Source: Hyphomicrobiales bacterium
GTDB taxonomy: Bacteria; Pseudomonadota; Alphaproteobacteria; Rhizobiales; Rhizobiaceae
NCBI GenBank assembly: GCA_900470155.1
Contig: UBZT01000009.1
Span: forward strand, 827,524 to 891,523
DNA length: 64,000 nucleotides
Reading direction: 5' to 3'
Shown: in pieces, positions 1 to 64,000 of the stretch
How the letters are laid out: each line of letters opens with the position of its first letter
Position numbering within the stretch: position 1 is the first letter of the stretch
The notes under the pieces: generated by a model
What the model saw: the letters and a program-made list of their open reading frames with translations, nothing else
The model's database searches: none
Told to the model about the DNA's origin: nothing
Translations under genes and position numbers: made by a program

Positions 1-1176
1 TCCGTAGATCGTATAGGGCTGACGCCCCACTTCGGTGGTGATCCAGCCCGCGAGCACTGCGACGAAGCCGGACGGGCCCATCATCAGGGCCGCGCGATGC
101 AGCCAGCGATTCTCGTGGAGCGTTCCGCGCCACCGACAGTACAGGCTGAACAGACCCACGCCGAGCATGGCGAAACCAATCGCCACCATGACCCGGAACG
201 ACCAGAAGACGATCGCAACCGGTGGCTCCTTGTCGTCGGGGATCGTGTCGAGACCGGCGAGCGGCGCGTTGAGGTCATGCTTGAGGATCAGGCTCGACAA
301 CTTGGGGATCTGGATCGCGTAGTCGACCCGCTTTTCTTCCGTGTTCGGAATGCCGAACAGGATCAGCGGTGCGCCGTCCGGATGACTGTCGAAATGGCCT
401 TCCATCGCCATGACCTTGACCGGCTGGTGCTCGAGCGTGTTGAGGCCATGCGCGTCACCGGCCATGATCTGGATCGGCGCGACGATGGCCGCCATCCACA
501 TCGCCATGGAAAACATCGTTCCGGCGCGGCGCGGCGCGGTGTGCCGCAACAGGTGCCACGCACCGACTGCGCCGACAACGAAAGCCGTGGTCAGGTAGGC
601 GGCAATGACCATATGGGTCAGGCGATAGGGGAAGGACGGATTGAACACGATCTTCCACCAGTCGACCGGCACGAACTGGCCGACATCATTGATGGCAAAA
701 CCGTCAGGCGTCTGCATCCAGGAATTCACCGACAGGATCCAGGTGGCCGAGATCAGCGTGCCGAAGGCGACCATCAGGGTGGCAAAGAAATGCAGGCCCG
801 GCCCGACACGGTTGCGGCCAAACAGCATGACGCCGAGGAAGCCTGCTTCAAGGAAGAAGGCGGTGAGGACTTCATAGCCCATCAGGGGACCGATGACCGG
901 CCCGGCCTTGTCGGAGAACACCGACCAGTTGGTGCCGAACTGGTAGGACATCACGATGCCGGAGACGACACCCATGCCGAAGGCCACCGCGAAGATGGTC
1001 TTCCAGAAATCGAAGAGTTCCAGATAGACCTTGTCCTTCTTCCACAGATAGAGGCCTTCGAGCACGGCGAGAAAGCTCGCCAGACCGATGGAGAAGGCGG
1101 GAAAGATGATGTGGAAGGAGACCGTGAACGCGAACTGGATCCGCGCCAGGATCTGTGCGTCGAAATTGTCGAACAT
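1..1176 (-). CDS. cydA: Cytochrome bd-type ubiquinol oxidase subunit I (3' end cut by window)
   Basis: Catalytic subunit of a membrane quinol oxidase that reduces O2 to water. The first 392 residues are present; the remainder and presumably cydB lie left of the window. The N-terminus matches the CydA/CioA family, with a haem-ligand His at residue 22 in a VSFHIIFP context, several hydrophobic helices, a FWSFRVM segment and a GWITTEVGRQP motif at the visible end. The region between the helices is short, which resembles the cyanide-insensitive CioA branch; this is an inference from spacing only. Start chosen at 1176 because AAGGGTG lies 8 nt upstream and the family begins MFD; an in-frame ATG at 1194 is the alternative. 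A FixK/FNR-like box lies upstream. Confidence 0.9.
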   Translation of the reverse strand, partial: MFDNFDAQILARIQFAFTVSFHIIFPAFSIGLASFLAVLEGLYLWKKDKVYLELFDFWKTIFAVAFGMGVVSGIVMSYQFGTNWSVFSDKAGPVIGPLMGYEVLTAFFLEAGFLGVMLFGRNRVGPGLHFFATLMVAFGTLISATWILSVNSWMQTPDGFAINDVGQFVPVDWWKIVFNPSFPYRLTHMVIAAYLTTAFVVGAVGAWHLLRHTAPRRAGTMFSMAMWMAAIVAPIQIMAGDAHGLNTLEHQPVKVMAMEGHFDSHPDGAPLILFGIPNTEEKRVDYAIQIPKLSSLILKHDLNAPLAGLDTIPDDKEPPVAIVFWSFRVMVAIGFAMLGVGLFSLYCRWRGTLHENRWLHRAALMMGPSGFVAVLAGWITTEVGRQPYTIYG

Positions 1177-1224
1177 GATGACTTCACCCTTCATTCTCGA
1201 CCCCGCCCGCTTGCGGCTTCCGAG

Positions 1225-1238
1225 GTGATAGAAATCAA
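1225..1238 (-). promoter_or_regulatory. FNR/FixK-type box upstream of cydA
   Basis: On the minus strand the site reads TTGATTTCTATCAC, which matches TTGAT-N4-ATCAA at 9 of 10 defined positions. Its centre is about 55 nt upstream of the preferred cydA start. In rhizobia FixK/FnrN boxes commonly control micro-oxic oxidases, so the location fits. Binding is inferred. Confidence 0.55.
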
Positions 1239-1328
1239 GTATAGCGTCGCACCACACAATCAATGCGACAACCCGCCATGCGGCAGTTCAACGCATAGAG
1301 TTATCTTGATATCTTGCCAGAAACGGCA

Positions 1329-1354
1329 GCGGCGCGGGGTTGATCCCGCGCCGC
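1329..1354 (-). terminator. Hairpin downstream of serA
   Basis: Perfect 10-bp arms (GCGGCGCGGG / CCCGCGCCGC) around a 6-nt loop, 40 nt after the serA stop codon. The T-run on the minus strand is short, so termination may be weak or factor-assisted. Confidence 0.55.
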
Positions 1355-1393
1355 ATGTTGTTTCCGTTGATTGGTGGGCCGAACGCCGAAACG

Positions 1394-2989
1394 TCAGTCG
1401 ATGTTGAACACCAGCGGCTTCGCCTGCTTGATGGCAGGATTTGCAGTCAACTGGTCGAGCACGGCCTGTTCCACCGGGCCATCGACATAAAGCAACGCGA
1501 TCGCATCGCCGCCTTCCTGGTCGCGGCCAAGCTGGAAGTTGGCGATGTTGACCTTGGCATTGCCGAGCGTGGTGCCCATGAAGCCGATCATGCCCGGCAC
1601 GTCGGTATTGGAGATGTAGATCATGTTGGCGCCGACATCGGCATCCATGTTGATGCCCTTGATCTGGATGAAGCGCGGCTTGCCGTCGGAGAAGACGGTT
1701 CCGGCGATCGAGCGGGACTGCTTTTCAGTCGTCACCGTCAGCTTGATATAGCCGTCGTAGACGCCTGTCTTGTCACGCTTCACTTCCGAAACGATGACAC
1801 CCTTTTCCTTGATCATGATCGGAGCCGAGACCATGTTGACGTCGGCCACCTGCGGGCGGATGAGACCGGCGAGCAGTGCCGAGGTCAGCGCCTTGGTGTT
1901 CATGCCGGAGGTCACGCCGTCATAGAGGATCTCGATTTCCTTGATCGGGTTTTCGGTCATCTGGCCGGCAAACGAGCCGAGCACGTCGGCCAACCGGATG
2001 AACGGCTTCAGCAACGGGGCTTCCTCGGCAGTGATCGACGGCATGTTGATGGCGTTCGACACAGCCCCCTTGACCAGGTAGTCCGACATCTGCTCGGCGA
2101 CCTGCAGAGCGACATTTTCCTGCGCTTCCGTGGTCGATGCACCGAGATGCGGCGTGCAGACGACATTCGGCAGGCCGAACAGCGGGCTTTCCTTGGCAGG
2201 CTCAACCTCGAAGACGTCGAAGCCTGCGCCGGCGACATGGCCGGACTTGATCGCTTCGGCAAGCGCCGCTTCATCGACCAGACCGCCGCGGGCGCAGTTG
2301 ATGATGCGCACGCCGGGCTTGGTCTTGGCAAGATTGTCCTTGCCGAGGATGCCGCGGGTCTTGTCGGTCATCGGAACATGCAGGGTGATGAAATCGGCCT
2401 TCGCCAGCAATTCGTCGAGTTCGACCTTGGTCACACCCATTTCGCGGGCGCGTTCATTCGACAGGAAGGGGTCATAGGCCAGAACATGCATGCCAAGGCC
2501 GATCGCCTTCTTGCAGACGATGCCGCCGATATTGCCGGCGCCGATGACGCCGAGCGTCTTGCCGGTGATTTCGACACCCATGAACTTCGACTTTTCCCAC
2601 TTGCCGGCCTGGGTCGAGGCATCGGCCTGCGGCAGCTGGCGGGCGACCGCGAACATCAGCGCGATGGCATGTTCGGCCGTGGTGATCGAATTGCCGAAGG
2701 GCGTGTTCATCACGATGATACCGCGGCGCGACGCAGCCGGAATATCGACATTGTCGACGCCGATACCGGCACGGCCGATGACCTTGAGATTGGTGGCAGC
2801 GGCGATCAGCTTCTCCGTCGCCTTGGTGGCGGAGCGGATGGCAAGACCGTCGTAATTGCCGATGATCTCGGCAAGCTTGTCCTTGTCCTTGCCGAGTTGC
2901 GGCTGGAAATCGACTTCGACGCCGCGGTCGCGGAAGATCTGGACGGCGGTTTCCGACAGTTCGTCGGATACGAGAACGCGAGGTGCCAT
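1394..2989 (-). CDS. serA: D-3-phosphoglycerate dehydrogenase
   Basis: First enzyme of serine biosynthesis, oxidising 3-phosphoglycerate to 3-phosphohydroxypyruvate with NAD+ in the cytosol. At 531 aa it is the long form: N-terminal substrate/NAD domains, an intervening domain and a C-terminal ACT domain (about residues 455-531) that senses serine in this family. Visible motifs are the NAD loop GAGNIGG (150-156), Arg234 in NCARGG, Glu263 in EVEP and His281 in CTPHLGA, corresponding to the catalytic Arg-Glu-His set. TAAGGAG lies before the ATG. It follows serC on the same strand across a 144-bp gap containing a palindromic repeat, so the two may be co-transcribed. Confidence 0.97.
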   Translation of the reverse strand: MAPRVLVSDELSETAVQIFRDRGVEVDFQPQLGKDKDKLAEIIGNYDGLAIRSATKATEKLIAAATNLKVIGRAGIGVDNVDIPAASRRGIIVMNTPFGNSITTAEHAIALMFAVARQLPQADASTQAGKWEKSKFMGVEITGKTLGVIGAGNIGGIVCKKAIGLGMHVLAYDPFLSNERAREMGVTKVELDELLAKADFITLHVPMTDKTRGILGKDNLAKTKPGVRIINCARGGLVDEAALAEAIKSGHVAGAGFDVFEVEPAKESPLFGLPNVVCTPHLGASTTEAQENVALQVAEQMSDYLVKGAVSNAINMPSITAEEAPLLKPFIRLADVLGSFAGQMTENPIKEIEILYDGVTSGMNTKALTSALLAGLIRPQVADVNMVSAPIMIKEKGVIVSEVKRDKTGVYDGYIKLTVTTEKQSRSIAGTVFSDGKPRFIQIKGINMDADVGANMIYISNTDVPGMIGFMGTTLGNAKVNIANFQLGRDQEGGDAIALLYVDGPVEQAVLDQLTANPAIKQAKPLVFNID

Positions 2990-3030
2990 GGTATGGGCTC
3001 CTTAAAGGGGTTCAGACTGAAACCTTTCCG

Positions 3031-3120
3031 CCGTCATGCTCGGGCTTGTCCCGAGCATCTGCGACCGATCGGTCTTGGTGATGGGATCAGATCCTCGGCA
3101 CAAGGCCGAGGATGTCATGC
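3031..3120. repeat. RIME-like intergenic mosaic element between serC and serA
   Basis: Two palindromes 32 bp apart, each with 9-bp arms and a 5-nt loop: ATGCTCGGG/CCCGAGCAT at 3036-3058 and ATCCTCGGC/GCCGAGGAT at 3091-3113. The pair of hairpins, the total size near 90-110 bp and the sequence style match the rhizobial RIME family of non-coding repeats. No second copy was noticed in the window. It may form RNA hairpins within the serC-serA transcript. Confidence 0.65.
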
Positions 3121-3133
3121 GGTGAAAAAAGGA

Positions 3134-4312
3134 TCAGGCCGCAGCCTTGGAAAGCGTCGCCTTCTGGGTCTGGTAGGCCCAGGTCAGCCACGGCATCAGG
3201 GCCTCCATATCGGAGGTTTCGATCGTCGCACCCGCCCAGATGCGCAGGCCAGCCGGAGCGTCGCGATAGGCGCCGATGTCAAATGCGATGCCCTGTTTGT
3301 CGAGCAGCGTCACCATGCCTTTGGCGAAGGCCGCCTGCGCGTCGGCGTCGAGCGCCAGCACGTCCGGATCGGCAATCGTCAGGCAAACCGAGGTGTTCGA
3401 GCGGGTAGCATCGACCTTAGCCAGGTTGGCGATCCAGTCATTGGCCGCGACGAAGTCGAAGATCACCTTGGCATTGGCGTCGGCGCGCGCAATCAGCGCA
3501 CCAAGGCCACCGATCGACTTTGCCCATTTCAGCGCATCAACATAGTCCTCGACGCAGAGCATCGACGGTGTGTTGATCGTCTCACCGGTAAAGATGCCTT
3601 CGATCAGCTTGCCGCCCGAGGTCATGCGGAAGATCTTCGGCAGCGGCCAGGCCGGCACATAGGTGGTCAGGCGCTCGACAGCACGTGGCGACAGGATGAT
3701 CATGCCGTGACCGCCCTCACCGCCCAGAACCTTCTGCCAGGAGAAGGTGGTGACGTCGAGCTTGGAGAAGTCCAGATCCTGGGCGAAGGCGGCCGAGGTC
3801 GCGTCGCAGATCGTCAGGCCCTTGCGGTCTGCCGGGATGAAATCGGCATTCGGGACGCGGACGCCAGACGTCGTGCCGTTCCAGGTGAACACGACGTCAC
3901 GGTCGAAATCGACGGTGGAAAGATCGGGGAGAAGGCCGTAGTCGGCGTTGAACTTGCGCACATCGGCAAGCTTCAGCTGCTTGACCACATCGGTGACCCA
4001 GCCGGCACCAAAGCTTTCCCACGACAGCATGTCGACGCCACGTTCGCCGAGCAGCGACCACATGGCCATTTCAACGGCGCCCGTATCGGAAGCCGGCACG
4101 ATGCCGATACGGTAGTCCGCCGGCACGTTGAGAATTTCACGGGTAAGGTCGATGGCCAGCTTCAGCTTGTCCTTGCCAACCTTGGCGCGATGCGAACGAC
4201 CGAGCGGGGCATCGGACAGTGCATCGAGCGACCAACCGGGGCGCTTCGAGCAGGGGCCAGAAGAAAAGTGCGTATTAGCCGGGCGCAATGCCGGCGCGGC
4301 GATATCAACCAT
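3134..4312 (-). CDS. serC: Phosphoserine aminotransferase
   Basis: PLP-dependent class V aminotransferase converting 3-phosphohydroxypyruvate and glutamate to phosphoserine; second step of serine synthesis and also used in pyridoxine synthesis. The 392-aa protein has the PLP lysine at K194 ([10 protein letters not shown]) and Asp170 in CDATSA facing the pyridine nitrogen. The length and the [10 protein letters not shown] surround fit the form typical of alphaproteobacteria and methanogens rather than the E. coli form. It lies upstream of serA on the same strand, with a structured leader directly before its start codon. Confidence 0.96.
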
Positions 4313-4390
4313 GTCAAACTACCCTTCCAGGTATATGGCCTCTCGTTGGGGAGAGGTGTCCCGCCGTCGGAACTATCCTCAAGCGACGGC
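4313..4390 (-). promoter_or_regulatory. serC leader RNA motif (candidate)
   Basis: The minus-strand leader immediately before the serC ATG holds two hairpins: GCCGTCG...CGACGGC (arms at 4384-4390 and 4363-4369) and CCTCT...AGAGG (4339-4356), followed by CCATATACCTGGAAGGGTAG reaching the start codon. A conserved serC leader motif has been described upstream of serC in alphaproteobacteria. Position, two-hairpin architecture and the remembered consensus agree, but no covariance search was run. No ligand is known to me. Confidence 0.65.
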
Positions 4391-4486
4391 GTCGTCAAGA
4401 CGGCCAATGTCGCTGACGATAAATTTTTCGTCGCGACCGGATCGTCGCCAGAGACCGTCACCGCGTGCGCATCGATCGCCGGAACG

Positions 4487-4513
4487 CAAAAAAGCCGCCC
4501 GGAGGCGGCCTTT
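4487..4513 (-). terminator. Rho-independent terminator of the outer-membrane protein gene
   Basis: Stem GCCGCC/GGCGGC (4494-4509) with a CGGA loop. On the minus strand it is followed by six T residues, 20-40 nt after the stop codon of the OMP gene. Confidence 0.85.
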
Positions 4514-4534
4514 CTATTGCATTGCGACAAGAGC

Positions 4535-5377
4535 TTACTTGTAGACGATTTCCTGCGGCGGCGGCTCGAATGCCACCGGCTGGGCGCAACCGCCGAACAT
4601 ATAGCGGGCACCAGCATGCACTTCATGGCTGTAGAAGCCGTCGTCCGAGCCCGGGCCACCATTCTGCTCGTAGCCGAACATCGCGCCGCCGAGCGTGTGG
4701 CGGAAACGATAGCCGACATCGGCCTTGACGTTGCAGGTGACGTCGATCGAGGCACCGGCCATCAGCTGATAGGCAAAGCGCCAGCTGCCGCGGCCGCCAT
4801 GTTCGACGGTCGTATCGCAGCCGCTGCCATCGTCAGCGCAGGACGTGTTGTTGAGATTGTCCCAACGGACATAGGATCCACCGATACCGGCACCCACATA
4901 AGGCGTGAAATAGGCGTAGTTGCCGAGATCGATATAGGCGTTGGCCATCAGCGTATAGGCGCGCAGGGCCGACAGGTCCTCTGAGGTACATGCCGTGACG
5001 CAGGCACCGAACGCGGCGCCGCCGCCCGAGGTCGAGCCACGGAAGTCCGACTTGTTCATGTAGTCGAAGGTCAGATCTGTGCGCAGGTGGTTGTTGATCT
5101 GGTAGCCGATACCGGCACCGATCGTGAAACTGTCCTTCAGGTCGATGTCGTCGAATTCCGAAACCAGCGCGTTCGAGCCCTGGTAGAACTCGGCGCCGCG
5201 CAGGCGGTTGAAGCTGTAGCCGAGGTCGCCGCGCAGGTACCAGCCCGAGGCTTCGGCAACAGCGACTTCCGGTGCATCCATGATCGGCTGCGGTTCCGGC
5301 TGATAAACGTCTGCAGAATAGGCTGCCGAGCTTGCCAGCAATACGGCCGCAGCGACAGCGAAATGGGTCATCTTCAT
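4535..5377 (-). CDS. Outer-membrane beta-barrel protein (Omp25/OmpA-like barrel)
   Basis: A 280-aa secreted protein with a Sec signal peptide (cleavage likely after ...SSAAYSA, about residue 20), a short Pro-rich linker, then alternating beta-strand sequence from GWYLRGDLGYSF to the C-terminal HEVHAGARYMF, typical of eight-stranded outer-membrane barrels (PF13505-like). Four cysteines in two clusters (CVTAC and CADDGSGC) may form loop disulfides. Start chosen at 5377: GGAG sits 9 nt upstream and the signal peptide begins there; a longer in-frame reading to 5431 has no signal peptide. A palindromic CtrA-type motif lies about 90 nt upstream. Its physiological role is not evident. Confidence 0.88.
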   Translation of the reverse strand: MKMTHFAVAAAVLLASSAAYSADVYQPEPQPIMDAPEVAVAEASGWYLRGDLGYSFNRLRGAEFYQGSNALVSEFDDIDLKDSFTIGAGIGYQINNHLRTDLTFDYMNKSDFRGSTSGGGAAFGACVTACTSEDLSALRAYTLMANAYIDLGNYAYFTPYVGAGIGGSYVRWDNLNNTSCADDGSGCDTTVEHGGRGSWRFAYQLMAGASIDVTCNVKADVGYRFRHTLGGAMFGYEQNGGPGSDDGFYSHEVHAGARYMFGGCAQPVAFEPPPQEIVYK

Positions 5378-5463
5378 GGCGGGATACTCCAAAAATCCAG
5401 CTTTGTGCACCAGGCCAGCACGCGCCGACAACCTGATCTCGGATGGATAATGGATTGGAAAAG

Positions 5464-5479
5464 TTAAGTTCGGCTTAAC
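5464..5479. promoter_or_regulatory. CtrA-type motif upstream of the OMP gene
   Basis: TTAAGTTCGGCTTAAC fits the CtrA consensus TTAA-N7-TTAAC. On the minus strand the overlapping site TTAAGCCGAACTTAAC also fits, so the element matches in both orientations. It lies about 87-102 nt upstream of the OMP start codon. Regulation by CtrA is inferred. Confidence 0.55.
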
Positions 5480-5569
5480 TACGGTTGTTAACCGTGAACC
5501 TTTGCAATTTGCTTACCATGATGACCCGATACGTCCGCCAAAGGCTGCTTTGCTTGCCGCTGCAAGACC

Positions 5570-5607
5570 AAAAAGAACGCGGGCGAGAATGTCTCGACCG
5601 CGTTCTT
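5570..5607 (-). terminator. Terminator of the chemoreceptor gene
   Basis: Arms AAGAACGCGG (5573-5582) and CCGCGTTCTT (5598-5607) enclose a second stem CGAGA/TCTCG. On the minus strand the stem runs into TTCTTTTTGG, about 27 nt after the stop codon. Confidence 0.85.
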
Positions 5608-5633
5608 GTGCGGTTGCTGTATTCGGAACCGTT

Positions 5634-7931
5634 TCAGCTGGCGTGACGATAGGCCTGCATTTCGGTAACGCCCTGGTGGGCCGCGTGGCCAAGGGTGAAC
5701 TGGCCGAGACGCTGATCCATTTCGGTCGCTTCGCTGGCAAGCTTGTGGATGGCGGCCGTCGTTTCCTCGACCATCGCCGCATTCTGCTGGGTCATTACAT
5801 CCAACTGGTTCACCGAGCCATTGATGTCGCCGAGCGTCTGGGCTTCTTCACGCGTCGATTCCATGATCTCGCTGATCCGGCCATTGATCGCCAGAACATG
5901 CGACCCGATGCCATCCAGTGCCGCCCCTGCCCGCTCGACCAGTTTCACGCCCTGATCGACTTCCGTTGTCGACTTGGCCAGCAGGCTGGCGATCTGCTTG
6001 GCGGCATTCGACGAGCGCTGCGCCAGTTCGCGGACTTCCTGGGCCACGACAGCAAAACCCTTGCCGCTTTCACCGGCACGCGCTGCCTCGACACCGGCAT
6101 TCAGGGCCAGAAGATTGGTCTGGAAGGCGATCTCGTCGATGACGGAGATGATCTTGTTGATTTCCTGCGATGAGCCCTGGATCGCTTCCATCGCAGCGAT
6201 CGTATCGCGCATGATCGTGCCCGACGTCTCGGTGTCGTCCTTGGCGGCACGGGCTATCTTGTTGGCATCTTCGGCACGCGAGATCTGCACCTTCACGGCA
6301 CCCGTGATTTCCTTGATGGCGGTCGCTGCCTGCGAAATCGCAACTGCCTGGCGTTCGGTGCGCTCGGCCAGCTGATCGGCGCCGGCGCGCATTTCCTGCG
6401 ACCCCTCGCGCACGGCAACCGAATTGCCGCCGATGCCGCTCAGCGTATTGCTCAGCGTCAGGATCGCCTTGTTGAAATTGCTTCTCAGGCTTTCAAGTTC
6501 GGCCGGGAACCGTTGTTCGATCTGGAAGGCGAGATCGCCGCCGGCAAGCCGGTCAAGGCTCTCGTCCAGCGTCTGAACGACGGCCTGCAGGGATTGCGCC
6601 TCGCTGTCACGTTCCGCCATGCGCTGGCGACGTTCCTGATCGACACGCTCACGCTCCTCGCGACGCTCCGCAGACTGCCGCTGTTGCTCGATCAGGCCCT
6701 GGCGGAACCGTTCCAGCGCCCGCGCCATGCTGCCGATTTCGTCGCCGCGATCCTGGTTGGCGACCGGCTCGTCGATCTTGCCGTCGGCGACAGCGCCGGT
6801 GAAGGCGGCAAGCCGCTTGAGCGGGGCAAACAACCGATTGGTCAGGACGCCGGTGGCTGCGGCCAGAAGCACCAGTGCCGCAAGGCCCGTGATCGTGAGG
6901 ATCGTTGCAATTTTCAGCGATCCGGCATCGATTTCAGCCAGGGTCACGCTTTCCATCACGATGAAATCCTGCCCGCCGAACGATACCTTGCGGCCATAGG
7001 CCTGCGCCGCGCCATCGGCACGATCGATAGCCTGAACGGTGATACCGTCGGATGCGGTGCTGAAATCGGCCTTGATATCGGTCAACTGGCCAGATGCCGA
7101 AAGGCCGATGCCGGTGCCATCCGAAGACAGGATCGAGGCCTGCTGGCTGCTGCTGGCGGCAATGCCCTTGGTCAGCAGATTGACCAGCGCATCGGCCTTG
7201 ACGGCAAACAGGATCGAGCCCTTATAGGCACCAAGCTTGACGATCGGAACGGCGAAATAAATGTCCGGCGAAGCGGCGTCCGCACCGACGCTCAAGCCGG
7301 AAAAGCTGACCGCGGCGACATCGTCGACAGCCTTGGCGGCTGCCTCGACGCTGCGCGCATAGGCCTTGCCGAGGCCGCTTTCGGCAATCGGAGACTTGGT
7401 CGCGTTTTCGGCAAAGGCCGGACCTTTCTGGTAGCTATAGACGATATTGCCGTTCTGATCAGCGATCAGCATGTCATCGAAGCTGGTCTGCGAGAGATAG
7501 CCGCCGACCTGCGCCTGTGTCGTCTCATGCGTCGAATAGTAGAAACCGCTCGGCCCTTCCGGCTTCAGCAGCTTTTCGCGCTCGCCGGCGGGGTTGGGGT
7601 TTTCCGTCACGAATACGCGCTGCAGTTCAGCCTTGGCATCGCCGGAATTCTTGGTGATCGTGTTCCAGCCGCTCTTCAACCCGGTCAAGGACTGCTGCAG
7701 CGTCTCGATCTTGGCGATCGACGCCGCCTGGTTCTGCAACTCGTTCAGTTGCTGCACCAGCATGTCGCCGCGGAAGGTCAATGTGCTCGCCATCGCGCTT
7801 TCGGTCTGCGCCTGAAAGACGCTGTTCGACGTCCGATAGGCAAAGACATTCAAAAGGGCGATGGTGACAAATGTCAGGACGAGAAAGATGGCAATGACTT
7901 TGAACGACAGCGAATTGAAACGAGCAGCCAT
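5634..7931 (-). CDS. Methyl-accepting chemotaxis protein
   Basis: A 765-aa inner-membrane chemoreceptor. Order: TM helix about 10-32, a large periplasmic sensor of about 300 residues (Cache-like), second TM about 335-357 (LTITGLAALVLLAAATG), HAMP region around RLFAPLKRLAAFTGAVADG, coiled coil, then the cytoplasmic signalling domain with the conserved hairpin tip DEIAFQTNLLALNAGVEAAR. It should transmit ligand binding to CheA/CheW, but no che genes are nearby. The C-terminus lacks an obvious NWETF-type CheR-tethering pentapeptide. The ligand cannot be inferred. A CtrA-like motif lies upstream. Confidence 0.95.
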   Translation of the reverse strand: MAARFNSLSFKVIAIFLVLTFVTIALLNVFAYRTSNSVFQAQTESAMASTLTFRGDMLVQQLNELQNQAASIAKIETLQQSLTGLKSGWNTITKNSGDAKAELQRVFVTENPNPAGEREKLLKPEGPSGFYYSTHETTQAQVGGYLSQTSFDDMLIADQNGNIVYSYQKGPAFAENATKSPIAESGLGKAYARSVEAAAKAVDDVAAVSFSGLSVGADAASPDIYFAVPIVKLGAYKGSILFAVKADALVNLLTKGIAASSSQQASILSSDGTGIGLSASGQLTDIKADFSTASDGITVQAIDRADGAAQAYGRKVSFGGQDFIVMESVTLAEIDAGSLKIATILTITGLAALVLLAAATGVLTNRLFAPLKRLAAFTGAVADGKIDEPVANQDRGDEIGSMARALERFRQGLIEQQRQSAERREERERVDQERRQRMAERDSEAQSLQAVVQTLDESLDRLAGGDLAFQIEQRFPAELESLRSNFNKAILTLSNTLSGIGGNSVAVREGSQEMRAGADQLAERTERQAVAISQAATAIKEITGAVKVQISRAEDANKIARAAKDDTETSGTIMRDTIAAMEAIQGSSQEINKIISVIDEIAFQTNLLALNAGVEAARAGESGKGFAVVAQEVRELAQRSSNAAKQIASLLAKSTTEVDQGVKLVERAGAALDGIGSHVLAINGRISEIMESTREEAQTLGDINGSVNQLDVMTQQNAAMVEETTAAIHKLASEATEMDQRLGQFTLGHAAHQGVTEMQAYRHAS

Positions 7932-8054
7932 GGTTTATCCCGCTGGACATGCCGCAGACCGCAAAGTGGCCGCAGCATCCCTCTAGAGCAAAACGATCAC
8001 CTCGCCGGCGGCGAGGGACCTCTCTCTGTTGGTCGCAGCATTCACTTCGAATTT

Positions 8055-8070
8055 TTAATCCGCCGTTAAA
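8055..8070. promoter_or_regulatory. CtrA-like motif upstream of the chemoreceptor gene
   Basis: TTAATCCGCCGTTAA fits TTAA-N7-TTAA in both orientations and lacks only the final C of the consensus. It lies about 124 nt upstream of the chemoreceptor start at 7931, within the 178-bp gap to the next gene. Motility and chemotaxis genes are common CtrA targets; binding here is inferred. Confidence 0.4.
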
Positions 8071-8109
8071 AAGCCGGAGCAGGAACCGGGGTTTTTGACG
8101 ATATCGCGG

Positions 8110-9108
8110 TCAGGCCGCCTGAAATATGCTGTTGCGCACCCCGGCAAACAGTTCGACCGAGCGCAGCCGTGCCGCGAGGTCGTGAACAGGCATAGAGATG
8201 ATCAACTCGTCCGGGCCGACGTCGGACAGGAAATCGTCAAGCTTGGCACGCGCCGTCTGCGGCGATCCGACGATGGCATAGCGCAAGGTATGCTCGACCG
8301 TGATCTGCTCCATGTCGCTCCAGTATCCCTCCATCGCCATCGGCCGCGGAAACGGTCGACGGATGTTGCGCCGCAGGTTGACGAACTGCTGCTGCGCCGA
8401 GGTGAACAGATGCTGGGCCTCTGCGTCGTCATCAGCGACGACGCCCATGACACCGGCAATCACATAGGGCTTCTGCAATGACGCCGAGGGCTGGAACCGC
8501 TCGCGGTAGATCTGGACCGCATCGATCAGCTGGTCGGGCGCAAAATGCGAGGCAAAGGCGTAAGGAAGGCCCAGGGCGGCGGCAAGATGCGCGCTGTAGA
8601 GGCTTGAGCCCAGGATCCACAGCGGTACGTGGCTGCGCATGCCCGGAACGGCGAGCAAGTCATGTTCTTCCGCGGGTTCCCCGAGCAAGCGCTGCAACTC
8701 GATGATATCATGCGGGAAACTTTCGGTGCCCGCCTCAAGATTGCGGCGCAAGGCCCGTGCCGTGCGCATGTCGGTGCCCGGCGCGCGACCAAGGCCGAGA
8801 TCGACGCGGCCGGGGAAAAGCGCTTCGAGCGTACCGAACTGCTCGGCGATAACCAAGGGCGAATGGTTCGGCAGCATGATGCCGCCGGAGCCGATGCGGA
8901 TCGTCTTGGTTGCCGCACCGACATGGGCGATCACGATCGAGGTCGCAGCGCTGGCAATGCCCGGCATGCCATGATGCTCGGCGAGCCAGAAACGCAGATA
9001 TCCATTGGCCTCGGCCGCCTGAGCCATCTGGCGCGACGCATCCAGCGCCTCGGACACCGAATGGCCTTCAGCAACAGGCGAGAGGTCGAGGATGGAGAAA
9101 GGTATCAT
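8110..9108 (-). CDS. LLM-class flavin-dependent oxidoreductase (YhbW-like)
   Basis: A 332-aa luciferase-like (beta/alpha)8-barrel protein of the bacterial luciferase-like monooxygenase family. Family signatures are the N-terminal [29 protein letters not shown] and [16 protein letters not shown], all typical of E. coli YhbW-type proteins. These use FMN or F420-like flavins; no substrate can be named. It stands alone and points away from ruvC, so the two have divergent promoters in the gap 9109-9261. Confidence 0.88.
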
Positions 9109-9202
9109 GCCGCATATCCTGCATTAAGGTTGTCCTGCTCATGTAGGCACGATCGTTTCGGACCCCAAGGCTGGATGGTGATAAAACACAACAAACTGCG
9201 AT

Positions 9203-9217
9203 GTTTTTGTTTTGTTC
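9203..9217 (+). promoter_or_regulatory. LexA-like (SOS) box upstream of ruvC
   Basis: GTTT-TTGTTTT-GTTC differs by one base from the alphaproteobacterial LexA box GTTC-N7-GTTC. It lies 45-59 nt upstream of the ruvC ATG. Damage-inducible control of ruv genes is known in bacteria; here it is an inference from the motif. Confidence 0.4.
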
Positions 9218-9261
9218 ACATTTCACTGGCACAGATGCCGGTATCCGAATTAGAGTTTTTC

Positions 9262-9774
9262 ATGACCAGCACGATTCGCATCATCGGCATAGACCCGGGC
9301 CTCCGCCGCTGTGGCTGGGGCGTCATCGAGACACTGGGAAATTCGCTGCGCTTCGTCGCCTCCGGCACCGTGACCTCGGATGGCGACATGGATCTTGCCT
9401 CGCGTCTGTGCCAGTTGCATGACGGACTGGCCGAAGTGGTGCATGCCTATCAGCCGCACGAGGCAGCCGTCGAACAGACCTTCGTCAACAAGGATGCGGT
9501 CGCGACGTTGAAGCTCGGCCAGGCACGCGGCATCGCCATGCTGGTTCCCGCGCGCGCCGGCCTGCCGGTTGCCGAATACGCGCCAAATGCGGTCAAGAAA
9601 GCGGTCATCGGCGTGGGTCACGGCGACAAGAAGCAGATCCACATGATGCTGAAGATCCTGATGCCCAAGGCCGAATTCAAGGGCAATGACGCCGCGGATG
9701 CGCTGGCGATTGCCATCTGCCACGCTCACAATCGCGGCGGCGAACGTATGCGCAAGATCCTGGCAAACGCCTGA
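9262..9774 (+). CDS. ruvC: Crossover junction endodeoxyribonuclease RuvC
   Basis: Holliday-junction resolvase that cuts four-way junctions together with the RuvAB branch-migration motor. The 170-aa length is normal. The four metal-binding acidic residues are visible: D11 (GIDPG), E71 (VEQTF), D143 and D146 (GNDAADALA). The start at 9262 gives the usual [14 protein letters not shown]-terminus; a longer in-frame extension begins at 8629 but overlaps the divergent oxidoreductase gene. Only a weak ribosome-binding sequence precedes it. The ruvC-ruvA distance is enlarged by an inserted toxin-antitoxin pair. Confidence 0.97.
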
Positions 9775-9780
9775 TTTGTT

Positions 9781-9809
9781 CTTGACTTGTTCTCAATACC
9801 ACGATAGGT
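9781..9809 (+). promoter_or_regulatory. Possible promoter of the first toxin-antitoxin pair
   Basis: CTTGAC (9781-9786), a 17-bp spacer and ATAGGT (9804-9809) resemble an alphaproteobacterial sigma-70 promoter. The -10 element runs into the palindrome at 9807-9829, so a bound repressor could occlude it. Confidence 0.4.
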
Positions 9810-9829
9810 AATACTCAAGAGGTATTACC
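9807..9829. promoter_or_regulatory. Palindromic operator overlapping the antitoxin ribosome-binding site
   Basis: Perfect inverted repeat GGTAATAC-N7-GTATTACC ending on the base before the antitoxin ATG. The Shine-Dalgarno-like AGAGG sits in the centre. AbrB/MazE-type antitoxins commonly repress their own promoter through such palindromes. The same sequence could also fold in mRNA and mask the ribosome-binding site. Confidence 0.6.
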
Positions 9830-10078
9830 ATGCGAGTTACTGAAAAAGGCCAGGTCACGATCCCGAAAAATGTCCGGGCCAATCTCGGCATTCAGGCGGG
9901 CAGCGAAGTCGAATTCGAGCTTCGCGGCGATTTAGCAGTGTTGCGCCTCATCGAGCCTCCGATCGACGCCAGCCAGCGCGAAGCGCAGGAACTCTTACAG
10001 CATTTGCGGCGCCATCAGGGATCCATGTCCCTCGGCGAACTCAGCGGCGACGAGTTCTACCGACTGCTGCGAGACTGA
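9830..10078 (+). CDS. AbrB/MazE/SpoVT-family antitoxin (first pair)
   Basis: An 82-aa protein with an N-terminal swapped-hairpin AbrB DNA-binding domain (MRVTEKGQVTIPKNVRANLGIQ pattern, residues 1-40) and an acidic, Gln-rich C-terminal tail (about 45-82) of the type that wraps the toxin. Expected to neutralise the PIN toxin encoded 3 bp downstream and to autorepress through the palindrome just before its start. It sits in the same direction between ruvC (55 bp upstream) and ruvA. The family is clear; pairing is inferred from context. Confidence 0.88.
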   Translation: MRVTEKGQVTIPKNVRANLGIQAGSEVEFELRGDLAVLRLIEPPIDASQREAQELLQHLRRHQGSMSLGELSGDEFYRLLRD

Positions 10079-10081
10079 TCG

Positions 10082-10498
10082 ATGCGAACCCTTGTCGACA
10101 CCAATGTCCTCATCGACGTCTTTCATACGCCGAGTACGTTTACCGACTGGTCGACTGCACAATTGGTCGTCGCCAGAGCACAGGGCCATTTGCTGATCAA
10201 TCCATTGATTTATGCCGAAATGGCTGCGGGCTACGCAACACATAGCGATCTGGAAAGTGCGCTTGCGCCTGCTCTGTTCGTCCGCGAGGACCTGCCATGG
10301 GAGGCTGCCTTCGCGGCCGGTCACGCCTTCCTGCAGTATCGCCGATCTGGTGGCGAAAAACGATCGCCGCTCCCTGATTTTTACATCGGTGCCCATGCGA
10401 TGGTGAAAGGCTACCGACTGCTAAGCCGCGATGCCGCCAGATATCGCAGCTATTTTCCATTGCTCCCTCTCATCTCGCCCGAAACCCACCCCCTTTAA
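10082..10498 (+). CDS. PIN-domain toxin, VapC-like (first pair)
   Basis: A 138-aa PIN-fold ribonuclease toxin. The acidic active-site set is present: D6 (LVDTNVLID), E46 (YAEM), D99 (PDFYIGAHA) and D117 (LLSRDAARY), so the enzyme appears intact. VapC toxins usually cleave tRNA or rRNA; the target here is unknown. It starts 3 bp after the antitoxin stop and ends 23 bp before the ruvA start, so ruvA may be read from the same transcript. Confidence 0.88.
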
Positions 10499-10521
10499 TC
10501 GCAAGCGCGCGGACACCCTTC

Positions 10522-11139
10522 ATGATCGGCAAACTCAAAGGCACCATCGATGAAATCGGCGACGACCATGTGCTCGTCGACGTGCACGGCGTCTGCTACG
10601 TCGCCCATTGTTCGTCGCGCACCCTGGGACGACTCGGCTCGCCCGGCGAAGCGGTGGTGCTGTTCATCGAGACCTATGTCCGCGAGGACCAGTTGAAGCT
10701 GTTCGGTTTCCTGAATGCCCTGGAACGCGAATGGTTCAACCTGCTGCAATCCGTCCAGGGCGTCGGCGCCAAGGTGGCATTGGCTGTCCTTTCGACCCTG
10801 ACACCGGGCGAGCTCGCCAACGCGATCGCATTGCAGGACAAGACCTCGGTATCGCGCGCGCCGGGCGTCGGCCCGAAGGTTGCGGTCCGCATTGTCACCG
10901 AACTGAAGAACAAGGCACCGGCCTTTGCCGGTGAAGCCGCCGCCAATATCGGCCTCAAGCAGGAACTCGGCGAAGGCGTCGCATCAGCCCCGGTGGCAGA
11001 CGCAGTATCCGCGCTCACCAATCTCGGTTATTCCCGCGACCAGGCCGCCAATGCGGTTGCGGCGGCACTGAAAAACGGCGGCGAGGACGCCGACAGTGCC
11101 AAGCTGATCCGCCTGGGGCTGAAGGAATTGTCGCGGTAG
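10522..11139 (+). CDS. ruvA: Holliday junction branch migration protein RuvA
   Basis: A 205-aa DNA-binding subunit that holds the Holliday junction and loads RuvB hexamers. Three domains are visible: the N-terminal OB fold ([24 protein letters not shown]), tandem helix-hairpin-helix motifs ([17 protein letters not shown] and [17 protein letters not shown]), and the C-terminal three-helix domain that contacts RuvB ([20 protein letters not shown]). It is separated from both ruvC and ruvB by toxin-antitoxin pairs. Confidence 0.97.
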
Positions 11140-11158
11140 CCGATTGCATAGATTGAGC

Positions 11159-11186
11159 CGCCTTACTATTCTATTTTTGTAAGGCG
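11159..11186. promoter_or_regulatory. Inverted repeat upstream of the second antitoxin
   Basis: Perfect 8-bp arms CGCCTTAC / GTAAGGCG around a 12-nt AT-rich loop, 20 nt after the ruvA stop and 14 nt before the antitoxin start. It could be an antitoxin operator or a hairpin in the transcript. The sequence differs from the palindrome of the first pair. Confidence 0.4.
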
Positions 11187-11200
11187 TAGCGGAGCGTGAA

Positions 11201-11479
11201 ATGGGTTCGAAAATAACGATCACGTCTAAGGGCCAGTTGACGATCCCGAAGGACCTCCGCGAGCAGCTGAACGTGCAGCCCGGAGACAAGTGCTATGCAT
11301 GGGTGCGCAATGGCGAATTGGTGATCATACCGCGCAACAAGTCGGTTCGCGATCTTGCCGCGATACTTGGCAAGCCTCCGACCGGGGCATTGTTGTCCGA
11401 CGAAGAATTAGACGACGCGGTCATGGACGCCGCCGTCGAGCGCTTTGAAAAAGCGACCACGCGAAGCAAACGCGGATGA
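11201..11479 (+). CDS. AbrB/MazE/SpoVT-family antitoxin (second pair)
   Basis: A 92-aa protein with an N-terminal AbrB domain (ITITSKGQLTIPKDLREQL, residues 4-22, continuing to about 48) and an acidic toxin-binding tail (LSDEELDDAVMDAAVERFE). GGAG lies 7 nt before the ATG. Its last four bases overlap the start of the PIN toxin gene, indicating translational coupling. The pair lies between ruvA and ruvB. It is clearly distinct from the first antitoxin, so this is not a recent tandem duplication. Confidence 0.88.
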   Translation: MGSKITITSKGQLTIPKDLREQLNVQPGDKCYAWVRNGELVIIPRNKSVRDLAAILGKPPTGALLSDEELDDAVMDAAVERFEKATTRSKRG

Positions 11480-11883
11480 ACCAGCGCCTTGGCATCGATA
11501 CCAACGTCCTGCTGCGGCTTGCCATCCCGGACGATGCCGAGCAGGTTGACGCGGTCACAAGACTGCTGGATCGACTGGAGCCTGACGATACCCTGTTCGT
11601 TGATCTTTCAGTTATTTTGGAGGTGAATTGGGTCCTGAAGCGCAAGTATCGCTATCCGAAGGAACGGATTCTCGATTTCCTTCAATCCGTGCTGGAGCGC
11701 CGTGAATTTGAAATTGCAGCCTATGAAGCGGTCGGCAATGCCGTGCATTTCTGCAGGATTTTCAACGTGGATTTCGCCGACGCCCTGCTGAGCGAATTGA
11801 ACCGGCTTGACGGTTGCAGCAGAACAATGACCTTCGACAAAAAGGCCGCTGCCCGCGTGCCCGGAATGGAACTTCTCGCATGA
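11476..11883 (+). CDS. PIN-domain toxin, VapC-like (second pair)
   Basis: A 135-aa PIN-domain ribonuclease of the type II toxin class. Active-site acids D8 (GIDTNVLLR), E49 (ILEVNWVL), D102 (DFADALL) and D121 (MTFDKKAA) are all present. It starts within the antitoxin stop (ATGA overlap), and its own stop TGA overlaps the ruvB ATG, so antitoxin, toxin and ruvB form a chain of overlapping frames. The toxin RNA target is unknown. Confidence 0.88.
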
Positions 11884-12920
11884 GCATATCGAACCCCATC
11901 CTGGCCCCGGAAAAACGCGGCGAAGACATCGACACGGCACTGCGCCCGCAGTCGCTGGATGAATTCACCGGCCAGGCGGAAGCGCGGGCCAACCTGAAGA
12001 TCTTCATCGAGGCGGCGAAGAACCGTGGCGAGGCGCTCGATCATGTGCTGTTTGTCGGCCCGCCCGGTCTCGGCAAGACGACACTGGCCCAGATCATGGC
12101 CAAGGAACTCGGCGTCAACTTCCGCTCGACCTCCGGTCCGGTGATCGCCAAGGCCGGCGATCTGGCCGCGCTTCTGACCAATCTCGAAGAGCGCGACGTT
12201 CTGTTCATCGACGAGATCCATCGCCTGAGCCCGGCGGTCGAGGAAATCCTCTATCCGGCCATGGAGGACTTCCAGCTCGACCTGATCATCGGCGAAGGCC
12301 CGGCGGCCCGCTCGGTGAAGATCGACCTGTCGAAGTTCACGCTTGTCGCCGCCACCACCCGCCTCGGCCTGCTGACCACGCCGCTGCGCGACCGTTTCGG
12401 CATTCCCGTCCGTCTCGCCTTCTACACCGTCGAGGAACTGGAACTGATCGTCCGCCGTGGTGCGCGGCTCATGGGCCTCGGCATGACCGATGACGGCGCC
12501 CGCGAGATCGCGAGACGCGCCCGCGGGACACCCCGCATCGCCGGTCGTCTCTTGCGCCGCGTGCGCGACTTTGCCGAGGTTGCCCGCGCCGAAGCCGTCA
12601 CCCGCGAGATCGCCGACGAGGCCCTGACCCGCCTGCTCGTCGACAACATGGGCCTCGACCAGCTCGACAAGCGTTATCTCAACATGATCGCTGTGAATTT
12701 CGGCGGCGGACCGGTCGGCATCGAAACCATCGCCGCCGGCCTGTCCGAGCCACGCGATGCGATCGAGGACATCATCGAGCCCTACATGATCCAGCAGGGT
12801 TTCATCCAGCGCACGCCGCGTGGCCGCGTCCTGACCGCCAATGCCTGGAAACATCTCGGCATGCAGCCGCCGAAGGATCTGGAAGCCGCGCAGTTCCGCC
12901 TCACCCTCGAAGATGAGTAG
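11880..12920 (+). CDS. ruvB: Holliday junction branch migration ATPase RuvB
   Basis: A 346-aa AAA+ motor that drives branch migration with RuvA. Walker A GPPGLGKT spans residues 60-67, Walker B is LFIDEIHRL, and a winged-helix C-terminal domain ends in [14 protein letters not shown]. The start [16 protein letters not shown] is typical of the family. It overlaps the preceding PIN toxin by 4 nt (ATGA) and has no promoter space of its own, so its expression probably depends on the upstream toxin-antitoxin or ruvCA transcript. Confidence 0.97.
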
Positions 12921-12949
12921 GTCAACGTCGCGAACCGCGGAGAATGCTG

Positions 12950-13456
12950 ATGGACAACCGGATTCGCATCAAGAAGAAGGACGGGCGACTGTTCCAGATG
13001 CGCATCGCGGGGCTCGCATTCCGCGACGGTCACGTCCTCGTACACCGCGCCACCCATGAGGCCTTCTGGACCTTTCCCGGTGGCCGCGCCGAGATCGGAG
13101 AGACCTCGCAGCAAACGCTGGTACGCGAGATGATGGAGGAACTGGGCGTCGCCGCCACTGTCGGCCCCTTGCTTTGGACGGTCGAAAACTTCTTTTTCTA
13201 CGAAGGCCGACAGTGCCACGAGTTCGGCATGTACTACCGCATGGAACTGCCCGACAGTTTCCCATTTCACGACGCGGACATCATCCACCGGGTTCGTGAC
13301 GGCGCAAGCGATCTGGAGTTCAAATGGACAAGGGCGACGAAGGCGGGACTGACCGCACTGGACATTCCGCCCTATTTCATCGCGGACCACATTGAGACAT
13401 TACCGGATAGCCCGCAGCACATCGTCTGGCATGATGGAGATCTTGATACAAAATGA
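12950..13456 (+). CDS. Nudix hydrolase
   Basis: A 168-aa Nudix protein. The complete box GGRAEIGETSQQTLVREMME with the following ELGV (residues 44-67) contains the metal-binding REMMEE. Such enzymes hydrolyse nucleoside diphosphate derivatives; the substrate cannot be read from the sequence. Start chosen at 12950 because GGAG is 7 nt upstream; the in-frame ATG at 12944 is too close to it. It is 29 bp downstream of ruvB and overlaps the DinB-like gene by 4 nt, suggesting an operon. Confidence 0.9.
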   Translation: MDNRIRIKKKDGRLFQMRIAGLAFRDGHVLVHRATHEAFWTFPGGRAEIGETSQQTLVREMMEELGVAATVGPLLWTVENFFFYEGRQCHEFGMYYRMELPDSFPFHDADIIHRVRDGASDLEFKWTRATKAGLTALDIPPYFIADHIETLPDSPQHIVWHDGDLDTK

Positions 13457-14010
13457 GCGATTCTGGCCGCGTCTTTCGCAAGCTTGCCTTGAACAACGCC
13501 ATGGCCAATTGGCGACTTCACGCCGCCATGGCAAAACTCCAGCCCGGCGAATTCGACGCCCCACGCACCGGGTTTTTCCCATCGCTCAAGGCAACGCTCA
13601 ACCACATCCTAGTCATCGACTGGTTTTATGTCGATGCGCTCGAGGGCGGCACGCTTGGCCCGAAAGCCTGGGAGAACGAGGTACCCTTCGACGATCCGGC
13701 AACCCTCTACGGCGCGCAACGTGATGTCGACCGGCGACTGATCGACCTCTGCAACACGCTCGGCCCGGTGGGGCTGGCGCAGGTGATCACTGTCGATCGT
13801 GGTAGCCGCGTCCAGCATGATCGCAGGGACGATGTGTTGAGCCATCTTTTCCAGCACCAGACCCATCATCGCGGACAGGTCCATGCCATGCTCGCGGGCA
13901 CGAGCGTCAAGCCACCGCAGCTTGATGAATTTATCGTCGGCGACGATGCCGACAACCGTCTGGATGCATTGAAGGCATTGGGCCTCAGCGAAGACGACGT
14001 CATGCTCTGA
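13453..14010 (+). CDS. DinB family protein
   Basis: A 185-aa DinB/YfiT-type four-helix-bundle protein. The putative metal-binding histidines are in TLNHILVIDWFYVDAL and HQTHHRGQVHAML. Members include thiol-dependent transferases and damage-induced proteins, so no specific reaction can be assigned. It is translationally coupled to the Nudix gene by an ATGA overlap. Confidence 0.85.
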   Translation: MSDSGRVFRKLALNNAMANWRLHAAMAKLQPGEFDAPRTGFFPSLKATLNHILVIDWFYVDALEGGTLGPKAWENEVPFDDPATLYGAQRDVDRRLIDLCNTLGPVGLAQVITVDRGSRVQHDRRDDVLSHLFQHQTHHRGQVHAMLAGTSVKPPQLDEFIVGDDADNRLDALKALGLSEDDVML

Positions 14011-14136
14011 GCCACAAGGCTTTCACCAAGCGAACCGGCCACATTACAAAACTGTAACCAACTATTTGTTTTTATTCATTTTTCATTCATTTCACAAGCA
14101 TTAAACCTCGTTGCACCAATAACGAGGACACGAATT

Positions 14137-14475
14137 ATGAAAAAAGCAATTCTGATCACGATCGCCGCGGTAATGTTTGCGGCGCCAATGGCTCAGGCCC
14201 AGCAGTCGTACCGCCACGACGATCGTGCCCCCGGTCAGCACCGGATCACCAAGGAGATCCACAAGAAAGAGATCCACAAGAAGGTCGTCATCAAGAAGCG
14301 CTGGAAAAAGGGCGAGCGCATGAACGACTGGCAGAGACGCGCAGCGATCCGCGATTACAAGCGCTATGGCCTGCGCCAGCCGGGTCGCGACCAGCGATGG
14401 GTCAAAGTCGACAACGACTACGTTTTGATCAGCGTGGCATCCGGTCTGATTGCCGGCATCATCGTCGGTCGATAA
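14137..14475 (+). CDS. RcnB-family small periplasmic protein
   Basis: A 112-aa protein with a signal peptide (MKKAILITIAAVMFAAPMAQA, cleavage about residue 21), a very basic His/Lys-rich middle (two HKKEIHKK-like repeats at about 44-56) and the C-terminal motif RWVKVDNDYVLISVASGLIAGIIVGR typical of RcnB-like proteins (PF11776). E. coli RcnB takes part in nickel/cobalt homeostasis, but rhizobial relatives are numerous and of unknown role. The terminal hydrophobic stretch may be membrane-associated. Confidence 0.8.
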   Translation: MKKAILITIAAVMFAAPMAQAQQSYRHDDRAPGQHRITKEIHKKEIHKKVVIKKRWKKGERMNDWQRRAAIRDYKRYGLRQPGRDQRWVKVDNDYVLISVASGLIAGIIVGR

Positions 14476-14485
14476 CGCTCGAATG

Positions 14486-14512
14486 CCCCTCCTGTCGTTG
14501 CGGCAGGAGGGG
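14486..14512. terminator. Hairpin between convergent rcnB-like and sqdC genes
   Basis: Arms CCCCTCCTG and CAGGAGGGG (9 bp, 9-nt loop) centred between two convergent stop codons. Only short T tracts follow on either strand, so it may terminate in both directions weakly. Confidence 0.6.
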
Positions 14513-14520
14513 CTGACCTT

Positions 14521-15411
14521 TCACGTCCAATAATAAGCAGCAAGCCGCTGCACGGTCTCTTCCAGCAAAGCCCGCCCGCCGGGACGCCAACCCAGCGCAC
14601 TGATCTTGGCGGTCGCCATGATGCCGGTCCTTCCAGGAGCGGCCCTTTCCGGCAACTCATGAGACAGAGCAAGCGCCTGACCGACGATCCCCAGCAGATC
14701 TGCCCGATCGACCACCAGATCCGACACGTTGAAGACCTGCCGCGAGATCAGATGGTCCGGCGTCTCGAGCATTAGCTTGATGGCTTGCGAAACATCCCGT
14801 GAGTGCACCTCTGTGCCGGCCCTCGGCTTTATCAGCCTGCCTGCCAGATAGTCCTCGATCAAGACCTGCCACTTGTTCGGCATCATCCCGTCATAGACGC
14901 CCGTCAACCGCAGGCTGGCACCGGCGAAACCATCTGCAGACAGATCGGCAAGCGCCTGTTCCACGGCCAGTTTCATTCGTCCATACAGAGAGGCAGGTAT
15001 TTCCACCTGCGTTTCGCGTAGTGGCGCCTCGACCGGCAGCCCGTCATAGACGGCGCGGCTTGACAGGAACACAACACGCGCTACACCGGCCGCCCGCGCC
15101 TGCTCGAACAGTCGCCGGCTTCCCTCGACATTGCGCCGCCAGAAGCCGTCCGGATCCTCGCCCTCTCCGCCCCTGTAATGTCCGGGCACATGGTCGAAGG
15201 CGGCATGAACGACATGGCTGACGCCATCGAAAAGGCCTTGCTCGCAGCGGTGGGGGTCCAGCATCATCGGGCGGAAGCCAACAGGACCACAGTACCAGTC
15301 CGGCGGCGGTTCGCTGCGGCCGGCAACTATCACATCGTACCCCGCCTCGATCAGACCGTTGACGATCGGCCGCCCGACAAAACCGCGCCCGCCCGTAACC
15401 AGCACTGTCAT
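14521..15411 (-). CDS. sqdC: SqdC-like NAD(P)-dependent epimerase/reductase
   Basis: A 296-aa extended short-chain dehydrogenase: nucleotide-binding GGRGFVG (residues 7-13), a serine in VFLSSRAVYDG and the YGRMK (YxxxK) catalytic pair. As third gene after sqdB and a glycogenin-like glycosyltransferase it matches SqdC of the Rhodobacter and Sinorhizobium sulfolipid operon, whose exact reaction is not settled. Its start overlaps the end of sqdD by 4 nt. The family alone would only say sugar-nucleotide epimerase; the symbol rests on context. Confidence 0.78.
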   Translation of the reverse strand: MTVLVTGGRGFVGRPIVNGLIEAGYDVIVAGRSEPPPDWYCGPVGFRPMMLDPHRCEQGLFDGVSHVVHAAFDHVPGHYRGGEGEDPDGFWRRNVEGSRRLFEQARAAGVARVVFLSSRAVYDGLPVEAPLRETQVEIPASLYGRMKLAVEQALADLSADGFAGASLRLTGVYDGMMPNKWQVLIEDYLAGRLIKPRAGTEVHSRDVSQAIKLMLETPDHLISRQVFNVSDLVVDRADLLGIVGQALALSHELPERAAPGRTGIMATAKISALGWRPGGRALLEETVQRLAAYYWT

Positions 15412-16250
15412 GGACTGCCTCCCGGCGGCCCCGGCAAACTATCGATGTCGGGAATATCGTCACCGCGATAGAACGCCTGCCAGAGATCGATCAAGGGCTT
15501 CAGTTGCGCGGCCTTCGGATGATCTCGCTCCCAGGGCTTTTCATATTGGTAATGCAACACCCCGATCTGTTGCCAGTTCCACAGCTCCGGCATGTTGAAC
15601 CAGACATACTGCAGCATGTTCATCGTCACCGGCAGGCCGTGCCAGTCGGGGAAGAATGTCTGTAGGAACGTCTGGTCGGTGCGCGGCCAGAAGGCATCCA
15701 GTTTGTCGAGCCGCGCCAGCATCCTGGCAAAGGTCTCGCGCGACGGTTTCGCAACGAAGACGCCGGAATTCAGCCGGTGAAAATCGGAGAGGCTCTCATA
15801 GACATTGGGGGCTGCCGAAAACTCGGGATAGTCGAACAGCTTGTCGATATTGTGCAAGACAAGCGCGTCAGCATCGATGAAGACGCAGGTCTCGTACTCC
15901 GTCAGTTCCCAGAGCCGCAGCTTGCAGAAATTGTCGAGCGGCGAATGAAAGGTCGGCTTTCGCCCCTTGGTGAACGGAGCGGCCTGATGCACCGCACCCC
16001 GCTCATGCCGGGCATTGAACGCATCGGACAGGGGCAGCGGATCGACGCCGACCAGCCAGCAACCCAGATCGGCGAGTGGCGCCAGATCCTCGTCCTCGAC
16101 CCGCTCGGTATGCAGCACGATGATTTCGGCCGATGATTTCGTGCACTGGATCGAGCGGGCGAGCGCCAGCGCGCCCATGGCATAGTCGCCATTGGTCACC
16201 AGCGTCACAAAAGCCTGCCGCGTCAGCGCGGGTAGCAGCGCTTCGTCCAC
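15408..16250 (-). CDS. sqdD: SqdD-like glycosyltransferase (GT8, glycogenin-like)
   Basis: A 280-aa family 8 glycosyltransferase. The metal/nucleotide-binding motif is FIDADALVLHNIDKLFD (DxD), preceded by NFCKLRLWELTEY, as in glycogenin. In sqdBDC operons this protein is the proposed transferase moving sulfoquinovose from UDP-sulfoquinovose to diacylglycerol. It lies 13 bp downstream of sqdB and overlaps sqdC by 4 nt. Confidence 0.82.
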   Translation of the reverse strand: MDEALLPALTRQAFVTLVTNGDYAMGALALARSIQCTKSSAEIIVLHTERVEDEDLAPLADLGCWLVGVDPLPLSDAFNARHERGAVHQAAPFTKGRKPTFHSPLDNFCKLRLWELTEYETCVFIDADALVLHNIDKLFDYPEFSAAPNVYESLSDFHRLNSGVFVAKPSRETFARMLARLDKLDAFWPRTDQTFLQTFFPDWHGLPVTMNMLQYVWFNMPELWNWQQIGVLHYQYEKPWERDHPKAAQLKPLIDLWQAFYRGDDIPDIDSLPGPPGGSP

Positions 16251-16263
16251 CGCATGTCCTGTT

Positions 16264-17484
16264 TTACGAGACCGATTTCAGCATCTTGCCTTCCGGATCG
16301 CGATTGAGGGTCCTGGCAATGTCCTTGGTCCAGGCAGAGACGGCCGGAACCCTTGACCGATCGACACGATAGGCGAACTTCTTCGCCACGTCGACAATCT
16401 CCGACAACAGACCGTTTTCAAGTGTCGTCGGTGAAAGTCCAAGGCCGAGAAACTTTTCGTTGCGCACGATCAGATCGTTTTCCGGCGCCTCCTTGCGCGG
16501 GTTGGGCAGCCATGCGATCACAGCGCCGGTCATGCGCGCAATCATCTCCGCCAGATCACGGACACGATGGGTTTCGGTCATCTGGTTGAATATCTCGACC
16601 CGCGCCCCGCGCGATGGCGGATTGTTGATCGCGATCTCGATACAGCGGACCGAATCCTGGATATGGATGAAGGCACGCGTCTGGCCGCCTGTGCCATGCA
16701 CCGTCAGCGGATAGTCGATCGCCGCCTGGATCAGGAAGCGGTTGAGCACTGTGCCGTAATCGCCATCATAGTCGAACCGGTTGACCAGCTGCGGATGCAA
16801 CCTCGTCTGCACCGTATGCGTACCCCAGACGATCCCTTGGTGCAGGTCGGTAACGCGCAGTCCGTCGTTCTTCGCATAGAACTGGAACAACAGCTGGTCG
16901 AGGCACTTGGTCATGTGATAGATCGAGCCGGGATTGGCCGGATAAAGAATTTCCTGGCTGGCGGTATTGCCATCGACCGTCTCGATGCCGACCGGCAGAT
17001 AGCCTTCGGGAATGGCAGCGCCCACCGTCGAATAGCCATAGACGCCCATGGTGCCGAGATGCACCAGATGGGCATCCAGCCCGATCTCCACCAGCGCGTT
17101 CAATAGATTATGCGTCGCCGACACATTGTTGTTGACGGTGTAGTTCTTGTGCCGGTCGCTCTTCATCGAATAGGGCGCGGCGCGCTGCTCGGCGAAATGA
17201 ATGATCGCATCCGGACGGTGCTCGGCAAGCCAGGCTTTCAGGAGATCGTAGTCGCGGGCCAGATCGATCAGGTTGAAATGGATGCGGCGACCTGTTTCGG
17301 CGTGCCAGATGCGGGTGCGCTCCTGAATACTGTCCATCGGCGTCAGCGACTGGACGCCGAGTTCGGTATCGATCCAGCGGCGCGACAGGTTGTCGAGGAT
17401 ATGGACATCGTGCCCAGCATCGGACAAATGAAGCGCTGTGGGCCAACCGACGAACCCGTCTCCGCCCATGACTGCGATTTTCAT
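16264..17484 (-). CDS. sqdB: UDP-sulfoquinovose synthase
   Basis: A 406-aa SDR enzyme that makes UDP-sulfoquinovose from UDP-glucose and sulfite, the committed step to the plant-type sulfolipid SQDG. Visible features: GGDGFVG nucleotide loop (8-14), the SQD1/SqdB signature FAEQRAAPYSM, catalytic threonine in LGTMGVYGYS, YHMTK (YxxxK), and FNQMTETHRVRDLA near the C-terminus. Length and motifs closely match plant SQD1 and bacterial SqdB. It is first in the sqdBDC operon, and AAGGAGATC precedes the start. Divergent from ybgC. Confidence 0.93.
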   Translation of the reverse strand: MKIAVMGGDGFVGWPTALHLSDAGHDVHILDNLSRRWIDTELGVQSLTPMDSIQERTRIWHAETGRRIHFNLIDLARDYDLLKAWLAEHRPDAIIHFAEQRAAPYSMKSDRHKNYTVNNNVSATHNLLNALVEIGLDAHLVHLGTMGVYGYSTVGAAIPEGYLPVGIETVDGNTASQEILYPANPGSIYHMTKCLDQLLFQFYAKNDGLRVTDLHQGIVWGTHTVQTRLHPQLVNRFDYDGDYGTVLNRFLIQAAIDYPLTVHGTGGQTRAFIHIQDSVRCIEIAINNPPSRGARVEIFNQMTETHRVRDLAEMIARMTGAVIAWLPNPRKEAPENDLIVRNEKFLGLGLSPTTLENGLLSEIVDVAKKFAYRVDRSRVPAVSAWTKDIARTLNRDPEGKMLKSVS

Positions 17485-17606
17485 GATGGATCTCCTTCAA
17501 GGTATAGCCCCGCTCCTTGATAGGGCTCCATTGTGACAGCACTACAATGAGCGGAAGCTATCCCTGTTCCATCCAGCCGGGAATTTTTGAGTTGAGGAGT
17601 AAGCCC

Positions 17607-18071
17607 ATGGCGGTACAAGCAATTTCACTCAGCGGAGAACTGAGCGACGACGGTCATCGACTGACCCAGCGCGTGTATTACGAAGACACCGACTTTTCAG
17701 GTCTCGTCTATCATGGTCGCTATCTTCACTTCCTCGAGCGCGGCCGCACCGATTACCTGCGTTGTCTCGGTGTCGAGCAGAGCGCCTTGATCGGCATGGA
17801 TGAGGAAGGCCTCGTCTTCGTCGTTCACCGCATGGAGATCGATTTCAAGGCGCCCGCCCGCATGGACGATATCTTGACGATCACCACACGCACCATCAAG
17901 GCCGGCGGCGCGAAGATGATACTCGAGCAGGAAATTCACCGGGAGGAAAAACTCCTGATTGCGGCCAAGGTTGTGATTGCCGTCGTCAACCGCAGCGGAA
18001 GGCCGCGTCGATTGCCGGACGATCTGGCTCGCCAGTTCGTGGGCGCGCCCCCGACTCACCCCGGAAAGTAA
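17607..18071 (+). CDS. ybgC: Tol-Pal-associated acyl-CoA thioesterase YbgC
   Basis: A 154-aa hotdog-fold thioesterase. The catalytic region YYEDTDFSGLVYHGRYLHFLERGR matches the YbgC/4-hydroxybenzoyl-CoA thioesterase signature with the Asp nucleophile/base. It hydrolyses short or long acyl-CoA/ACP thioesters and is encoded with tol-pal in many Gram-negatives, probably linked to phospholipid metabolism at the inner membrane. Start at 17607 follows GAGGAG with 7-nt spacing. It is separated from tolQ by about 210 bp. Confidence 0.93.
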   Translation: MAVQAISLSGELSDDGHRLTQRVYYEDTDFSGLVYHGRYLHFLERGRTDYLRCLGVEQSALIGMDEEGLVFVVHRMEIDFKAPARMDDILTITTRTIKAGGAKMILEQEIHREEKLLIAAKVVIAVVNRSGRPRRLPDDLARQFVGAPPTHPGK

Positions 18072-18234
18072 CGCCTTCTTAACCATAATGATGTCTTACT
18101 CTGGCACAGGAAATTTGTGCAACGCACGCCTTCCTTTGACCAAATTTCGCGCCCAGAAGGCAATCTGGGAGCTTGAAGCGGGTAAGGCGTTCAGCGATGG
18201 CGACCGCAAACTTCCACTAGCACGGCTTTTTCAC

Positions 18235-18255
18235 CGCCCGGTCAACCGCCGGGCG
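18235..18255 (+). promoter_or_regulatory. Hairpin in the tolQ leader
   Basis: Perfect arms CGCCCGG and CCGGGCG around a 7-nt loop, ending 25 nt before the tolQ ATG. It could affect translation or mRNA stability. The rest of the 209-bp gap holds no clear promoter, and a TTAACC at 18079 is only half of a CtrA-type site. Confidence 0.35.
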
Positions 18256-18280
18256 TTTGGATTTCGGGGATTTGAAGGCG

Positions 18281-19000
18281 ATGGAACAAGTTGGAATGGC
18301 AGCGGCAGCCCATGACGTGAGCATCTGGGCTCTGTTCATGCAGGCGGGTCTTATCGTCAAGCTGGTCATGCTCGGCCTGATCGCGGCTTCGGTCTGGACC
18401 TGGGCAATCGTCATTGACAAATATCTGAGCTATGCCCGCGCCCGTCGCCAGTTCGACCAGTTCGAACAGGTTTTCTGGTCCGGCCAGTCGCTGGAAGAAC
18501 TCTACCGCACGCTTGCCGAACGCAACAACACCGGCCTTGCGGCCATGTTCGTCGCCGCAATGCGCGAGTGGAAGAAGAGTTTCGAGCGCGGCGCCCGTTC
18601 GCCGATCGGCCTGCAGATGCGTATCGACCGCGCCATGGACGTGACCATGGCCCGCGAGAGCGAAACGCTCGAAGGCCGTCTCTCTTCGCTCGCCACCATT
18701 GGTTCCGCCGCGCCCTTCATCGGTCTTTTCGGCACCGTTATCGGCATCATGACGTCGTTCCAGGCAATCGCCGGCTCAAAGAACACCAGCCTTGCCGTGG
18801 TTGCACCCGGTATCGCCGAGGCGCTGCTGGCCACCGCCATCGGCCTTGTCGCCGCTATCCCGGCGGTCATCGCCTACAACAAATTCTCCGGAGAATCCGG
18901 CAAGCTGACCGCCCGCATGGAAGGTTTTGCCGACGAGTTCTCCGCCATCCTTTCGCGCCAGATCGACGAAAAGCTGCAGCCTCGCCAGGCCGCACAGTAA
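18281..19000 (+). CDS. tolQ: Tol-Pal system proton channel subunit TolQ
   Basis: A 239-aa MotA/TolQ/ExbB-family inner-membrane protein forming the proton channel that powers outer-membrane constriction at division. Three transmembrane helices: about 19-41 (AGLIVKLVMLGLIAASVWTW), about 138-160 and about 171-193 (VAPGIAEALLATAIGLVAAIPA). The family signature GSAAPFIGLFGTVIGIM is present. ATG at 18281 preferred; an in-frame TTG at 18257 gives 8 extra residues and is less likely. tolR follows after 24 bp. Confidence 0.95.
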   Translation: MEQVGMAAAAHDVSIWALFMQAGLIVKLVMLGLIAASVWTWAIVIDKYLSYARARRQFDQFEQVFWSGQSLEELYRTLAERNNTGLAAMFVAAMREWKKSFERGARSPIGLQMRIDRAMDVTMARESETLEGRLSSLATIGSAAPFIGLFGTVIGIMTSFQAIAGSKNTSLAVVAPGIAEALLATAIGLVAAIPAVIAYNKFSGESGKLTARMEGFADEFSAILSRQIDEKLQPRQAAQ

Positions 19001-19024
19001 GATATCGACGAACGGAGACGCATC

Positions 19025-19477
19025 ATGGGTATGTCAGTCGGATCAGGAGGTGGCGGCGGTGGCCGTCGCGGACGCCGCGGCAACAAGCGCGCACTGGTCA
19101 GCGAGATCAACGTGACGCCGATGGTCGACGTCATGCTCGTGCTGTTGATCATCTTCATGGTTGCCGCCCCGATGATGACCGTCGGCGTGCCGATCGACCT
19201 GCCGCAAACCCAGGCGCAGGCCATGAACACCGACACCCAGCCGATCACCGTTTCGGTCAATGGCAAGGGCGAAATCTACCTGCAGGAAACGGTGATCCCG
19301 ATCGAGGAAGTCGTGCCGAAGCTCGAGGCGATTGCCAAGACCGGCTACAAGGAACGTATTTTCGTGCGCGCAGACACGACTGCCGCCTACGGAACCGTCA
19401 TGCAGGTTATGGCGCGCATTTCGACCGCCGGCTTCACCAATATCGGTCTTGTGACCTTGCAGGAACAGCAGAACTGA
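19025..19477 (+). CDS. tolR: Tol-Pal system protein TolR
   Basis: A 150-aa ExbD/TolR-type protein with a Gly/Arg-rich cytoplasmic N-terminus, one TM helix about 35-57 carrying the proton-path Asp (INVTPMVDVMLVLLIIFMVA) and a periplasmic domain. It pairs with TolQ to couple the proton gradient to TolA. GGAG precedes the ATG. tolA starts 9 bp after its stop. Confidence 0.95.
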   Translation: MGMSVGSGGGGGGRRGRRGNKRALVSEINVTPMVDVMLVLLIIFMVAAPMMTVGVPIDLPQTQAQAMNTDTQPITVSVNGKGEIYLQETVIPIEEVVPKLEAIAKTGYKERIFVRADTTAAYGTVMQVMARISTAGFTNIGLVTLQEQQN

Positions 19478-19486
19478 TCGGACGTC

Positions 19487-20521
19487 ATGAAGGGCAGCCT
19501 CTTCACATCCACGTTTCTGCACGGACTGGCGCTCGCCGCAGCGCTGGTGACCCTTGGCTCGCCCGAAAAACTCGAGGTGATGAACATGGAGTCGCTCCCG
19601 GTCGACATCGTTCCGATCGAGGAGTTCACCCAGATCCAGCAGGGTGACAAGAAAGCGCCGCTCGCCGAGAAATCGGCACCGGTGCCGACCAAGAAGCCGC
19701 CGATCGCCGAACCGGCTGAAAATCTCGGCGACAATCAGGTCGACCTGAAGTCGCCGCCGACACCGTCGCAGCGTCCGGTCGAACAGGAAGTGGCCGCCGC
19801 GCCTGAAAAGGTCGTGACCCCTGCCCCCGTTGAGGACACCAAGCCCAACGAGGTCAAGGAGGTCGTCAAGGAAGAAACCGCCCCGCCGCCACAGCCGGAA
19901 GAAAAGCCGGCCGAACAGGCACCGCCGGAGGAAGCCAAGGCCGAAGAGATACCCTTGCCCGAACAGGCGCCGGTCCCACCGTCCCGGCCCAAGGTTGAAA
20001 CGGCCAAGCCGGTCGAAAAGAAGCCGCCGCCGAAGACCGAGGCCAAGAAGGACACAAAGGCCCAGGAAACGGCCAAATCGAAGCCGCAGATGGAAAGCGA
20101 CTTCAATGCCGACGAAGTGGCAGCGCTTCTCAACAAGACGGATGCCGCAGGCGGCGGCGCCAAGCGCTCGACCGAACAGGCAGCGCTCGGCGGCAAGACC
20201 AATACCGGCGGCTCGACGCTCAGCCAGAGCGAGATGGATGCCCTGCGTGGCGCAATCCAGAACAACTGGCTGATCACGCCCGGCATGGCCGATGCCCAGG
20301 ATGTCCGTATCCAGGTAAGATTCCAGCTGGACCAGGACGGCAACCTGGTCGGCAATCCGGAAGCCACGGCGACCGGCGGTTCCGAAACAGCCCAACGCGT
20401 TCTGATGAGCGGCGCCGTTCGCGCCGTGCGCAAGTCCGCCCCCTTCACCAATCTGCCCAGGGACAAATTTGACGCCTGGTCCGAAGTCATCGTCAATTTC
20501 GACCCCAGCGAACTGATGTAA
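19487..20521 (+). CDS. tolA: Cell envelope integrity protein TolA
   Basis: A 344-aa protein anchored by an N-terminal helix (residues about 5-25), then a long Pro/Glu/Lys-rich low-complexity region (about 60-205) predicted to span the periplasm, and a C-terminal TonB-like domain (from SEMDALRGAIQNNW to VIVNFDPSELM) that should contact Pal and TolB. Position between tolR and tolB supports the call. The middle region is Pro-rich rather than the Ala/Lys/Glu helix of enteric TolA, as is usual in alphaproteobacteria. Confidence 0.92.
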   Translation: MKGSLFTSTFLHGLALAAALVTLGSPEKLEVMNMESLPVDIVPIEEFTQIQQGDKKAPLAEKSAPVPTKKPPIAEPAENLGDNQVDLKSPPTPSQRPVEQEVAAAPEKVVTPAPVEDTKPNEVKEVVKEETAPPPQPEEKPAEQAPPEEAKAEEIPLPEQAPVPPSRPKVETAKPVEKKPPPKTEAKKDTKAQETAKSKPQMESDFNADEVAALLNKTDAAGGGAKRSTEQAALGGKTNTGGSTLSQSEMDALRGAIQNNWLITPGMADAQDVRIQVRFQLDQDGNLVGNPEATATGGSETAQRVLMSGAVRAVRKSAPFTNLPRDKFDAWSEVIVNFDPSELM

Positions 20522-20542
20522 GAGCTGAAAGGCTTGGATAGA

Positions 20543-21850
20543 ATGAAAAAATTCCACCTCCTCCGTCTTCTGATGGTTGTCGCCAGCATGGCAGGCACCA
20601 TCGCCGCCCCGGCAAACGCCGCCGTCGAAATCAACATCAATCGCGGCAATGTCTCGCCGCTGCCGATCGCGATCACCGATTTCGTCTCCACCGATGGCAT
20701 CGGCGCCAAGATTGCAGCGGTGGTCGAAGCCGACCTGAAGCGCTCCGGTCTGTTCGCCCCGGTCAGCCGCGCCGCCTTCATCGAGAAGATCTCCAATCCC
20801 GACCAGCCGCCGCGCTTCGAGGATTGGAAGGTCGTCAATGCCGAGGCGCTCGTCGTCGGCCGGATCAGCAAGGAGGCCGATGGCCGCCTGCGCGCCGAAT
20901 TCCGACTGTGGGATACGTTTGCCGGCCAGCAGATGACCGGTCAGCAGTTTTTCACCCAGCCGGAAAACTGGCGCCGTGTCGCCCATATCATCGCCGATGC
21001 GATCTATGAGCGCATCACCGGTGAAAAGGGCTACTTCGATACCCGCGTCGTGTTCGTCTCCGAAAGCGGCCCGAAGACCGACCGCAAGCGCCAGCTGGCG
21101 ATCATGGACCAGGACGGCGAAAACGTCCGGATGCTGACCGGCTCCAAGGATATCGTCCTGACGCCGCGCTTCTCGCCGAGCCGCCAGGAAGTGACCTACA
21201 TGTCGTTCGAGGGCGACCAGCCGCGCGTCTACCTGCTCCAGTTGGAGACAGGCCAGCGCGAAGTGGTCGGCAACTTCCCCGGCATGACGTTTTCGCCCCG
21301 CTTCTCGCCGGATGGCCAACGTGTCATCATGAGCCTGCAGCAGGACGGCAATGCCAATATCTACACGATGGACCTGCGCTCGCGCACCACGACCCGCCTG
21401 ACCTCGACGGCCGCTATCGACACGTCGCCGTCCTATTCGCCCGATGGCGCCCGCATCGCCTTTGAAAGCGACCGTGGCGGCCGCCAGCAGCTCTATGTGA
21501 TGAATGCCGACGGCTCCGGCCAGCAGCGCATCTCGTTTGGCGATGGCTCCTATTCGACCCCGGTCTGGTCGCCGCGCGGAGATCTGATCGCCTTCACCAA
21601 GCAGTCGGGCGGCAAGTTTTCGATCGGCGTGATGAAGACGGACGGTTCCGGCGAGCGCATCCTCACCACCGGCTTCCACAACGAAGGCCCGACCTGGGCT
21701 CCGAATGGCCGCGTCCTGATGTTCTTCCGCCAGAACTCGGGTGCAGGCGGCCCGGCTCTCTATTCGATCGACCTGTCGGGCTACAACGAGCAGCAGGTCA
21801 AGACCCCGGCTTTCGGCTCCGACCCGGCCTGGTCGCCGCTCCTCGAATAG
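20543..21850 (+). CDS. tolB: Tol-Pal system beta-propeller protein TolB
   Basis: A 435-aa periplasmic protein with a Sec signal peptide (cleaved after PANA, about residue 24), an N-terminal domain and a C-terminal six-bladed propeller made of repeated SPDGxRIxFxSDR-like WD40 units ([19 protein letters not shown] and others). It binds Pal and TolA. ATG at 20543 preferred over the in-frame TTG at 20534 because it begins a classical signal peptide. Confidence 0.96.
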
Positions 21851-21873
21851 GGCGCATTTGCGCCTCCTTCCTG

Positions 21874-21904
21874 CCGTAAAGCGCTGCAATCCGGCGCTTT
21901 ACGG
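21874..21904. terminator. Strong hairpin between tolB and pal
   Basis: Perfect 11-bp arms CCGTAAAGCGC and GCGCTTTACGG with a 9-nt loop, preceded by a second small palindrome GGCGCATTTGCGCC at 21851-21864. No T-run follows, so it may attenuate transcription or protect the 3' end, uncoupling pal from tolB. Confidence 0.5.
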
Positions 21905-22003
21905 GCCAGATTAAACGGTTCGTTAACCATGATTGTTGGAAGCCGGTTAACCTAGATTGGTTATCGTCCGGCAACCCTAACAGAGAATTCAAGGAGACCG
22001 GCG

Positions 22004-22543
22004 ATGAGCCGCATTCATTCCCCGGCCAAGAGCCGCCTGCAGCAACTTGCAACCAACCCGGCCATCGTCGCTCTGGCGATGACCCTCGCTCTTGCAGGCT
22101 GCGCCAACAAGAAGAACCTGCCCAACAGCGCCGGCGATCTCGGCCTCGGTGCCAACGGCGCCGGTGCCTCGACCCCGGGCTCGACCCAGGACTTCACCGT
22201 CAATGTCGGCGATCGGATCTTCTTCGACACCGACTCGACCTCGGTCCGCGCCGATGCCCAGCAGACGCTGGACCGTCAGGCCCAGTGGCTGGCCAAGTAT
22301 CCGCAATACGCCATCACCATCGAAGGCCATGCCGACGAACGCGGCACCCGCGAATATAACCTGGCTCTCGGCGCACGCCGTGCCGCCTCGACCCGCGACT
22401 ATCTCGCGTCGCGCGGCATCCCGGCTCAGCGCATGAAGACCATCTCCTACGGCAAGGAACGTCCGGTCGCCGTTTGCGACGACATCTCCTGCTGGTCGCA
22501 GAACCGCCGCGCAGTTACCGTTCTCGGCGGCGCTGCCATGTAA
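22004..22543 (+). CDS. pal: Peptidoglycan-associated lipoprotein Pal
   Basis: A 179-aa outer-membrane lipoprotein. The lipobox LALAGC puts the lipidated cysteine at residue 33; the OmpA-like peptidoglycan-binding domain (from FFDTDSTSVRADAQQTL to the end) contains ITIEGHADERGTREYNLALGARRA. It ties the outer membrane to the wall and receives TolA-TolB. AAGGAG precedes the start. The N-terminal region before the lipobox is longer than in E. coli, which is normal for rhizobia. Confidence 0.96.
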   Translation: MSRIHSPAKSRLQQLATNPAIVALAMTLALAGCANKKNLPNSAGDLGLGANGAGASTPGSTQDFTVNVGDRIFFDTDSTSVRADAQQTLDRQAQWLAKYPQYAITIEGHADERGTREYNLALGARRAASTRDYLASRGIPAQRMKTISYGKERPVAVCDDISCWSQNRRAVTVLGGAAM

Positions 22544-22572
22544 TCGAGCCTGGGTGCTCCAACGACATTGTG

Positions 22573-22600
22573 AAGGCGGCCTCGGCCGCCTTTACTTTTC
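22573..22600 (+). terminator. Terminator after pal
   Basis: Arms AAGGCGGCC and GGCCGCCTT with a 2-nt apex (22573-22592), then TTACTTTTC, 30 nt after the pal stop. Confidence 0.8.
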
Positions 22601-22701
22601 TCCTTACTTTGGCCGAACTTGGTTGCTTTTTGCAGGCAATTGGAAAAATCTCCTGTGCGCGCCTGTTCGGCGCAACTCATCGCGAAAACAGGATAAGGAA
22701 C

Positions 22702-23688
22702 ATGAACAAACTTGTGATGGCCGCATTGCTTGCGACGGCCACGCTGACCGGGACCCAAGGAAGTGCAAGCGCCTTCCAACTGCCGGGCTTTTCGCTCGTC
22801 CAGCCCAAGGTGGCCAAGACTGCCGAACCCGAGGCACGCGTTCATCTTGCGCAGTCCAGCGATCCGTCGGTTCGCGTCCAGCAGCTTGAGGAAGAAATCC
22901 GCTCGCTCAACGGTCGCATCGAGGAGATGAGCTTCCAGCTTCTGCAGATGCAGGAAACCATCCGCAAGGCCCAGGAAGACAACGAGTTCCGCTTCCAGGA
23001 TCTCGAAAACGGCGGCACCAAGAAAAGCGGCTCGCTTGAGCGCCCTGTCGATGGCGGCAATGGAAGCGATTCCGTTGCCGAAATCATCACCCAGACCCCG
23101 GATGTCGGCGCTGCCGCCGACACTTCCGGCTCGGCCCAACCGGAACAGCAGCTCGGCTCGATCGACCTCGACACCAACGGCTTGCCGGTCGATACGACGA
23201 TCAATCCGGATGCCGTCGACAATTCCGCGTCCCTTCCGGGTGTCGATACCGCGACGGCGCCAGCCACCCAGCAGGCACCGGCCGTCAGCGAGACTGCCGC
23301 ATCGGGTTCCGAGAACGACATCTACCAGGTTGCCTATGCCCATGTGCTATCGGGTGACTATGGCTTGGCGGAAAACGAGTTCCGCGACTTCATTTCCAGC
23401 TACCCGAGCAGCAAGAAGATCGCCGACGCCAATTTCTGGCTGGGTGAAGCCCTTTACTCCCAGGGCAACTTCAACGAAGCCGCCAAGACATTTCTGAACG
23501 CCCATCAGACCTACAGCAGTTCGCCCAAGGCGCCTGAAATGCTGCTGAAGCTCGGCATGTCGCTGGCAGCGCTCGACAATACCGAAACGGCCTGCGCAAC
23601 CTTGCGCGAAGTGCCCAAGCGTTATCCGAAGGCGTCGCGCGCCGTCGTCTCCAAGGTCGCAAGCGAGCAGAAGCGCCTGAGCTGCTGA
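22702..23688 (+). CDS. cpoB: Tol-Pal-associated cell division coordinator CpoB (YbgF)
   Basis: A 328-aa periplasmic protein with signal peptide (cleaved near SASA, about residue 22), an N-terminal coiled coil (VRVQQLEEEIRSLNGRIEEMS), a Ser/Thr/Asp-rich linker and C-terminal TPR repeats (YQVAYAHVLSGDYGLAENEFRDFI, SKKIADANFWLGEALYSQGNFNEAAKTF). In E. coli CpoB links the Tol machine to septal wall synthesis. GGATAAGGAAC precedes the start at 22702. It is 158 bp after pal, beyond a terminator. Confidence 0.92.
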   Translation: MNKLVMAALLATATLTGTQGSASAFQLPGFSLVQPKVAKTAEPEARVHLAQSSDPSVRVQQLEEEIRSLNGRIEEMSFQLLQMQETIRKAQEDNEFRFQDLENGGTKKSGSLERPVDGGNGSDSVAEIITQTPDVGAAADTSGSAQPEQQLGSIDLDTNGLPVDTTINPDAVDNSASLPGVDTATAPATQQAPAVSETAASGSENDIYQVAYAHVLSGDYGLAENEFRDFISSYPSSKKIADANFWLGEALYSQGNFNEAAKTFLNAHQTYSSSPKAPEMLLKLGMSLAALDNTETACATLREVPKRYPKASRAVVSKVASEQKRLSC

Positions 23689-23713
23689 TGTCTGCCCAGC
23701 CCGGACGACCGCC

Positions 23714-24997
23714 GTGCTGACCGACCACTCTCCCGATGAGGCCGCCAAGCGCTTCCTCGCCTCCCTTTCCAAACCTTCACACCTGTTGATCGCGCTTTCC
23801 GGCGGCAGCGATTCGACCGGACTGCTGATCGCCCTCAAGCGCGCGATCGCCCTGCACGGTTTTGCCCATACGCTGTCCGCCGCCACCATCGACCATGCTC
23901 TACGCCAGGCCTCGGTCCGAGAAGCAGCATGGGCTGCCGACCTCTGTGCCAGGCTGGGCATCGTCCATCAGACCCGACTCTGGACCGGCGAAAAGCCCAA
24001 GACCGGCATTCTCGCCGCAGCCCGCGAGGCACGTTACGCATTGCTTGCCGACGCCGCGCGGGATCTGGGCGCCGACGCCATCGTCACCGGTCACACGCGC
24101 GACGACCAGATCGAGACGGTTGCGATGCGCGCAACACGCGCCGCCGACGAAAACCTCGGGGCCGCCGGCATGGCGCCCGCCACCCTTTTCAACCGGCGCA
24201 TCTGGATCCTGCGTCCCTTCCTTGAAACATGGCGGGCACAGATCCGCGACAGCCTGCGTCACGGCGACCAGCCTTGGATCGATGATCCGAGCAATGAAGA
24301 CCGGAGCTATGAACGCGTGCGCGTTCGCCAGGACATCCCCGCCATCGAATTTAGCCCCGAGGCAGGACTGCGGCGAAAGGCATTGTCGCAGGATACAGCC
24401 TGCTGGCTTGACAGGCATGCAACGCTGGTTGCCGGTGCCGTCATCAAGCTCCAACCCGCCGCCCTCACCGCGCCAGCAGACATCCTCCGCCACGGCATGG
24501 CATCACTTGCCGCAGTCCTCGGCGGAAAACCGCACCGTCCGGCGGCAAAGGCGACGGACAGACTGATGCAACTGCTTGCCATGCAAGCCGGCGGATCCCT
24601 GACCCTATCGGGATGTCTCGTGATCAAGCGCCGGGATGGCATCTACATGCTGCGCGAGAACCGCGGTCTTTTGCCGCTCCCCCTCCCCCCTGGTGCGACC
24701 ATTGTCTGGGACGGACGCTTCGAGATCCGCAACCACACGGCGCGCCTCTTGCGTGTCGAGCCGGCGGCCACATCACCGGTTTTGCTCGACCTTCCCGGCC
24801 TGGCAAGGACCGCCATGGCGGGAATTTTCCCGCAAATCCGCGAGGAAAGCGGGCAAATTGCCAAACCCGGCATCGATATCGAATCGCATCCCTACCTGCC
24901 GCTTTTCGATCGCTTCCTGCCAAGCTTCGACGTCGCGCTTTCCGATCGCATCGCCGCGATCCTCGGCCGCGACCCAACCTTGTCCTGCCCCATTTAA
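23714..24997 (+). CDS. tilS: tRNA(Ile)-lysidine synthase
   Basis: A 427-aa N-type ATP pyrophosphatase that converts C34 of the AUA-reading tRNA-Ile to lysidine, an essential decoding step. The PP-loop SGGSDS is at residues 29-34; TGHTRDDQIETVAMR and WIDDPSNEDRSYERVRVR are family signatures. Enteric proteins carry extra C-terminal domains; this C-terminal region is divergent. It begins 25 bp after cpoB. Confidence 0.94.
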   Translation: MLTDHSPDEAAKRFLASLSKPSHLLIALSGGSDSTGLLIALKRAIALHGFAHTLSAATIDHALRQASVREAAWAADLCARLGIVHQTRLWTGEKPKTGILAAAREARYALLADAARDLGADAIVTGHTRDDQIETVAMRATRAADENLGAAGMAPATLFNRRIWILRPFLETWRAQIRDSLRHGDQPWIDDPSNEDRSYERVRVRQDIPAIEFSPEAGLRRKALSQDTACWLDRHATLVAGAVIKLQPAALTAPADILRHGMASLAAVLGGKPHRPAAKATDRLMQLLAMQAGGSLTLSGCLVIKRRDGIYMLRENRGLLPLPLPPGATIVWDGRFEIRNHTARLLRVEPAATSPVLLDLPGLARTAMAGIFPQIREESGQIAKPGIDIESHPYLPLFDRFLPSFDVALSDRIAAILGRDPTLSCPI

Positions 24998-25036
24998 GAG
25001 TTATTGACGGAAAACGATGCACAGGTGCCACTTTGC

Positions 25037-25065
25037 CTTGGCAACGGCCCGGCGCAATCCTATGT
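25037..25065 (+). promoter_or_regulatory. Candidate sigma-70 promoter of ftsH
   Basis: CTTGGC (25037-25042), a 17-bp spacer and CTATGT (25060-25065), about 50 nt before the ftsH start. A small hairpin GCGGG...CCCGC follows at about 25079-25095 in the leader. Confidence 0.5.
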
Positions 25066-25117
25066 TAGCGGGTAAGATCGCGGGGTTCCTTCCCGCAAGA
25101 CATGTTCGGGGAGTTCA

Positions 25118-27049
<1,932 letters not shown>

Positions 27050-27072
27050 GTCCCGACCCGTTGAATGCATTG

Positions 27073-27103
27073 GAAAGGCCATCTCCGCGAGATGGCCTTT
27101 CTG
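27073..27103 (+). terminator. Terminator after ftsH
   Basis: Perfect 13-bp arms GAAAGGCCATCTC and GAGATGGCCTTTC with a CGC loop, 23 nt after the ftsH stop. Confidence 0.85.
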
Positions 27104-27259
27104 CTGTCTGGTAACGGGATGTAATCAATTTTTGCGCTAATTTATGTGTTCTTCGGCACGAACTATGGCATGAGCAGGCCACTCGCAGTCTTGACGAATC
27201 TCCCATAGCGTCGAGACCGCTGAACGGCGAGCAGCCAACCTGGATCTAGGGATAGACAT

Positions 27260-28615
27260 ATGACACGTCGTTATTTCGGCACGGATGGTATTCGCGGACA
27301 GTCGAACCGCTTCCCGATGACACCTGACCTTGCCATGCGCGTCGGCATTGCAGCCGGCACGATTTTCCGCCGCGGCGGCCATCGTCATCGCGTGGTGATC
27401 GGCAAGGATACGCGCCTTTCCGGTTATATGCTGGAAAACGCCATGGTCGCAGGCTTCACCGCCGCCGGCCTGGACGCCTTCGTTCTCGGCCCGATCCCGA
27501 CGCCCGCCGTCGCCATGCTGACCCGTTCGCTGCGTTGCGATCTCGGCGTGATGATCTCGGCCTCGCACAATCCTTTCGCCGACAATGGCATCAAGCTCTT
27601 CGGCCCGGACGGCTACAAGCTGTCCGACGAGATCGAGGCGCAGATCGAGGAACTGCTGGAGAAGGATCTCTACAGCCAGCTCGCCTCAGCCAGCGACATC
27701 GGCCGCGCCAAGCGCATTGATGGCGCCCATGACCGCTATATCGAATTTGCCAAGCGCACCTTGCCGCGTGACGTCACGCTGCAGGGACTTCGCGTCGCCA
27801 TCGACTGCGCCAACGGCGCCGCCTACAAGGTCGCCCCTTCTGCGCTCTGGGAACTGGGCGCCGAGGTCATCACCATCGGCAACGAACCGACCGGCACCAA
27901 CATCAACCTCAACTGCGGCTCGACCCATCCGGAAGCCCTGCAGAAGAAGGTCCATGAAGTACGCGCCGATATCGGCATCGCACTCGACGGCGATGCCGAC
28001 CGTGTCATCATCGTCGACGAAAACGGCACCGTCATCGATGGCGACCAGCTGATGGCCGTGATCGCCGAAAGCTGGGCCGAGGACCAGACGCTGACCGGCG
28101 GCGGCATCGTCGCAACCGTCATGTCCAATCTCGGCCTCGAGCGCTTCCTCGGCGACAAGGGCCTGACGCTCGCCCGCACGAAAGTCGGCGACCGCTATGT
28201 CGTCGAGCACATGCGCCAGCACGGCTTCAACGTCGGTGGCGAGCAATCGGGCCATCTCGTCATGTCGGACTTCGGCACCACCGGCGACGGCCTGGTTGCT
28301 GCCCTGCAGATCCTCTCCTGCGTCAAGCGCACCGGCAAGACCGTCAGCGAAATCTGCCATCGCTTCGAGCCGGTGCCGCAGCTGCTGCGCAATGTCCGCT
28401 TCTCCGGCGGCAAGCCGCTTGAGGACACGACCGTCAAGCAGGCGATCGCCGACGCCGAGAGCGAACTGGCCAAGTCCGGCCGTCTGGTCATCCGCCCCTC
28501 CGGCACCGAGCCGCTGATCCGCGTCATGGCCGAGGGCGACGATCGCGAACAGGTCGAGCGCATCGTCAACGGCTTGGTGGACGTCATCGCGGGTGTCAAA
28601 AGCGCGGCCGCCTGA
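27260..28615 (+). CDS. glmM: Phosphoglucosamine mutase
   Basis: A 451-aa alpha-D-phosphohexomutase making glucosamine-1-phosphate for UDP-GlcNAc, hence peptidoglycan and lipopolysaccharide. The phosphorylated active serine is S102 in ISASHNP; the Mg2+ loop DGDADR and the phosphate-binding [15 protein letters not shown] near the C-terminus are intact. It follows ftsH, as in many bacteria, but with a terminator and a 210-bp gap between them. Confidence 0.97.
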
Positions 28616-28701
28616 CAGGAGAGCGGGCCAAAGCTGCGTTTAGTCACCCGTTTGCGTTCAACACAACTTGGCGTTATTCTCTTGCAAAGAGGTTGCAACG
28701 G

Positions 28702-29007
28702 ATGGCCCAAGATACTGTCGATCTGAGCTTTCTGGCCAGGCTTGGCCAGAAAACCAATGATGAGCTGAAGATGCTCAAAAAAGACGTCGGAGAAATCCGC
28801 TCGCTGTACCTGCAAAGCTATGACTATATGAAGCGGGTGGAACGTCGCAGCGGCGAACTGCGCGACGATCTTGAAATCACCATCAAAATGGAACTCGGCG
28901 GCGGCATCGCCCATCTGCAGACGGGGCTGGAAAGCGGCCTGCGCAGGATTGAAGACAAACTCGACGAACTCTCTCAGCGGCTCAGTACGCTGGAAGAAAA
29001 GTCCTGA
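28702..29007 (+). CDS. Small coiled-coil protein of unknown function
   Basis: A 101-aa soluble protein without signal peptide, rich in Leu, Glu, Lys and Arg with heptad-like spacing (MLKKDVGEIRSLYLQSYDYMKR and GLRRIEDKLDELSQRLSTLEEK), predicted almost entirely helical and probably oligomeric. AGAGG lies 9 nt before the ATG at 28702; a TTG nine bases earlier is in frame. It has its own terminator and sits 86 bp after glmM. I do not recognise a family. Confidence 0.7.
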   Translation: MAQDTVDLSFLARLGQKTNDELKMLKKDVGEIRSLYLQSYDYMKRVERRSGELRDDLEITIKMELGGGIAHLQTGLESGLRRIEDKLDELSQRLSTLEEKS

Positions 29008-29017
29008 GTGCTCGACC

Positions 29018-29054
29018 AAAAAAAGCCCGATTGCGATCCGCAACCGGGCTTTTT
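29018..29054. terminator. Bidirectional terminator
   Basis: Stems GCCCG/CGGGC and TTGCG/CGCAA, flanked by A7 on the left and T5 on the right, between convergent genes ending at 29007 and 29075. It can serve both strands. Confidence 0.88.
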
Positions 29055-29074
29055 CCTTTGATGGCGTCTAAAGA

Positions 29075-29821
29075 TCAGGCCGACAGCTTCGCCATGACTT
29101 CGTCCGACACTTCGAAGTTCGAATAGACGTTCTGCACGTCGTCATCGTCTTCCAGTGTGCCGATAAGCTTCATCAGCGACATTGCCTTTTCTTCGTCAAC
29201 CTCGATCGTGTTCTGCGCCTTCCAGATCGCCTTGACGGTTTCGGCTTCGCCGAGAACCGCTTCCAGTGCCTTGGAGACTTCGTTCATGTCTTCGAAGGCG
29301 CAGTAGATGGTGTGGCCATCTTCATCGGACACGACGTCTTCCGCGCCGGCCTCGATCGCCGCTTCCATGACCTTGTCGGCATCGCCGGCAGAAGCCTTAT
29401 AGGTGATTTCGCCGACGTGATCGAAGGAGAAGGAGACCGAGCCGGTTTCGCCGAGCGCGCCACCCGCCTTGGTAAAGGTCGAACGCACGCTGGAGGCGGT
29501 ACGGTTGCGGTTGTCGGTCAGTGCTTCGACGATGATCGCCGTGCCGCCCGGGCCATACCCTTCGTACCGGATCGCATCATAGGTCTCGGCATCGGCGCCC
29601 GATGCCTTCTTGATGGCGCGGTCGATATTGTCTTTCGGCATCGACTGCGCCTTGGCGTTCTGGACGGCCAGGCGAAGCGCAGCGTTCATCGTCGGGTCGG
29701 GAAGGCCAACCTTGGCCGCAACGGTGATTTCGCGCGCGAGCTTGGAGAACATCTTCGAACGAATGCCGTCCTGCTTGCCCTTGCGGTGCATGATGTTTTT
29801 AAACTGTGAATGGCCAGCCAT
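29075..29821 (-). CDS. YebC/PmpR-family regulatory protein (TACO1-like)
   Basis: A 248-aa protein starting [19 protein letters not shown], the invariant YebC N-terminus. The family was long annotated as transcriptional regulators; bacterial and mitochondrial (TACO1) members are now linked to relief of ribosome stalling at proline-rich stretches. Start chosen at 29821, which gives the standard length; an in-frame extension to 29887 is unlikely. Divergent from the flavin-binding gene. Confidence 0.94.
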
Positions 29822-29978
29822 GGCACCCCTGATCAGGTCTAATGTTGGGAATGGCCGCCTTATAAGGGCGAACCCCGTCTGGTTCAAGAAAAATGAAGTC
29901 TAAGGCCGGCTCTTCTCGGGGAACAACACCGTCATCCATTCGTTGCCTTCCTCGAACCGTCCAACGAGGAGATATTAC

Positions 29979-30482
29979 ATGGCCAGCTTCACAGAAGCCC
30001 GCGAAACCCCGGTCGAACAGCTCTGGGATGAGATCAACGATATTCACGCTGGCATGCTGGGCCTAGTCGGTTCCGAAATGCATATGCAGCCGATGGCTCC
30101 GTTCGTCGATCGCCAGACCCATACCATCTGGTTCTACACCAAGACTGATTCCGAACTGGTCAAGGCGCTGCGTCCCGGCAGCCGCGGCCATTTCTGCGTT
30201 GTCGGCAAGAACCACGACTATCATGCCTGCCTTTCCGGTCGTCTCACTCAGGTGCACGACCCGGAAAAGATCAGTGAATACTGGAACGCGGTCGTCGAAG
30301 CCTGGTACGAGGGCGGAAAATCCGACCCGACGCTCACCATGCTGTCGTTCTCCTTGGACGATGGCGAGATCTGGGCCTCGACCGGCAGCACACTCAAGTT
30401 CGGATGGGAGATAGCCAAGGCCAATCTCAACCCGGAAAAGACCCCGGATGTCGGCGTCCACCGGCAGATCCGCTTCGCCTGA
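29979..30482 (+). CDS. Pyridoxamine 5'-phosphate oxidase-like flavin-binding protein
   Basis: A 167-aa split-barrel FMN-binding protein of the general stress protein 26 type. Recognisable are IHAGMLGLVGSEMHMQPMAPFVD, TIWFYTKTDSELVKAL and the C-terminal KFGWEIAKANL. Members bind FMN or related cofactors; the substrate is unknown. GAGGAG with 7-nt spacing fixes the start at 29979. It converges on the MBL-fold gene with only 2 bp between the stop codons. Confidence 0.85.
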   Translation: MASFTEARETPVEQLWDEINDIHAGMLGLVGSEMHMQPMAPFVDRQTHTIWFYTKTDSELVKALRPGSRGHFCVVGKNHDYHACLSGRLTQVHDPEKISEYWNAVVEAWYEGGKSDPTLTMLSFSLDDGEIWASTGSTLKFGWEIAKANLNPEKTPDVGVHRQIRFA

Positions 30483-30484
30483 TC

Positions 30485-31336
30485 TCAAACGCCCTGCAGG
30501 ACCAGGATCAGCGGCTTCTTCGGCAGTGTCCGCATCGACACCGTCACGCCGCGGTTCTGGGAAATTTCGCTGTCGAAACTTGCGTCGAACATCGACAGGA
30601 AGGTTTCAATCGGCGGCCCGCGCCGATGCATCGGCAGGATCAGCGCCGACCGCAGCCTTTTGATCGTCCGGCTCATGCTGTCGGCACCCATGGTCAATCC
30701 GCCATCGACGGGCACCATGACGATATCGAGCCGGCCGATCTCTGCATAATGTGCATCGGTCAGTTCGTGATGCAGATGGCCTAGGTGGCCGATGCAGAGT
30801 CCCGCCACTTCGAAGATGAAGATGGAATTGCCGTTTGGCTCGAACGCGCCACCCCAGCTACGAATGTCGGTTGGAACATTGCGAATATAGGCATCACCGA
30901 CAACCAGCTTGTGGTCGGCTTTCTCGCCAGGGGCCGCATCGTTCCATCCATGCAATACGGTGGCGATGCCGGGATCGGGCGACCGGGTGTAGTGGCTCGA
31001 ATGCGCCTTGTTCATCGTCACGACATCCGGCAGACGCGCGCTGCGCAGCCAGCCGTTAAAGTCGGTCGCGATGGAGATGCCGCCCGGCGTATCGACCTGA
31101 AACGTTGAATGTCCGAGATAGGTGATCGTTACATCTTCCTGAAACTGTGCGCGCTGCAGCCCCGACACCGCCTGCCCCCTCTGGGCGGCCGGTGGCTCGT
31201 AGCTGGCGAATGTCACATCCGGAAGATTTTCGGCAATCAGCTGGCATTGGCTGACCTGCGGCCGCGCATCCTGGGCGAAGCCGCCCGCCGCCATCATCGT
31301 GAAAGCCAAAGCCGATAAGACCAGTCTCAGCATCAT
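30485..31336 (-). CDS. Secreted MBL-fold metallo-hydrolase (UlaG-like)
   Basis: A 283-aa protein with a signal peptide (about residues 1-21, ending GGFA) and a metallo-beta-lactamase fold of the UlaG/beta-lactamase_2 branch (ITYLGHSTFQVDTPGGISIATDF). The classical HxHxDH site is replaced by H112-SS-H115 (NKAHSSHYT); other likely ligands are in GHLGHLHH (184-190) and D213-type positions in VPVDGG. The changed motif means metal content and activity are uncertain. Periplasmic location is predicted. Confidence 0.82.
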   Translation of the reverse strand: MMLRLVLSALAFTMMAAGGFAQDARPQVSQCQLIAENLPDVTFASYEPPAAQRGQAVSGLQRAQFQEDVTITYLGHSTFQVDTPGGISIATDFNGWLRSARLPDVVTMNKAHSSHYTRSPDPGIATVLHGWNDAAPGEKADHKLVVGDAYIRNVPTDIRSWGGAFEPNGNSIFIFEVAGLCIGHLGHLHHELTDAHYAEIGRLDIVMVPVDGGLTMGADSMSRTIKRLRSALILPMHRRGPPIETFLSMFDASFDSEISQNRGVTVSMRTLPKKPLILVLQGV

Positions 31337-31448
31337 GCCGCTCCCGCGCCGTCTTCACCGCAAGCGAGAATGGTTCAGGCGCGCTGGGAGGTAAAGCACC
31401 ACGCGCCCGCACGGGCGTCACAATGGCGTTATCGGCATTGGAAGACTG

Positions 31449-32273
31449 TCAGGCCCAGAAATGCGGAATGGTCTCGGCAAGGCGTGGCCCGAGCCGGAGC
31501 GGCGCAATCTTTTCGGCAAGACCCGTCGCATCCGAAATCTCGACCCCGACACCGCAGATGGTTGCCGGTCCACTGGCCGCCTCGAAACGACCTTTCGGCA
31601 TTTTCGAGATGAAGCGGTTGAGTGGCTCTTCCTTCTCCATGCCGAGCGACGAGTCGTAATCGCCGCACATGCCGGCATCCGACATATAAGCCGTGCCGCC
31701 GTTCAGGATCTGGTGGTCGGCAGTCGGCACATGCGTATGGGTTCCGACGACGAAGCTGGCCCGTCCGTCGACGAAATGGCCGAAGCACTGCTTCTCGCTG
31801 GTCGCCTCCGCATGGAAGTCGAAAACCACGACGTCGGCCTGTTCCTTCAACGGGCATGCCGCAAGGATCGTTTCCGCCGACTTGAAAGGATCGTCGAGTT
31901 CCGGATGCATGAACACCCGGCCCATGATATTGGCCACAAGCACCCGTGCACCGTTGCGGGCATAAAACAGCCCGGAGCCCTTGCCCGGCGTGCCGGCCGG
32001 ATAATTGGCTGGGCGCAGGAACTGGTCGTGCCGTGTGCAGAAGCTCACGGCTTCCTTCTGGTCCCAGACATGGTTGCCCGTGGTGACCACATCGGCCCCG
32101 GCATTGATCGTCTCGAGATAGATATCTTCGGTAATGCCGAAACCACCCGCGGCATTCTCGCCGTTGACAATGACAAAATCGAGTTTCAGGTCGGAGATCA
32201 GACCGGGCAGACGCTCCCAAACTGCGGTGCGTCCCGTCTTGCCAACCATGTCACCCAGAAAAAGCAGTCGCAT
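31449..32273 (-). CDS. YmdB-family metallophosphoesterase
   Basis: A 274-aa protein of the TIGR00282/YmdB family. Motifs: MRLLFLGDMVGKTGR (metal-binding Asp), VNGENAAGG, TTGNHVWDQKE and the C-terminal VGTHTHVPTADHQIL. Bacillus YmdB hydrolyses 2',3'-cyclic nucleotides and influences biofilm formation; the role in alphaproteobacteria is not defined. It lies 9 bp downstream of the 5-formyl-THF cyclo-ligase gene on the same strand, a linkage common in this group. Confidence 0.9.
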   Translation of the reverse strand: MRLLFLGDMVGKTGRTAVWERLPGLISDLKLDFVIVNGENAAGGFGITEDIYLETINAGADVVTTGNHVWDQKEAVSFCTRHDQFLRPANYPAGTPGKGSGLFYARNGARVLVANIMGRVFMHPELDDPFKSAETILAACPLKEQADVVVFDFHAEATSEKQCFGHFVDGRASFVVGTHTHVPTADHQILNGGTAYMSDAGMCGDYDSSLGMEKEEPLNRFISKMPKGRFEAASGPATICGVGVEISDATGLAEKIAPLRLGPRLAETIPHFWA

Positions 32274-32282
32274 CGTGTCGTC

Positions 32283-32864
32283 CTATGGCGCCGAAAAGGT
32301 TCTGAGGCCGCTTTCGGTCAAAATGGCTTCCAGCCGGACGTCATGCGCTTCAGCCGGCACTTCTGCCACCTCCTGACAGTCGAATGCAATGCCGATCAGC
32401 CGTGGATCGAGGCCTTTTTGATGTAATCGTGCAATCGCGCGGTCGTAATGCCCGGCGCCGTAGCCGATCCGATGGCCTTGACGGTCGAATGCCGACAGCG
32501 GCACGAGCAGAATTTCCGGGTCGAGCACGGTAGCATCGGGCCCGGGACCGCGTGTGCCGAAACCGGTATCCACCAGTTCGGCACCGGCAATCAGCTCGCG
32601 AAAGGCAATCGTCTGGCGATCCAGCACGACGGGAACACAGAGCCGCGCACCCCGCTCTTTCAGCCGCGCCATCAGCGGCCGGATGTCGACTTCGGAGCGG
32701 ATCGGGAAAAATCCGGAAACGATCGTGCCGGGTTCGAATTCTATGCGGTCGGCAGCGTGGTCGACCATTGTCAGACTATGTTCAAGACGGAGTTCGGCTG
32801 GGATGAGGTCCCGCGCGCCCAGTCGTTCGGCCCGCAGCTTTGCTTTCAAATCACGCTTGTTCAT
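32283..32864 (-). CDS. 5-formyltetrahydrofolate cyclo-ligase
   Basis: A 193-aa ATP-dependent enzyme recycling 5-formyl-THF to 5,10-methenyl-THF. Signatures: KRDLKAKLRAERL at the N-terminus, FFPIRSEVDIRPLM, and the glycine-rich substrate loop HRIGYGAGHYDRAIARL. In many proteobacteria this gene lies next to 6S RNA and zapA; here about 4.3 kb containing three genes separates them. Confidence 0.92.
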   Translation of the reverse strand: MNKRDLKAKLRAERLGARDLIPAELRLEHSLTMVDHAADRIEFEPGTIVSGFFPIRSEVDIRPLMARLKERGARLCVPVVLDRQTIAFRELIAGAELVDTGFGTRGPGPDATVLDPEILLVPLSAFDRQGHRIGYGAGHYDRAIARLHQKGLDPRLIGIAFDCQEVAEVPAEAHDVRLEAILTESGLRTFSAP

Positions 32865-33017
32865 TCCGCCCCCTGCCCATCTGCCTCACTAAATTTGGGG
32901 TATCGAATGTGCTAAATTATAATTGATCAATATCGCACAAAATTCCCCAAACAAACCAACGCTTAACCCGTAGCGCATAGAATGCCGCCCGGGAGTTACC
33001 TAAGGGGCAAAGTTCTT
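32865..33017. promoter_or_regulatory. AT-rich divergent promoter region
   Basis: This gap separates divergent genes and includes an AT-rich block with the perfect palindrome ATTGATCAAT (32922-32931), flanked by GTGC (32909) and GCAC (32935). TTGATCAATATC is only a partial FNR-box match. AAGGGG at about 33002-33007 is the ribosome-binding site of the chemoreceptor gene. Confidence 0.4.
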
Positions 33018-35066
33018 ATGACCATCTTCTCGCGCTTCGGCATTACAAAAACAATCACCTTGACGACAGTAATGATCCTGGTCGCGGCACTTGGCGCCGT
33101 CTCATGGGTCATCTCCAACGGGATCGCGGGACGCATCCAGCAGCAGGCTATTTCCAGCCAGGATACCAGCCTGCGGACGGCGGCAACGATCGTCGAACGC
33201 GATCTGCCCGGCACCAAAGTCACCTGGGGCAAGGACGGCAATGTCGAGCGCATCGTCATCGAGAGCATTCCCAAGGAATTCGCCGACCACGGCATGATCG
33301 ACTCGATCGGCCGCATGACCGGCCAGACCGCGACGATCTTTGCCTGGGATGCCGAAAGCAAGGACTTTTGGCGCCGCACGACCAATATCATCAAGCCGGA
33401 CGGTACGCGCGCTGTCGGCACAGCGCTCGGCCAGACCGGCGCTGTCTATCCCTTCCTGACCAAGGGCGAAGTGTATCGCGGCGAAGCCGTTATTCTCGAA
33501 GTCCCCTACTACACGATCTACCAGCCTCTCTTCTCCCCGGCTGGCGATGTAGTCGGCATTCTCTATGCAGGCGTTCGTTCCGCTGACATCAACAGCATGG
33601 CGAGCGACATGGCGTATGCCATCGGCACGACAGCACTGATCGTCCTGATCGTTGCCGCCGCCCTCATCGCCCTTTTTGTCCGCCAGATCGTCGGCGCCTT
33701 GCCGCGCCTGACCGCTGTTGCCAATAAGCTGGCCAGCGGTCATCTCGACACGGACGTACCCCACAAGGAACTCAACAACGAGATTGGCGCGCTCGCCAAC
33801 TCATTGGACGTGTTCCGCGAAAGCGCGATCCAGAAGATCGAGATCGAGCGTCAGGCCGCAGAGGCAGCCGCCGCCGGCGAACGTGAGCGCATCGAACGGG
33901 AAGTGGCCAAGGCCGAAGACACACGCGCCGTCCAGCAGGCCGTCGATGTTCTGGCCGGCTGTCTGAACAAGCTCAGCGACGGCGACCTGACGGTGCGCAT
34001 CAACCAGGCGTTCCCGGGCGATCTCGACAAGGTTCGCCTCGACTTCAACGCTTCGATCGAGAAGCTGTCCTCGACACTCGGCCAGTTGCGTGACGAAACA
34101 TCCGGGATCGAGGCAAGCTCGGCAGAGATGCGCTCGGCGACGGACGACCTGTCGAAGCGTACCGAGCAGCAGGCAGCCTCCCTGGAAGAGACTTCGGCAG
34201 CGCTCGAGGAAATCACCACCACCGTGCGCGGTTCCTCGGCCAAGGCAGACGAAGCCGCCGACATTGCCCGCCGTGCGCAGGCGAGCACGGAAACCTCCAG
34301 CAAGGTCGTTTCCGATGCCATCGATGCCATGGGCCATATCGAACAGGCGTCGAGCGAAATTTCGAAGATCATCAACGTCATCGACGAGATCGCCTTCCAG
34401 ACCAACCTGCTCGCACTGAATGCCGGTGTTGAAGCCGCACGTGCCGGTGAAGCCGGCAAGGGCTTTGCCGTCGTTGCCCAGGAAGTCCGTGAATTGGCCC
34501 AGCGGTCTGCCAATGCGGCCAAGGACATCAAGGCGCTGATCACCAAATCGGGTGTCGCGGTTGCTGGCGGCGTGTCGCTGGTGCGCGAGACCGGCAAGGC
34601 GCTGGGCGAGATCTCCCAGCAGGTCACCCATATCAACAGCCATATCGGGGCAATCGCTCTGGCCGCCCGCGAGCAGTCCACGGCACTCGGCGAGATCAAC
34701 AGCTCGGTCAACCAGATGGACCAGTTCACCCAGAAGAATGCGGCCATGGTCGAAGAGACGACGGCCGTCACGCATCGTCTCGCCGACAGTGCCCAGAACC
34801 TTGCAGGCCTCATCGGCCAGTTCCGCATGGCCGAAGGCGGCCGGTTTGCTGCCGCACCGCGCCCGGTTGCTCCGGTCTACAACACATCGCCGATCCGACC
34901 TGCCGCGCCGATTGCCCGGGTGACGACGCCGCGTCCGGTCGAAACATCAGCCCGCCCGGTCGCCTCGCCGGCCCGCAAGATGGTCGGCAATCTTGCCAAG
35001 GCGTTCGGTGGCGGATCGAGCACGCCGACCTCCAGCAGCAACAGTGACAACTGGGAAGAGTTCTGA
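33018..35066 (+). CDS. Methyl-accepting chemotaxis protein with single-Cache-type sensor
   Basis: A 682-aa chemoreceptor: TM about 11-33, periplasmic sensor (about 34-190) resembling the Cache_3/Cache_2 fusion class (MTGQTATIFAWD, FWRRTTNI, GEAVILEVPYYTIYQPLFSP, GDVVGILYAG), TM about 195-217, HAMP, then the signalling domain with tip DEIAFQTNLLALNAGVEAAR. The C-terminus has a flexible Pro/Ala-rich tail ending DNWEEF, close to the NWE(T/S)F pentapeptide that tethers CheR/CheB. Start 33018 follows AAGGGG; an upstream ATG at 32982 is less likely. Confidence 0.95.
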   Translation: MTIFSRFGITKTITLTTVMILVAALGAVSWVISNGIAGRIQQQAISSQDTSLRTAATIVERDLPGTKVTWGKDGNVERIVIESIPKEFADHGMIDSIGRMTGQTATIFAWDAESKDFWRRTTNIIKPDGTRAVGTALGQTGAVYPFLTKGEVYRGEAVILEVPYYTIYQPLFSPAGDVVGILYAGVRSADINSMASDMAYAIGTTALIVLIVAAALIALFVRQIVGALPRLTAVANKLASGHLDTDVPHKELNNEIGALANSLDVFRESAIQKIEIERQAAEAAAAGERERIEREVAKAEDTRAVQQAVDVLAGCLNKLSDGDLTVRINQAFPGDLDKVRLDFNASIEKLSSTLGQLRDETSGIEASSAEMRSATDDLSKRTEQQAASLEETSAALEEITTTVRGSSAKADEAADIARRAQASTETSSKVVSDAIDAMGHIEQASSEISKIINVIDEIAFQTNLLALNAGVEAARAGEAGKGFAVVAQEVRELAQRSANAAKDIKALITKSGVAVAGGVSLVRETGKALGEISQQVTHINSHIGAIALAAREQSTALGEINSSVNQMDQFTQKNAAMVEETTAVTHRLADSAQNLAGLIGQFRMAEGGRFAAAPRPVAPVYNTSPIRPAAPIARVTTPRPVETSARPVASPARKMVGNLAKAFGGGSSTPTSSSNSDNWEEF

Positions 35067-35101
35067 GCCTGGCCAAAGGCCGTGCAAAACATCTGACATT
35101 C

Positions 35102-35140
35102 GATGCCAGCGCAACCTTCGTTGCGCTGGCATCATCATTT
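35102..35140 (+). terminator. Terminator after the chemoreceptor gene
   Basis: Perfect 14-bp arms GATGCCAGCGCAAC and GTTGCGCTGGCATC with a CTTC tetraloop, then ATCATTTTG, 36 nt after the stop. Confidence 0.8.
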
Positions 35141-35232
35141 TGACTCAACCTCACCCCGCGCAATTTCAGGTGCAGCCGCGCACAATTGCGCTACCATGAA
35201 CACCCGACCGGCAAAGCCGCTAAGAGGTGCAC

Positions 35233-36477
35233 ATGTTTCTGCTGTCGCATATGCTGAAATCATTCATACGCAAGGGCCAACTCACCGTCATTGATGCAGA
35301 AGGAAAACGCCACGTCTTCGGCGGCGGCGAACCCGGTCCTGAGGTCACCATGCGGCTGACCGACCCGGCGCTCTACCGTAGCCTCGTCTTCAAGGCCGAG
35401 CTGGTTGCCGGCGAAGCCTATATGGACGGCACCATGCGCTTCGAGGATGGATCGACGTTGCGCGATTTCCTCACGCTGTTTTCGATAAACCGTCTGTCAC
35501 TCGGCAAATATCCGATCCAGAAAGTCATCCGCGCCGTGCGCATGCGCTTCCGCAAGCGCCTGCAATCCAACCGCAAGGGCGAGGCACAGCAGAATGTCGC
35601 GCATCACTACGATCTCGGCAACGACTTCTACAAACTCTTCCTCGACGACAACATGCTCTATTCCTGCGCCTATTTCCGCCATCCGGACGAGACGCTGGAA
35701 CAGGCCCAGCGCAACAAGCTGCGGCTGCTGGCTGCAAAGCTCAACCTCAAGCCTGGCATGAAGATCCTCGACATCGGCTGCGGCTGGGGCGACCTGGCGC
35801 TCTATCTGGCACGGCTTGAAGAGGTCGAAGTGGTCGGTGTGACCCTGTCGAAGGAGCAGCATGCTCTGGCCACGAAACGCGCTGCCGACGCAGGGTTGTC
35901 GGGCCGCGTCCGTTTCGAGCTGAAGGATTACCGCGACGTCACGGAAAAATTCGACCGCATCGTCTCGGTCGGCATGTTCGAGCATGTCGGCGTCCAGCAC
36001 TATGACGAGTTTTTCAAGAAGCTGAATGCGCTGATGCCCGATGACGGCGTCGCCGTCATCCATTCGATCGGCCATATGAGCCCGCCCGGCACCACCAGCC
36101 CCTGGCTGCGCAAGTACATCTTTCCAGGCGGCTATTCGCCGGCGCTGTCGGAAGTCCTGGAGGTCGTGGAGCAGAATAGCCTTTGGGTCACCGATATCGA
36201 GGTGTTGCGGGTCCATTACGCGACGACGCTTGCCCACTGGGTCCAGCGCTTCGAGGCCAACCGCGCCGAAGTGGTGGCGATGTATGACGAGCGCTTTGCC
36301 CGCATGTGGGAATTCTATCTGATCAGCTGCGAGATGATGTTCCGCGCCGGCAGCCAGATGGTCTTCCATCTACAGCTCTCACGCAAGCGCGACGCGGCCC
36401 CGATCGTGCGCGACTACGTCACCGACCAGCAGCGCGCCTATATCGAGCGGGAAAAGGAACTGACACTCGACATCTGA
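35233..36477 (+). CDS. Cyclopropane-fatty-acyl-phospholipid synthase family methyltransferase
   Basis: A 414-aa SAM-dependent methyltransferase of the CFA/mycolic acid synthase family. SAM motif I is ILDIGCGWGDLALYLA; other family features are NVAHHYDLGNDFYKLFLDDNMLYSCAYF, FDRIVSVGMFEHVG and the N-terminal lipid-binding region. It would methylenate double bonds of membrane phospholipid acyl chains, or perform a related methylation. AGAGGTG precedes the ATG at 35233; GTG at 35227 is in frame. Confidence 0.9.
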   Translation: MFLLSHMLKSFIRKGQLTVIDAEGKRHVFGGGEPGPEVTMRLTDPALYRSLVFKAELVAGEAYMDGTMRFEDGSTLRDFLTLFSINRLSLGKYPIQKVIRAVRMRFRKRLQSNRKGEAQQNVAHHYDLGNDFYKLFLDDNMLYSCAYFRHPDETLEQAQRNKLRLLAAKLNLKPGMKILDIGCGWGDLALYLARLEEVEVVGVTLSKEQHALATKRAADAGLSGRVRFELKDYRDVTEKFDRIVSVGMFEHVGVQHYDEFFKKLNALMPDDGVAVIHSIGHMSPPGTTSPWLRKYIFPGGYSPALSEVLEVVEQNSLWVTDIEVLRVHYATTLAHWVQRFEANRAEVVAMYDERFARMWEFYLISCEMMFRAGSQMVFHLQLSRKRDAAPIVRDYVTDQQRAYIEREKELTLDI

Positions 36478-36505
36478 TGCCTGCGGCAAGCCGACAGCGA
36501 CGGCG

Positions 36506-37147
36506 CTAGTCGAGGCCGCCGTAACTCTTCACCAGAGCCGCCATGTCGGCCGCGGATGGTGTGGCCTCGGCAGCAAGCCCCTGAGCCACGCCGTATCGGT
36601 CGGCTTCTGGCCTGTTCTGGCTCACCTTCCATTTGCCGTCGATCGCGGTGATCTCGATTTCCAGCCCGACAATACCCTTGACCTGCGCCTTGAGAAAATC
36701 TTCCGGAGCATCCTCGACGGTCCACGGTGCCGCTCGGCCGCCTTCGTGTTTTTCGGTCAATGCGCGGATCTGGCGGTGCAGCCATGCCTCATCGTCAAGC
36801 ACGGTGACATGTCCACGCACCTGGACAATGGCATAGTTCCAGGTCGGCACCACCTTGCCGGTCTGTCGCTTGGTCTCGTACCAGGACGGCGTCACATAGC
36901 TCTGCGCGCCCTGAAACACGACAAGTGCCTCTGCGCCCTCAGCCAGAGTTCGCCATTGCGGATTGCCCCGGGAAAGATGCGCCTGAAGCACGCCCTTTTC
37001 ACCCCGCGTCGCATCGATCTGAAAGGGAATGGGATTGGCGAGGATACCATCGGCACCCGCTGAAATCAGCAGTCCGAGCGGCTGTGCGCGGATCAGATCC
37101 TGCATCACATCGAGACGATCCTCACGGAAATGCGGTGGCTGATACAT
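36506..37147 (-). CDS. FMN-binding negative transcriptional regulator (PaiB family)
   Basis: A 213-aa split-barrel flavin-binding protein. The N-terminus MYQPPHFREDRLDVMQDLI and GILANPIPFQID, plus QSYVTPSWYETK and VVPTWNYAIVQVRG, are characteristic of PaiB-type proteins. Bacillus PaiB was described as a repressor of protease synthesis; a direct DNA-binding role is not evident in the sequence. It lies 28 bp downstream of the 6S RNA 3' end and is convergent with the methyltransferase gene. Confidence 0.88.
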   Translation of the reverse strand: MYQPPHFREDRLDVMQDLIRAQPLGLLISAGADGILANPIPFQIDATRGEKGVLQAHLSRGNPQWRTLAEGAEALVVFQGAQSYVTPSWYETKRQTGKVVPTWNYAIVQVRGHVTVLDDEAWLHRQIRALTEKHEGGRAAPWTVEDAPEDFLKAQVKGIVGLEIEITAIDGKWKVSQNRPEADRYGVAQGLAAEATPSAADMAALVKSYGGLD

Positions 37148-37175
37148 GGCTGAGATTTCCGGGGAAAAGATAAAG

Positions 37176-37333
37176 TGCGATCCGCGGCAACCGTTGGATT
37201 TTTACGATCCTGGGTGCCTACAAACGTAGGTGGGCGCCATATGTCCGAGCCCACGGGCCCGGCCAGGGACAGCTCCCTTTGGATCGAGTATGGCCCCAGG
37301 GATTGTGTGTCCTGTCGAGAGGCGCAGACCGCA
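37176..37333 (-). ncRNA. ssrS: 6S RNA (SsrS)
   Basis: A 158-nt non-coding segment directly downstream of zapA. Its ends pair over 11 bp: minus-strand TGCGGTCTGCG at the 5' end with CGCGGATCGCA at the 3' end (two G-U pairs). Between them are long imperfect helices with a central open region, as in 6S RNA, which sequesters sigma-70 RNA polymerase. Size, terminal stem, own promoter and the zapA neighbourhood support the call. No covariance model was run. Confidence 0.8.
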
Positions 37334-37339
37334 ACAGAG

Positions 37340-37368
37340 ATATAGGCGCAATGACCGCTGTGCGCCAG
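37340..37368 (-). promoter_or_regulatory. Promoter of 6S RNA
   Basis: On the minus strand CTGGCG (37363-37368), a 17-bp spacer and CTATAT (37340-37345) form a good alphaproteobacterial sigma-70 promoter. The predicted RNA starts 7-8 nt downstream of the -10 box. Confidence 0.6.
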
Positions 37369-37414
37369 AGGCGAAACGGGACACAATCGCGTTTTTCGCT
37401 GATCCGTGGCTTTT

Positions 37415-37801
37415 TCAGCTATCCTGGCGTGCCGCAACGGCCGGACGACCGTTCAGCTTGCGGGTAATGCCATTCAGCCGGTCGGTCAGTTCGCCAAGCG
37501 CAGACACGACCTGCTCCTCGCGGTGACTCGCACCCGTGACGGCGCTGTCGCGGCCTTCGCGCAGGCTGGCAAGCTCACCCTCCATCGCAGACATTCGGCG
37601 CTTGAGCTCGGCCAACTCGTCCATCACCATGATCCCGGCCATGACCGTGATCCGCAGGTCGCCGATTTCGCCGAATTGACCCTTCAAGTGGCTGACATAG
37701 CGATCGAACTGGTCCGCAAGCTCTGTCAGATGGCCTTCCTGGCCTTCTTCGCAAGCCATGCGATAGGCTTTACCGTCGATCGTGACTGTCACCTGGGCCA
37801 T
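37415..37801 (-). CDS. zapA: Cell division protein ZapA
   Basis: A 128-aa protein that binds and bundles FtsZ at the division ring. The N-terminal globular part MAQVTVTIDGKAYRMACEEGQE is diagnostic; HLTELADQFDRYVSHLKGQFGEIGDLRITVMAGIMVMDELAEL leads into a C-terminal coiled coil. It follows the DUF4164 gene on the same strand and is followed by 6S RNA, a conserved order in proteobacteria. Confidence 0.92.
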   Translation of the reverse strand: MAQVTVTIDGKAYRMACEEGQEGHLTELADQFDRYVSHLKGQFGEIGDLRITVMAGIMVMDELAELKRRMSAMEGELASLREGRDSAVTGASHREEQVVSALGELTDRLNGITRKLNGRPAVAARQDS

Positions 37802-37873
37802 TGGCCGTCCAACTCTCTCAACGCACTGCGCAAAGCGCTTACAAGCTCAAAATTTCAAAGACGCGACAACAGG

Positions 37874-38146
37874 TCAATTGTCGAGCACGGCACGGATCGT
37901 TTCCATGGCTGTCACCAGCCGCCGCGACACCTCGCGATTGACTTCCTCCAGGCGGTTCGCCCGAAACTCCGACTGATCGAGTTCCTGCGCCAGTCGCGAG
38001 CGATCGGCATGCACGCGACGCACCTCGCCCTCGACTTCACTGTTTTCGCGCTGCGCCTCGATACGACCATCGACAGCGCTCTCCAGTCCGGCGATTGCCT
38101 GACGAAGCGCCCCGAGCGCAGCATCGACCGAATTTCCCGTCGGCAT
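37874..38146 (-). CDS. DUF4164-like coiled-coil protein
   Basis: A 90-aa acidic/basic helical protein (LRQAIAGLESAVDGRIEAQRE, RLAQELDQSEFRANRLEEVNREVSRRL). Such proteins precede zapA in rhizobia and are annotated DUF4164; a division-related role is plausible only from context. Start chosen at 38146, with AGGGG 7 nt upstream; the in-frame extension to 38353 is not supported. Confidence 0.75.
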   Translation of the reverse strand: MPTGNSVDAALGALRQAIAGLESAVDGRIEAQRENSEVEGEVRRVHADRSRLAQELDQSEFRANRLEEVNREVSRRLVTAMETIRAVLDN

Positions 38147-38488
38147 TCCTTCGCCCCTGCCTTCGTTTCTTATCCCCGGCGGCCCGAATCGGCCGAGAAA
38201 ACCCGGTTGTTTGCTGGCGAACACTAAGCCTCGCGATTGCCACGCGTCAATAAAGCCGCACCGCCTGTAAGCCGCCAATTCTGTGGACGATTGCATTCTT
38301 GTGCCCGTCCACCACGCAAGACAGTGCAGCGCACACGAAACAGGCAAAACCATGTTTTCTTGCCTGATAAAAGGCCAGAAGCCGGTGCATTTGTTGACTT
38401 GCGCGGTGCACCTGATAAGGATCAGCCCCGTTCAGACGGACCGCCATTAGCGCCCGTTTCTTGCAGCCCCGGAACAAGCGGAACAGCC
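38147..38488. promoter_or_regulatory. Divergent control region between zapA operon and tkt
   Basis: No gene is seen in these 342 bp. On the minus strand TTGACG (38245-38250), 17 bp and TTAGTG (38222-38227) form a possible promoter for the DUF4164-zapA operon. On the plus strand TTGACT (38394-38399) with AAGGAT 17 bp later is a weak candidate for tkt. Around it lie an inverted repeat CAGGCAA/TTGCCTG (38341-38366) and a direct repeat CGGTGCA (38383 and 38404), which could be regulator sites. Confidence 0.45.
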
Positions 38489-40471
38489 ATGATTTCTCCC
38501 GAAAAACATCAGCGGATGGCGAATGCGATCCGTTTCCTTGCCATGGATGCAGTGGAAAAGGCCAACTCCGGCCATCCCGGCCTGCCGATGGGCGCCGCCG
38601 ATATCGCCACCGTCCTCTTCAGCCGCTTTCTGAAGTTCGATCCGAAGAACCCGCTCTGGCCGGATCGCGATCGCTTCGTTCTGTCTGCCGGCCATGGCTC
38701 GATGTTGCTCTATTCGCTCCTCTATCTAACCGGATACGAGGACATGACGATCGAGGACATCAAGCAGTTCCGCCAGCTCGGCTCCAAGACCGCCGGCCAC
38801 CCGGAATACGGTCACGCCTCCGGCATCGAGACGACCACGGGTCCGCTCGGCCAGGGCATTGCCAATGCCGTCGGCATGGCGATCGCCGAGCGCAAGCTAT
38901 CGCAGGAATTCGGCTCCGAGCTGCAGAGCCACTTTACCTATGCGCTAGTCGGTGACGGCTGCCTGATGGAAGGCATCAGCCAGGAAGCCATCGCGCTTGC
39001 CGGCCATCTGAAGCTCAACAAGCTCGTCGTCTTCTGGGACGACAACAAGATCACCATCGACGGCGCCGTATCGCTGTCGGACTCGACCGACCAGATTGCC
39101 CGCCTGAAGTCGGCGCACTGGAACACGATCGAGATCGACGGTCACGACCAGGACGCCATTGCGTCAGCCATCGAAGCAGCACACAAGTCGGATCGTCCGA
39201 CGTTCATCGCCTGCCGGACGATCATCGGCTTCGGCGCACCGAACAAGCAGGGCACCCACAAGGTCCACGGCTCGCCGCTCGGTGCCGAAGAAATCGCCGC
39301 TGCCCGCAAGTCGCTGAACTGGGAATCCGAAGCCTTTGTCGTTCCGGCCGACGTGCTCGACACCTGGCGTCTCGCCGGCCTGCGTTCGACCAAGGCCCGC
39401 AAGGAATGGGAAGAGCGCCTGGCCGGTTCGGACGCCGAAACGCGCGCCGAGTTCAACCGCCGCTTCGCCGGTGAACTGCCGGGCAGCTTCGACACGACGA
39501 TCGACACCTTCAAGAAGAAGATCGCCGCCAACAACCCGACGGTTGCCACCCGTAAGGCATCGGAAGACGCGCTGGAAGTGATCAACGGCCTGTTGCCGGA
39601 AACGCTGGGCGGCTCTGCCGACCTGACGCCGTCGAACAACACCAAGACCAGCCAGATGACGTCGATCACCCCGACCGACTTCTCCGGCCGTTACATGCAC
39701 TGGGGCATTCGCGAACATGCGACAGCCGCCGCCATGAACGGGATTGCGCTGCATGGCGGCCTGATCCCCTATTCCGGCGGCTTCCTGATCTTCTCGGACT
39801 ATTGCCGTCCGTCGGTACGTCTCGCCGCCCTCATGGGCATCCGCGTCGTGCATGTCTGGACACATGATTCCATCGGCGTCGGCGAAGACGGCCCGACCCA
39901 TCAGCCGGTCGAGCATTTCGCAGCCTTGCGTGCCATTCCGAACCTGCTGCTCTTCCGTCCGGCCGACGAGACCGAAACGGCAGAATGCTGGCAGATTGCG
40001 CTGAAGGAAAAACACCGTCCGTCGGGCCTGGCGCTTACCCGCCAGAACCTGATCCCGGCCCGTACCGAATACGAAGAAAAGAACCTCTCGGCCTACGGCG
40101 CCTACGAGCTGGTTTCGGCCAGCGATGCCAAGGTGTCGATCTTCGCCTCCGGTTCGGAAGTCGAAATCGCCATCAAGGCGCAGCAGCAGCTGGCCGCCAA
40201 GGGCATCTCCGCCCGCGTCGTCTCGGTTCCCTGCTTCGAGCTGTTTTTCGAACAGTCCGCCGACTACCAGAAGGCCATCATCGGCAAGGCTCCGATCAAG
40301 ATCGCGGTCGAAGCCGGCATCCGCCAGGGCTGGGACGCGTTCATCGGCAATGACGGCGCCTTTGTCGGCATGAAGTCCTTCGGCGCCTCCGGCCCGGCCA
40401 AGGATCTCTACAAGCATTTCGGCATCACCGCAGAAGCAGTCGTTTCCGCAGCGGAAGCCAAGCTCGCCTGA
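38489..40471 (+). CDS. tkt: Transketolase
   Basis: A 660-aa thiamine-diphosphate enzyme of the pentose phosphate and Calvin-type pathways, moving two-carbon ketol units. Visible: [48 protein letters not shown], the ThDP motif [25 protein letters not shown], and [24 protein letters not shown] with the catalytic glutamate. Start at 38489 gives the standard length; a longer in-frame extension is not supported. First gene of a carbon-metabolism cluster with gap, pgk and aldolase. Confidence 0.96.
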
Positions 40472-40483
40472 CGCATTTTGCGC

Positions 40484-40508
40484 AAGGGCGCCGAGAGGCG
40501 CCCTTTCC
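40484..40508 (+). terminator. Terminator between tkt and gap
   Basis: Arms AAGGGCGCC and GGCGCCCTT with a GAGA loop, 12 nt after the tkt stop. Confidence 0.75.
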
Positions 40509-40548
40509 TGCCCAATCTGATTTTTGTTATCCAATCGGGAGTCCACCA

Positions 40549-41559
40549 ATGACTGTGAAAGTTGCCATCAACGGCTTCGGCCGTATCGGACGTAACGTTC
40601 TCCGCGCCATCGTCGAATCGGGCCGCACCGACATCGAAGTCGTGGCCATCAACGATCTCGGCCCGGTCGAGACCAATGCGCACCTGCTGCGCTACGACTC
40701 GATCCACGGCAAGTTCCCGGCCGAGGTCAAGGTTGTCGGCGACACCATCATCGTTGGCGGCGGCAAGCCGATCAAGGTGACTGCAATCAAGGATCCGGCA
40801 ACCCTGCCGCATGGCGAAATGGGCGTCGATATCGCCATGGAATGCACAGGCATCTTCGCCACGCGTGACAAGGCCGCTCTTCATCTCCAGGCCGGCGCAA
40901 AGCGCGTCATCGTTTCGGCACCGGCCGATGGCGCTGACCTGACCGTCGTCTTCGGCGTCAATCACGACAAGCTGACCAAGGATCACCTGGTCATCTCCAA
41001 CGCGTCCTGCACCACCAACTGCCTGGTGCCGGTCGTCAAGGTCCTCAATGAAGCGATCGGCATCGATCATGGCTTCATGACCACGATCCACTCCTACACT
41101 GGCGACCAGCCAACGCTCGACACGATGCACAAGGATCTCTACCGCGCCCGCGCGGCAGCACTGTCGATGATCCCGACCTCGACCGGTGCTGCCAAGGCCG
41201 TCGGCCTTGTGCTGCCGGAATTGAAGGGCAAGCTGGACGGCACCTCGATCCGCGTTCCGACCCCGAATGTTTCGGTCGTCGATTTCAAGTTCGTCGCCAA
41301 GAAGACCACCTCGGTTCAGGAAGTCAACGACGCCATCATCGCTGCCTCCAACGGCGCGCTGAAGGGCATCCTCGGCTACACCGACGAGCCGCTGGTCTCG
41401 CGCGACTTCAACCACGACAGCCATTCGTCGATCTTCGCCCTCGACCAGACCAAGGTGCTCGAAGGCAACTTCGTCCGCATCCTCACCTGGTACGACAATG
41501 AATGGGGCTTCTCGAACCGCATGTCGGACACGGCAGTGGCCTTCGCCAAGACCATCTGA
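40549..41559 (+). CDS. gap: Glyceraldehyde-3-phosphate dehydrogenase
   Basis: A 336-aa NAD(P)-dependent phosphorylating GAPDH. NAD loop NGFGRIGR at 8-15; the active cysteine is C154 in [10 protein letters not shown] with the partner His in [10 protein letters not shown]; the C-terminal motif [12 protein letters not shown] is intact. Asn35-Asp36 (INDLGP) after the second strand favours NAD+. GGGAGTCCACC precedes the ATG. Confidence 0.97.
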
Positions 41560-41589
41560 TTCCGAAAAGATCAGAACCGGAATGACCGA

Positions 41590-41615
41590 GGCGGGCTGGA
41601 AACAGTCCGCCTTTT
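41590..41615 (+). terminator. Terminator after gap
   Basis: Stem GGCGGGCTG/CAGTCCGCC (one G-U pair) with a GAAA tetraloop, then TTTT, 30 nt after the gap stop. Confidence 0.85.
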
Positions 41616-41744
41616 CCGTCTTGGCGGAGGATGAAACAGGACCGCAAATAATTCCCACATCCGTGGAACCTTTTCCGCAGATGCGCGTTTCCTGCAATCG
41701 ACGCACCGGAGCCAACGGCTCCGATCTCTCTTGATAGGTTGTGA

Positions 41745-43202
41745 ATGGTTTTGGGCGGTGGGGAATGCGGGCATCTGTTCCGCAGCTTCGATTGGGGCAA
41801 AACGTCACTCGGTCCGTATGAACAGTGGCCTTCGGAACTGCGCACTTTGACAAGCGTGATGATGGGATCCTTGCAGCCGATGCTGATCGTCTGGGGCCCG
41901 GATCAGACGACGCTCTACAATGACGGCTATGCGCAGATGTGCGGCAATCGTCATCCGGCTGCATTCGGCCATCCGTTCAGGGATCTCTGGTTCGACATCT
42001 GGGATCAAGTCGACCCGATCATTTCCGCCGCCTATGCCGGCCAGGGCACGTCGATGGACGACATCCAGTTCACCATGCACCGCAAGGGTTATCCGGAAGA
42101 GACGCATTTCTCGTTTTCCTACACGCCCGTACGCGATCCCTGGGGAACGGTACTGGGTATGTTTTGCGCCTGTTCGGAAATCACCGCCGAAGTCTTCATG
42201 CGTCGCGAACAGCAGACGATGCGCGAACGCTTCATGCAGGTCTTCGAGCTCAGCCAGGGCGGCATTGCGATGCTGTCGGGCGAGAACCATGTCTTCGACT
42301 ATGCCAACGAACAATATTACGCCATGATCGGCGACCGTGACATCATCGGCAAGACCGTAGCGGATGCCGTATCGGAGGTCGTGCGGCAAGGTTATATCGA
42401 CATTCTGGACGGCGTTTACCGCACAGGAACACCCTATGTGGCAAGAGACGTGCCGATCGAACTGAACAGAGGACCGGATGGCGAAAAGCAGAACCGCATC
42501 ATCGACCTCGCCTATCAGCCGATGCGCGATCCGGATGGCCGCATCGGCGGCATTCTTGTCCAGGCACGCGACGTCACGCAAATGCGCGCCGAGGAAAAGC
42601 ATCGCGAACTGTTGTCCCATGAACTGGGTCATCGCCTGAAGAACCAGCTTGCAATGGTCCAGGCGATCGCATCGCAGACACTGCGCACCGCACCGGACAT
42701 GCCGACGGCGCGACGGACGCTGGCAGACCGCATCGGCGTCCTGAGTTACGCACATGACGCGATCATCAAGGGCGGCAGCGGCTCGTCAAAGGTGAGAGAC
42801 CTCGTTGACCAGATGATCTCCCTGCATAGCGATCCGAACGAACCGCGCATCTCGACAGCCGGCCCTAATCTCAAGATCGGCTCGCGCTCCTCTCTTTCGC
42901 TCTCCCTCATTCTGCACGAACTCGCCACCAATGCGCTGAAACATGGCGCTTTGTCGGTTCCCCAAGGCAGGGTCGAACTGGTCTGGGGTATAGCGGGTCC
43001 GCACAAGGATCGTTTCGAACTGACCTGGAAGGAGAGCGGCGGCCCTCGGGTGAAGCCGCCGGAGACCGAAAGCAGCGGGACACGCCTGATCAAGGCGGGC
43101 CTCGCCGGCACCGCCGATTGCAAGGTACAACTGATCTACGCCCCCGAGGGCTTCAACCTGATTCTATCGGCCGAGCTGGCCGGTTTCCAGCAAGAGCATT
43201 GA
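41745..43202 (+). CDS. PAS-domain HWE-type sensor histidine kinase
   Basis: A 485-aa soluble kinase: two PAS-like modules (about 15-150 and 165-280) followed by an HWE/HisKA_2 dimerisation box HELGHRLKNQLAMVQAI, with phosphoacceptor likely H296, and an ATPase domain (LSLILHELATNALKHGAL; ESGGPRVKPPETESSGTRLI). No TM helix is present, so a cytoplasmic cue or light/redox is likely; no LOV-type NCRFL motif is seen. It is followed 2 bp later by a single-domain response regulator. Confidence 0.9.
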   Translation: MVLGGGECGHLFRSFDWGKTSLGPYEQWPSELRTLTSVMMGSLQPMLIVWGPDQTTLYNDGYAQMCGNRHPAAFGHPFRDLWFDIWDQVDPIISAAYAGQGTSMDDIQFTMHRKGYPEETHFSFSYTPVRDPWGTVLGMFCACSEITAEVFMRREQQTMRERFMQVFELSQGGIAMLSGENHVFDYANEQYYAMIGDRDIIGKTVADAVSEVVRQGYIDILDGVYRTGTPYVARDVPIELNRGPDGEKQNRIIDLAYQPMRDPDGRIGGILVQARDVTQMRAEEKHRELLSHELGHRLKNQLAMVQAIASQTLRTAPDMPTARRTLADRIGVLSYAHDAIIKGGSGSSKVRDLVDQMISLHSDPNEPRISTAGPNLKIGSRSSLSLSLILHELATNALKHGALSVPQGRVELVWGIAGPHKDRFELTWKESGGPRVKPPETESSGTRLIKAGLAGTADCKVQLIYAPEGFNLILSAELAGFQQEH

Positions 43203-43204
43203 TC

Positions 43205-43582
43205 GTGGCACAGGCACAGAAGACACGCTTACTGGTGGTCGAGGATGACGGCCTGATCCGACTGGATCTGGTCGACATGCTTGTCGATGCTGGTTTCGAC
43301 GTCGTGGAGGCGGCCAATGCCGACGAGGCGCTATCCGTCCTGCACAACACCGATGGCATTGCAGCACTGTTGACCGATATCGATATGCCCGGCTCGATGA
43401 ACGGACTGGCGCTGGCAAAGCATGTGCACGGGCAATGGCCGGGATGCCGGATCGTCGTGATATCGGGACGTTATCATCCGGACGCCGATCTGCTTGCTCC
43501 CGGCTCCAGATTCCTCACCAAACCCCTGTCCGAGGTCGCCGTGCGCCGCACGTTCATCGACCTGGACATTCGACCATTGTGA
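43205..43582 (+). CDS. Single-domain response regulator (receiver only)
   Basis: A 125-aa CheY-like receiver with acidic pair E13/D14, phosphoacceptor D58 (LLTDIDMPGSMNG) and the C-terminal Lys in FLTKPL. There is no output domain, so it acts by protein interaction or phosphotransfer, presumably with the HWE kinase encoded just upstream. GTG at 43205 is the likely start: AAGAG is 8 nt upstream and the kinase stop is 2 bp before. Confidence 0.88.
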   Translation: MAQAQKTRLLVVEDDGLIRLDLVDMLVDAGFDVVEAANADEALSVLHNTDGIAALLTDIDMPGSMNGLALAKHVHGQWPGCRIVVISGRYHPDADLLAPGSRFLTKPLSEVAVRRTFIDLDIRPL

Positions 43583-43853
43583 CTTTGGGACGGGTGCGAG
43601 GCCGCTGTGTTGATTGTCCACTCCACGCGCCGAAATAAGGCGTTATTTTCCATGTCTTTTTTAAAAGATCGCCCTACTCTCATCATGATTTCCTGACTAC
43701 CGTCTTCTTGCCGTTCGGCACGTCTGTTGTTCTTGAAAAACATCTCATTCCGTCCCGGACGGAGCGATGCCAGCCTGCTCCGGTTTGACAGCCGTGGCAT
43801 GGCGCAGGACACTTGGCGGCTGATGGCGCGATGGTCGGCAAGAGGGCAAGAGT

Positions 43854-45683
43854 TTGGACGAATTTTATGCGGTCATCTTGGTGGCGACAGCGCTTGTTCT
43901 TCTGGCTGCGTTTTCAAGCCTGATCGCCTTTCGCTTCGGCGCACCGCTGCTCCTTCTCTTCCTGTTGATCGGCCTCGGTGCCGGCACCGATGGGCTCGGC
44001 ATCCAGTTTTCCAATTTTCCGCTCGCCTATGTCATCGGCTCGGTCGCACTCGCCATCATCCTCTTCGATTCCGGCTATGGCACATCGCTGCAATCCTTCA
44101 GGCTGTCGGCGTCGCCGGCATTGATGCTCGCGACGATCGGCGTGCTTGTCACCACGGTCCTGTTCGGGCTGGCCGCCCATCTGCTTCTCGATCTCACCTA
44201 TCTCGAAGGCCTGTTGCTCGGTGCCATCCTCGCCTCGACAGACGCCGCCGCCGTTTTCTTTCTGCTGCGCATCGGCGGCATCAATATCCGCGACAAGGTC
44301 CGCTCCACGCTGGAGGTCGAATCCGGCACCAACGATCCCATGGCGATTTTTCTGACCATCGCGCTGGTCGAACTGATCGCCAGCGGCGCCGGTTATGCCG
44401 GGCTCGACCTGGAACTGCTGCTGCATTTTCTCGAACAGATGGGGCTAGGCCTCTTCATCGGCCTTATCGGCGGCGCGGTGATCGTCTTCGTGCTCAAGCG
44501 CATGCAGGTCGAACGCGGCCTGGCACCTATCTTCCTGCTGGCGCTCGCCCTGATGATCTTCGCGTTTACCGGAACCGTTGGCGGCAGTGGTTTTCTTGCC
44601 GTCTATGTCGCTGGCATCTATGCCGGTTCGCGCAAGCTGCCGGCGACGAGTTCGATCAGCCGCTTTCAGGATGGCATGACCTGGCTCGCCCAGATCATCA
44701 TGTTCCTCGTGCTGGGCCTGCTTGCCACACCCTCGCAATTCCTAGACATCCTGCTGCCGGCCGTCGTGCTCGGCCTGTTTCTGGTCTTCATCGCCAGACC
44801 GCTCGCCGTATGGCTATGTCTGCTTCCCTACGACTTCACCCAGCGCGAAACCGGCTTCATCGCCTGGATCGGCCTGCGCGGTGCGGTATCGATCCTGCTT
44901 GGCATCGTGCCCGTAATCGGCAATCTCGAAAACAGCCATACCTATTTCAACACCGCCTTCATCGTCGTGATGATCTCGCTGGTGGTGCAGGGCTGGACGA
45001 TCAAGCCGGTCGCCAAGAAGCTTGGCCTGATCATCCCGCCGCGTATCGGCGCCATCGACAAGGTCGAACTCGACCTGCCCGGTTCTGCCAATCACGAACT
45101 GCTCGCCTATCGCGTCGTACCCGGCAGCCCGATCCTGCGCGGTGAACGCATTCCACGCTGGGCCATGCCGTCGCTGGTGATCCGTGACGGCAAGTCGATG
45201 CGCTACCAGTATGCCGGGCGCCTGAAGGAGAACGACAATGTCTATCTCTTCGTCGTGCCGGCCTATGCCAAGCTGCTTGACCGCCTTTTTGCCTCCGCTG
45301 CCCCCGTGGCAGAAGACGATGGCGAATTCTTCGGCACCTTCGCGATTGCACCGGCGACGCTTGTGCAGAACCTCGACGAGGCCTATGGCCCCCTCTCTGT
45401 CAGCGATGCGGAGCGCGGCAAGACCGTGGCCGAACTGATCATCCAACGGCTGGGCGGGCGCGGCGAATATGCCGATCGGGTCCGCCTCGGTACCATCGTG
45501 CTAATCGTGCGTGACATCGACGAACTGGGCCATATTGCATCCGTCGGCGTGTCGATGGAGCCCGTTGCCCCGGCCACGACGCTGCCGATCTTCCTGAATA
45601 TCCGGGAACTGGCCCATGCCCTGCGCGACTATCTGCGGCGCAAGCGCGCCGCTCGCGCAGCCGCAAGCCCGGTGGAAAAATAG
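43854..45683 (+). CDS. Potassium/proton antiporter, CPA1 family (NhaP2/CvrA-like)
   Basis: A 609-aa transporter: about 12 TM helices in residues 1-395 (Na_H_exchanger fold; key motif GAILASTDAAAVFFLLR with the ion-binding Asp), then cytoplasmic TrkA_C-like regulatory region (about 410-490) and a CorC/HlyC-like segment near the C-terminus. The likely role is K+/H+ exchange and cytoplasmic pH control. The start is TTG (43854) preceded by AGAGGG with 7-nt spacing; no ATG fits. Confidence 0.9.
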   Translation: MDEFYAVILVATALVLLAAFSSLIAFRFGAPLLLLFLLIGLGAGTDGLGIQFSNFPLAYVIGSVALAIILFDSGYGTSLQSFRLSASPALMLATIGVLVTTVLFGLAAHLLLDLTYLEGLLLGAILASTDAAAVFFLLRIGGINIRDKVRSTLEVESGTNDPMAIFLTIALVELIASGAGYAGLDLELLLHFLEQMGLGLFIGLIGGAVIVFVLKRMQVERGLAPIFLLALALMIFAFTGTVGGSGFLAVYVAGIYAGSRKLPATSSISRFQDGMTWLAQIIMFLVLGLLATPSQFLDILLPAVVLGLFLVFIARPLAVWLCLLPYDFTQRETGFIAWIGLRGAVSILLGIVPVIGNLENSHTYFNTAFIVVMISLVVQGWTIKPVAKKLGLIIPPRIGAIDKVELDLPGSANHELLAYRVVPGSPILRGERIPRWAMPSLVIRDGKSMRYQYAGRLKENDNVYLFVVPAYAKLLDRLFASAAPVAEDDGEFFGTFAIAPATLVQNLDEAYGPLSVSDAERGKTVAELIIQRLGGRGEYADRVRLGTIVLIVRDIDELGHIASVGVSMEPVAPATTLPIFLNIRELAHALRDYLRRKRAARAAASPVEK

Positions 45684-45791
45684 TCTTTTGATCGCCTTGC
45701 GTCACTCTCCCGGCGGTGTAAGGTCCGGCCCGACATACCGATGATGATTGGTATGGACCCAGTTCAACCGTAAAAACGACGGGTATTTTCC

Positions 45792-46994
45792 ATGCCGGCT
45801 TTCAAGACACTCGACGACCTCACCGATATCGCAGGCAAGCGCGTGCTTGTCCGCGTCGACCTCAATGTGCCCGTCACGAACGGCAAGGTCTCGGACACGA
45901 CGCGCATCGAGCGCGTTGCTCCCACCATCAAGGAACTGTCGGAAAAGGGCGCCAAGGTCATCCTGCTAGCCCATTTCGGCCGGCCGAAGGGTGAACCGGT
46001 CGCCGACCAGTCGCTGTCGCTGATCGCTCCCTCCGTCGAGCAGGTTCTCGACCAGCACGTTGCTTTTGCTGCCGACTGCATTGGTGAAGCAGCAACCGCT
46101 GCCATCGCCAAGATGGCCAACGGCGACATCCTGCTTCTGGAAAACACCCGCTTCCACAAGGGTGAAGAGAAGAACGAGGCAGGCTTCACCGCCGAACTCG
46201 CCAAGAACGGCGACATCTACGTGAACGACGCCTTTTCCGCCGCCCACCGCGCCCATGCTTCGACCGAAGGTCTCGCGCATCACTTGCCAGCCTATGCCGG
46301 CCGCACCATGCAGGCGGAACTGGAAGCACTGGAAAAGGGTCTCGGCCAGCCGACACGTCCTGTTGTCGCCATTGTCGGCGGCGCCAAGGTCTCGACCAAG
46401 ATCGATCTGCTCTCCAATCTCGTGACCAAGGTCGATGCGCTGGTCATCGGCGGCGGCATGGCCAATACCTTTATCGCCGCCCAAGGCATCGACGTCGGCA
46501 AGTCGCTCTGCGAGCATGATCTTGCCGAAACGGCCCGTGCGATCATGGAAACCGCCAAGGCGGCCGGCTGCGCCATCGTCCTGCCGGTCGACGGCGTTGT
46601 TGCCCGCGAATTCAAGGCCAATGCTGCAAACGAGACCGTCGACATCGCCGCCATCCCGGCCGATACGATGATGCTGGATGTCGGCCCGAAATCGGTCGAG
46701 GCGATCAATGCTTGGATCTCCAAGGCTGCAACCCTGGTCTGGAACGGCCCGCTCGGTGCCTTTGAGATCGCCCCCTTCGACACCGCGACTGTTTCGGCAG
46801 CCAGACATGCTGCCGAACAGACCAAAGCCGGCAAGCTCGTTTCCGTGGCCGGCGGTGGCGACACCGTCTCGGCGTTGAACCATGCTGGCGTCGCCGATGA
46901 CTTTTCCTATGTCTCCACCGCCGGAGGCGCCTTCCTTGAGTGGATGGAAGGCAAGGAACTGCCGGGCGTTGCCGTTCTGACGGCTTCGAAATAA
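45792..46994 (+). CDS. pgk: Phosphoglycerate kinase
   Basis: A 400-aa glycolytic kinase interconverting 1,3-bisphosphoglycerate and 3-phosphoglycerate. Signatures: [46 protein letters not shown], and the C-terminal nucleotide loop [17 protein letters not shown]. The chain is full-length. It is separated from gap by the kinase/receiver pair and the antiporter. Confidence 0.97.
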
Positions 46995-47008
46995 ACGCAA
47001 AAATCGCC

Positions 47009-47035
47009 GGCGCGCCACGGAACAAATGGCGCGCC
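47009..47035 (+). terminator. Hairpin terminator after pgk
   Basis: Arms GGCGCGCCA and TGGCGCGCC, 9-nt loop, 14 nt after the stop. A T-rich tract ATCTTTT follows six bases later. Confidence 0.7.
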
Positions 47036-47068
47036 GACCGATCTTTTAAAAAACTTTGAATTTTAAAC

Positions 47069-47089
47069 CGATTGAAATGATTTCAATCG
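47069..47089. promoter_or_regulatory. Long perfect palindrome upstream of the aldolase gene
   Basis: Arms CGATTGAAAT and ATTTCAATCG around a single G, in an AT-rich stretch about 200 nt before the aldolase start. A further half copy (TTTCAAT, 47090-47096) follows. The TTGAAA-N3-TTTCAA core resembles operators of LacI-type or similar dimeric repressors. Confidence 0.5.
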
Positions 47090-47289
47090 TTTCAATAGTT
47101 TAGGCCGCCATTTTCCCACCATGGAAGTTCTGTTATCGCCGGTACCAGCTTGGTTTTCCAAGACTGGAAACACATGAAGGTTTCAAAGAAACCGATCCGG
47201 AATCTGATCGGCAGCCATTGCTGCTTGATCGTAAAACAGTGAACATACGTGAGCGCGCTAGGCGCCATGTCCAGGGATAGGAGTAAGAT

Positions 47290-48186
47290 ATGGTGGACGC
47301 AAAGATGTTGAACAAGATCCGCTCGGCGCCGGGTTTTATTGCGGCGCTTGACCAGAGCGGCGGTTCGACACCCAAAGCGTTGAGCCTCTACGGCATCTCC
47401 GAAACCGACTATCAGGGCGACGAGGAGATGTTTCGCCTGATGCATGCAATGCGCGTCCGCATCATGCGCGCGCCTGCCTTCACCGGTGACAAGATAATCG
47501 GCGCCATCCTGTTCGAGCGGACCATGGACGGCGAAGCTGAGAGTCATTCTGTTCCGACCTATCTCTGGGAAATGCGCGGCGTGGTGCCATTCCTCAAGAT
47601 CGACAAAGGTCTGCTTGAAGAGGAAAACGGCGTCCAGCTCATGAAGGCGATGCCGGATCTCGACACACTTCTGATCCGCGGCCGCGAAAAGGGGATCTTC
47701 GGCACCAAGATGCGCTCGGTGATCGCCAATGCCGACAAGGCGGGCATCGCGGCCGTCGTGAAGCAGCAGTTCGAAGTGGCCCGCCAGATCATCGGCCAGG
47801 GCCTCATCCCGATCGTCGAGCCGGAGGTGTCGATCAAGAGCCCGACCAAGGCGGAAGCCGAAGCCATTTTGCGTGACGAGATCGCCAACCACCTCGACAA
47901 GCTCCCGGCCGGAGAAACCGTCATGCTGAAGGTGACGATCCCCACTGTTGCCGATTTCTACGCACCGCTGGCCGCTCATAAGTCTGTCGCCCGCGTCGTC
48001 GCACTGTCCGGCGGCTACAGCACGGCGGACGCCTGTGAAAAGCTCAGCCACAACCACGACATGATCGCGAGCTTCTCGCGCGCATTGACGGAAAAGCTGC
48101 GCGCCTCTATGAGCGATGCCGAATTCAACGCCAGCATTGCCGATACGATCGATCAGATCTACGCCGCGAGCACGAGCAAGATCTGA
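47290..48186 (+). CDS. Fructose-bisphosphate aldolase class I
   Basis: A 298-aa Schiff-base aldolase splitting fructose-1,6-bisphosphate. Family features: FIAALDQSGGSTPKALSLYGI, PFLKIDKGLLEEENGVQLMK, LIPIVEPEVSIKSPTKAEAE and VMLKVTIPTVADFY with the likely Schiff-base lysine. It is metal-independent and of the short bacterial type seen in rhizobia. GGAGTAAGAT precedes the ATG; the gap upstream carries the 21-bp palindrome. Confidence 0.94.
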   Translation: MVDAKMLNKIRSAPGFIAALDQSGGSTPKALSLYGISETDYQGDEEMFRLMHAMRVRIMRAPAFTGDKIIGAILFERTMDGEAESHSVPTYLWEMRGVVPFLKIDKGLLEEENGVQLMKAMPDLDTLLIRGREKGIFGTKMRSVIANADKAGIAAVVKQQFEVARQIIGQGLIPIVEPEVSIKSPTKAEAEAILRDEIANHLDKLPAGETVMLKVTIPTVADFYAPLAAHKSVARVVALSGGYSTADACEKLSHNHDMIASFSRALTEKLRASMSDAEFNASIADTIDQIYAASTSKI

Positions 48187-48205
48187 CATCAACTGTCCGG
48201 CTCAG

Positions 48206-48231
48206 GGCCCGGCTTCGCGCCGGGCCTTTTT
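48206..48231 (+). terminator. Terminator after the aldolase gene
   Basis: Stem GGCCCGGC/GCCGGGCC, 5-nt loop, then five T residues, 20 nt after the stop. Confidence 0.9.
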
Positions 48232-48456
48232 CCATCGTGCAAGAACCGAAAACAGCATGCTCGCCTGTATCGTGCGCATGGCACCTGGCGCGCCCCGGTG
48301 TGGTAACGGCGACACCAGATGCGGAGCAGCATCGGCGCGGTGACCCACGCACCCTTGCCGCCGCCGCCCCCTCGCCCTATATAAGATGTCGAGGACGACC
48401 TCCCCACCATGGGCACGACTGCGGGACGACCCGGCTATCATCTCCGGGAGTTTCCC

Positions 48457-48882
48457 ATGCGTACCACTAGAGACCGTATCCGCCACGCCATCAGCTTTGA
48501 GCTGATCGGCCTTGCTCTCATCATCCCGCTCGGCGCGCTCGCCTTCGCGATGCCGGTTTCCGATATCGGCGTCGTCGGCATTGGCAGCGCCACCATCGCG
48601 ACGCTCTGGAACTATCTCTATAATATCGGCTTCGATCACCTGATGCAGCGCATTGTCGGCACGACGCAGAAAACGCTTGTCGTCCGGGTTCTGCATGCCG
48701 TTGCCTTCGAGGCAGGGCTTCTGCTGGTGCTGATGCCCTTCATCGCCTGGTATCTCGGCATCAGCCTGTGGCAAGCACTGGTGATGGACGTCGCCTTTGC
48801 GCTGTTCTACATGGTCTATGCCTTCGTCTTCAATTGGACCTATGACCGTGTCTTCCCGGTCGCGGCCTGGCAGACGAACTGA
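48457..48882 (+). CDS. PACE-family multidrug/biocide efflux transporter
   Basis: A 141-aa integral membrane protein with four TM helices arranged as two repeats, each with the bacterial transmembrane pair signature (DRIRHAISFELIGLALIIPLGALAF; RVLHAVAFEAGLLLVLMPFIAWYLG; NYLYNIGFDHL; NWTYDRVFP). This is the PACE family (AceI-type chlorhexidine exporters). Glu15 in the first helix (SFELIG) corresponds to the functionally important AceI Glu. The substrate in this organism is unknown. Confidence 0.88.
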   Translation: MRTTRDRIRHAISFELIGLALIIPLGALAFAMPVSDIGVVGIGSATIATLWNYLYNIGFDHLMQRIVGTTQKTLVVRVLHAVAFEAGLLLVLMPFIAWYLGISLWQALVMDVAFALFYMVYAFVFNWTYDRVFPVAAWQTN

Positions 48883-48914
48883 AACCCGAAGAACCAGCCA
48901 AGGCCGGAAAACCC

Positions 48915-49826
48915 ATGCGCGAAATCCCTTTCGTCACCGTCGATGTCTTCACCAGCGAGCGCTTCTCCGGCAATCCGCTGGCCGTCATCACCGATGCAAG
49001 GGGATTGAGCGACGCGGACATGCAGAAGATCGCCACCGAGTTCGGCTATTCCGAAACGACCTTCGTCCTGCCGCCGAAAGACCCGGCCAACAGCGCGGAA
49101 ATCCGAATCTTCACACCGGTGACGGAAGTTCCCTTTGCCGGCCACCCTAACGTCGGAACGGCTTTCGTCCTGGCCGGCATGAGTGAAGTCTTCGGACAGG
49201 CCCTGTCCGACCAGCTGATCTTCGAGGAAAAGGCCGGCCTCGTCGCGGTCTCCGTTCAACGCACAGGCGACGGCTCGGTCGCTTCGACGACCATCCGCGC
49301 GCCCGGCCCGCTGACGGTCGGCGCCAGCATCCCGGCCGATGACGTGGCACTCTGCATTGGGCTTGCACCAGCCGACATCGAAACAACCCGACATCTGCCG
49401 GCATTCGCTTCGGTCGGCCTGAAATTCATCCTGGTCGAAGTGGCAAACCTCGCCGCCCTCGCCCGCGCCGCCTCGCGCATAGAGCCGATCAAGGCTCTGT
49501 GCCAAACCTATGCCGACGAACACTGCGACTGCGCCACCTTCCTCTATACCTGGGTCGGCGAAAACCACGTTCGTGCCCGCATGTTTGCCCCGCTGGACAA
49601 CGTCGCCGAAGATCCGGCGACCGGCAGCGCGTCGGCAGCACTCGGTGCGTTCCTGACGACGCTCGTGCCCGATCCGCAAAGCCGGCCGCTTCTCGTCGAA
49701 CAGGGTGTCGAGATGGGGCGCCGTAGCCTGATCCAGCTTCAGGTCAATGTCACGCACGGTCGCTTTTCTGACGTCACCGTCTCGGGCGCCTCTGTCGAAG
49801 TGATGCGCGGCACGATCCGTCTCTGA
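48915..49826 (+). CDS. PhzF-family isomerase/epimerase-like protein
   Basis: A 303-aa diaminopimelate-epimerase-fold protein of the PhzF/YddE family. The catalytic Glu is E47 (FGYSETTFVLPP); VPFAGHPNVGTAFVL and EDPATGSASAALGAFL are conserved family motifs. No phenazine genes are nearby, so an isomerase of unknown substrate is the safer description. It starts 32 bp after the PACE gene. Confidence 0.9.
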   Translation: MREIPFVTVDVFTSERFSGNPLAVITDARGLSDADMQKIATEFGYSETTFVLPPKDPANSAEIRIFTPVTEVPFAGHPNVGTAFVLAGMSEVFGQALSDQLIFEEKAGLVAVSVQRTGDGSVASTTIRAPGPLTVGASIPADDVALCIGLAPADIETTRHLPAFASVGLKFILVEVANLAALARAASRIEPIKALCQTYADEHCDCATFLYTWVGENHVRARMFAPLDNVAEDPATGSASAALGAFLTTLVPDPQSRPLLVEQGVEMGRRSLIQLQVNVTHGRFSDVTVSGASVEVMRGTIRL

Positions 49827-49988
49827 TCAGGTCAGGTCCCGCGCCAGAAGCGTGATCGACCAGATCACGAAGGCGACCACCGCAAGCTTCCAGAAATCGC
49901 CACGCCGGCGCAAACCCGGCAGGCCGAGCGGCTTGATCACCTGGATGAGCATCGCAAGGATCAAAAAGGCGGAGATGGCTTTGGTCAT
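49827..49988 (-). CDS. Small membrane protein, uncharacterised
   Basis: A 53-aa protein with two hydrophobic segments (AISAFLILAMLIQVIKPLGLPGL and KLAVVAFVIWSITLLAR) joined by a basic turn RRRGDFW. GGGAAG lies 4-5 nt before the ATG at 49988; ATG at 49991 is the alternative. It is directly convergent with phzF (adjacent stop codons) and divergent from the MFS gene. The family is not recognised; a longer in-frame reading exists but is compositionally implausible. Confidence 0.6.
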   Translation of the reverse strand: MTKAISAFLILAMLIQVIKPLGLPGLRRRGDFWKLAVVAFVIWSITLLARDLT

Positions 49989-50164
49989 CATTCTTCCCAG
50001 GCGGCCGACACATGCGGCCACAACGCCGTCACTTTTGCCTTCCAGAAAGAAATTCTGCAAGCTGCGGTTCCATTCAGACAACGGTAGGAACATGCATTTA
50101 CTGTGACGTTGTAGTTCGCGCTCCGCTCGGAAGCCCTGCCAACCCCAATCGACAAGACATTGCC

Positions 50165-51457
50165 ATGAGACGAAATCTTTTGCCGGTTGCGGCCCTCCTT
50201 CTGGGCACGCTCTTCCTCTTCCTTGGAAACGGATTGCACGGTCTGCTTCTGCCCGTGCGTGGCGCCGTCGAGGGCTATTCCAACGAAGTGCTCGGCCTGC
50301 TCGGCACCTCCTGGGCAACCGGTTTCGTCATCGGCTGTTTCGCCGCCCCGAAACTCGTCATGCGCGTTGGCCATGTCCGCGCCTTCTCCACCTTCGTGTC
50401 GCTGATTGCCGTCATCGCGCTGTTGACCGGCATCATAGTCGACGCACATTGGTGGGTTCTGCTGCGCGCCATCACCGGCTTCTGCACCGCCGGTACCTCG
50501 ATGATCGTCGAAAGCTGGCTGAACGAGCGCGCCACGAACGAGAGCCGGGGCATGATCTTCTCGCTCTACATTTCGATCACGCTGCTCGGCGTGGTCGGGG
50601 GCCAGATGCTGGTCGGCGTCTTCGACCCCGAGACCACCATCCTGTTCATGATCTGCGGCATTGTCTATTGCTTCGCCATCATGCCGACGACCATGTCGAC
50701 GGCGGCAAGCCCGCAGCCGCTGAAATCGGTCAAGATCGATCTGCCGAACCTCTACCGCAATTCACCCGTCTCCTTCATCGGTATCCTGCTCATTGGCATT
50801 GCCAATGGCGCCTATGGCACGCTCGGCGCGGTCTTCGGCACCCGTGCCGGGCTGGACGCCGGCACCATCGCCATCATGCTGTCCGTGACCATCTTCCTCG
50901 GCGCCTTGATGCAGTTTCCGGCCGGCAAGCTCTCCGACCGTATCGATCGCCGCTACGTGCTGGCGGCCCTTTCGCTGCTGGCCGCGCTGGCCGCCCTGAT
51001 CCTGCTGATCTTCCGTCCGACCGATCCCGGCATGATGATCCTGTTTGTCGCGATCTATGGGGCAGCCGCCAACGCGCTCTATCCGATTGCCGTCGCCCAT
51101 GCGAACGACTTCGCCGGCGCCGACGAATTCGTCAAAGTGTCCGGCGGCCTGTTGCTGCTGTTTGGTATCGGCACCATCATCGGGCCAACCCTCGGTGGTC
51201 CGGTAATGACCTGGCTCGGTCCCTATGCGCTGTTTGCCGTCACCGCATTCGCACATCTGACGCTATCCGCCTACGCGATCTATCGCAGTCGCCTGCGGGC
51301 GGCGATTCCGGCCGCCGACCGTGAGAACATGCCGAACCTGCCGATCAGCGCCTCGCCCATGGGCACCGCCGAAAGCCTGTCGCTGGATCCACGCGCCACG
51401 CCTTTGCGCGATCAGGACGACCAGGAACAGCAATCGGGTGAAGAGGTGCGCGCATGA
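50165..51457 (+). CDS. MFS transporter
   Basis: A 430-aa major facilitator protein with about 12 TM helices (YcaD/UMF-like pattern). MFS motif A-like sequence occurs between TM2 and TM3 (GCFAAPKLVMRVGHVRAF), the second repeat has GKLSDRIDRRYVL. The C-terminal 40 residues are polar. No substrate is apparent. Start at 50165 chosen from the hydrophobic N-terminus; the upstream ribosome site is weak. Its end overlaps the DUF1192 gene by 4 nt. Confidence 0.85.
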   Translation: MRRNLLPVAALLLGTLFLFLGNGLHGLLLPVRGAVEGYSNEVLGLLGTSWATGFVIGCFAAPKLVMRVGHVRAFSTFVSLIAVIALLTGIIVDAHWWVLLRAITGFCTAGTSMIVESWLNERATNESRGMIFSLYISITLLGVVGGQMLVGVFDPETTILFMICGIVYCFAIMPTTMSTAASPQPLKSVKIDLPNLYRNSPVSFIGILLIGIANGAYGTLGAVFGTRAGLDAGTIAIMLSVTIFLGALMQFPAGKLSDRIDRRYVLAALSLLAALAALILLIFRPTDPGMMILFVAIYGAAANALYPIAVAHANDFAGADEFVKVSGGLLLLFGIGTIIGPTLGGPVMTWLGPYALFAVTAFAHLTLSAYAIYRSRLRAAIPAADRENMPNLPISASPMGTAESLSLDPRATPLRDQDDQEQQSGEEVRA

Positions 51458-51648
51458 ACCGCGAAGACGAACCACGCCAGGTCAAGACAAACCACGAGAT
51501 CGGCGCTGAGCTGTCAGCGATCTCGGCCGACGAATTGCGCCAGCGCATCGCGCTGCTGGAGCAGGAAATCGGCCGAATCAGGAGCGAGATCGAACGCAAG
51601 GAAGCCGGTCGCAAAGCCGCCGACAACCTGTTCGGGCCGAAAGTATAA
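51454..51648 (+). CDS. DUF1192 family protein
   Basis: A 64-aa soluble protein. HEIGAELSAISADELRQRIALLEQEIGRIRSEIERK and the terminal KAADNLFGPKV match DUF1192, small coiled-coil proteins of alphaproteobacteria with no known function. Translationally coupled to the MFS gene by an ATGA overlap. Confidence 0.85.
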   Translation: MNREDEPRQVKTNHEIGAELSAISADELRQRIALLEQEIGRIRSEIERKEAGRKAADNLFGPKV

Positions 51649-51712
51649 AACCTGAAAACGTGATTATTCGCCGAGCTGGTCTGTAAAGATCCATTTCTCT
51701 CGAATGAATTTA

Positions 51713-51741
51713 CTTGGCGTTAACTCTTTTCATGGAAACTA
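51713..51741 (+). promoter_or_regulatory. Promoter of the candidate small RNA, with overlapping CtrA-like site
   Basis: CTTGGC (51713-51718), 17 bp and AAACTA (51736-51741) form a plausible promoter. A near-CtrA site TTTA-N7-TTAAC (51709-51724; one mismatch to TTAA-N7-TTAAC) overlaps the -35 region, the usual position for CtrA-activated promoters. Confidence 0.45.
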
Positions 51742-51746
51742 AGCTC

Positions 51747-51842
51747 ATCCAGTCCTCCTGGATTCAGGCAGTTTCACCTAACGGCGATGGTCTGATTTTC
51801 TCCCTGTTTTACCTTGAGAGCCGCGTTTGCGGCTCTTTTTTT
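51747..51842 (+). ncRNA. Candidate trans-acting small RNA
   Basis: A roughly 96-nt non-coding stretch with its own promoter and a strong terminator. It begins with a hairpin TCCAG-TCCTC-CTGGA that displays an anti-Shine-Dalgarno UCCUC loop (51748-51762), has a second exposed CUCCC at about 51800, and ends with AGAGCCGC-GTTT-GCGGCTCT plus seven T. CU-rich loops before a terminator are typical of rhizobial sRNAs such as the suhB/alpha-r14 and AbcR families. The exact family was not confirmed. Confidence 0.6.
51817..51842 (+). terminator. Terminator of the candidate small RNA
   Basis: Stem AGAGCCGC/GCGGCTCT with a GTTT loop and a run of seven T. It lies 168 nt after the DUF1192 stop, so it could also end the MFS-DUF1192 transcript. 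Confidence 0.88.
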
Positions 51843-51878
51843 GCTTTGCGCCGCAAAGTAACCGCAAAATTGTGGGAA

Positions 51879-51893
51879 TTAACCCTTCCTTAA
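51879..51893 (+). promoter_or_regulatory. CtrA-type motif upstream of rcdA
   Basis: TTAACCCTTCCTTAA fits TTAA-N7-TTAA exactly, 118-132 nt before the rcdA ATG. In Caulobacter rcdA is itself CtrA-controlled, so the site suggests a feedback loop. Binding is inferred. Confidence 0.5.
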
Positions 51894-52010
51894 GAAACGC
51901 CTTGCGCATTTGGGGTATTGGTAGCATCGTAGCCTCACCAAATGCGGCAGGAACAAGATCGCACCGCTGCCGTTACGTACAATAGTGATGCGTTTTACAG
52001 GGAAACATCC

Positions 52011-52526
52011 ATGTCGGAACTCGGGTTGAATACGGTTAGCTTCGCCGGTCGCGCAGCGGCATCCAGCCAGTTCAAGGCGACCTATGCCGAAGGCATGGGC
52101 TTGGTCGAAGAGACGGCTGCCTACCTCGACGGTCCTGGCCGCGCTGCCGCCAAGGTCCTGCCGCGTCAGGCCTCCGTGCTCTACGCTGCCGAATCCATGC
52201 GCCTTACCACCCGCCTGATGCAGATGGCCTCCTGGCTCCTGCTCCAGCGCGCCGTCAACAACGGCGAAATGAGCCGCGATCAGGTTCTGTCCGAAAAGAA
52301 CAAGGTGCGCCTGGACGGCTTCAACGTCGACCGCACGGCACCGGGCTGGCTCGACCTGCCGGAATCCTTCCGTGATCTCGTCGAACGCTCGCTGCGCCTG
52401 CAGAACCGCGTGGCCCTGCTCGACCGCGAAATCTACCGCCCGCAGGAAGAAGAGTTCCTGCCGGACAATGAAAACAGCGTCCAGGCACAGCTGAACCTGC
52501 TGCGCACGGCTTTCAACGCCGGTTGA
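52011..52526 (+). CDS. rcdA: RcdA, adaptor for CtrA degradation (DUF1465)
   Basis: A 171-aa helical protein of the DUF1465/RcdA family. FKATYAEGMGLVEETAAYLDGPGR, LPRQASVLYAAESMRLTTRLMQMASWLLLQRAVNNGEM and VERSLRLQNRVALLDREIY are characteristic. In Caulobacter RcdA works with CpdR and PopA to deliver CtrA to ClpXP at the cell pole. Start at 52011, with AGGGA upstream; a longer in-frame reading from 51942 is not supported. A CtrA-type site lies upstream. Confidence 0.88.
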   Translation: MSELGLNTVSFAGRAAASSQFKATYAEGMGLVEETAAYLDGPGRAAAKVLPRQASVLYAAESMRLTTRLMQMASWLLLQRAVNNGEMSRDQVLSEKNKVRLDGFNVDRTAPGWLDLPESFRDLVERSLRLQNRVALLDREIYRPQEEEFLPDNENSVQAQLNLLRTAFNAG

Positions 52527-52563
52527 ACCACGCCCGCTTCAAGACGATCTGAAATGACACGAT

Positions 52564-52596
52564 AGCCCGGCATGCGCCTGCATGACCGGGCTTTTT
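52564..52596 (+). terminator. Terminator after rcdA
   Basis: Outer stem AGCCCGG/CCGGGCT and inner stem CATGC/GCATG, followed by five T, about 40 nt after the rcdA stop. Confidence 0.85.
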
Positions 52597-52682
52597 GTTA
52601 ACCGTGCACCTCAAGGTGTTTGCCGGGATATTTACAACTTTAAATAAAGGTGCCACTCTCTTGCAATCCAAGGGAGGGCATC

Positions 52683-53750
52683 ATGACGAAGTTCATTCTT
52701 TCGATCGACGGCGGCGGCATTCGCGGCGCCGTTCCCGCAGCCGTACTGACCGTGCTAGAAGACAAGCTCAAGGCCCGGGGCAAGACGCTGCCCCTCTATC
52801 GCTACTTCGACCTGATCGCAGGCACTTCGACCGGCGCCATCATCGCCGCCGGCCTGACCTGCCCGAAGCCACGCCACCCCGACCAGCCGGTCGCCAATGC
52901 TGCGATGCTTCTCGAACTGTATCGCAGCAAGGGACCGACGATCTTCGATCAGTCCCTGTTCCGCAAGCTCGCCAATCTTGGCGGCCTGTTTGATGAACAC
53001 TATGACGCCACGGCATTGGAAAAGATCCTGATCGACATGCTCGGCAAGTCGACGGAGATTGCCCAGGCTTTGACCAAGGTGCTGATCACCGCCTACGACA
53101 TACACACGCGACGGGCGGTCTTCATGACCAATGCCGATCCCGAGCATGAGCGCTTCTATTTCTGGCAGGCAGTGCGCGGCTCATCGGCAGCCCCCACCTA
53201 TTTCGAGCCGGCACTGGTCGAGGATCTTGCCGCAAGGAGCCGTGGCGAGGTCCCGTCGATCCCGATGGTCGACGGGGGCGTCTTCGCCAATGACCCGGCC
53301 ATGGCCGCCTATGTCGAAGGCAGCAAGCTCGGCTGGCGCGAGAATGGCGAGGAGATGATCTTCCTTTCGCTCGGAACAGGATCGGCCAGCCGCAAGATCC
53401 CCTATCAGCAGGCGAAGAACTGGGGTGCCGGCGGCTGGATCAGTCCGGCCAATGACACACCGCTGATTTCCGTCTTCATGCAGGGGCAGGCGAGCACGGC
53501 GTCCTATCAGTTGAACAAGCTGTTGAACCGCACGCCACCGAAATTTACCGACGGCGCCACCATCGTCACCACGGCCAATCGCGGATCGCTGAACTATTTC
53601 CGACTGGATGCGCCGCTCGTCGGGGTCAATGATGCGTTGGACGACGCCAGCCCCGGCAATATCAAGGCCCTGATCGAATTCGGCATGACGCTCGCGGCAA
53701 AGCACGACCTTGCGCTCGAGGAGGTTGCCGACCGGCTGGCCGCGATCTGA
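52683..53750 (+). CDS. Patatin-like phospholipase
   Basis: A 355-aa lipid acyl hydrolase. Oxyanion loop DGGGIRG (9-15), nucleophile S49 in GTSTG and the catalytic Asp in VDGGVFAND form the Ser-Asp dyad. There is no signal peptide or TM helix, so it is cytosolic, resembling the plant-patatin/CapV-type branch. No cyclic-nucleotide synthase is adjacent, so a phage-defence role is not supported. GGGAGGG precedes the ATG at 52683. Confidence 0.9.
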   Translation: MTKFILSIDGGGIRGAVPAAVLTVLEDKLKARGKTLPLYRYFDLIAGTSTGAIIAAGLTCPKPRHPDQPVANAAMLLELYRSKGPTIFDQSLFRKLANLGGLFDEHYDATALEKILIDMLGKSTEIAQALTKVLITAYDIHTRRAVFMTNADPEHERFYFWQAVRGSSAAPTYFEPALVEDLAARSRGEVPSIPMVDGGVFANDPAMAAYVEGSKLGWRENGEEMIFLSLGTGSASRKIPYQQAKNWGAGGWISPANDTPLISVFMQGQASTASYQLNKLLNRTPPKFTDGATIVTTANRGSLNYFRLDAPLVGVNDALDDASPGNIKALIEFGMTLAAKHDLALEEVADRLAAI

Positions 53751-53782
53751 GGGGTCGTCCGGCATTTCATCTGCGGAAACAG

Positions 53783-53809
53783 AAAAAGCCCGGTAAAACC
53801 GGGCTTTTT
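53783..53809. terminator. Bidirectional terminator between patatin gene and rpmE
   Basis: Perfect 11-bp arms AAAAAGCCCGG and CCGGGCTTTTT around TAAAA; both strands end in a T5 run. Confidence 0.92.
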
Positions 53810-53833
53810 GCAATCTTGCAGAGTTCGCAGCGA

Positions 53834-54055
53834 TTAGAGGCCGAGGCCGCCGAAACGCTTGTTGAACTTCGAAAGGCGACCGCCGCGGTCCATCAGCTGC
53901 TGGTTGCCGCCGGTCCAAGCCGGGTGCGACTTCGGATCGATTTCGAGGTTCATGGTCGCGTTAGCCGAACCCCAGGTCGAACGCGTTTCATATTCGGTGC
54001 CATCGGTCATGACGACTTTGATGACGTGGTAGTCGGGATGGATGTCAGCCTTCAT
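53834..54055 (-). CDS. rpmE: 50S ribosomal protein L31
   Basis: A 73-aa ribosomal protein beginning [10 protein letters not shown], with [29 protein letters not shown]. It contains no cysteines, so it is the zinc-free form (C-minus) that persists when zinc is low. Divergent from the ABC transporter gene. Confidence 0.96.
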
Positions 54056-54245
54056 CGCTCTATTCCTGCTGTGCCGGTAGGGTCTATATGCCGCAATTGC
54101 GTCAGCGAGACCTATTCAATACATGATGCCGCAGTCCGATCAGGCCACGGCTTCCCAATTCGATGCCGTGCCTATACATGAAGGGCGCAGGGATAACAAG
54201 TGCCATGGCACGAAAGCCTGCAAGCACTGTCAGGAGCAATGCCGC

Positions 54246-56048
54246 GTGACCTTGGAAGCCGAAAACAACGATAAGAAACGCCGCTCTCTGAAGCCGCTCA
54301 GCAGTCTGCTTCCCTATCTGAAGCGATATCGTGGGCTGGTTGCCGGCGCTATATTTTTCCTCGGACTTGCGGCCGCCACAACGCTTGCTTTGCCGATTGC
54401 CATCCGGCGTATGCTCGATCATGGCTTCAACGCCGCCGACAGCGGCTTTATCAACAAATACTTCGCCATGATGATCGTCATGGCCGTGGTCCTCGCGATT
54501 GCCAGCGCCATGCGCTACTACTTCGTCATCACCATCGGCGAGCGTGTCGTCGCCGATTTGCGCCGCGACGTTTTTGCCCATGTGACGCGCCTGTCGCCAT
54601 CCTTCTTCGACATCAACCAGTCAGGCGAGATCGTCTCGCGGCTGACGGCCGACACCACCCAGCTGAAATCCGCAGTCGGCGCCACCGCCTCGCTTGCGCT
54701 GCGCAATTCGATTCTCTGTCTCGGCGCGATCGCCATGATGATCTACACCAGCCCGCGCCTGTCGATCATGGTGCTGGCCGCGATCCCGATCATCGTCTTT
54801 CCCCTGGTTGCCTTCGGCCGCTCGGTGCGCAAGCGCTCCCGTGCCGCTCAAGACACCTTGGCCGAAGCCTCCACCTTTGCCGGCGAAATGATCGGCTCCG
54901 CCCGGACCCTGCAGGCCTTCAACGCGGAAGACATGGCACGCCAGCGTTACGGCTCGGCGGTGGAAAGCGCCTATGAAGCGGCACGCGCCGCGATCAAGTC
55001 GCGATCGCTTCTGACCGGCGTCGCCATTGCCCTGATCTTCGGCAGTATTGTTGGAGTGCTCTGGTTCGGTGCACAGAGCGTATTGGCGGGCACCATGTCC
55101 GCCGGAACGCTCGGCCAGTTCCTGCTCTATTCGGTGATTGCCGGCGGCTCGCTTGGAACGCTGTCGGAAGTCTGGGGCGAACTTTCGCAAGCCTCGGGGG
55201 CTGCCGAACGCCTCACCGAACTGCTCGCCGAGCATCCGGCCATCGCCGCCCCGGCACATCCGGCAATCTTGCCGCAGCCGGCAGAGGGTCGCGTCACATT
55301 CGACGGCGTGCGTTTTGCCTACCCCTCCCGAACAGCGAAGTCGGCTTTGAAAGGCCTATCTTTCAAGGTCGAGCCGGGCGAGACCGTGGCCATCGTCGGC
55401 CCGTCGGGCGCCGGCAAAAGCACCATCTTTTCGCTGATCCTGCGCTTCTACGATCCGTCCGAAGGCAGCGTCTATCTCGACGGCACCGATATCCGCACGG
55501 TTGATCCGCAGGCGCTGCGCGCCCGCACGGCGATCGTGCCGCAGGACGTCACCATCTTCGCCTCGTCGATCCACGACAACATCGCCTTCGGCTCGCCGAA
55601 CGCCAACCGCCGGATGGTCGAGGCAGCCGCGGAAGCAGCCCAGGCGAGCGAATTCATCAACCGGCTGGAAAACGGTTTCGACACCGTGGTCGGCGAACGG
55701 GGCATCACCCTGTCCGGCGGCCAGCGCCAGCGCATCGCCATTGCCCGTGCGCTTTTGCGCGACGCCCCGCTCCTGCTGCTCGACGAAGCGACCTCGGCGC
55801 TGGATGCAGAGAGCGAGACGCTGGTGCAAAAAGCGCTCGATGGCCTGATGAGCAACCGCACGACAATCGTCATCGCCCATCGCCTGGCAACCGTTCTCAA
55901 GGCTGACCGCATCCTGGTGCTCGACGACGGCCATATCGTCGAACAGGGGACTCACCAGAGCCTGATCCAGCAGGGCGGCCTCTATGCCAAGCTGGCACGC
56001 CTGCAATTCGAGACCGGTGGACGCGACTTCACCGCCGCGGCGCAATAA
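54246..56048 (+). CDS. ABC exporter, fused permease-ATPase (MsbA-like)
   Basis: A 600-aa half-transporter: six TM helices in residues about 25-330, then the ATPase with Walker A GPSGAGKS (385-392), signature LSGGQRQR (from 489) and Walker B LLLLDEATSALD (from about 508). It works as a homodimer exporting lipids or drugs; substrate unknown. The start GTG at 54246 is preceded by AGGAG (9-nt spacing). An in-frame ATG at 54123 would add a Cys/His-rich 41-residue leader without a ribosome site. Confidence 0.9.
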   Translation: MTLEAENNDKKRRSLKPLSSLLPYLKRYRGLVAGAIFFLGLAAATTLALPIAIRRMLDHGFNAADSGFINKYFAMMIVMAVVLAIASAMRYYFVITIGERVVADLRRDVFAHVTRLSPSFFDINQSGEIVSRLTADTTQLKSAVGATASLALRNSILCLGAIAMMIYTSPRLSIMVLAAIPIIVFPLVAFGRSVRKRSRAAQDTLAEASTFAGEMIGSARTLQAFNAEDMARQRYGSAVESAYEAARAAIKSRSLLTGVAIALIFGSIVGVLWFGAQSVLAGTMSAGTLGQFLLYSVIAGGSLGTLSEVWGELSQASGAAERLTELLAEHPAIAAPAHPAILPQPAEGRVTFDGVRFAYPSRTAKSALKGLSFKVEPGETVAIVGPSGAGKSTIFSLILRFYDPSEGSVYLDGTDIRTVDPQALRARTAIVPQDVTIFASSIHDNIAFGSPNANRRMVEAAAEAAQASEFINRLENGFDTVVGERGITLSGGQRQRIAIARALLRDAPLLLLDEATSALDAESETLVQKALDGLMSNRTTIVIAHRLATVLKADRILVLDDGHIVEQGTHQSLIQQGGLYAKLARLQFETGGRDFTAAAQ

Positions 56049-56083
56049 CGCAGCAGCGCAACACGGCTCAGGCGACGAACAGA

Positions 56084-56105
56084 CATGGGTGGATTTTTAC
56101 CCATG
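56084..56105 (+). terminator. Weak hairpin after the ABC exporter gene
   Basis: Arms CATGGGT and ACCCATG with an 8-nt T-rich loop, 35 nt after the stop. A terminal T-run is lacking. Confidence 0.35.
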
Positions 56106-56282
56106 TTTGCACCCGTTTGGGCAGAATTCCACCCATCCCCCGCCAAAGACGTGCAGCGGTCCTACAACCACAGCGCATTGCCGTTGTCCGGTCTCACCGG
56201 AACGCGACAATCAACCCTATCCGGACGGGCGCGGGAGGAGCTGTGGCCGCCGGATAGTCAACACATGACGGGAGGAATGTTC

Positions 56283-57254
56283 ATGTCATTCGTTAAATCC
56301 ATAATCGCGGCGGGCCTGCTGGCCGGCGTGGTGTCGGTCGGCCCGGCACAGGCCGAATTTCCCGAGCGCTCGGTGACGCTGGTCGTGCCCTTTGCTGCCG
56401 GCGGCTCGACCGATGTCGTCGCCCGGGTCATTGCCGAGCGCATGTCGGCCGATCTCGGCCAGCAGGTCGTCGTCCAGAATGTCGGCGGTGCCGGCGGCAG
56501 TCTCGGCGCCGGAAACGTCGCGCGCGCGGAGCCGGACGGCTACACCATCCTGATGGGCACGGTTGCCACCCATGCGCTCAATCCGCTGATCCTGAAGAAC
56601 AAGCCCTATGATGCCGAAACCGATTTCGCCCCGGTCTCCCTGCTCGTCGTCGTGCCGAATGTACTGGTCGTCAATCCGCAATTGCCGGCGAAAGACGTCA
56701 AGGAACTGCTCGCCCTGTTGAAGGCCGATCCGGAAAAGTACAGCTATGCCTCGTCCGGCAATGGCACGCCGCTGCATCTGTCCGGTGAACTGTTCAACGC
56801 CATGGCAGGCGTCAAGATGCAGCATGTGCCTTACAAGGGTTCCGGCCCGGCGCTGACCGATGTGATCGGCAACCAGGTACCGATCATGTTCGACAACCTT
56901 CCCTCCTCCTCCGGCCACATCAAGGCTGGCACATTGCGGGCCCTGGCCGTGACCACGGCGGAACGGGCGCCATCCTTCCCCGACGTGCCGACCATGGCCG
57001 AGGCCGGTATTCCCGGCTACGAGACTTACACATGGAACGCCTTGTTTGCGCCGAAAGACACACCCAAGGACGTCGTCGACCGGCTGAACGCCTCGGCGAA
57101 AGTTGCCATGGCTGATCCCGCCGTCGTCGAGCGCATGAAGGAATTCAGCGCGACAGTCGTCGCTTCGAGCCCCGAGGAACTCGCCGCCCACGTCAAGGCC
57201 GAAATGGCCAAGTGGACACCGGTAGTGCGCGACGCCAACGTGCAGATGGACTGA
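56283..57254 (+). CDS. Tripartite tricarboxylate transporter substrate-binding protein (TctC/Bug family)
   Basis: A 323-aa periplasmic binding protein with a signal peptide ending GPAQA (about residue 23). FPERSVTLVVPFAAGGSTDVVAR, VVVQNVGGAGGSLGAGNVARAEPDGYTIL and HVPYKGSGPALTDVIGNQVPIMFDNL are the Bug-family ligand-binding signatures. Normal partners TctA and TctB are absent here, so it is an orphan receptor. GGGAGGA fixes the start at 56283. Confidence 0.92.
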   Translation: MSFVKSIIAAGLLAGVVSVGPAQAEFPERSVTLVVPFAAGGSTDVVARVIAERMSADLGQQVVVQNVGGAGGSLGAGNVARAEPDGYTILMGTVATHALNPLILKNKPYDAETDFAPVSLLVVVPNVLVVNPQLPAKDVKELLALLKADPEKYSYASSGNGTPLHLSGELFNAMAGVKMQHVPYKGSGPALTDVIGNQVPIMFDNLPSSSGHIKAGTLRALAVTTAERAPSFPDVPTMAEAGIPGYETYTWNALFAPKDTPKDVVDRLNASAKVAMADPAVVERMKEFSATVVASSPEELAAHVKAEMAKWTPVVRDANVQMD

Positions 57255-57295
57255 TTATCGGCTCAGCCCCGGCAAAAACACCTATGGCAAGCAGC

Positions 57296-57323
57296 GAACC
57301 GCCGGATCAGCCTCCGGCGGTTC
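57296..57323. terminator. Hairpin spanning the end of the FAD oxidoreductase gene
   Basis: Arms GAACCGCCGGA and TCCGGCGGTTC (11 bp, 6-nt loop). The stop codon of the minus-strand oxidoreductase gene lies in the loop. It separates two convergent genes; there is no good T-run. Confidence 0.45.
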
Positions 57324-58953
57324 TGCCAGCGACGCGGCCTGAGAACAGGCAGCCGCCGAGGAAGGTCCCTTCCAGCGCATTGTAACCATGCATGCCGCCG
57401 CCGCCGAACCCGGACACTTCACCCGCCGCATACAGTCCGCCGATCGGCTTGTTGTCGCGTGACAATACGCGGCCCTCGAGATCGGTATGCAACCCGCCCA
57501 AGGTCTTGCGGGTCAGGATATGCAGGCGAACGCCGATCAGGGGGCCCGCCTTGGGGTCGAGCAGACGATGCGGCTTGGCGGTGCGCATGAGCTTGTCGCC
57601 CAAATAGTTGCGCGCGCCGCGTATGGCCGTGACCTGTGCATCTTTGCTGAACTTGTTGTCGATCTGCCGGTCACGGGCCTCGATCTGCGCGCGCAGATGA
57701 TGGATCCCGAGCCGATGCTCGCCGGTCAGCTCGTTCATCGCCATGACCAGGTCCTCCAGTGTATCGCGCACGACGAAGTCCTCGCCCTTGTCCATGAAGG
57801 CCTGCACCGGGCCTGGCGGGTTCTTCCCAAGCCGCTTCAACAGCAGCGGCACGTCCTTGTCTGTCAGGTCCGGGTTCTGCTCGGAACCAGACAGGGCAAA
57901 TTCCTTCTTGATGATCGCCTTGTTCAGGATGAACCAGGAATATTCGTCCCCGCGCGCGCGGATCGCTTTTAGCGTGCCCAGCGTGTCGAAACCGGGCATG
58001 ACGGGGGCTGCAAACCGGTTGCCGTCGGCATCGCACCAGAAGGAGGACGGACCGGGCAGGATGCGGATGCCGTGGTTCGGCCAGATCGGGTCCCAATTGC
58101 GCAGACCCTCCGTGTAATGCCACATCCGGTCGCCGTTGATAATCTCGCCGCCGGCCAGCTGGGTAATCCCCAACATGCGTCCATCGACATGGGCAGGGAC
58201 ACCCGCGACCATCGATTTCGGCGGCGGCCCGAGCCGCTCGACCGGCCAGCTCTTGCGCACCAGGTCATGGTTGCCGCCAATGCCACCCGACGCCACGATC
58301 ACCGCTCCCGCGGTCACCTCGAAATCGCCGATCACATTGCGCGAACTGGAAGCGCCCCTCGGCGTCGCGTCGCCTGCCAGTACTGAACCGGCAGCGCCTG
58401 TGACCGCACCATTGGTGACGACCAGGCGATCCACCTGATGACGGAACATGAAGGTGAGCTTGCAGGCATCTGCAGCAGCCCTTGCGCGCTGCACGAAGGG
58501 TGCGATCACGCCCGGCCCGGTGCCCCATGTCACATGAAAGCGTGGCACGGAATTGCCATGCCCTGTTGCCAGCGCTCCGCCGCGCTCGGCCCAGCCGACC
58601 ACCGGAAACCAGCTCACCCCTTGCGCTTTCAACCAGCTCCGCTTCTCGCCGGCCGCAAAATGCAGATAGGCCTCGGCCCATTGCCGTGGCCAGAAATCCT
58701 CGTTGCGATCGAACCCGGCCGAGCCGAACCAGTCCTGCCGCGCCAGGTCGAAGCTGTCGCGAATGCCCATCCGCCGCTGCTCGGGACTGTCGATGAAGAA
58801 CAGACCGCCCAGCGACCAGAAAGCCTGACCACCGAGATTCTGTTCGCCCTCCTGGTCGACCAAAGCGACTTTCAGTCCTCGCTCCACGGCCTCCGTGGCC
58901 GCGACAAGACCCGCCAGACCGGCGCCAATCACCAGAATATCGAAGTGCTGCAT
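57307..58953 (-). CDS. FAD-binding dehydrogenase (flavocytochrome c / 3-ketosteroid dehydrogenase-like)
   Basis: A 548-aa flavoprotein: FAD Rossmann motif DILVIGAGLAGLVAATEA (GxGxxG at 10-15), LVDQEGEQNLGGQAFWSLGGLFF, and the C-terminal GGLHTDLEGRVLS...GLYAAGEVSGFGGGGMHGYNALEGTFLGGCLFSGR typical of fumarate-reductase-type FAD_binding_2 proteins. No signal peptide or haem motif is present. The substrate is unknown. Start at 58953 follows GGAGG (5-nt spacing); an in-frame ATG at 58968 is the alternative. Confidence 0.9.
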   Translation of the reverse strand: MQHFDILVIGAGLAGLVAATEAVERGLKVALVDQEGEQNLGGQAFWSLGGLFFIDSPEQRRMGIRDSFDLARQDWFGSAGFDRNEDFWPRQWAEAYLHFAAGEKRSWLKAQGVSWFPVVGWAERGGALATGHGNSVPRFHVTWGTGPGVIAPFVQRARAAADACKLTFMFRHQVDRLVVTNGAVTGAAGSVLAGDATPRGASSSRNVIGDFEVTAGAVIVASGGIGGNHDLVRKSWPVERLGPPPKSMVAGVPAHVDGRMLGITQLAGGEIINGDRMWHYTEGLRNWDPIWPNHGIRILPGPSSFWCDADGNRFAAPVMPGFDTLGTLKAIRARGDEYSWFILNKAIIKKEFALSGSEQNPDLTDKDVPLLLKRLGKNPPGPVQAFMDKGEDFVVRDTLEDLVMAMNELTGEHRLGIHHLRAQIEARDRQIDNKFSKDAQVTAIRGARNYLGDKLMRTAKPHRLLDPKAGPLIGVRLHILTRKTLGGLHTDLEGRVLSRDNKPIGGLYAAGEVSGFGGGGMHGYNALEGTFLGGCLFSGRVAGRTAGG

Positions 58954-59043
58954 GATGTCCTCCAACATCAGGCAGTCTTACGCTTACGCGCACGTAATAC
59001 AATCCTCAAATAAGGTGGGTAAGGAACTGTCCAGTACCGAATT

Positions 59044-60075
59044 TCAGCGCTCGGTCAGCTTCAACTCGATGCGACGGTTCTGGGATCGCGCCTCAACACT
59101 GTCGCCTTCGGCAATCGGCTGATTTTCCCCAAAGCCGGCCGCGACCAGACGGTTTGCCGGAACGCCTTGGGCAATCAGATATTTGACCACGGAGATCGCG
59201 CGCGCAGCCGAAAGCTCCCAGTTGTCGGAGTAACGACCGGTCCCGGTCAGAGGCACATTGTCGGTATGACCGTCGACTCGCAGGACCCAGTTGATTTCCG
59301 AAGGAATTTCCCGTGCCAGGTCGAGGATAGCCGTGGCGAGCTTTGCCATTTCCACCTCGCCAGCCGGATTGAGCACGTTGCCGCCGGACGGGAACAGTAC
59401 TTCCGACTGGAAGACGAAACGGTCGCCGACGATGCGGATGTTTTCACGGTCTGACAGGATCTCCCGCAGCCGGCCAAAGAAGTCGGACCGATAACGGTTC
59501 AGCTCCTGCACACGCTGTGCAAGAGCGACGTTGAGCCGGCGGCCGAGATCGGAGATCTTCGCCTGCGAATTGGCATCCTTTGCCTCGGAGGCCTGAAGCG
59601 CCTCCTCGATGGCGGCGATCTGCGCCCGCAGGGCGGCGATCTGCTGGTTGAGCAGCTCGATCTGGCTCATCGCCCGGGTGCTGACCTGTTTTTCCGCGTC
59701 CAGTTCCTGCGTCAGCCTGCCGACTTTCACATTGGCCGCATCGGCAGATCCGGTGCCGCTCTCCAGAAGCTGCTGCAAGCGCGTACGCTCGCTTTCCGAG
59801 GATGCGAGCGACGACTGCAGGCTGGCCAGCGTGTCTTCGAGATCCTGCTTGCCGCTCTTTTCGAGCGCCAGCAACTGGGTCAGTTCGGCGATCTGGCTAT
59901 TGAGCCTGTTCAGCACCTCGTCCTTGCCGGAAATCTCGCGGCTCAGGATGAACTGAGCCAGCACGAAGACCGTGAGCAGGAACATGATCGCCAGAAGCAG
60001 CGTCGACAGGGCATCGACGAAACCAGGCCAGTAGTCGACGGAGCGCTCCCGGCGCCGGTTGCGGCCGAGCGCCAT
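59044..60075 (-). CDS. MotB/OmpA-domain protein with coiled coil
   Basis: A 343-aa inner-membrane protein: cytoplasmic basic N-terminus, Asp21 just before a single TM helix (FVDALSTLLLAIMFLLTVFVL) in the position of the proton-binding Asp of MotB, a long coiled coil (about 45-185), and a periplasmic OmpA-like peptidoglycan-binding domain (VDGHTDNVPLTGTGRYSDNWELSAARA). The preceding ExbB-like gene ends on the base before its ATG, so the two are coupled. It is likely the stator-like partner of that protein, not the flagellar MotB. Confidence 0.88.
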   Translation of the reverse strand: MALGRNRRRERSVDYWPGFVDALSTLLLAIMFLLTVFVLAQFILSREISGKDEVLNRLNSQIAELTQLLALEKSGKQDLEDTLASLQSSLASSESERTRLQQLLESGTGSADAANVKVGRLTQELDAEKQVSTRAMSQIELLNQQIAALRAQIAAIEEALQASEAKDANSQAKISDLGRRLNVALAQRVQELNRYRSDFFGRLREILSDRENIRIVGDRFVFQSEVLFPSGGNVLNPAGEVEMAKLATAILDLAREIPSEINWVLRVDGHTDNVPLTGTGRYSDNWELSAARAISVVKYLIAQGVPANRLVAAGFGENQPIAEGDSVEARSQNRRIELKLTER

Positions 60076-61122
60076 TTACTTCGTCCCGCCGATCTTGTCG
60101 TTCAGCCGGTCGAGCGTCTTGCGCATGGCGCGGGCATCTTCCTGCTGAGCTTCGATCCAGTCGCGCAACATCTGCTGCTCGTTGCGCATGTTCTTGACCA
60201 GTCCCTGTATGCCCTCCGCCAGTCCGGCAATCGCGGCAACAGAACGCTCGCTGCTGGTATTGTCGCCACCGTCGCGATTGGCAAGCCTCGCAACCTCGAC
60301 AAGCAGCAGCTTCACATCTTCACTGGCGACCGCGCCGCTGCCGTCGGAGACGCCCGCCAGTTCGGAATCGAGGTCCGTGACGGAGGACAGCCAGTTTTCC
60401 AGTTCGGTATAGAAACGGTTCTGCGCACGGCCGGCCTGCAGATCGAGAAAGCCGAGGATCAGCGAGCCGGACAGGCCAAGCAGCGAGGACGAAAACGCCG
60501 TGCCCATGCCGGCCAGCGGCGCCGTCAGGCCGCTCTTCAGCGCGGTCAACACGTCATTGCTGTCACCGGACGACGGATCCAGCGACTGGATGACGTCGTT
60601 GATCGAGGCAATCGTGCCGAGAAGACCCCAGAAGGTGCCGAGCAGGCCGAGAAAGACAAGAAGCCCGACGAGATAGCGCGTCGTATCGCGCGATTCATCA
60701 AGACGCGTACCGATCGAATCGAGAATGGAGCGCAGTGCCGTGGTCGAGATCGCCATCGACCGACGTCCGCCGATCAGCGACTTCATCGGTGCGAGAAGGC
60801 GCGGATCGCGACCGACACGGTCAAAATCATTGCCCGCGGCCCGGAAGGAGTTGAACCAGCGCACTTCGGGACGAAGCGCCAGCACCTGGTTGAACACCAG
60901 AATGATACCAACGGCCATGACCCCCAGAATGAGGCCATTCAGCCCGGGATTGGTAATGAAAGCCGCATGGGCCTGTCGGTATAGGATGGCCGCAATGAAA
61001 CCGACGATGATCAGGAAGATGACCATTGTGGTGAAGAAGGGCATCGGGCTGGAGAGCTTCTGGCCGTATTCCCCTGCTCGGGTTTCGTCCACTTCCAGGT
61101 CCGCCAGCTTCACTTTCGCCAT
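60076..61122 (-). CDS. MotA/TolQ/ExbB proton-channel family protein
   Basis: A 348-aa membrane protein with TM helices at about 28-48, 62-84, 150-172 and 205-230. The MotA/TolQ core includes LVFLGLLGTFWGLLGTIASIND and GLTAPLAGMGTAFSSSLLGLSGSLILG. The C-terminus (about 290-345) is predicted helical and Gln/Arg-rich. With the downstream MotB/OmpA-domain protein it should form a proton-driven complex anchored to the wall. No flagellar genes are near. The function in rhizobia is unknown to me. Confidence 0.85.
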   Translation of the reverse strand: MAKVKLADLEVDETRAGEYGQKLSSPMPFFTTMVIFLIIVGFIAAILYRQAHAAFITNPGLNGLILGVMAVGIILVFNQVLALRPEVRWFNSFRAAGNDFDRVGRDPRLLAPMKSLIGGRRSMAISTTALRSILDSIGTRLDESRDTTRYLVGLLVFLGLLGTFWGLLGTIASINDVIQSLDPSSGDSNDVLTALKSGLTAPLAGMGTAFSSSLLGLSGSLILGFLDLQAGRAQNRFYTELENWLSSVTDLDSELAGVSDGSGAVASEDVKLLLVEVARLANRDGGDNTSSERSVAAIAGLAEGIQGLVKNMRNEQQMLRDWIEAQQEDARAMRKTLDRLNDKIGGTK

Positions 61123-61223
61123 GTGTACTCAACCTCCGGGGAATCTCAGTCCCGGAGGCTAGTAGAAAAATGAGACGAATTGAAGCCGGAAAGCCGCGTC
61201 ATACAGCACCGTTTTGAAAGCGC

Positions 61224-62024
61224 TTACGCCTTCGGTACAGGACGATTAATCACTTCTTCCAAGGCTTTGCGAATATACTCGTTGCCGGCGATCACGGCAC
61301 CGGTCTCGAACATGTCCTGCGTGCCCTTCATGTCCGAGACGAAACCACCGGCTTCGCGGATCAGGAGAACGCCGGCTGCAATGTCCCAGATGTTGAGACC
61401 GGTTTCCCAGAAGCCATCCAGGCGACCAGCCGCGACATAGGCGAGATCGAGGGCAGCAGCCCCCATGCGCCGCACGCCGGAAACCTCACCCATGACATGG
61501 CGCAGTTCGACGAGGAACTTGCCGTGCTGGCCACGGCCGAGATGCGGTACGCCACAGCCGATGACGCAATCCGACAGCACCTTGCGGGCGCCGACGCGAA
61601 TACGGCGATCGTTGAGGAAGGCGCCGCCGCCCTTTTCGGTCGTGTAAAGCTCGTCTGTCGCCGGATTGAAGATCACGCCGGCGACGATCTCGCCATTGCG
61701 CTCCAGCGCGATCGAGACGGCAAACTGCGGAATGCCGTGCAGGAAGTTAGTCGTGCCATCAAGCGGGTCGACGATCCAGCGATGCGCGCCATCGGTGCCC
61801 TTGATCTCTTCGCTTTCCTCACCGAGGAAACCATAGGTCGGACGCGCCTTCAAAAGCTCTTCCCGCACGATCTTTTCGGCACGGAAATCAGCCTGCGAAA
61901 CGAAGTCGCCCGGGCCCTTGACGGAGACCTGCAGGTTCTGCACTTCGCCGAAGTCGCGCGCCAGCGACTTGCCCGCCTTGATGGCGGACTGGACCATGAC
62001 GTTGAGAAGAGCTGAACGGGCCAT
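61224..62024 (-). CDS. Inositol monophosphatase family protein (SuhB-like)
   Basis: A 266-aa Mg2+-dependent phosphatase. Metal-binding motifs: GEESEE (about 70), WIVDPLDGTTNFLHGIPQF and GLNIWDIAAGVLLIREAGG. It hydrolyses inositol-1-phosphate or related sugar phosphates; E. coli SuhB also acts in rRNA antitermination. Start at 62024 gives the standard family length; an in-frame extension to 62114 is basic and unlikely. AAGGA lies 10 nt upstream. Confidence 0.92.
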   Translation of the reverse strand: MARSALLNVMVQSAIKAGKSLARDFGEVQNLQVSVKGPGDFVSQADFRAEKIVREELLKARPTYGFLGEESEEIKGTDGAHRWIVDPLDGTTNFLHGIPQFAVSIALERNGEIVAGVIFNPATDELYTTEKGGGAFLNDRRIRVGARKVLSDCVIGCGVPHLGRGQHGKFLVELRHVMGEVSGVRRMGAAALDLAYVAAGRLDGFWETGLNIWDIAAGVLLIREAGGFVSDMKGTQDMFETGAVIAGNEYIRKALEEVINRPVPKA

Positions 62025-62165
62025 CCGGTGGTATTCCTTGAAATTCGGTGGTCGCCGGAAAGGGCGACAAGAGCGGCGCTTGCGCGCGGCAGCGGTTGCG
62101 CGGTTCAAGACCACAAAAATCGCCGGATTTCAAGGGGCAACCCGCCATCCGGCCATGCACGAGGC

Positions 62166-63455
62166 TCACATCAGCCCCGCAGCCCCATGGACCGCCCAAG
62201 GGACCGCCCAGTGGACCACCAGGCCGGCACACACGGCAAGCAGCGAACCGACAGCCACTTTGGCGGCGAAGCTCCGGCTGCCCGTGCCCGCAGCATAGAG
62301 CGCCTTCGCCGCGATGTTGGCGACCACGGCAAGGCCGACCGCCTCGACCGCGACATCCGAGCTCAGCCGATCCGCCATGCCGGCAATCGTCACAGTGGCA
62401 GCATCGACATCGGCAAAGGCCGAAAGCACCGAGACGAGATAAAGCCCGCCATCGCCAAAGGCCTGGCTTGCCGCACGCGCCAGAAAAGCAACAGCGGTAA
62501 TCAGCAGCGCCATGCGGATGACAGAACCGATTTCGAACGGATTGGCCGGCAGGTCTCCCACGCCGGCAGGCTCACGCCAGCGGACGAAAAACAGCGACGC
62601 AGTGACCATGACCAGCGCTGCGGCCACAAGCCCCGGCAACACCGACCATCCCAGAGAGGGCGAAAGCGCAAGCATCAGAAACACGGTGCGCACCAGCGAA
62701 ACGGCACCGGCAACCAGCGCGCCGGCGGCAAGACCGGCTGACGAGCCTGCGTCCACGCTTCGCCGCGCAAGCGCAAGCGTCGTGCCGGTCGATGAAACGA
62801 GACCGCCGACGGCGCCAGCTACCAGATCGCCCTGCCCCTGGCCAAGCATGCGGACCGCCACATAGCCGACAAACGAGATCGACGCGAGCGCGATGACCAG
62901 CACCACCAGATTGCGTGGCGACACGCCACCGAACGGACCCAGAGGCTCTGAGGGGATCAGCGGCAGAAGCACGAATGTCATCGCCAGAAGAATGACCGCC
63001 GAGCGCAATTCCAGCCATGTCAGTTTCCGGATCGCGCCGTGCAGGAACTCTCGGCTCGCCAGAACCGCAACCATTGCCGCACCGCCGGCGGACGCCAGGA
63101 CCATGTCACCGATGACCGAGAGCGTTCCAAGACCGAAAGTTGCGACAGCCGCGATCACCGTGGTTGCACTGAAGGATTTTTGCGCTTGCGCTTCCATCAG
63201 GCCGAAGCGCAGGATGATTGCGGTGATGCAGATCAGAAAGCCGGTAACGACAAGCCCCGAAAATGCCGTTTCCTTTACGGCCAACTCGATCAGTCCGGCG
63301 AGACCACCGGTCATGCCGATCAACGTAAAGGTCCGGATCCCGGCGGTACGCGCCCCCTCAGGCTCGTCACGCTCGCGCCAGTGGCGCTCCACGCCCACAG
63401 CAGCACCGACGGCGATCGCAAGGCCCAGACGCTGGAAAAGATCGAAGATATCCAT
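62166..63455 (-). CDS. MgtC/SapB N-terminal domain and DUF4010 membrane protein
   Basis: A 429-aa polytopic membrane protein. The N-terminal part (GLAIAVGAAVGVERHWRERDEPEGARTAGIRTFTLIGMTGGLAGL) is the MgtC/SapB domain, and the rest, with many hydrophobic helices (VGGLVSSTGTTLALARR), is DUF4010. The family is widespread and uncharacterised; MgtC in Salmonella affects magnesium/ATPase physiology, which cannot be transferred here. The preceding gene on the same strand is the Sel1-repeat gene. Confidence 0.87.
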   Translation of the reverse strand: MDIFDLFQRLGLAIAVGAAVGVERHWRERDEPEGARTAGIRTFTLIGMTGGLAGLIELAVKETAFSGLVVTGFLICITAIILRFGLMEAQAQKSFSATTVIAAVATFGLGTLSVIGDMVLASAGGAAMVAVLASREFLHGAIRKLTWLELRSAVILLAMTFVLLPLIPSEPLGPFGGVSPRNLVVLVIALASISFVGYVAVRMLGQGQGDLVAGAVGGLVSSTGTTLALARRSVDAGSSAGLAAGALVAGAVSLVRTVFLMLALSPSLGWSVLPGLVAAALVMVTASLFFVRWREPAGVGDLPANPFEIGSVIRMALLITAVAFLARAASQAFGDGGLYLVSVLSAFADVDAATVTIAGMADRLSSDVAVEAVGLAVVANIAAKALYAAGTGSRSFAAKVAVGSLLAVCAGLVVHWAVPWAVHGAAGLM

Positions 63456-63497
63456 GCCACCGCTCCCCCAACCCGGCGTCTTCGAAAAGCGATGACG

Positions 63498-64000
63498 TCA
63501 ACTCCGACGGAAACGATTGGCCCCGTCGATCGCCTGCTTCTGCTGCTCTTCGTTCAGACCCAGATAGAAATCCTCCAGCGTCGGGTCCGTGAGACCGGCG
63601 CGGCGCGACAGCACATACCACTTCGCCGCCTCGACGGGATCAGGGCGTGTGCCAAGGGCATTGATATAGAGATGCGACAATCGGTTCTGCGCCACCACAT
63701 TACCGCGCTTGGCCGCAATACTGAGCCAGCGGAAGCCGGCATCATAGTCGCGCGGGCCATTGATGCCATTGACCAGCCAGATGCCGATATCAAGCTGGGC
63801 CGTGTCGAAACCGGCCTTGGCCGCCCGCTCAAGCCACTCGCGTGCCCTGGCCTTCTTCTCTTCCGGCACATCCTTCAGGGCCGCATAGACCTGGGCCAGC
63901 GCATATTGCGCGTCCGCAATGCCCTGCTCGGACGCCTTCTCGTAGTAGGGCATGGCCATCGTCAGGCCCCGGACGCCCGGATTGTCCGAGACCAGGATCT
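63498..64000 (-). CDS. Sel1/TPR-repeat protein (5' end beyond window)
   Basis: The last 167 residues of a protein whose frame stays open to the window edge, so the start lies to the right. Sel1-like repeats are visible: AMPYYEKASEQGIADAQYALAQVYA, AREWLERAAKAGFDTAQLDIGIWLVNG, GFRWLSIAAKRGNVVAQNRLSHLYING-like and AAKWYVLSRRAGLTD. Such solenoids mediate protein interactions; many rhizobial members (ExoR-like) are periplasmic. The missing N-terminus prevents a location call. Confidence 0.85.
   Translation of the reverse strand, partial: ILVSDNPGVRGLTMAMPYYEKASEQGIADAQYALAQVYAALKDVPEEKKARAREWLERAAKAGFDTAQLDIGIWLVNGINGPRDYDAGFRWLSIAAKRGNVVAQNRLSHLYINALGTRPDPVEAAKWYVLSRRAGLTDPTLEDFYLGLNEEQQKQAIDGANRFRRS

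Follow-up and report, generated by a model that had tools for sequence, protein, structure and literature searches.

The two gaps of the ruvCAB operon in Rhizobiaceae are probably docking slots for exchangeable VapBC-type modules, a judgement which covers the whole model including the LexA promoter and the recombination. The gene content and place of the modules, their conserved ends, their replacement, the deletion scars, the kept active sites and the purifying selection are parts of it that can be read from the DNA sequences.

In the window, the whole stretch of 64,000 nucleotides that was analysed, each ruvCAB gap holds a gene for an AbrB/MazE-type antitoxin followed by one for an intact PIN toxin, all in the operon direction (Table 1). 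The first-pass annotation had said as much, and the open reading frames and Pfam agree: the MazE_antitoxin scores are 40.0 bits for antitoxin 1 and 37.4 bits for antitoxin 2 (Pfam cut-off 24.7), the PIN scores 32.9 bits for toxin 1 and 38.3 bits for toxin 2 (cut-off 23.6). Both pairs have the VapBC order, DNA-binding antitoxin and then PIN toxin, and there are ATGA overlaps between antitoxin 2 and toxin 2 and between toxin 2 and ruvB. Against NF047959, the NCBIfam VapC equivalog, toxin 1 scores 36.2 (cut-off 80) and toxin 2 gave nothing at 0.1, and neither toxin is placed in that subfamily; PDB sequences gave no match to either toxin at E 0.01. The pairs were also said to be distinct, and this was confirmed by BLASTP. 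The sole match between the toxins is 7 residues long (E 0.16) and the antitoxins have the N-terminal DNA-binding part in common (39 residues, E 2e-8), which rules out one pair duplicated into both gaps.

Table 1. Features of the ruvCAB operon and its two slots, in positions of the window
Feature	Position	Strand	Basis
GTTTTTGTTTTGTTC, LexA-like box upstream of ruvC	9203..9217	+	motif
ruvC	9262..9774	+	ORF and clear Pfam RuvC match (query from 9253)
GTTCTTGACTTGTTC, probable LexA box, constant left end of slot 1	9778..9792	+	motif, conservation
Candidate -10, TAGGTA	9805..9810	+	17 nt past -35; consensus TAagTa over 73 loci
Palindrome GGTAATAC-N7-GTATTACC, candidate antitoxin operator overlapping -10	9807..9829	+	perfect palindrome
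Antitoxin 1, AbrB/MazE-type	9830..10078	+	Pfam MazE_antitoxin
PIN toxin 1, VapC-like, slot-1 class I	10082..10498	+	Pfam PIN
Codons for ETHPL tail of toxin 1, constant right end of slot 1	10481..10495	+	tail comparison
ruvA	10522..11139	+	clear Pfam RuvA match
Palindrome CGCCTTAC-N12-GTAAGGCG, candidate operator of pair 2	11159..11186	+	perfect palindrome
Antitoxin 2, AbrB/MazE-type	11201..11479	+	Pfam MazE_antitoxin
PIN toxin 2, VapC-like	11476..11883	+	Pfam PIN
Codons MELLA and stop, tail of toxin 2, constant right end of slot 2	11866..11883	+	
ruvB	11880..12920	+	clear Pfam RuvB match

The comparison of ruvCAB across the family which the annotation had proposed was run on 150 loci from 64 Rhizobiaceae genera, and the pairs are widespread yet patchy. 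Slot 1 (ruvC-ruvA) is filled in 74 loci and slot 2 (ruvA-ruvB) in 82; both pairs are present in 54, only slot 1 is filled in 20, only slot 2 in 28 and none in 48, and slots with pairs occur in 39 genera. Outside the source genus, where 88 of 149 sampled family genomes were covered, 42 of 88 loci have neither pair. On the ruv tree the presence changed, by gain or loss, at least 28 times per slot. There are tandem or partial modules (L099, L136, L139) and deletion scars (L016, L017, L051, L018, L035); in L018 one catalytic residue is gone and much of pair 2 is missing. A penalty for loss of the locus had been postulated; a strong one is not supported, given the loci without pairs, the many presence changes and the scars. 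Other ORFs occupy slots in L109, L123, L125 and L138, and the three of these that were searched matched no Pfam family; the slots are thus not reserved for toxin pairs. Outside the family, L273 has a slot 1 with a different type, Phd/YefM and PIN.

The annotation had offered two insertions or an old arrangement as origin. The trees, breakpoints and class changes fit neither: the slots are old and their content has been replaced again and again. Congruence of the module trees with the ruv tree was rejected by AU tests and likelihood differences, and 4606 and 6415 log units were lost when the module alignments were forced on the ruv topology. In L009 and L010 the Ruv proteins are 99.8% identical and the modules 45% and 39%; these two loci, and likewise L047 and L048, are replacement pairs with DNA breakpoints, which look like those of homologous recombination. 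The slot-1 class changed at least 20 times among 74 loci, and three slot-1 classes and 21 slot-2 clusters are shuffled among close species. As far as sequences tell, pairs are swapped between species and the flanks, including the probable DNA-damage promoter, stay unchanged. That the pairs were inherited vertically from old times and merely evolve fast is a very improbable explanation. It would agree with the same slots being used in 39 genera and with the slot-1 toxins, which form one or two clusters separate from their outside relatives and remain compatible with a single origin; but it is at variance with the lost log units and with L009 and L010, and fast vertical evolution was excluded by the tests of module trees against the ruv tree. 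Since a single origin of the slot-1 toxins is possible, the case for exchange from slot to slot is stronger than that for capture from outside.

The ends of slot 1 are constant. At its head lies GTTCTTGACTTGTTC, within which the -35 hexamer TTGACT (9782-9787) sits. GTTC-N7-GTTC is the LexA operator motif of Alphaproteobacteria in the part of the source available (PMC3323433); the source genome has it in reverse complement, GAAC-N7-GAAC, upstream of recA and lexA, and slot 1 has the motif at its probable promoter, as is characteristic of the LexA regulon. SOS control had been suggested from GTTTTTGTTTTGTTC; GTTCTTGACTTGTTC, in the first gap, is the closer match to the alphaproteobacterial motif. 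By itself GTTCN7GTTC is a motif that chance would produce in a stretch of 64 kb, with 3 copies counted against 2.26 expected and 40 of 100 shuffles giving as many; the weight of the box comes from its conservation. A sigma-70 promoter scan of the window listed no site at slot 1, and the candidate -10 is poor.

Among 147 loci with ruvC, the GTTCTTGACTTGTTC-type box is nearly invariant in slots with a slot-1 pair (72/73) and present in 4/74 without, although the loci are related genomes and the p of a Fisher test is therefore not a fair probability. The 15-mer occurs once each in 41 of 63 genomes of the source genus (reversed control 0). At the level of the order, 13 of 30 box loci examined contain ruvA (the window's own included), all with the box at the end of ruvC or between ruvC and ruvA. 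It is not a class-wide ruv feature, being carried by only 9 of 387 class genomes, among which ruvA is near it only in two family genomes (L314 ends at a contig end). Upstream of toxin-1 relatives in named genomes (n = 80), GTTCN7GTTC was found within 600 nt in 8/8 at ruv and 0/72 elsewhere. In some relatives outside Rhizobiaceae the box lies just 5' of ruvA and the pair is absent, which suggests that the slot-1 module is probably located within an older SOS promoter of ruvAB. That slot 1 opens with a conserved LexA-like box makes LexA control plausible, and to this extent the SOS claim stood, on better ground than the motif at 9203-9217 alone. The region of about 200 nt upstream of ruvC has GTTY-N7-GTTY in 131 of 148 loci with ruvC (a count including L083, of the same genome as L060), 62/73 where the ruvC-ruvA gap exceeds 600 nt and 69/75 among the others.

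In L009/L010 slot 1 has a sharp right end, which is blurred in the averaged profile. The [DE]THP tail at this end is found in 67 of 74 slot-1 toxins against 0 of 72 tails of relatives elsewhere; box and tail are both absent from relatives at 72/72 genome loci and 3/3 rhizobial plasmid loci elsewhere, one of the three plasmid relatives ending in ITPHP.

Degraded active sites, which the annotation had considered for the relatives, are not what was found. The acidic residues which we take to be the PIN catalytic positions are kept in nearly all slot toxins: D6, E46 and D99 of toxin 1 in 74/74 and D117 in 73/74, and D8 of toxin 2 in 83/83, E49 in 82/83, D102 and D121 each in 80/83. Selection on the modules is purifying within classes, and together these observations rule out decayed relics. 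Plasmids carry relatives of both toxins, and those of toxin 1 span many phyla (51-58% identity on Synechocystis and Paracoccus plasmids). A phage origin of toxin 1 was rejected: a search of 50,697 phage records gave no match to it at E 1e-5. Relatives are encoded on 16 viral contigs (28-50% identity), with ruvA on none of the stretches examined. A donor in the same genome was likewise rejected, the best of 15 other PIN matches (L244 and L248 left out) being L249, partial and 38% identical over 74 residues of toxin 1.

A selfish explanation, in which addiction modules settle in the operon for its read-through, removal tends to harm ruv and the SOS promoter is incidental, has in our opinion somewhat less than an even chance. 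The plasmid relatives and the many phyla, the patchy presence with scars and tandem copies, and the different pair type in L273 are what it would lead one to expect. The box kept with the pair and the active sites kept are not, and the 42 loci without either pair indicate that linkage does not hold the pairs strongly.

The signals of the promoter and of slot 2 concern expression. The candidate operator of slot 1 overlaps the candidate -10 of the probable LexA promoter, which would put this promoter under repression by LexA and by the antitoxin complex alike. Palindromes with exact arms of at least 6 nt are found in 59/73 slot-1 and 59/82 slot-2 leaders, of which short arms may be due to chance. 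Among 83 toxin-2 loci a MELL-type tail is present in 79 and the 4-nt overlap with ruvB in 75, and in the tail codons GGAA has a spacing like that of a ribosome site for ruvB. It is conceivable but unlikely that the arrangement is a device in which promoter, VapBC autoregulation and translational coupling set the RuvA and RuvB levels, toxicity being secondary. The palindromes overlapping the slot-1 promoter, the toxin 2/ruvB overlap and the common class of vapC, ruvA and ruvB insertions in R. leguminosarum (PMC11406972, in the part available) fit such a device; catalytic residues would however be dispensable in it, yet they are kept, and neither pair is present in 48 of 150 loci.

In the docking-slot model, slot 1 would have an old promoter under LexA control on one side and ruvA on the other. 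LexA would bind the box, and SOS induction would give transcription of antitoxin 1 together with toxin 1 and ruvA, with read-through across the junctions reaching pair 2 and ruvB; slot 2 would have its own operator, and ruvB would have its ribosome site and start codon within the toxin 2 gene. Homologous recombination between the constant ends, formed by the ruv genes, the LexA box and the toxin tails, would replace the coding parts, with tandem intermediates as the probable route, and the pairs, presumed toxic, would be maintained by linkage to ruvAB and repeated re-acquisition. The coupling of toxins to repair proposed in the annotation gains from the kept active sites, purifying selection, LexA-like box and toxin 2/ruvB overlap, but a strong penalty for loss is not supported.

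No phenotype under phage infection or DNA damage is known to us for slot loci, which counts against a more specific role: SOS induces the module, the antitoxin is degraded, and the PIN RNase halts growth or aborts infection, phage antidotes favouring variety. This role is possible but doubtful. The SOS-like promoter, the shuffled classes and clusters, the purifying selection and the E. coli yafNO precedent (PMC2814082, in the part available) speak for it, whereas neutral exchange could also yield the variety. Only tentatively do we suggest an SOS-controlled docking site inside ruvCAB, its promoter and 3' ends constant, at which species swap RNase modules. Each lineage would then tie junction repair to a toxin of its own, acting in growth arrest or against phages, and the modules would be alleles of one polymorphic locus and not insertions independent of each other.

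The slots bear on the debate whether chromosomal toxin-antitoxin pairs serve the cell. Near-identical Ruv proteins with different modules at the same position and behind the same slot-1 promoter are a natural swap experiment, L009/L010 and L047/L048 having different modules alongside Ruv proteins that hardly differ. With a conserved probable damage promoter and swapped pairs, the link between DNA damage and toxin is directly testable.

What is already in print, in the parts of the sources available, is a single VapBC pair preceding ruvA in R. leguminosarum, together with the phenotypes of insertions (PMC11406972). In strain 3841, RL3987-RL3988 lies upstream of ruvA-ruvB and is like pair 1, an AbrB-type antitoxin and PIN toxin directly 5' of ruvA. 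Insertions in vapC, ruvA and ruvB form one phenotype class, read by its authors as VapBC function; the data are compatible with operon polarity, and the root-attachment phenotype of the vapC insertions could reflect lost ruvAB expression. The available part of that account treats one pair in one strain and describes no LexA box, second slot or interspecies replacement. Among the literature matches listed, swapping, second slot and box are unreported; the subscription literature on LexA boxes of rhizobia may include a ruvA site.

Generic AbrB-type VapBC modules, the plasmid relatives of toxin 1, differ from slot 1 in having neither box nor tail. LexA sites at the ruvCAB promoter are reported for Alphaproteobacteria (PMC3323433, available part). 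The Vibrionaceae operon resembles the rhizobial one by its one or two genes inserted between ruvC and ruvAB and its two SOS promoters, ruvC and ruvAB each having a LexA site of their own in some species; the available part does not name the inserted genes (PMC3323433). The E. coli dinB-yafNO operon differs in that YafO is RelE-like and not PIN, that the pair follows dinB and that exchangeable slots are not described in the available part of the paper, but it is like the slots in having a type II pair with its own autoregulated promoter in an SOS operon, where the SOS RNA of yafNO originates at the repair gene's promoter (PMC2814082).

The window carries on its + strand ruvC, antitoxin 1, toxin 1, ruvA, antitoxin 2, toxin 2 and ruvB, in this order. 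Both antitoxins pass the Pfam cut-off for MazE and both toxins that for PIN; the first-pass annotation was right in placing a toxin-antitoxin pair in each gap of ruvCAB, and the phenomenon is larger than described there. We call the ruvC-ruvA gap slot 1, the ruvA-ruvB gap slot 2 and the antitoxin and PIN toxin filling a slot a pair or module; L numbers designate single loci from relatives' genomes. The two toxins are unrelated by BLASTP, and the two antitoxins have only the N-terminal DNA-binding part in common. ATGA overlaps connect antitoxin 2 with toxin 2 and toxin 2 with ruvB.

Locations of the features discussed (window positions unless a contig is named)
Feature	Position	Strand
ruvCAB region	9262..12920	+
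LexA-like box at the left end of slot 1	9778-9792	
L249, partial toxin-1-like gene in the window's own genome	G000:C25:196307-196492	

ruvA is present in 62/63 genomes of the genus and in 151/151 sampled genomes of the family. We examined 62 loci of the genus and 88 from the 149 sampled family genomes outside it, the latter chosen mostly by highest RuvA similarity; L083, from the same genome as L060, is left out of the counts unless stated. Both pairs were found in 33 genus loci, slot 1 only was filled in 9, slot 2 only in 14 and neither in 6, the corresponding numbers for the other 88 loci being 21, 11, 14 and 42; a pair was scored when both proteins were matched by tblastn with the window proteins, and pairs of other types are thus under-counted. 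Slot 1 is filled in 29, slot 2 in 31 and either slot in 39 of the 64 genera, as counted by the codes of the search tool. On the stretch examined ruvC is missing in three loci and ruvB in one. Presence and absence require at least 28 changes on the ruv tree for each slot (all 150 loci). The proposal that the pairs act as addiction modules, penalising loss of the locus, is weak, given how frequently a pair is absent or has been lost.

For each slot the antitoxin and toxin alignments were joined (74 loci in slot 1 and 82 in slot 2) and analyzed with IQ-TREE (LG+G4, fast search). Forcing the ruv topology on the modules, with branch lengths re-optimised, gives a log-likelihood loss of 4606 for slot 1 and 6415 for slot 2, and the AU test rejects this topology (p 0.00011 and 0.00064). 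Where the Ruv proteins are at least 99% identical, RuvB being partial in many loci, module identity ranges from 0.43 to 0.99 in slot 1 (14 locus pairs) and from 0.39 to 1.00 in slot 2 (39 locus pairs). The modules of L009 and L010 are 45% and 39% identical as against 99.8% for the Ruv proteins, and module 2 of L047 and L048 is 40% identical as against 99.9%. In ruvC and ruvA the DNA of L009 matches that of L010 at 93-94% identity, which makes the difference one between species and not between strains. The 74 slot-1 toxins fall into class I (9, the window's included), class II (35) and class III (30), with at least 20 class changes on the ruv tree, at least 10 with the genus rows alone; clustering the slot-2 toxins at 55% identity gives 21 groups, for which the genus rows require at least 18 changes.

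The exchanged segments have constant ends. Identity between L009 and L010 runs from ruvC through TGATTTGTTCTTGACTTGTTC, breaks, and returns at the ISPETHPL codons upstream of ruvA. For 515 different-class locus pairs within the genus, identity stays at 0.97-1.00 from +0 to +17 past the ruvC stop and then drops to 0.39, 0.25 and 0.17. In the averaged profile slot 1 has no sharp right end, partly because its toxins end in either ETHP or ETHPL, and same-class pairs look similar there; a [DE]THP tail is found on 67/74 slot-1 toxins. In slot 2 identity falls directly past the ruvA stop and is 0.79-1.00 over the last 15 nt 5' of ruvB (851 pairs), with high scores also at some conserved toxin codons farther upstream; in L047/L048 and L001/L003 the leader palindrome is partly common and the coding parts differ. 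The MELL-type tail, on 79/83 slot-2 toxins, sets GGAA about 8 nt upstream of the ruvB start, and is missing from all 8 plasmid relatives examined (of 70 records). Of the 80 best among 572 relatives of toxin 1 from named genomes, the 8 located at ruv (a Rhizobium, Shinella, Aurantimonas, Endobacterium, Hoeflea and three Mesorhizobium; two, L156 and L199, apparently from the same genomes as L003 and L099) all have box and tail, and the 72 others have neither.

As to INTERMEDIATES and scars, slot 2 of L099 holds two complete pairs, and slot 1 of L139 has two boxes, its full class III pair being preceded by an orphan antitoxin judged by eye to be class II-like. In slot 2 of L136 there is an additional toxin end, L018 still shows the ends of a pair 2 that was deleted, the scar in L016, L017 and L051 consists of MELLA-like codons only, and in L035 a damaged box and PETH codons remain. 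Such tandems and scars would fit insertion next to a resident module followed by deletion. With the fourth catalytic D of toxin 1 changed to G and most of pair 2 gone, the genome of L018 seems on its way to losing both modules. The ruv gaps of L109, L123, L125 and L138 hold ORFs unlike toxin pairs of the window's kinds; those of L109, L123 and L138, the three checked, match no Pfam family at 0.01.

The catalytic acids of the PIN toxins are kept. Within-class dN/dS in the genus has a median of 0.127 for antitoxin 1, 0.110 for toxin 1, 0.120 for antitoxin 2, 0.083 for toxin 2 and 0.062 for ruvA (non-independent pairs with dS 0.1-1.2, L034 left out). An origin tree was built from 32 of the 74 slot-1 toxins, kept after thinning at 75% identity (L118, with unread bases, left out), and from 36 outside toxins, the remainder after thinning 48 of 75. 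The slot label requires 2 changes on it, a single origin appears in 12% of 200 bootstrap trees, and class I toxins cluster among outside relatives; overall this is best read as one to few captures and afterwards exchange between slots. L249 is 38% identical to toxin 1 over 74 residues and apparently broken.

The LexA motif of Alphaproteobacteria is GTTC-N7-GTTC (PMC3323433), and recA and lexA of the window's genome have such sites upstream, on the other strand. GTTCTTGACNTGTTC lies in slot 1 of 72/73 filled loci whose stretch includes ruvC, L026 having one mismatch, and in 4/74 pair-less loci, namely L092, L113 and L134 (ruvC-ruvA gap 205-353 nt) and L128 (80 nt); L134 has kept the box and an antitoxin without a full pair. 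GTTCTTGACTTGTTC occurs once in each of 41/63 genus genomes, and 41 genus loci have the slot-1 box, the two sets of sites being therefore identical. The consensus of the putative promoter over the 73 loci is TTGACT, 17 nt, TAagTa, overlapped by GTAATAC...GTATTAC. The idea that SOS control may reach the toxins is stronger than the first-pass annotation knew, the predicted LexA box in slot 1 being conserved.

In the sampled order the box sequence is found in 41/297 genomes at 47 places, 30 of them with the surrounding locus. Thirteen of these 30, the window's own counted, contain ruvA, always with the box between ruvC and ruvA and in eight starting 8 nt before the ruvC end as called; the other 17 lack ruvA on the stretch examined, so within the order this sequence is not confined to ruv. 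No pair is present in L265 and L271, with the box 54 nt upstream of ruvA, or in L263, L268, L272, L284 and L285, with the box at 119-159 nt. With boxes ahead of ruvA and no pair, the box probably served ruvAB first. VapBC pairs follow the box in L266 and L275, from other families, and L273 has a pair of another type, a Phd/YefM antitoxin and a PIN toxin, behind the same box, an independent occupation of slot 1. In L264 ruvC and the box are separated by a reversed ORF of about 1.1 kb, the box still being 53 nt 5' of ruvA.

In the literature on ruv and toxin-antitoxin systems, judged by titles, abstract starts and the papers cited here and with most subscription papers outside the scope, we found neither the slots nor their exchange described, and the main text of a survey of type II systems names none of ruvA, ruvB and ruvC (PMC2701414). 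In R. leguminosarum 3841 RL3987 vapB and RL3988 vapC lie directly upstream of ruvA and ruvB; vapC, ruvA and ruvB are reported as needed at all stages and vapB, with few insertion sites, from attachment onward, and ruvC is not in Table 3 of that study (PMC11406972). Its authors attribute the phenotype to the VapBC system; because the pair sits upstream of ruvA, polarity on ruvAB would be an alternative reading of the vapC phenotype. Induction of yafNO by DNA damage is reported to arise from the dinB promoter (PMC2814082). A weaker predicted box lies upstream of ruvC in 131/148 loci, L083 counted, and together with the slot-1 box it resembles the double SOS sites described for some Vibrionaceae (PMC3323433).
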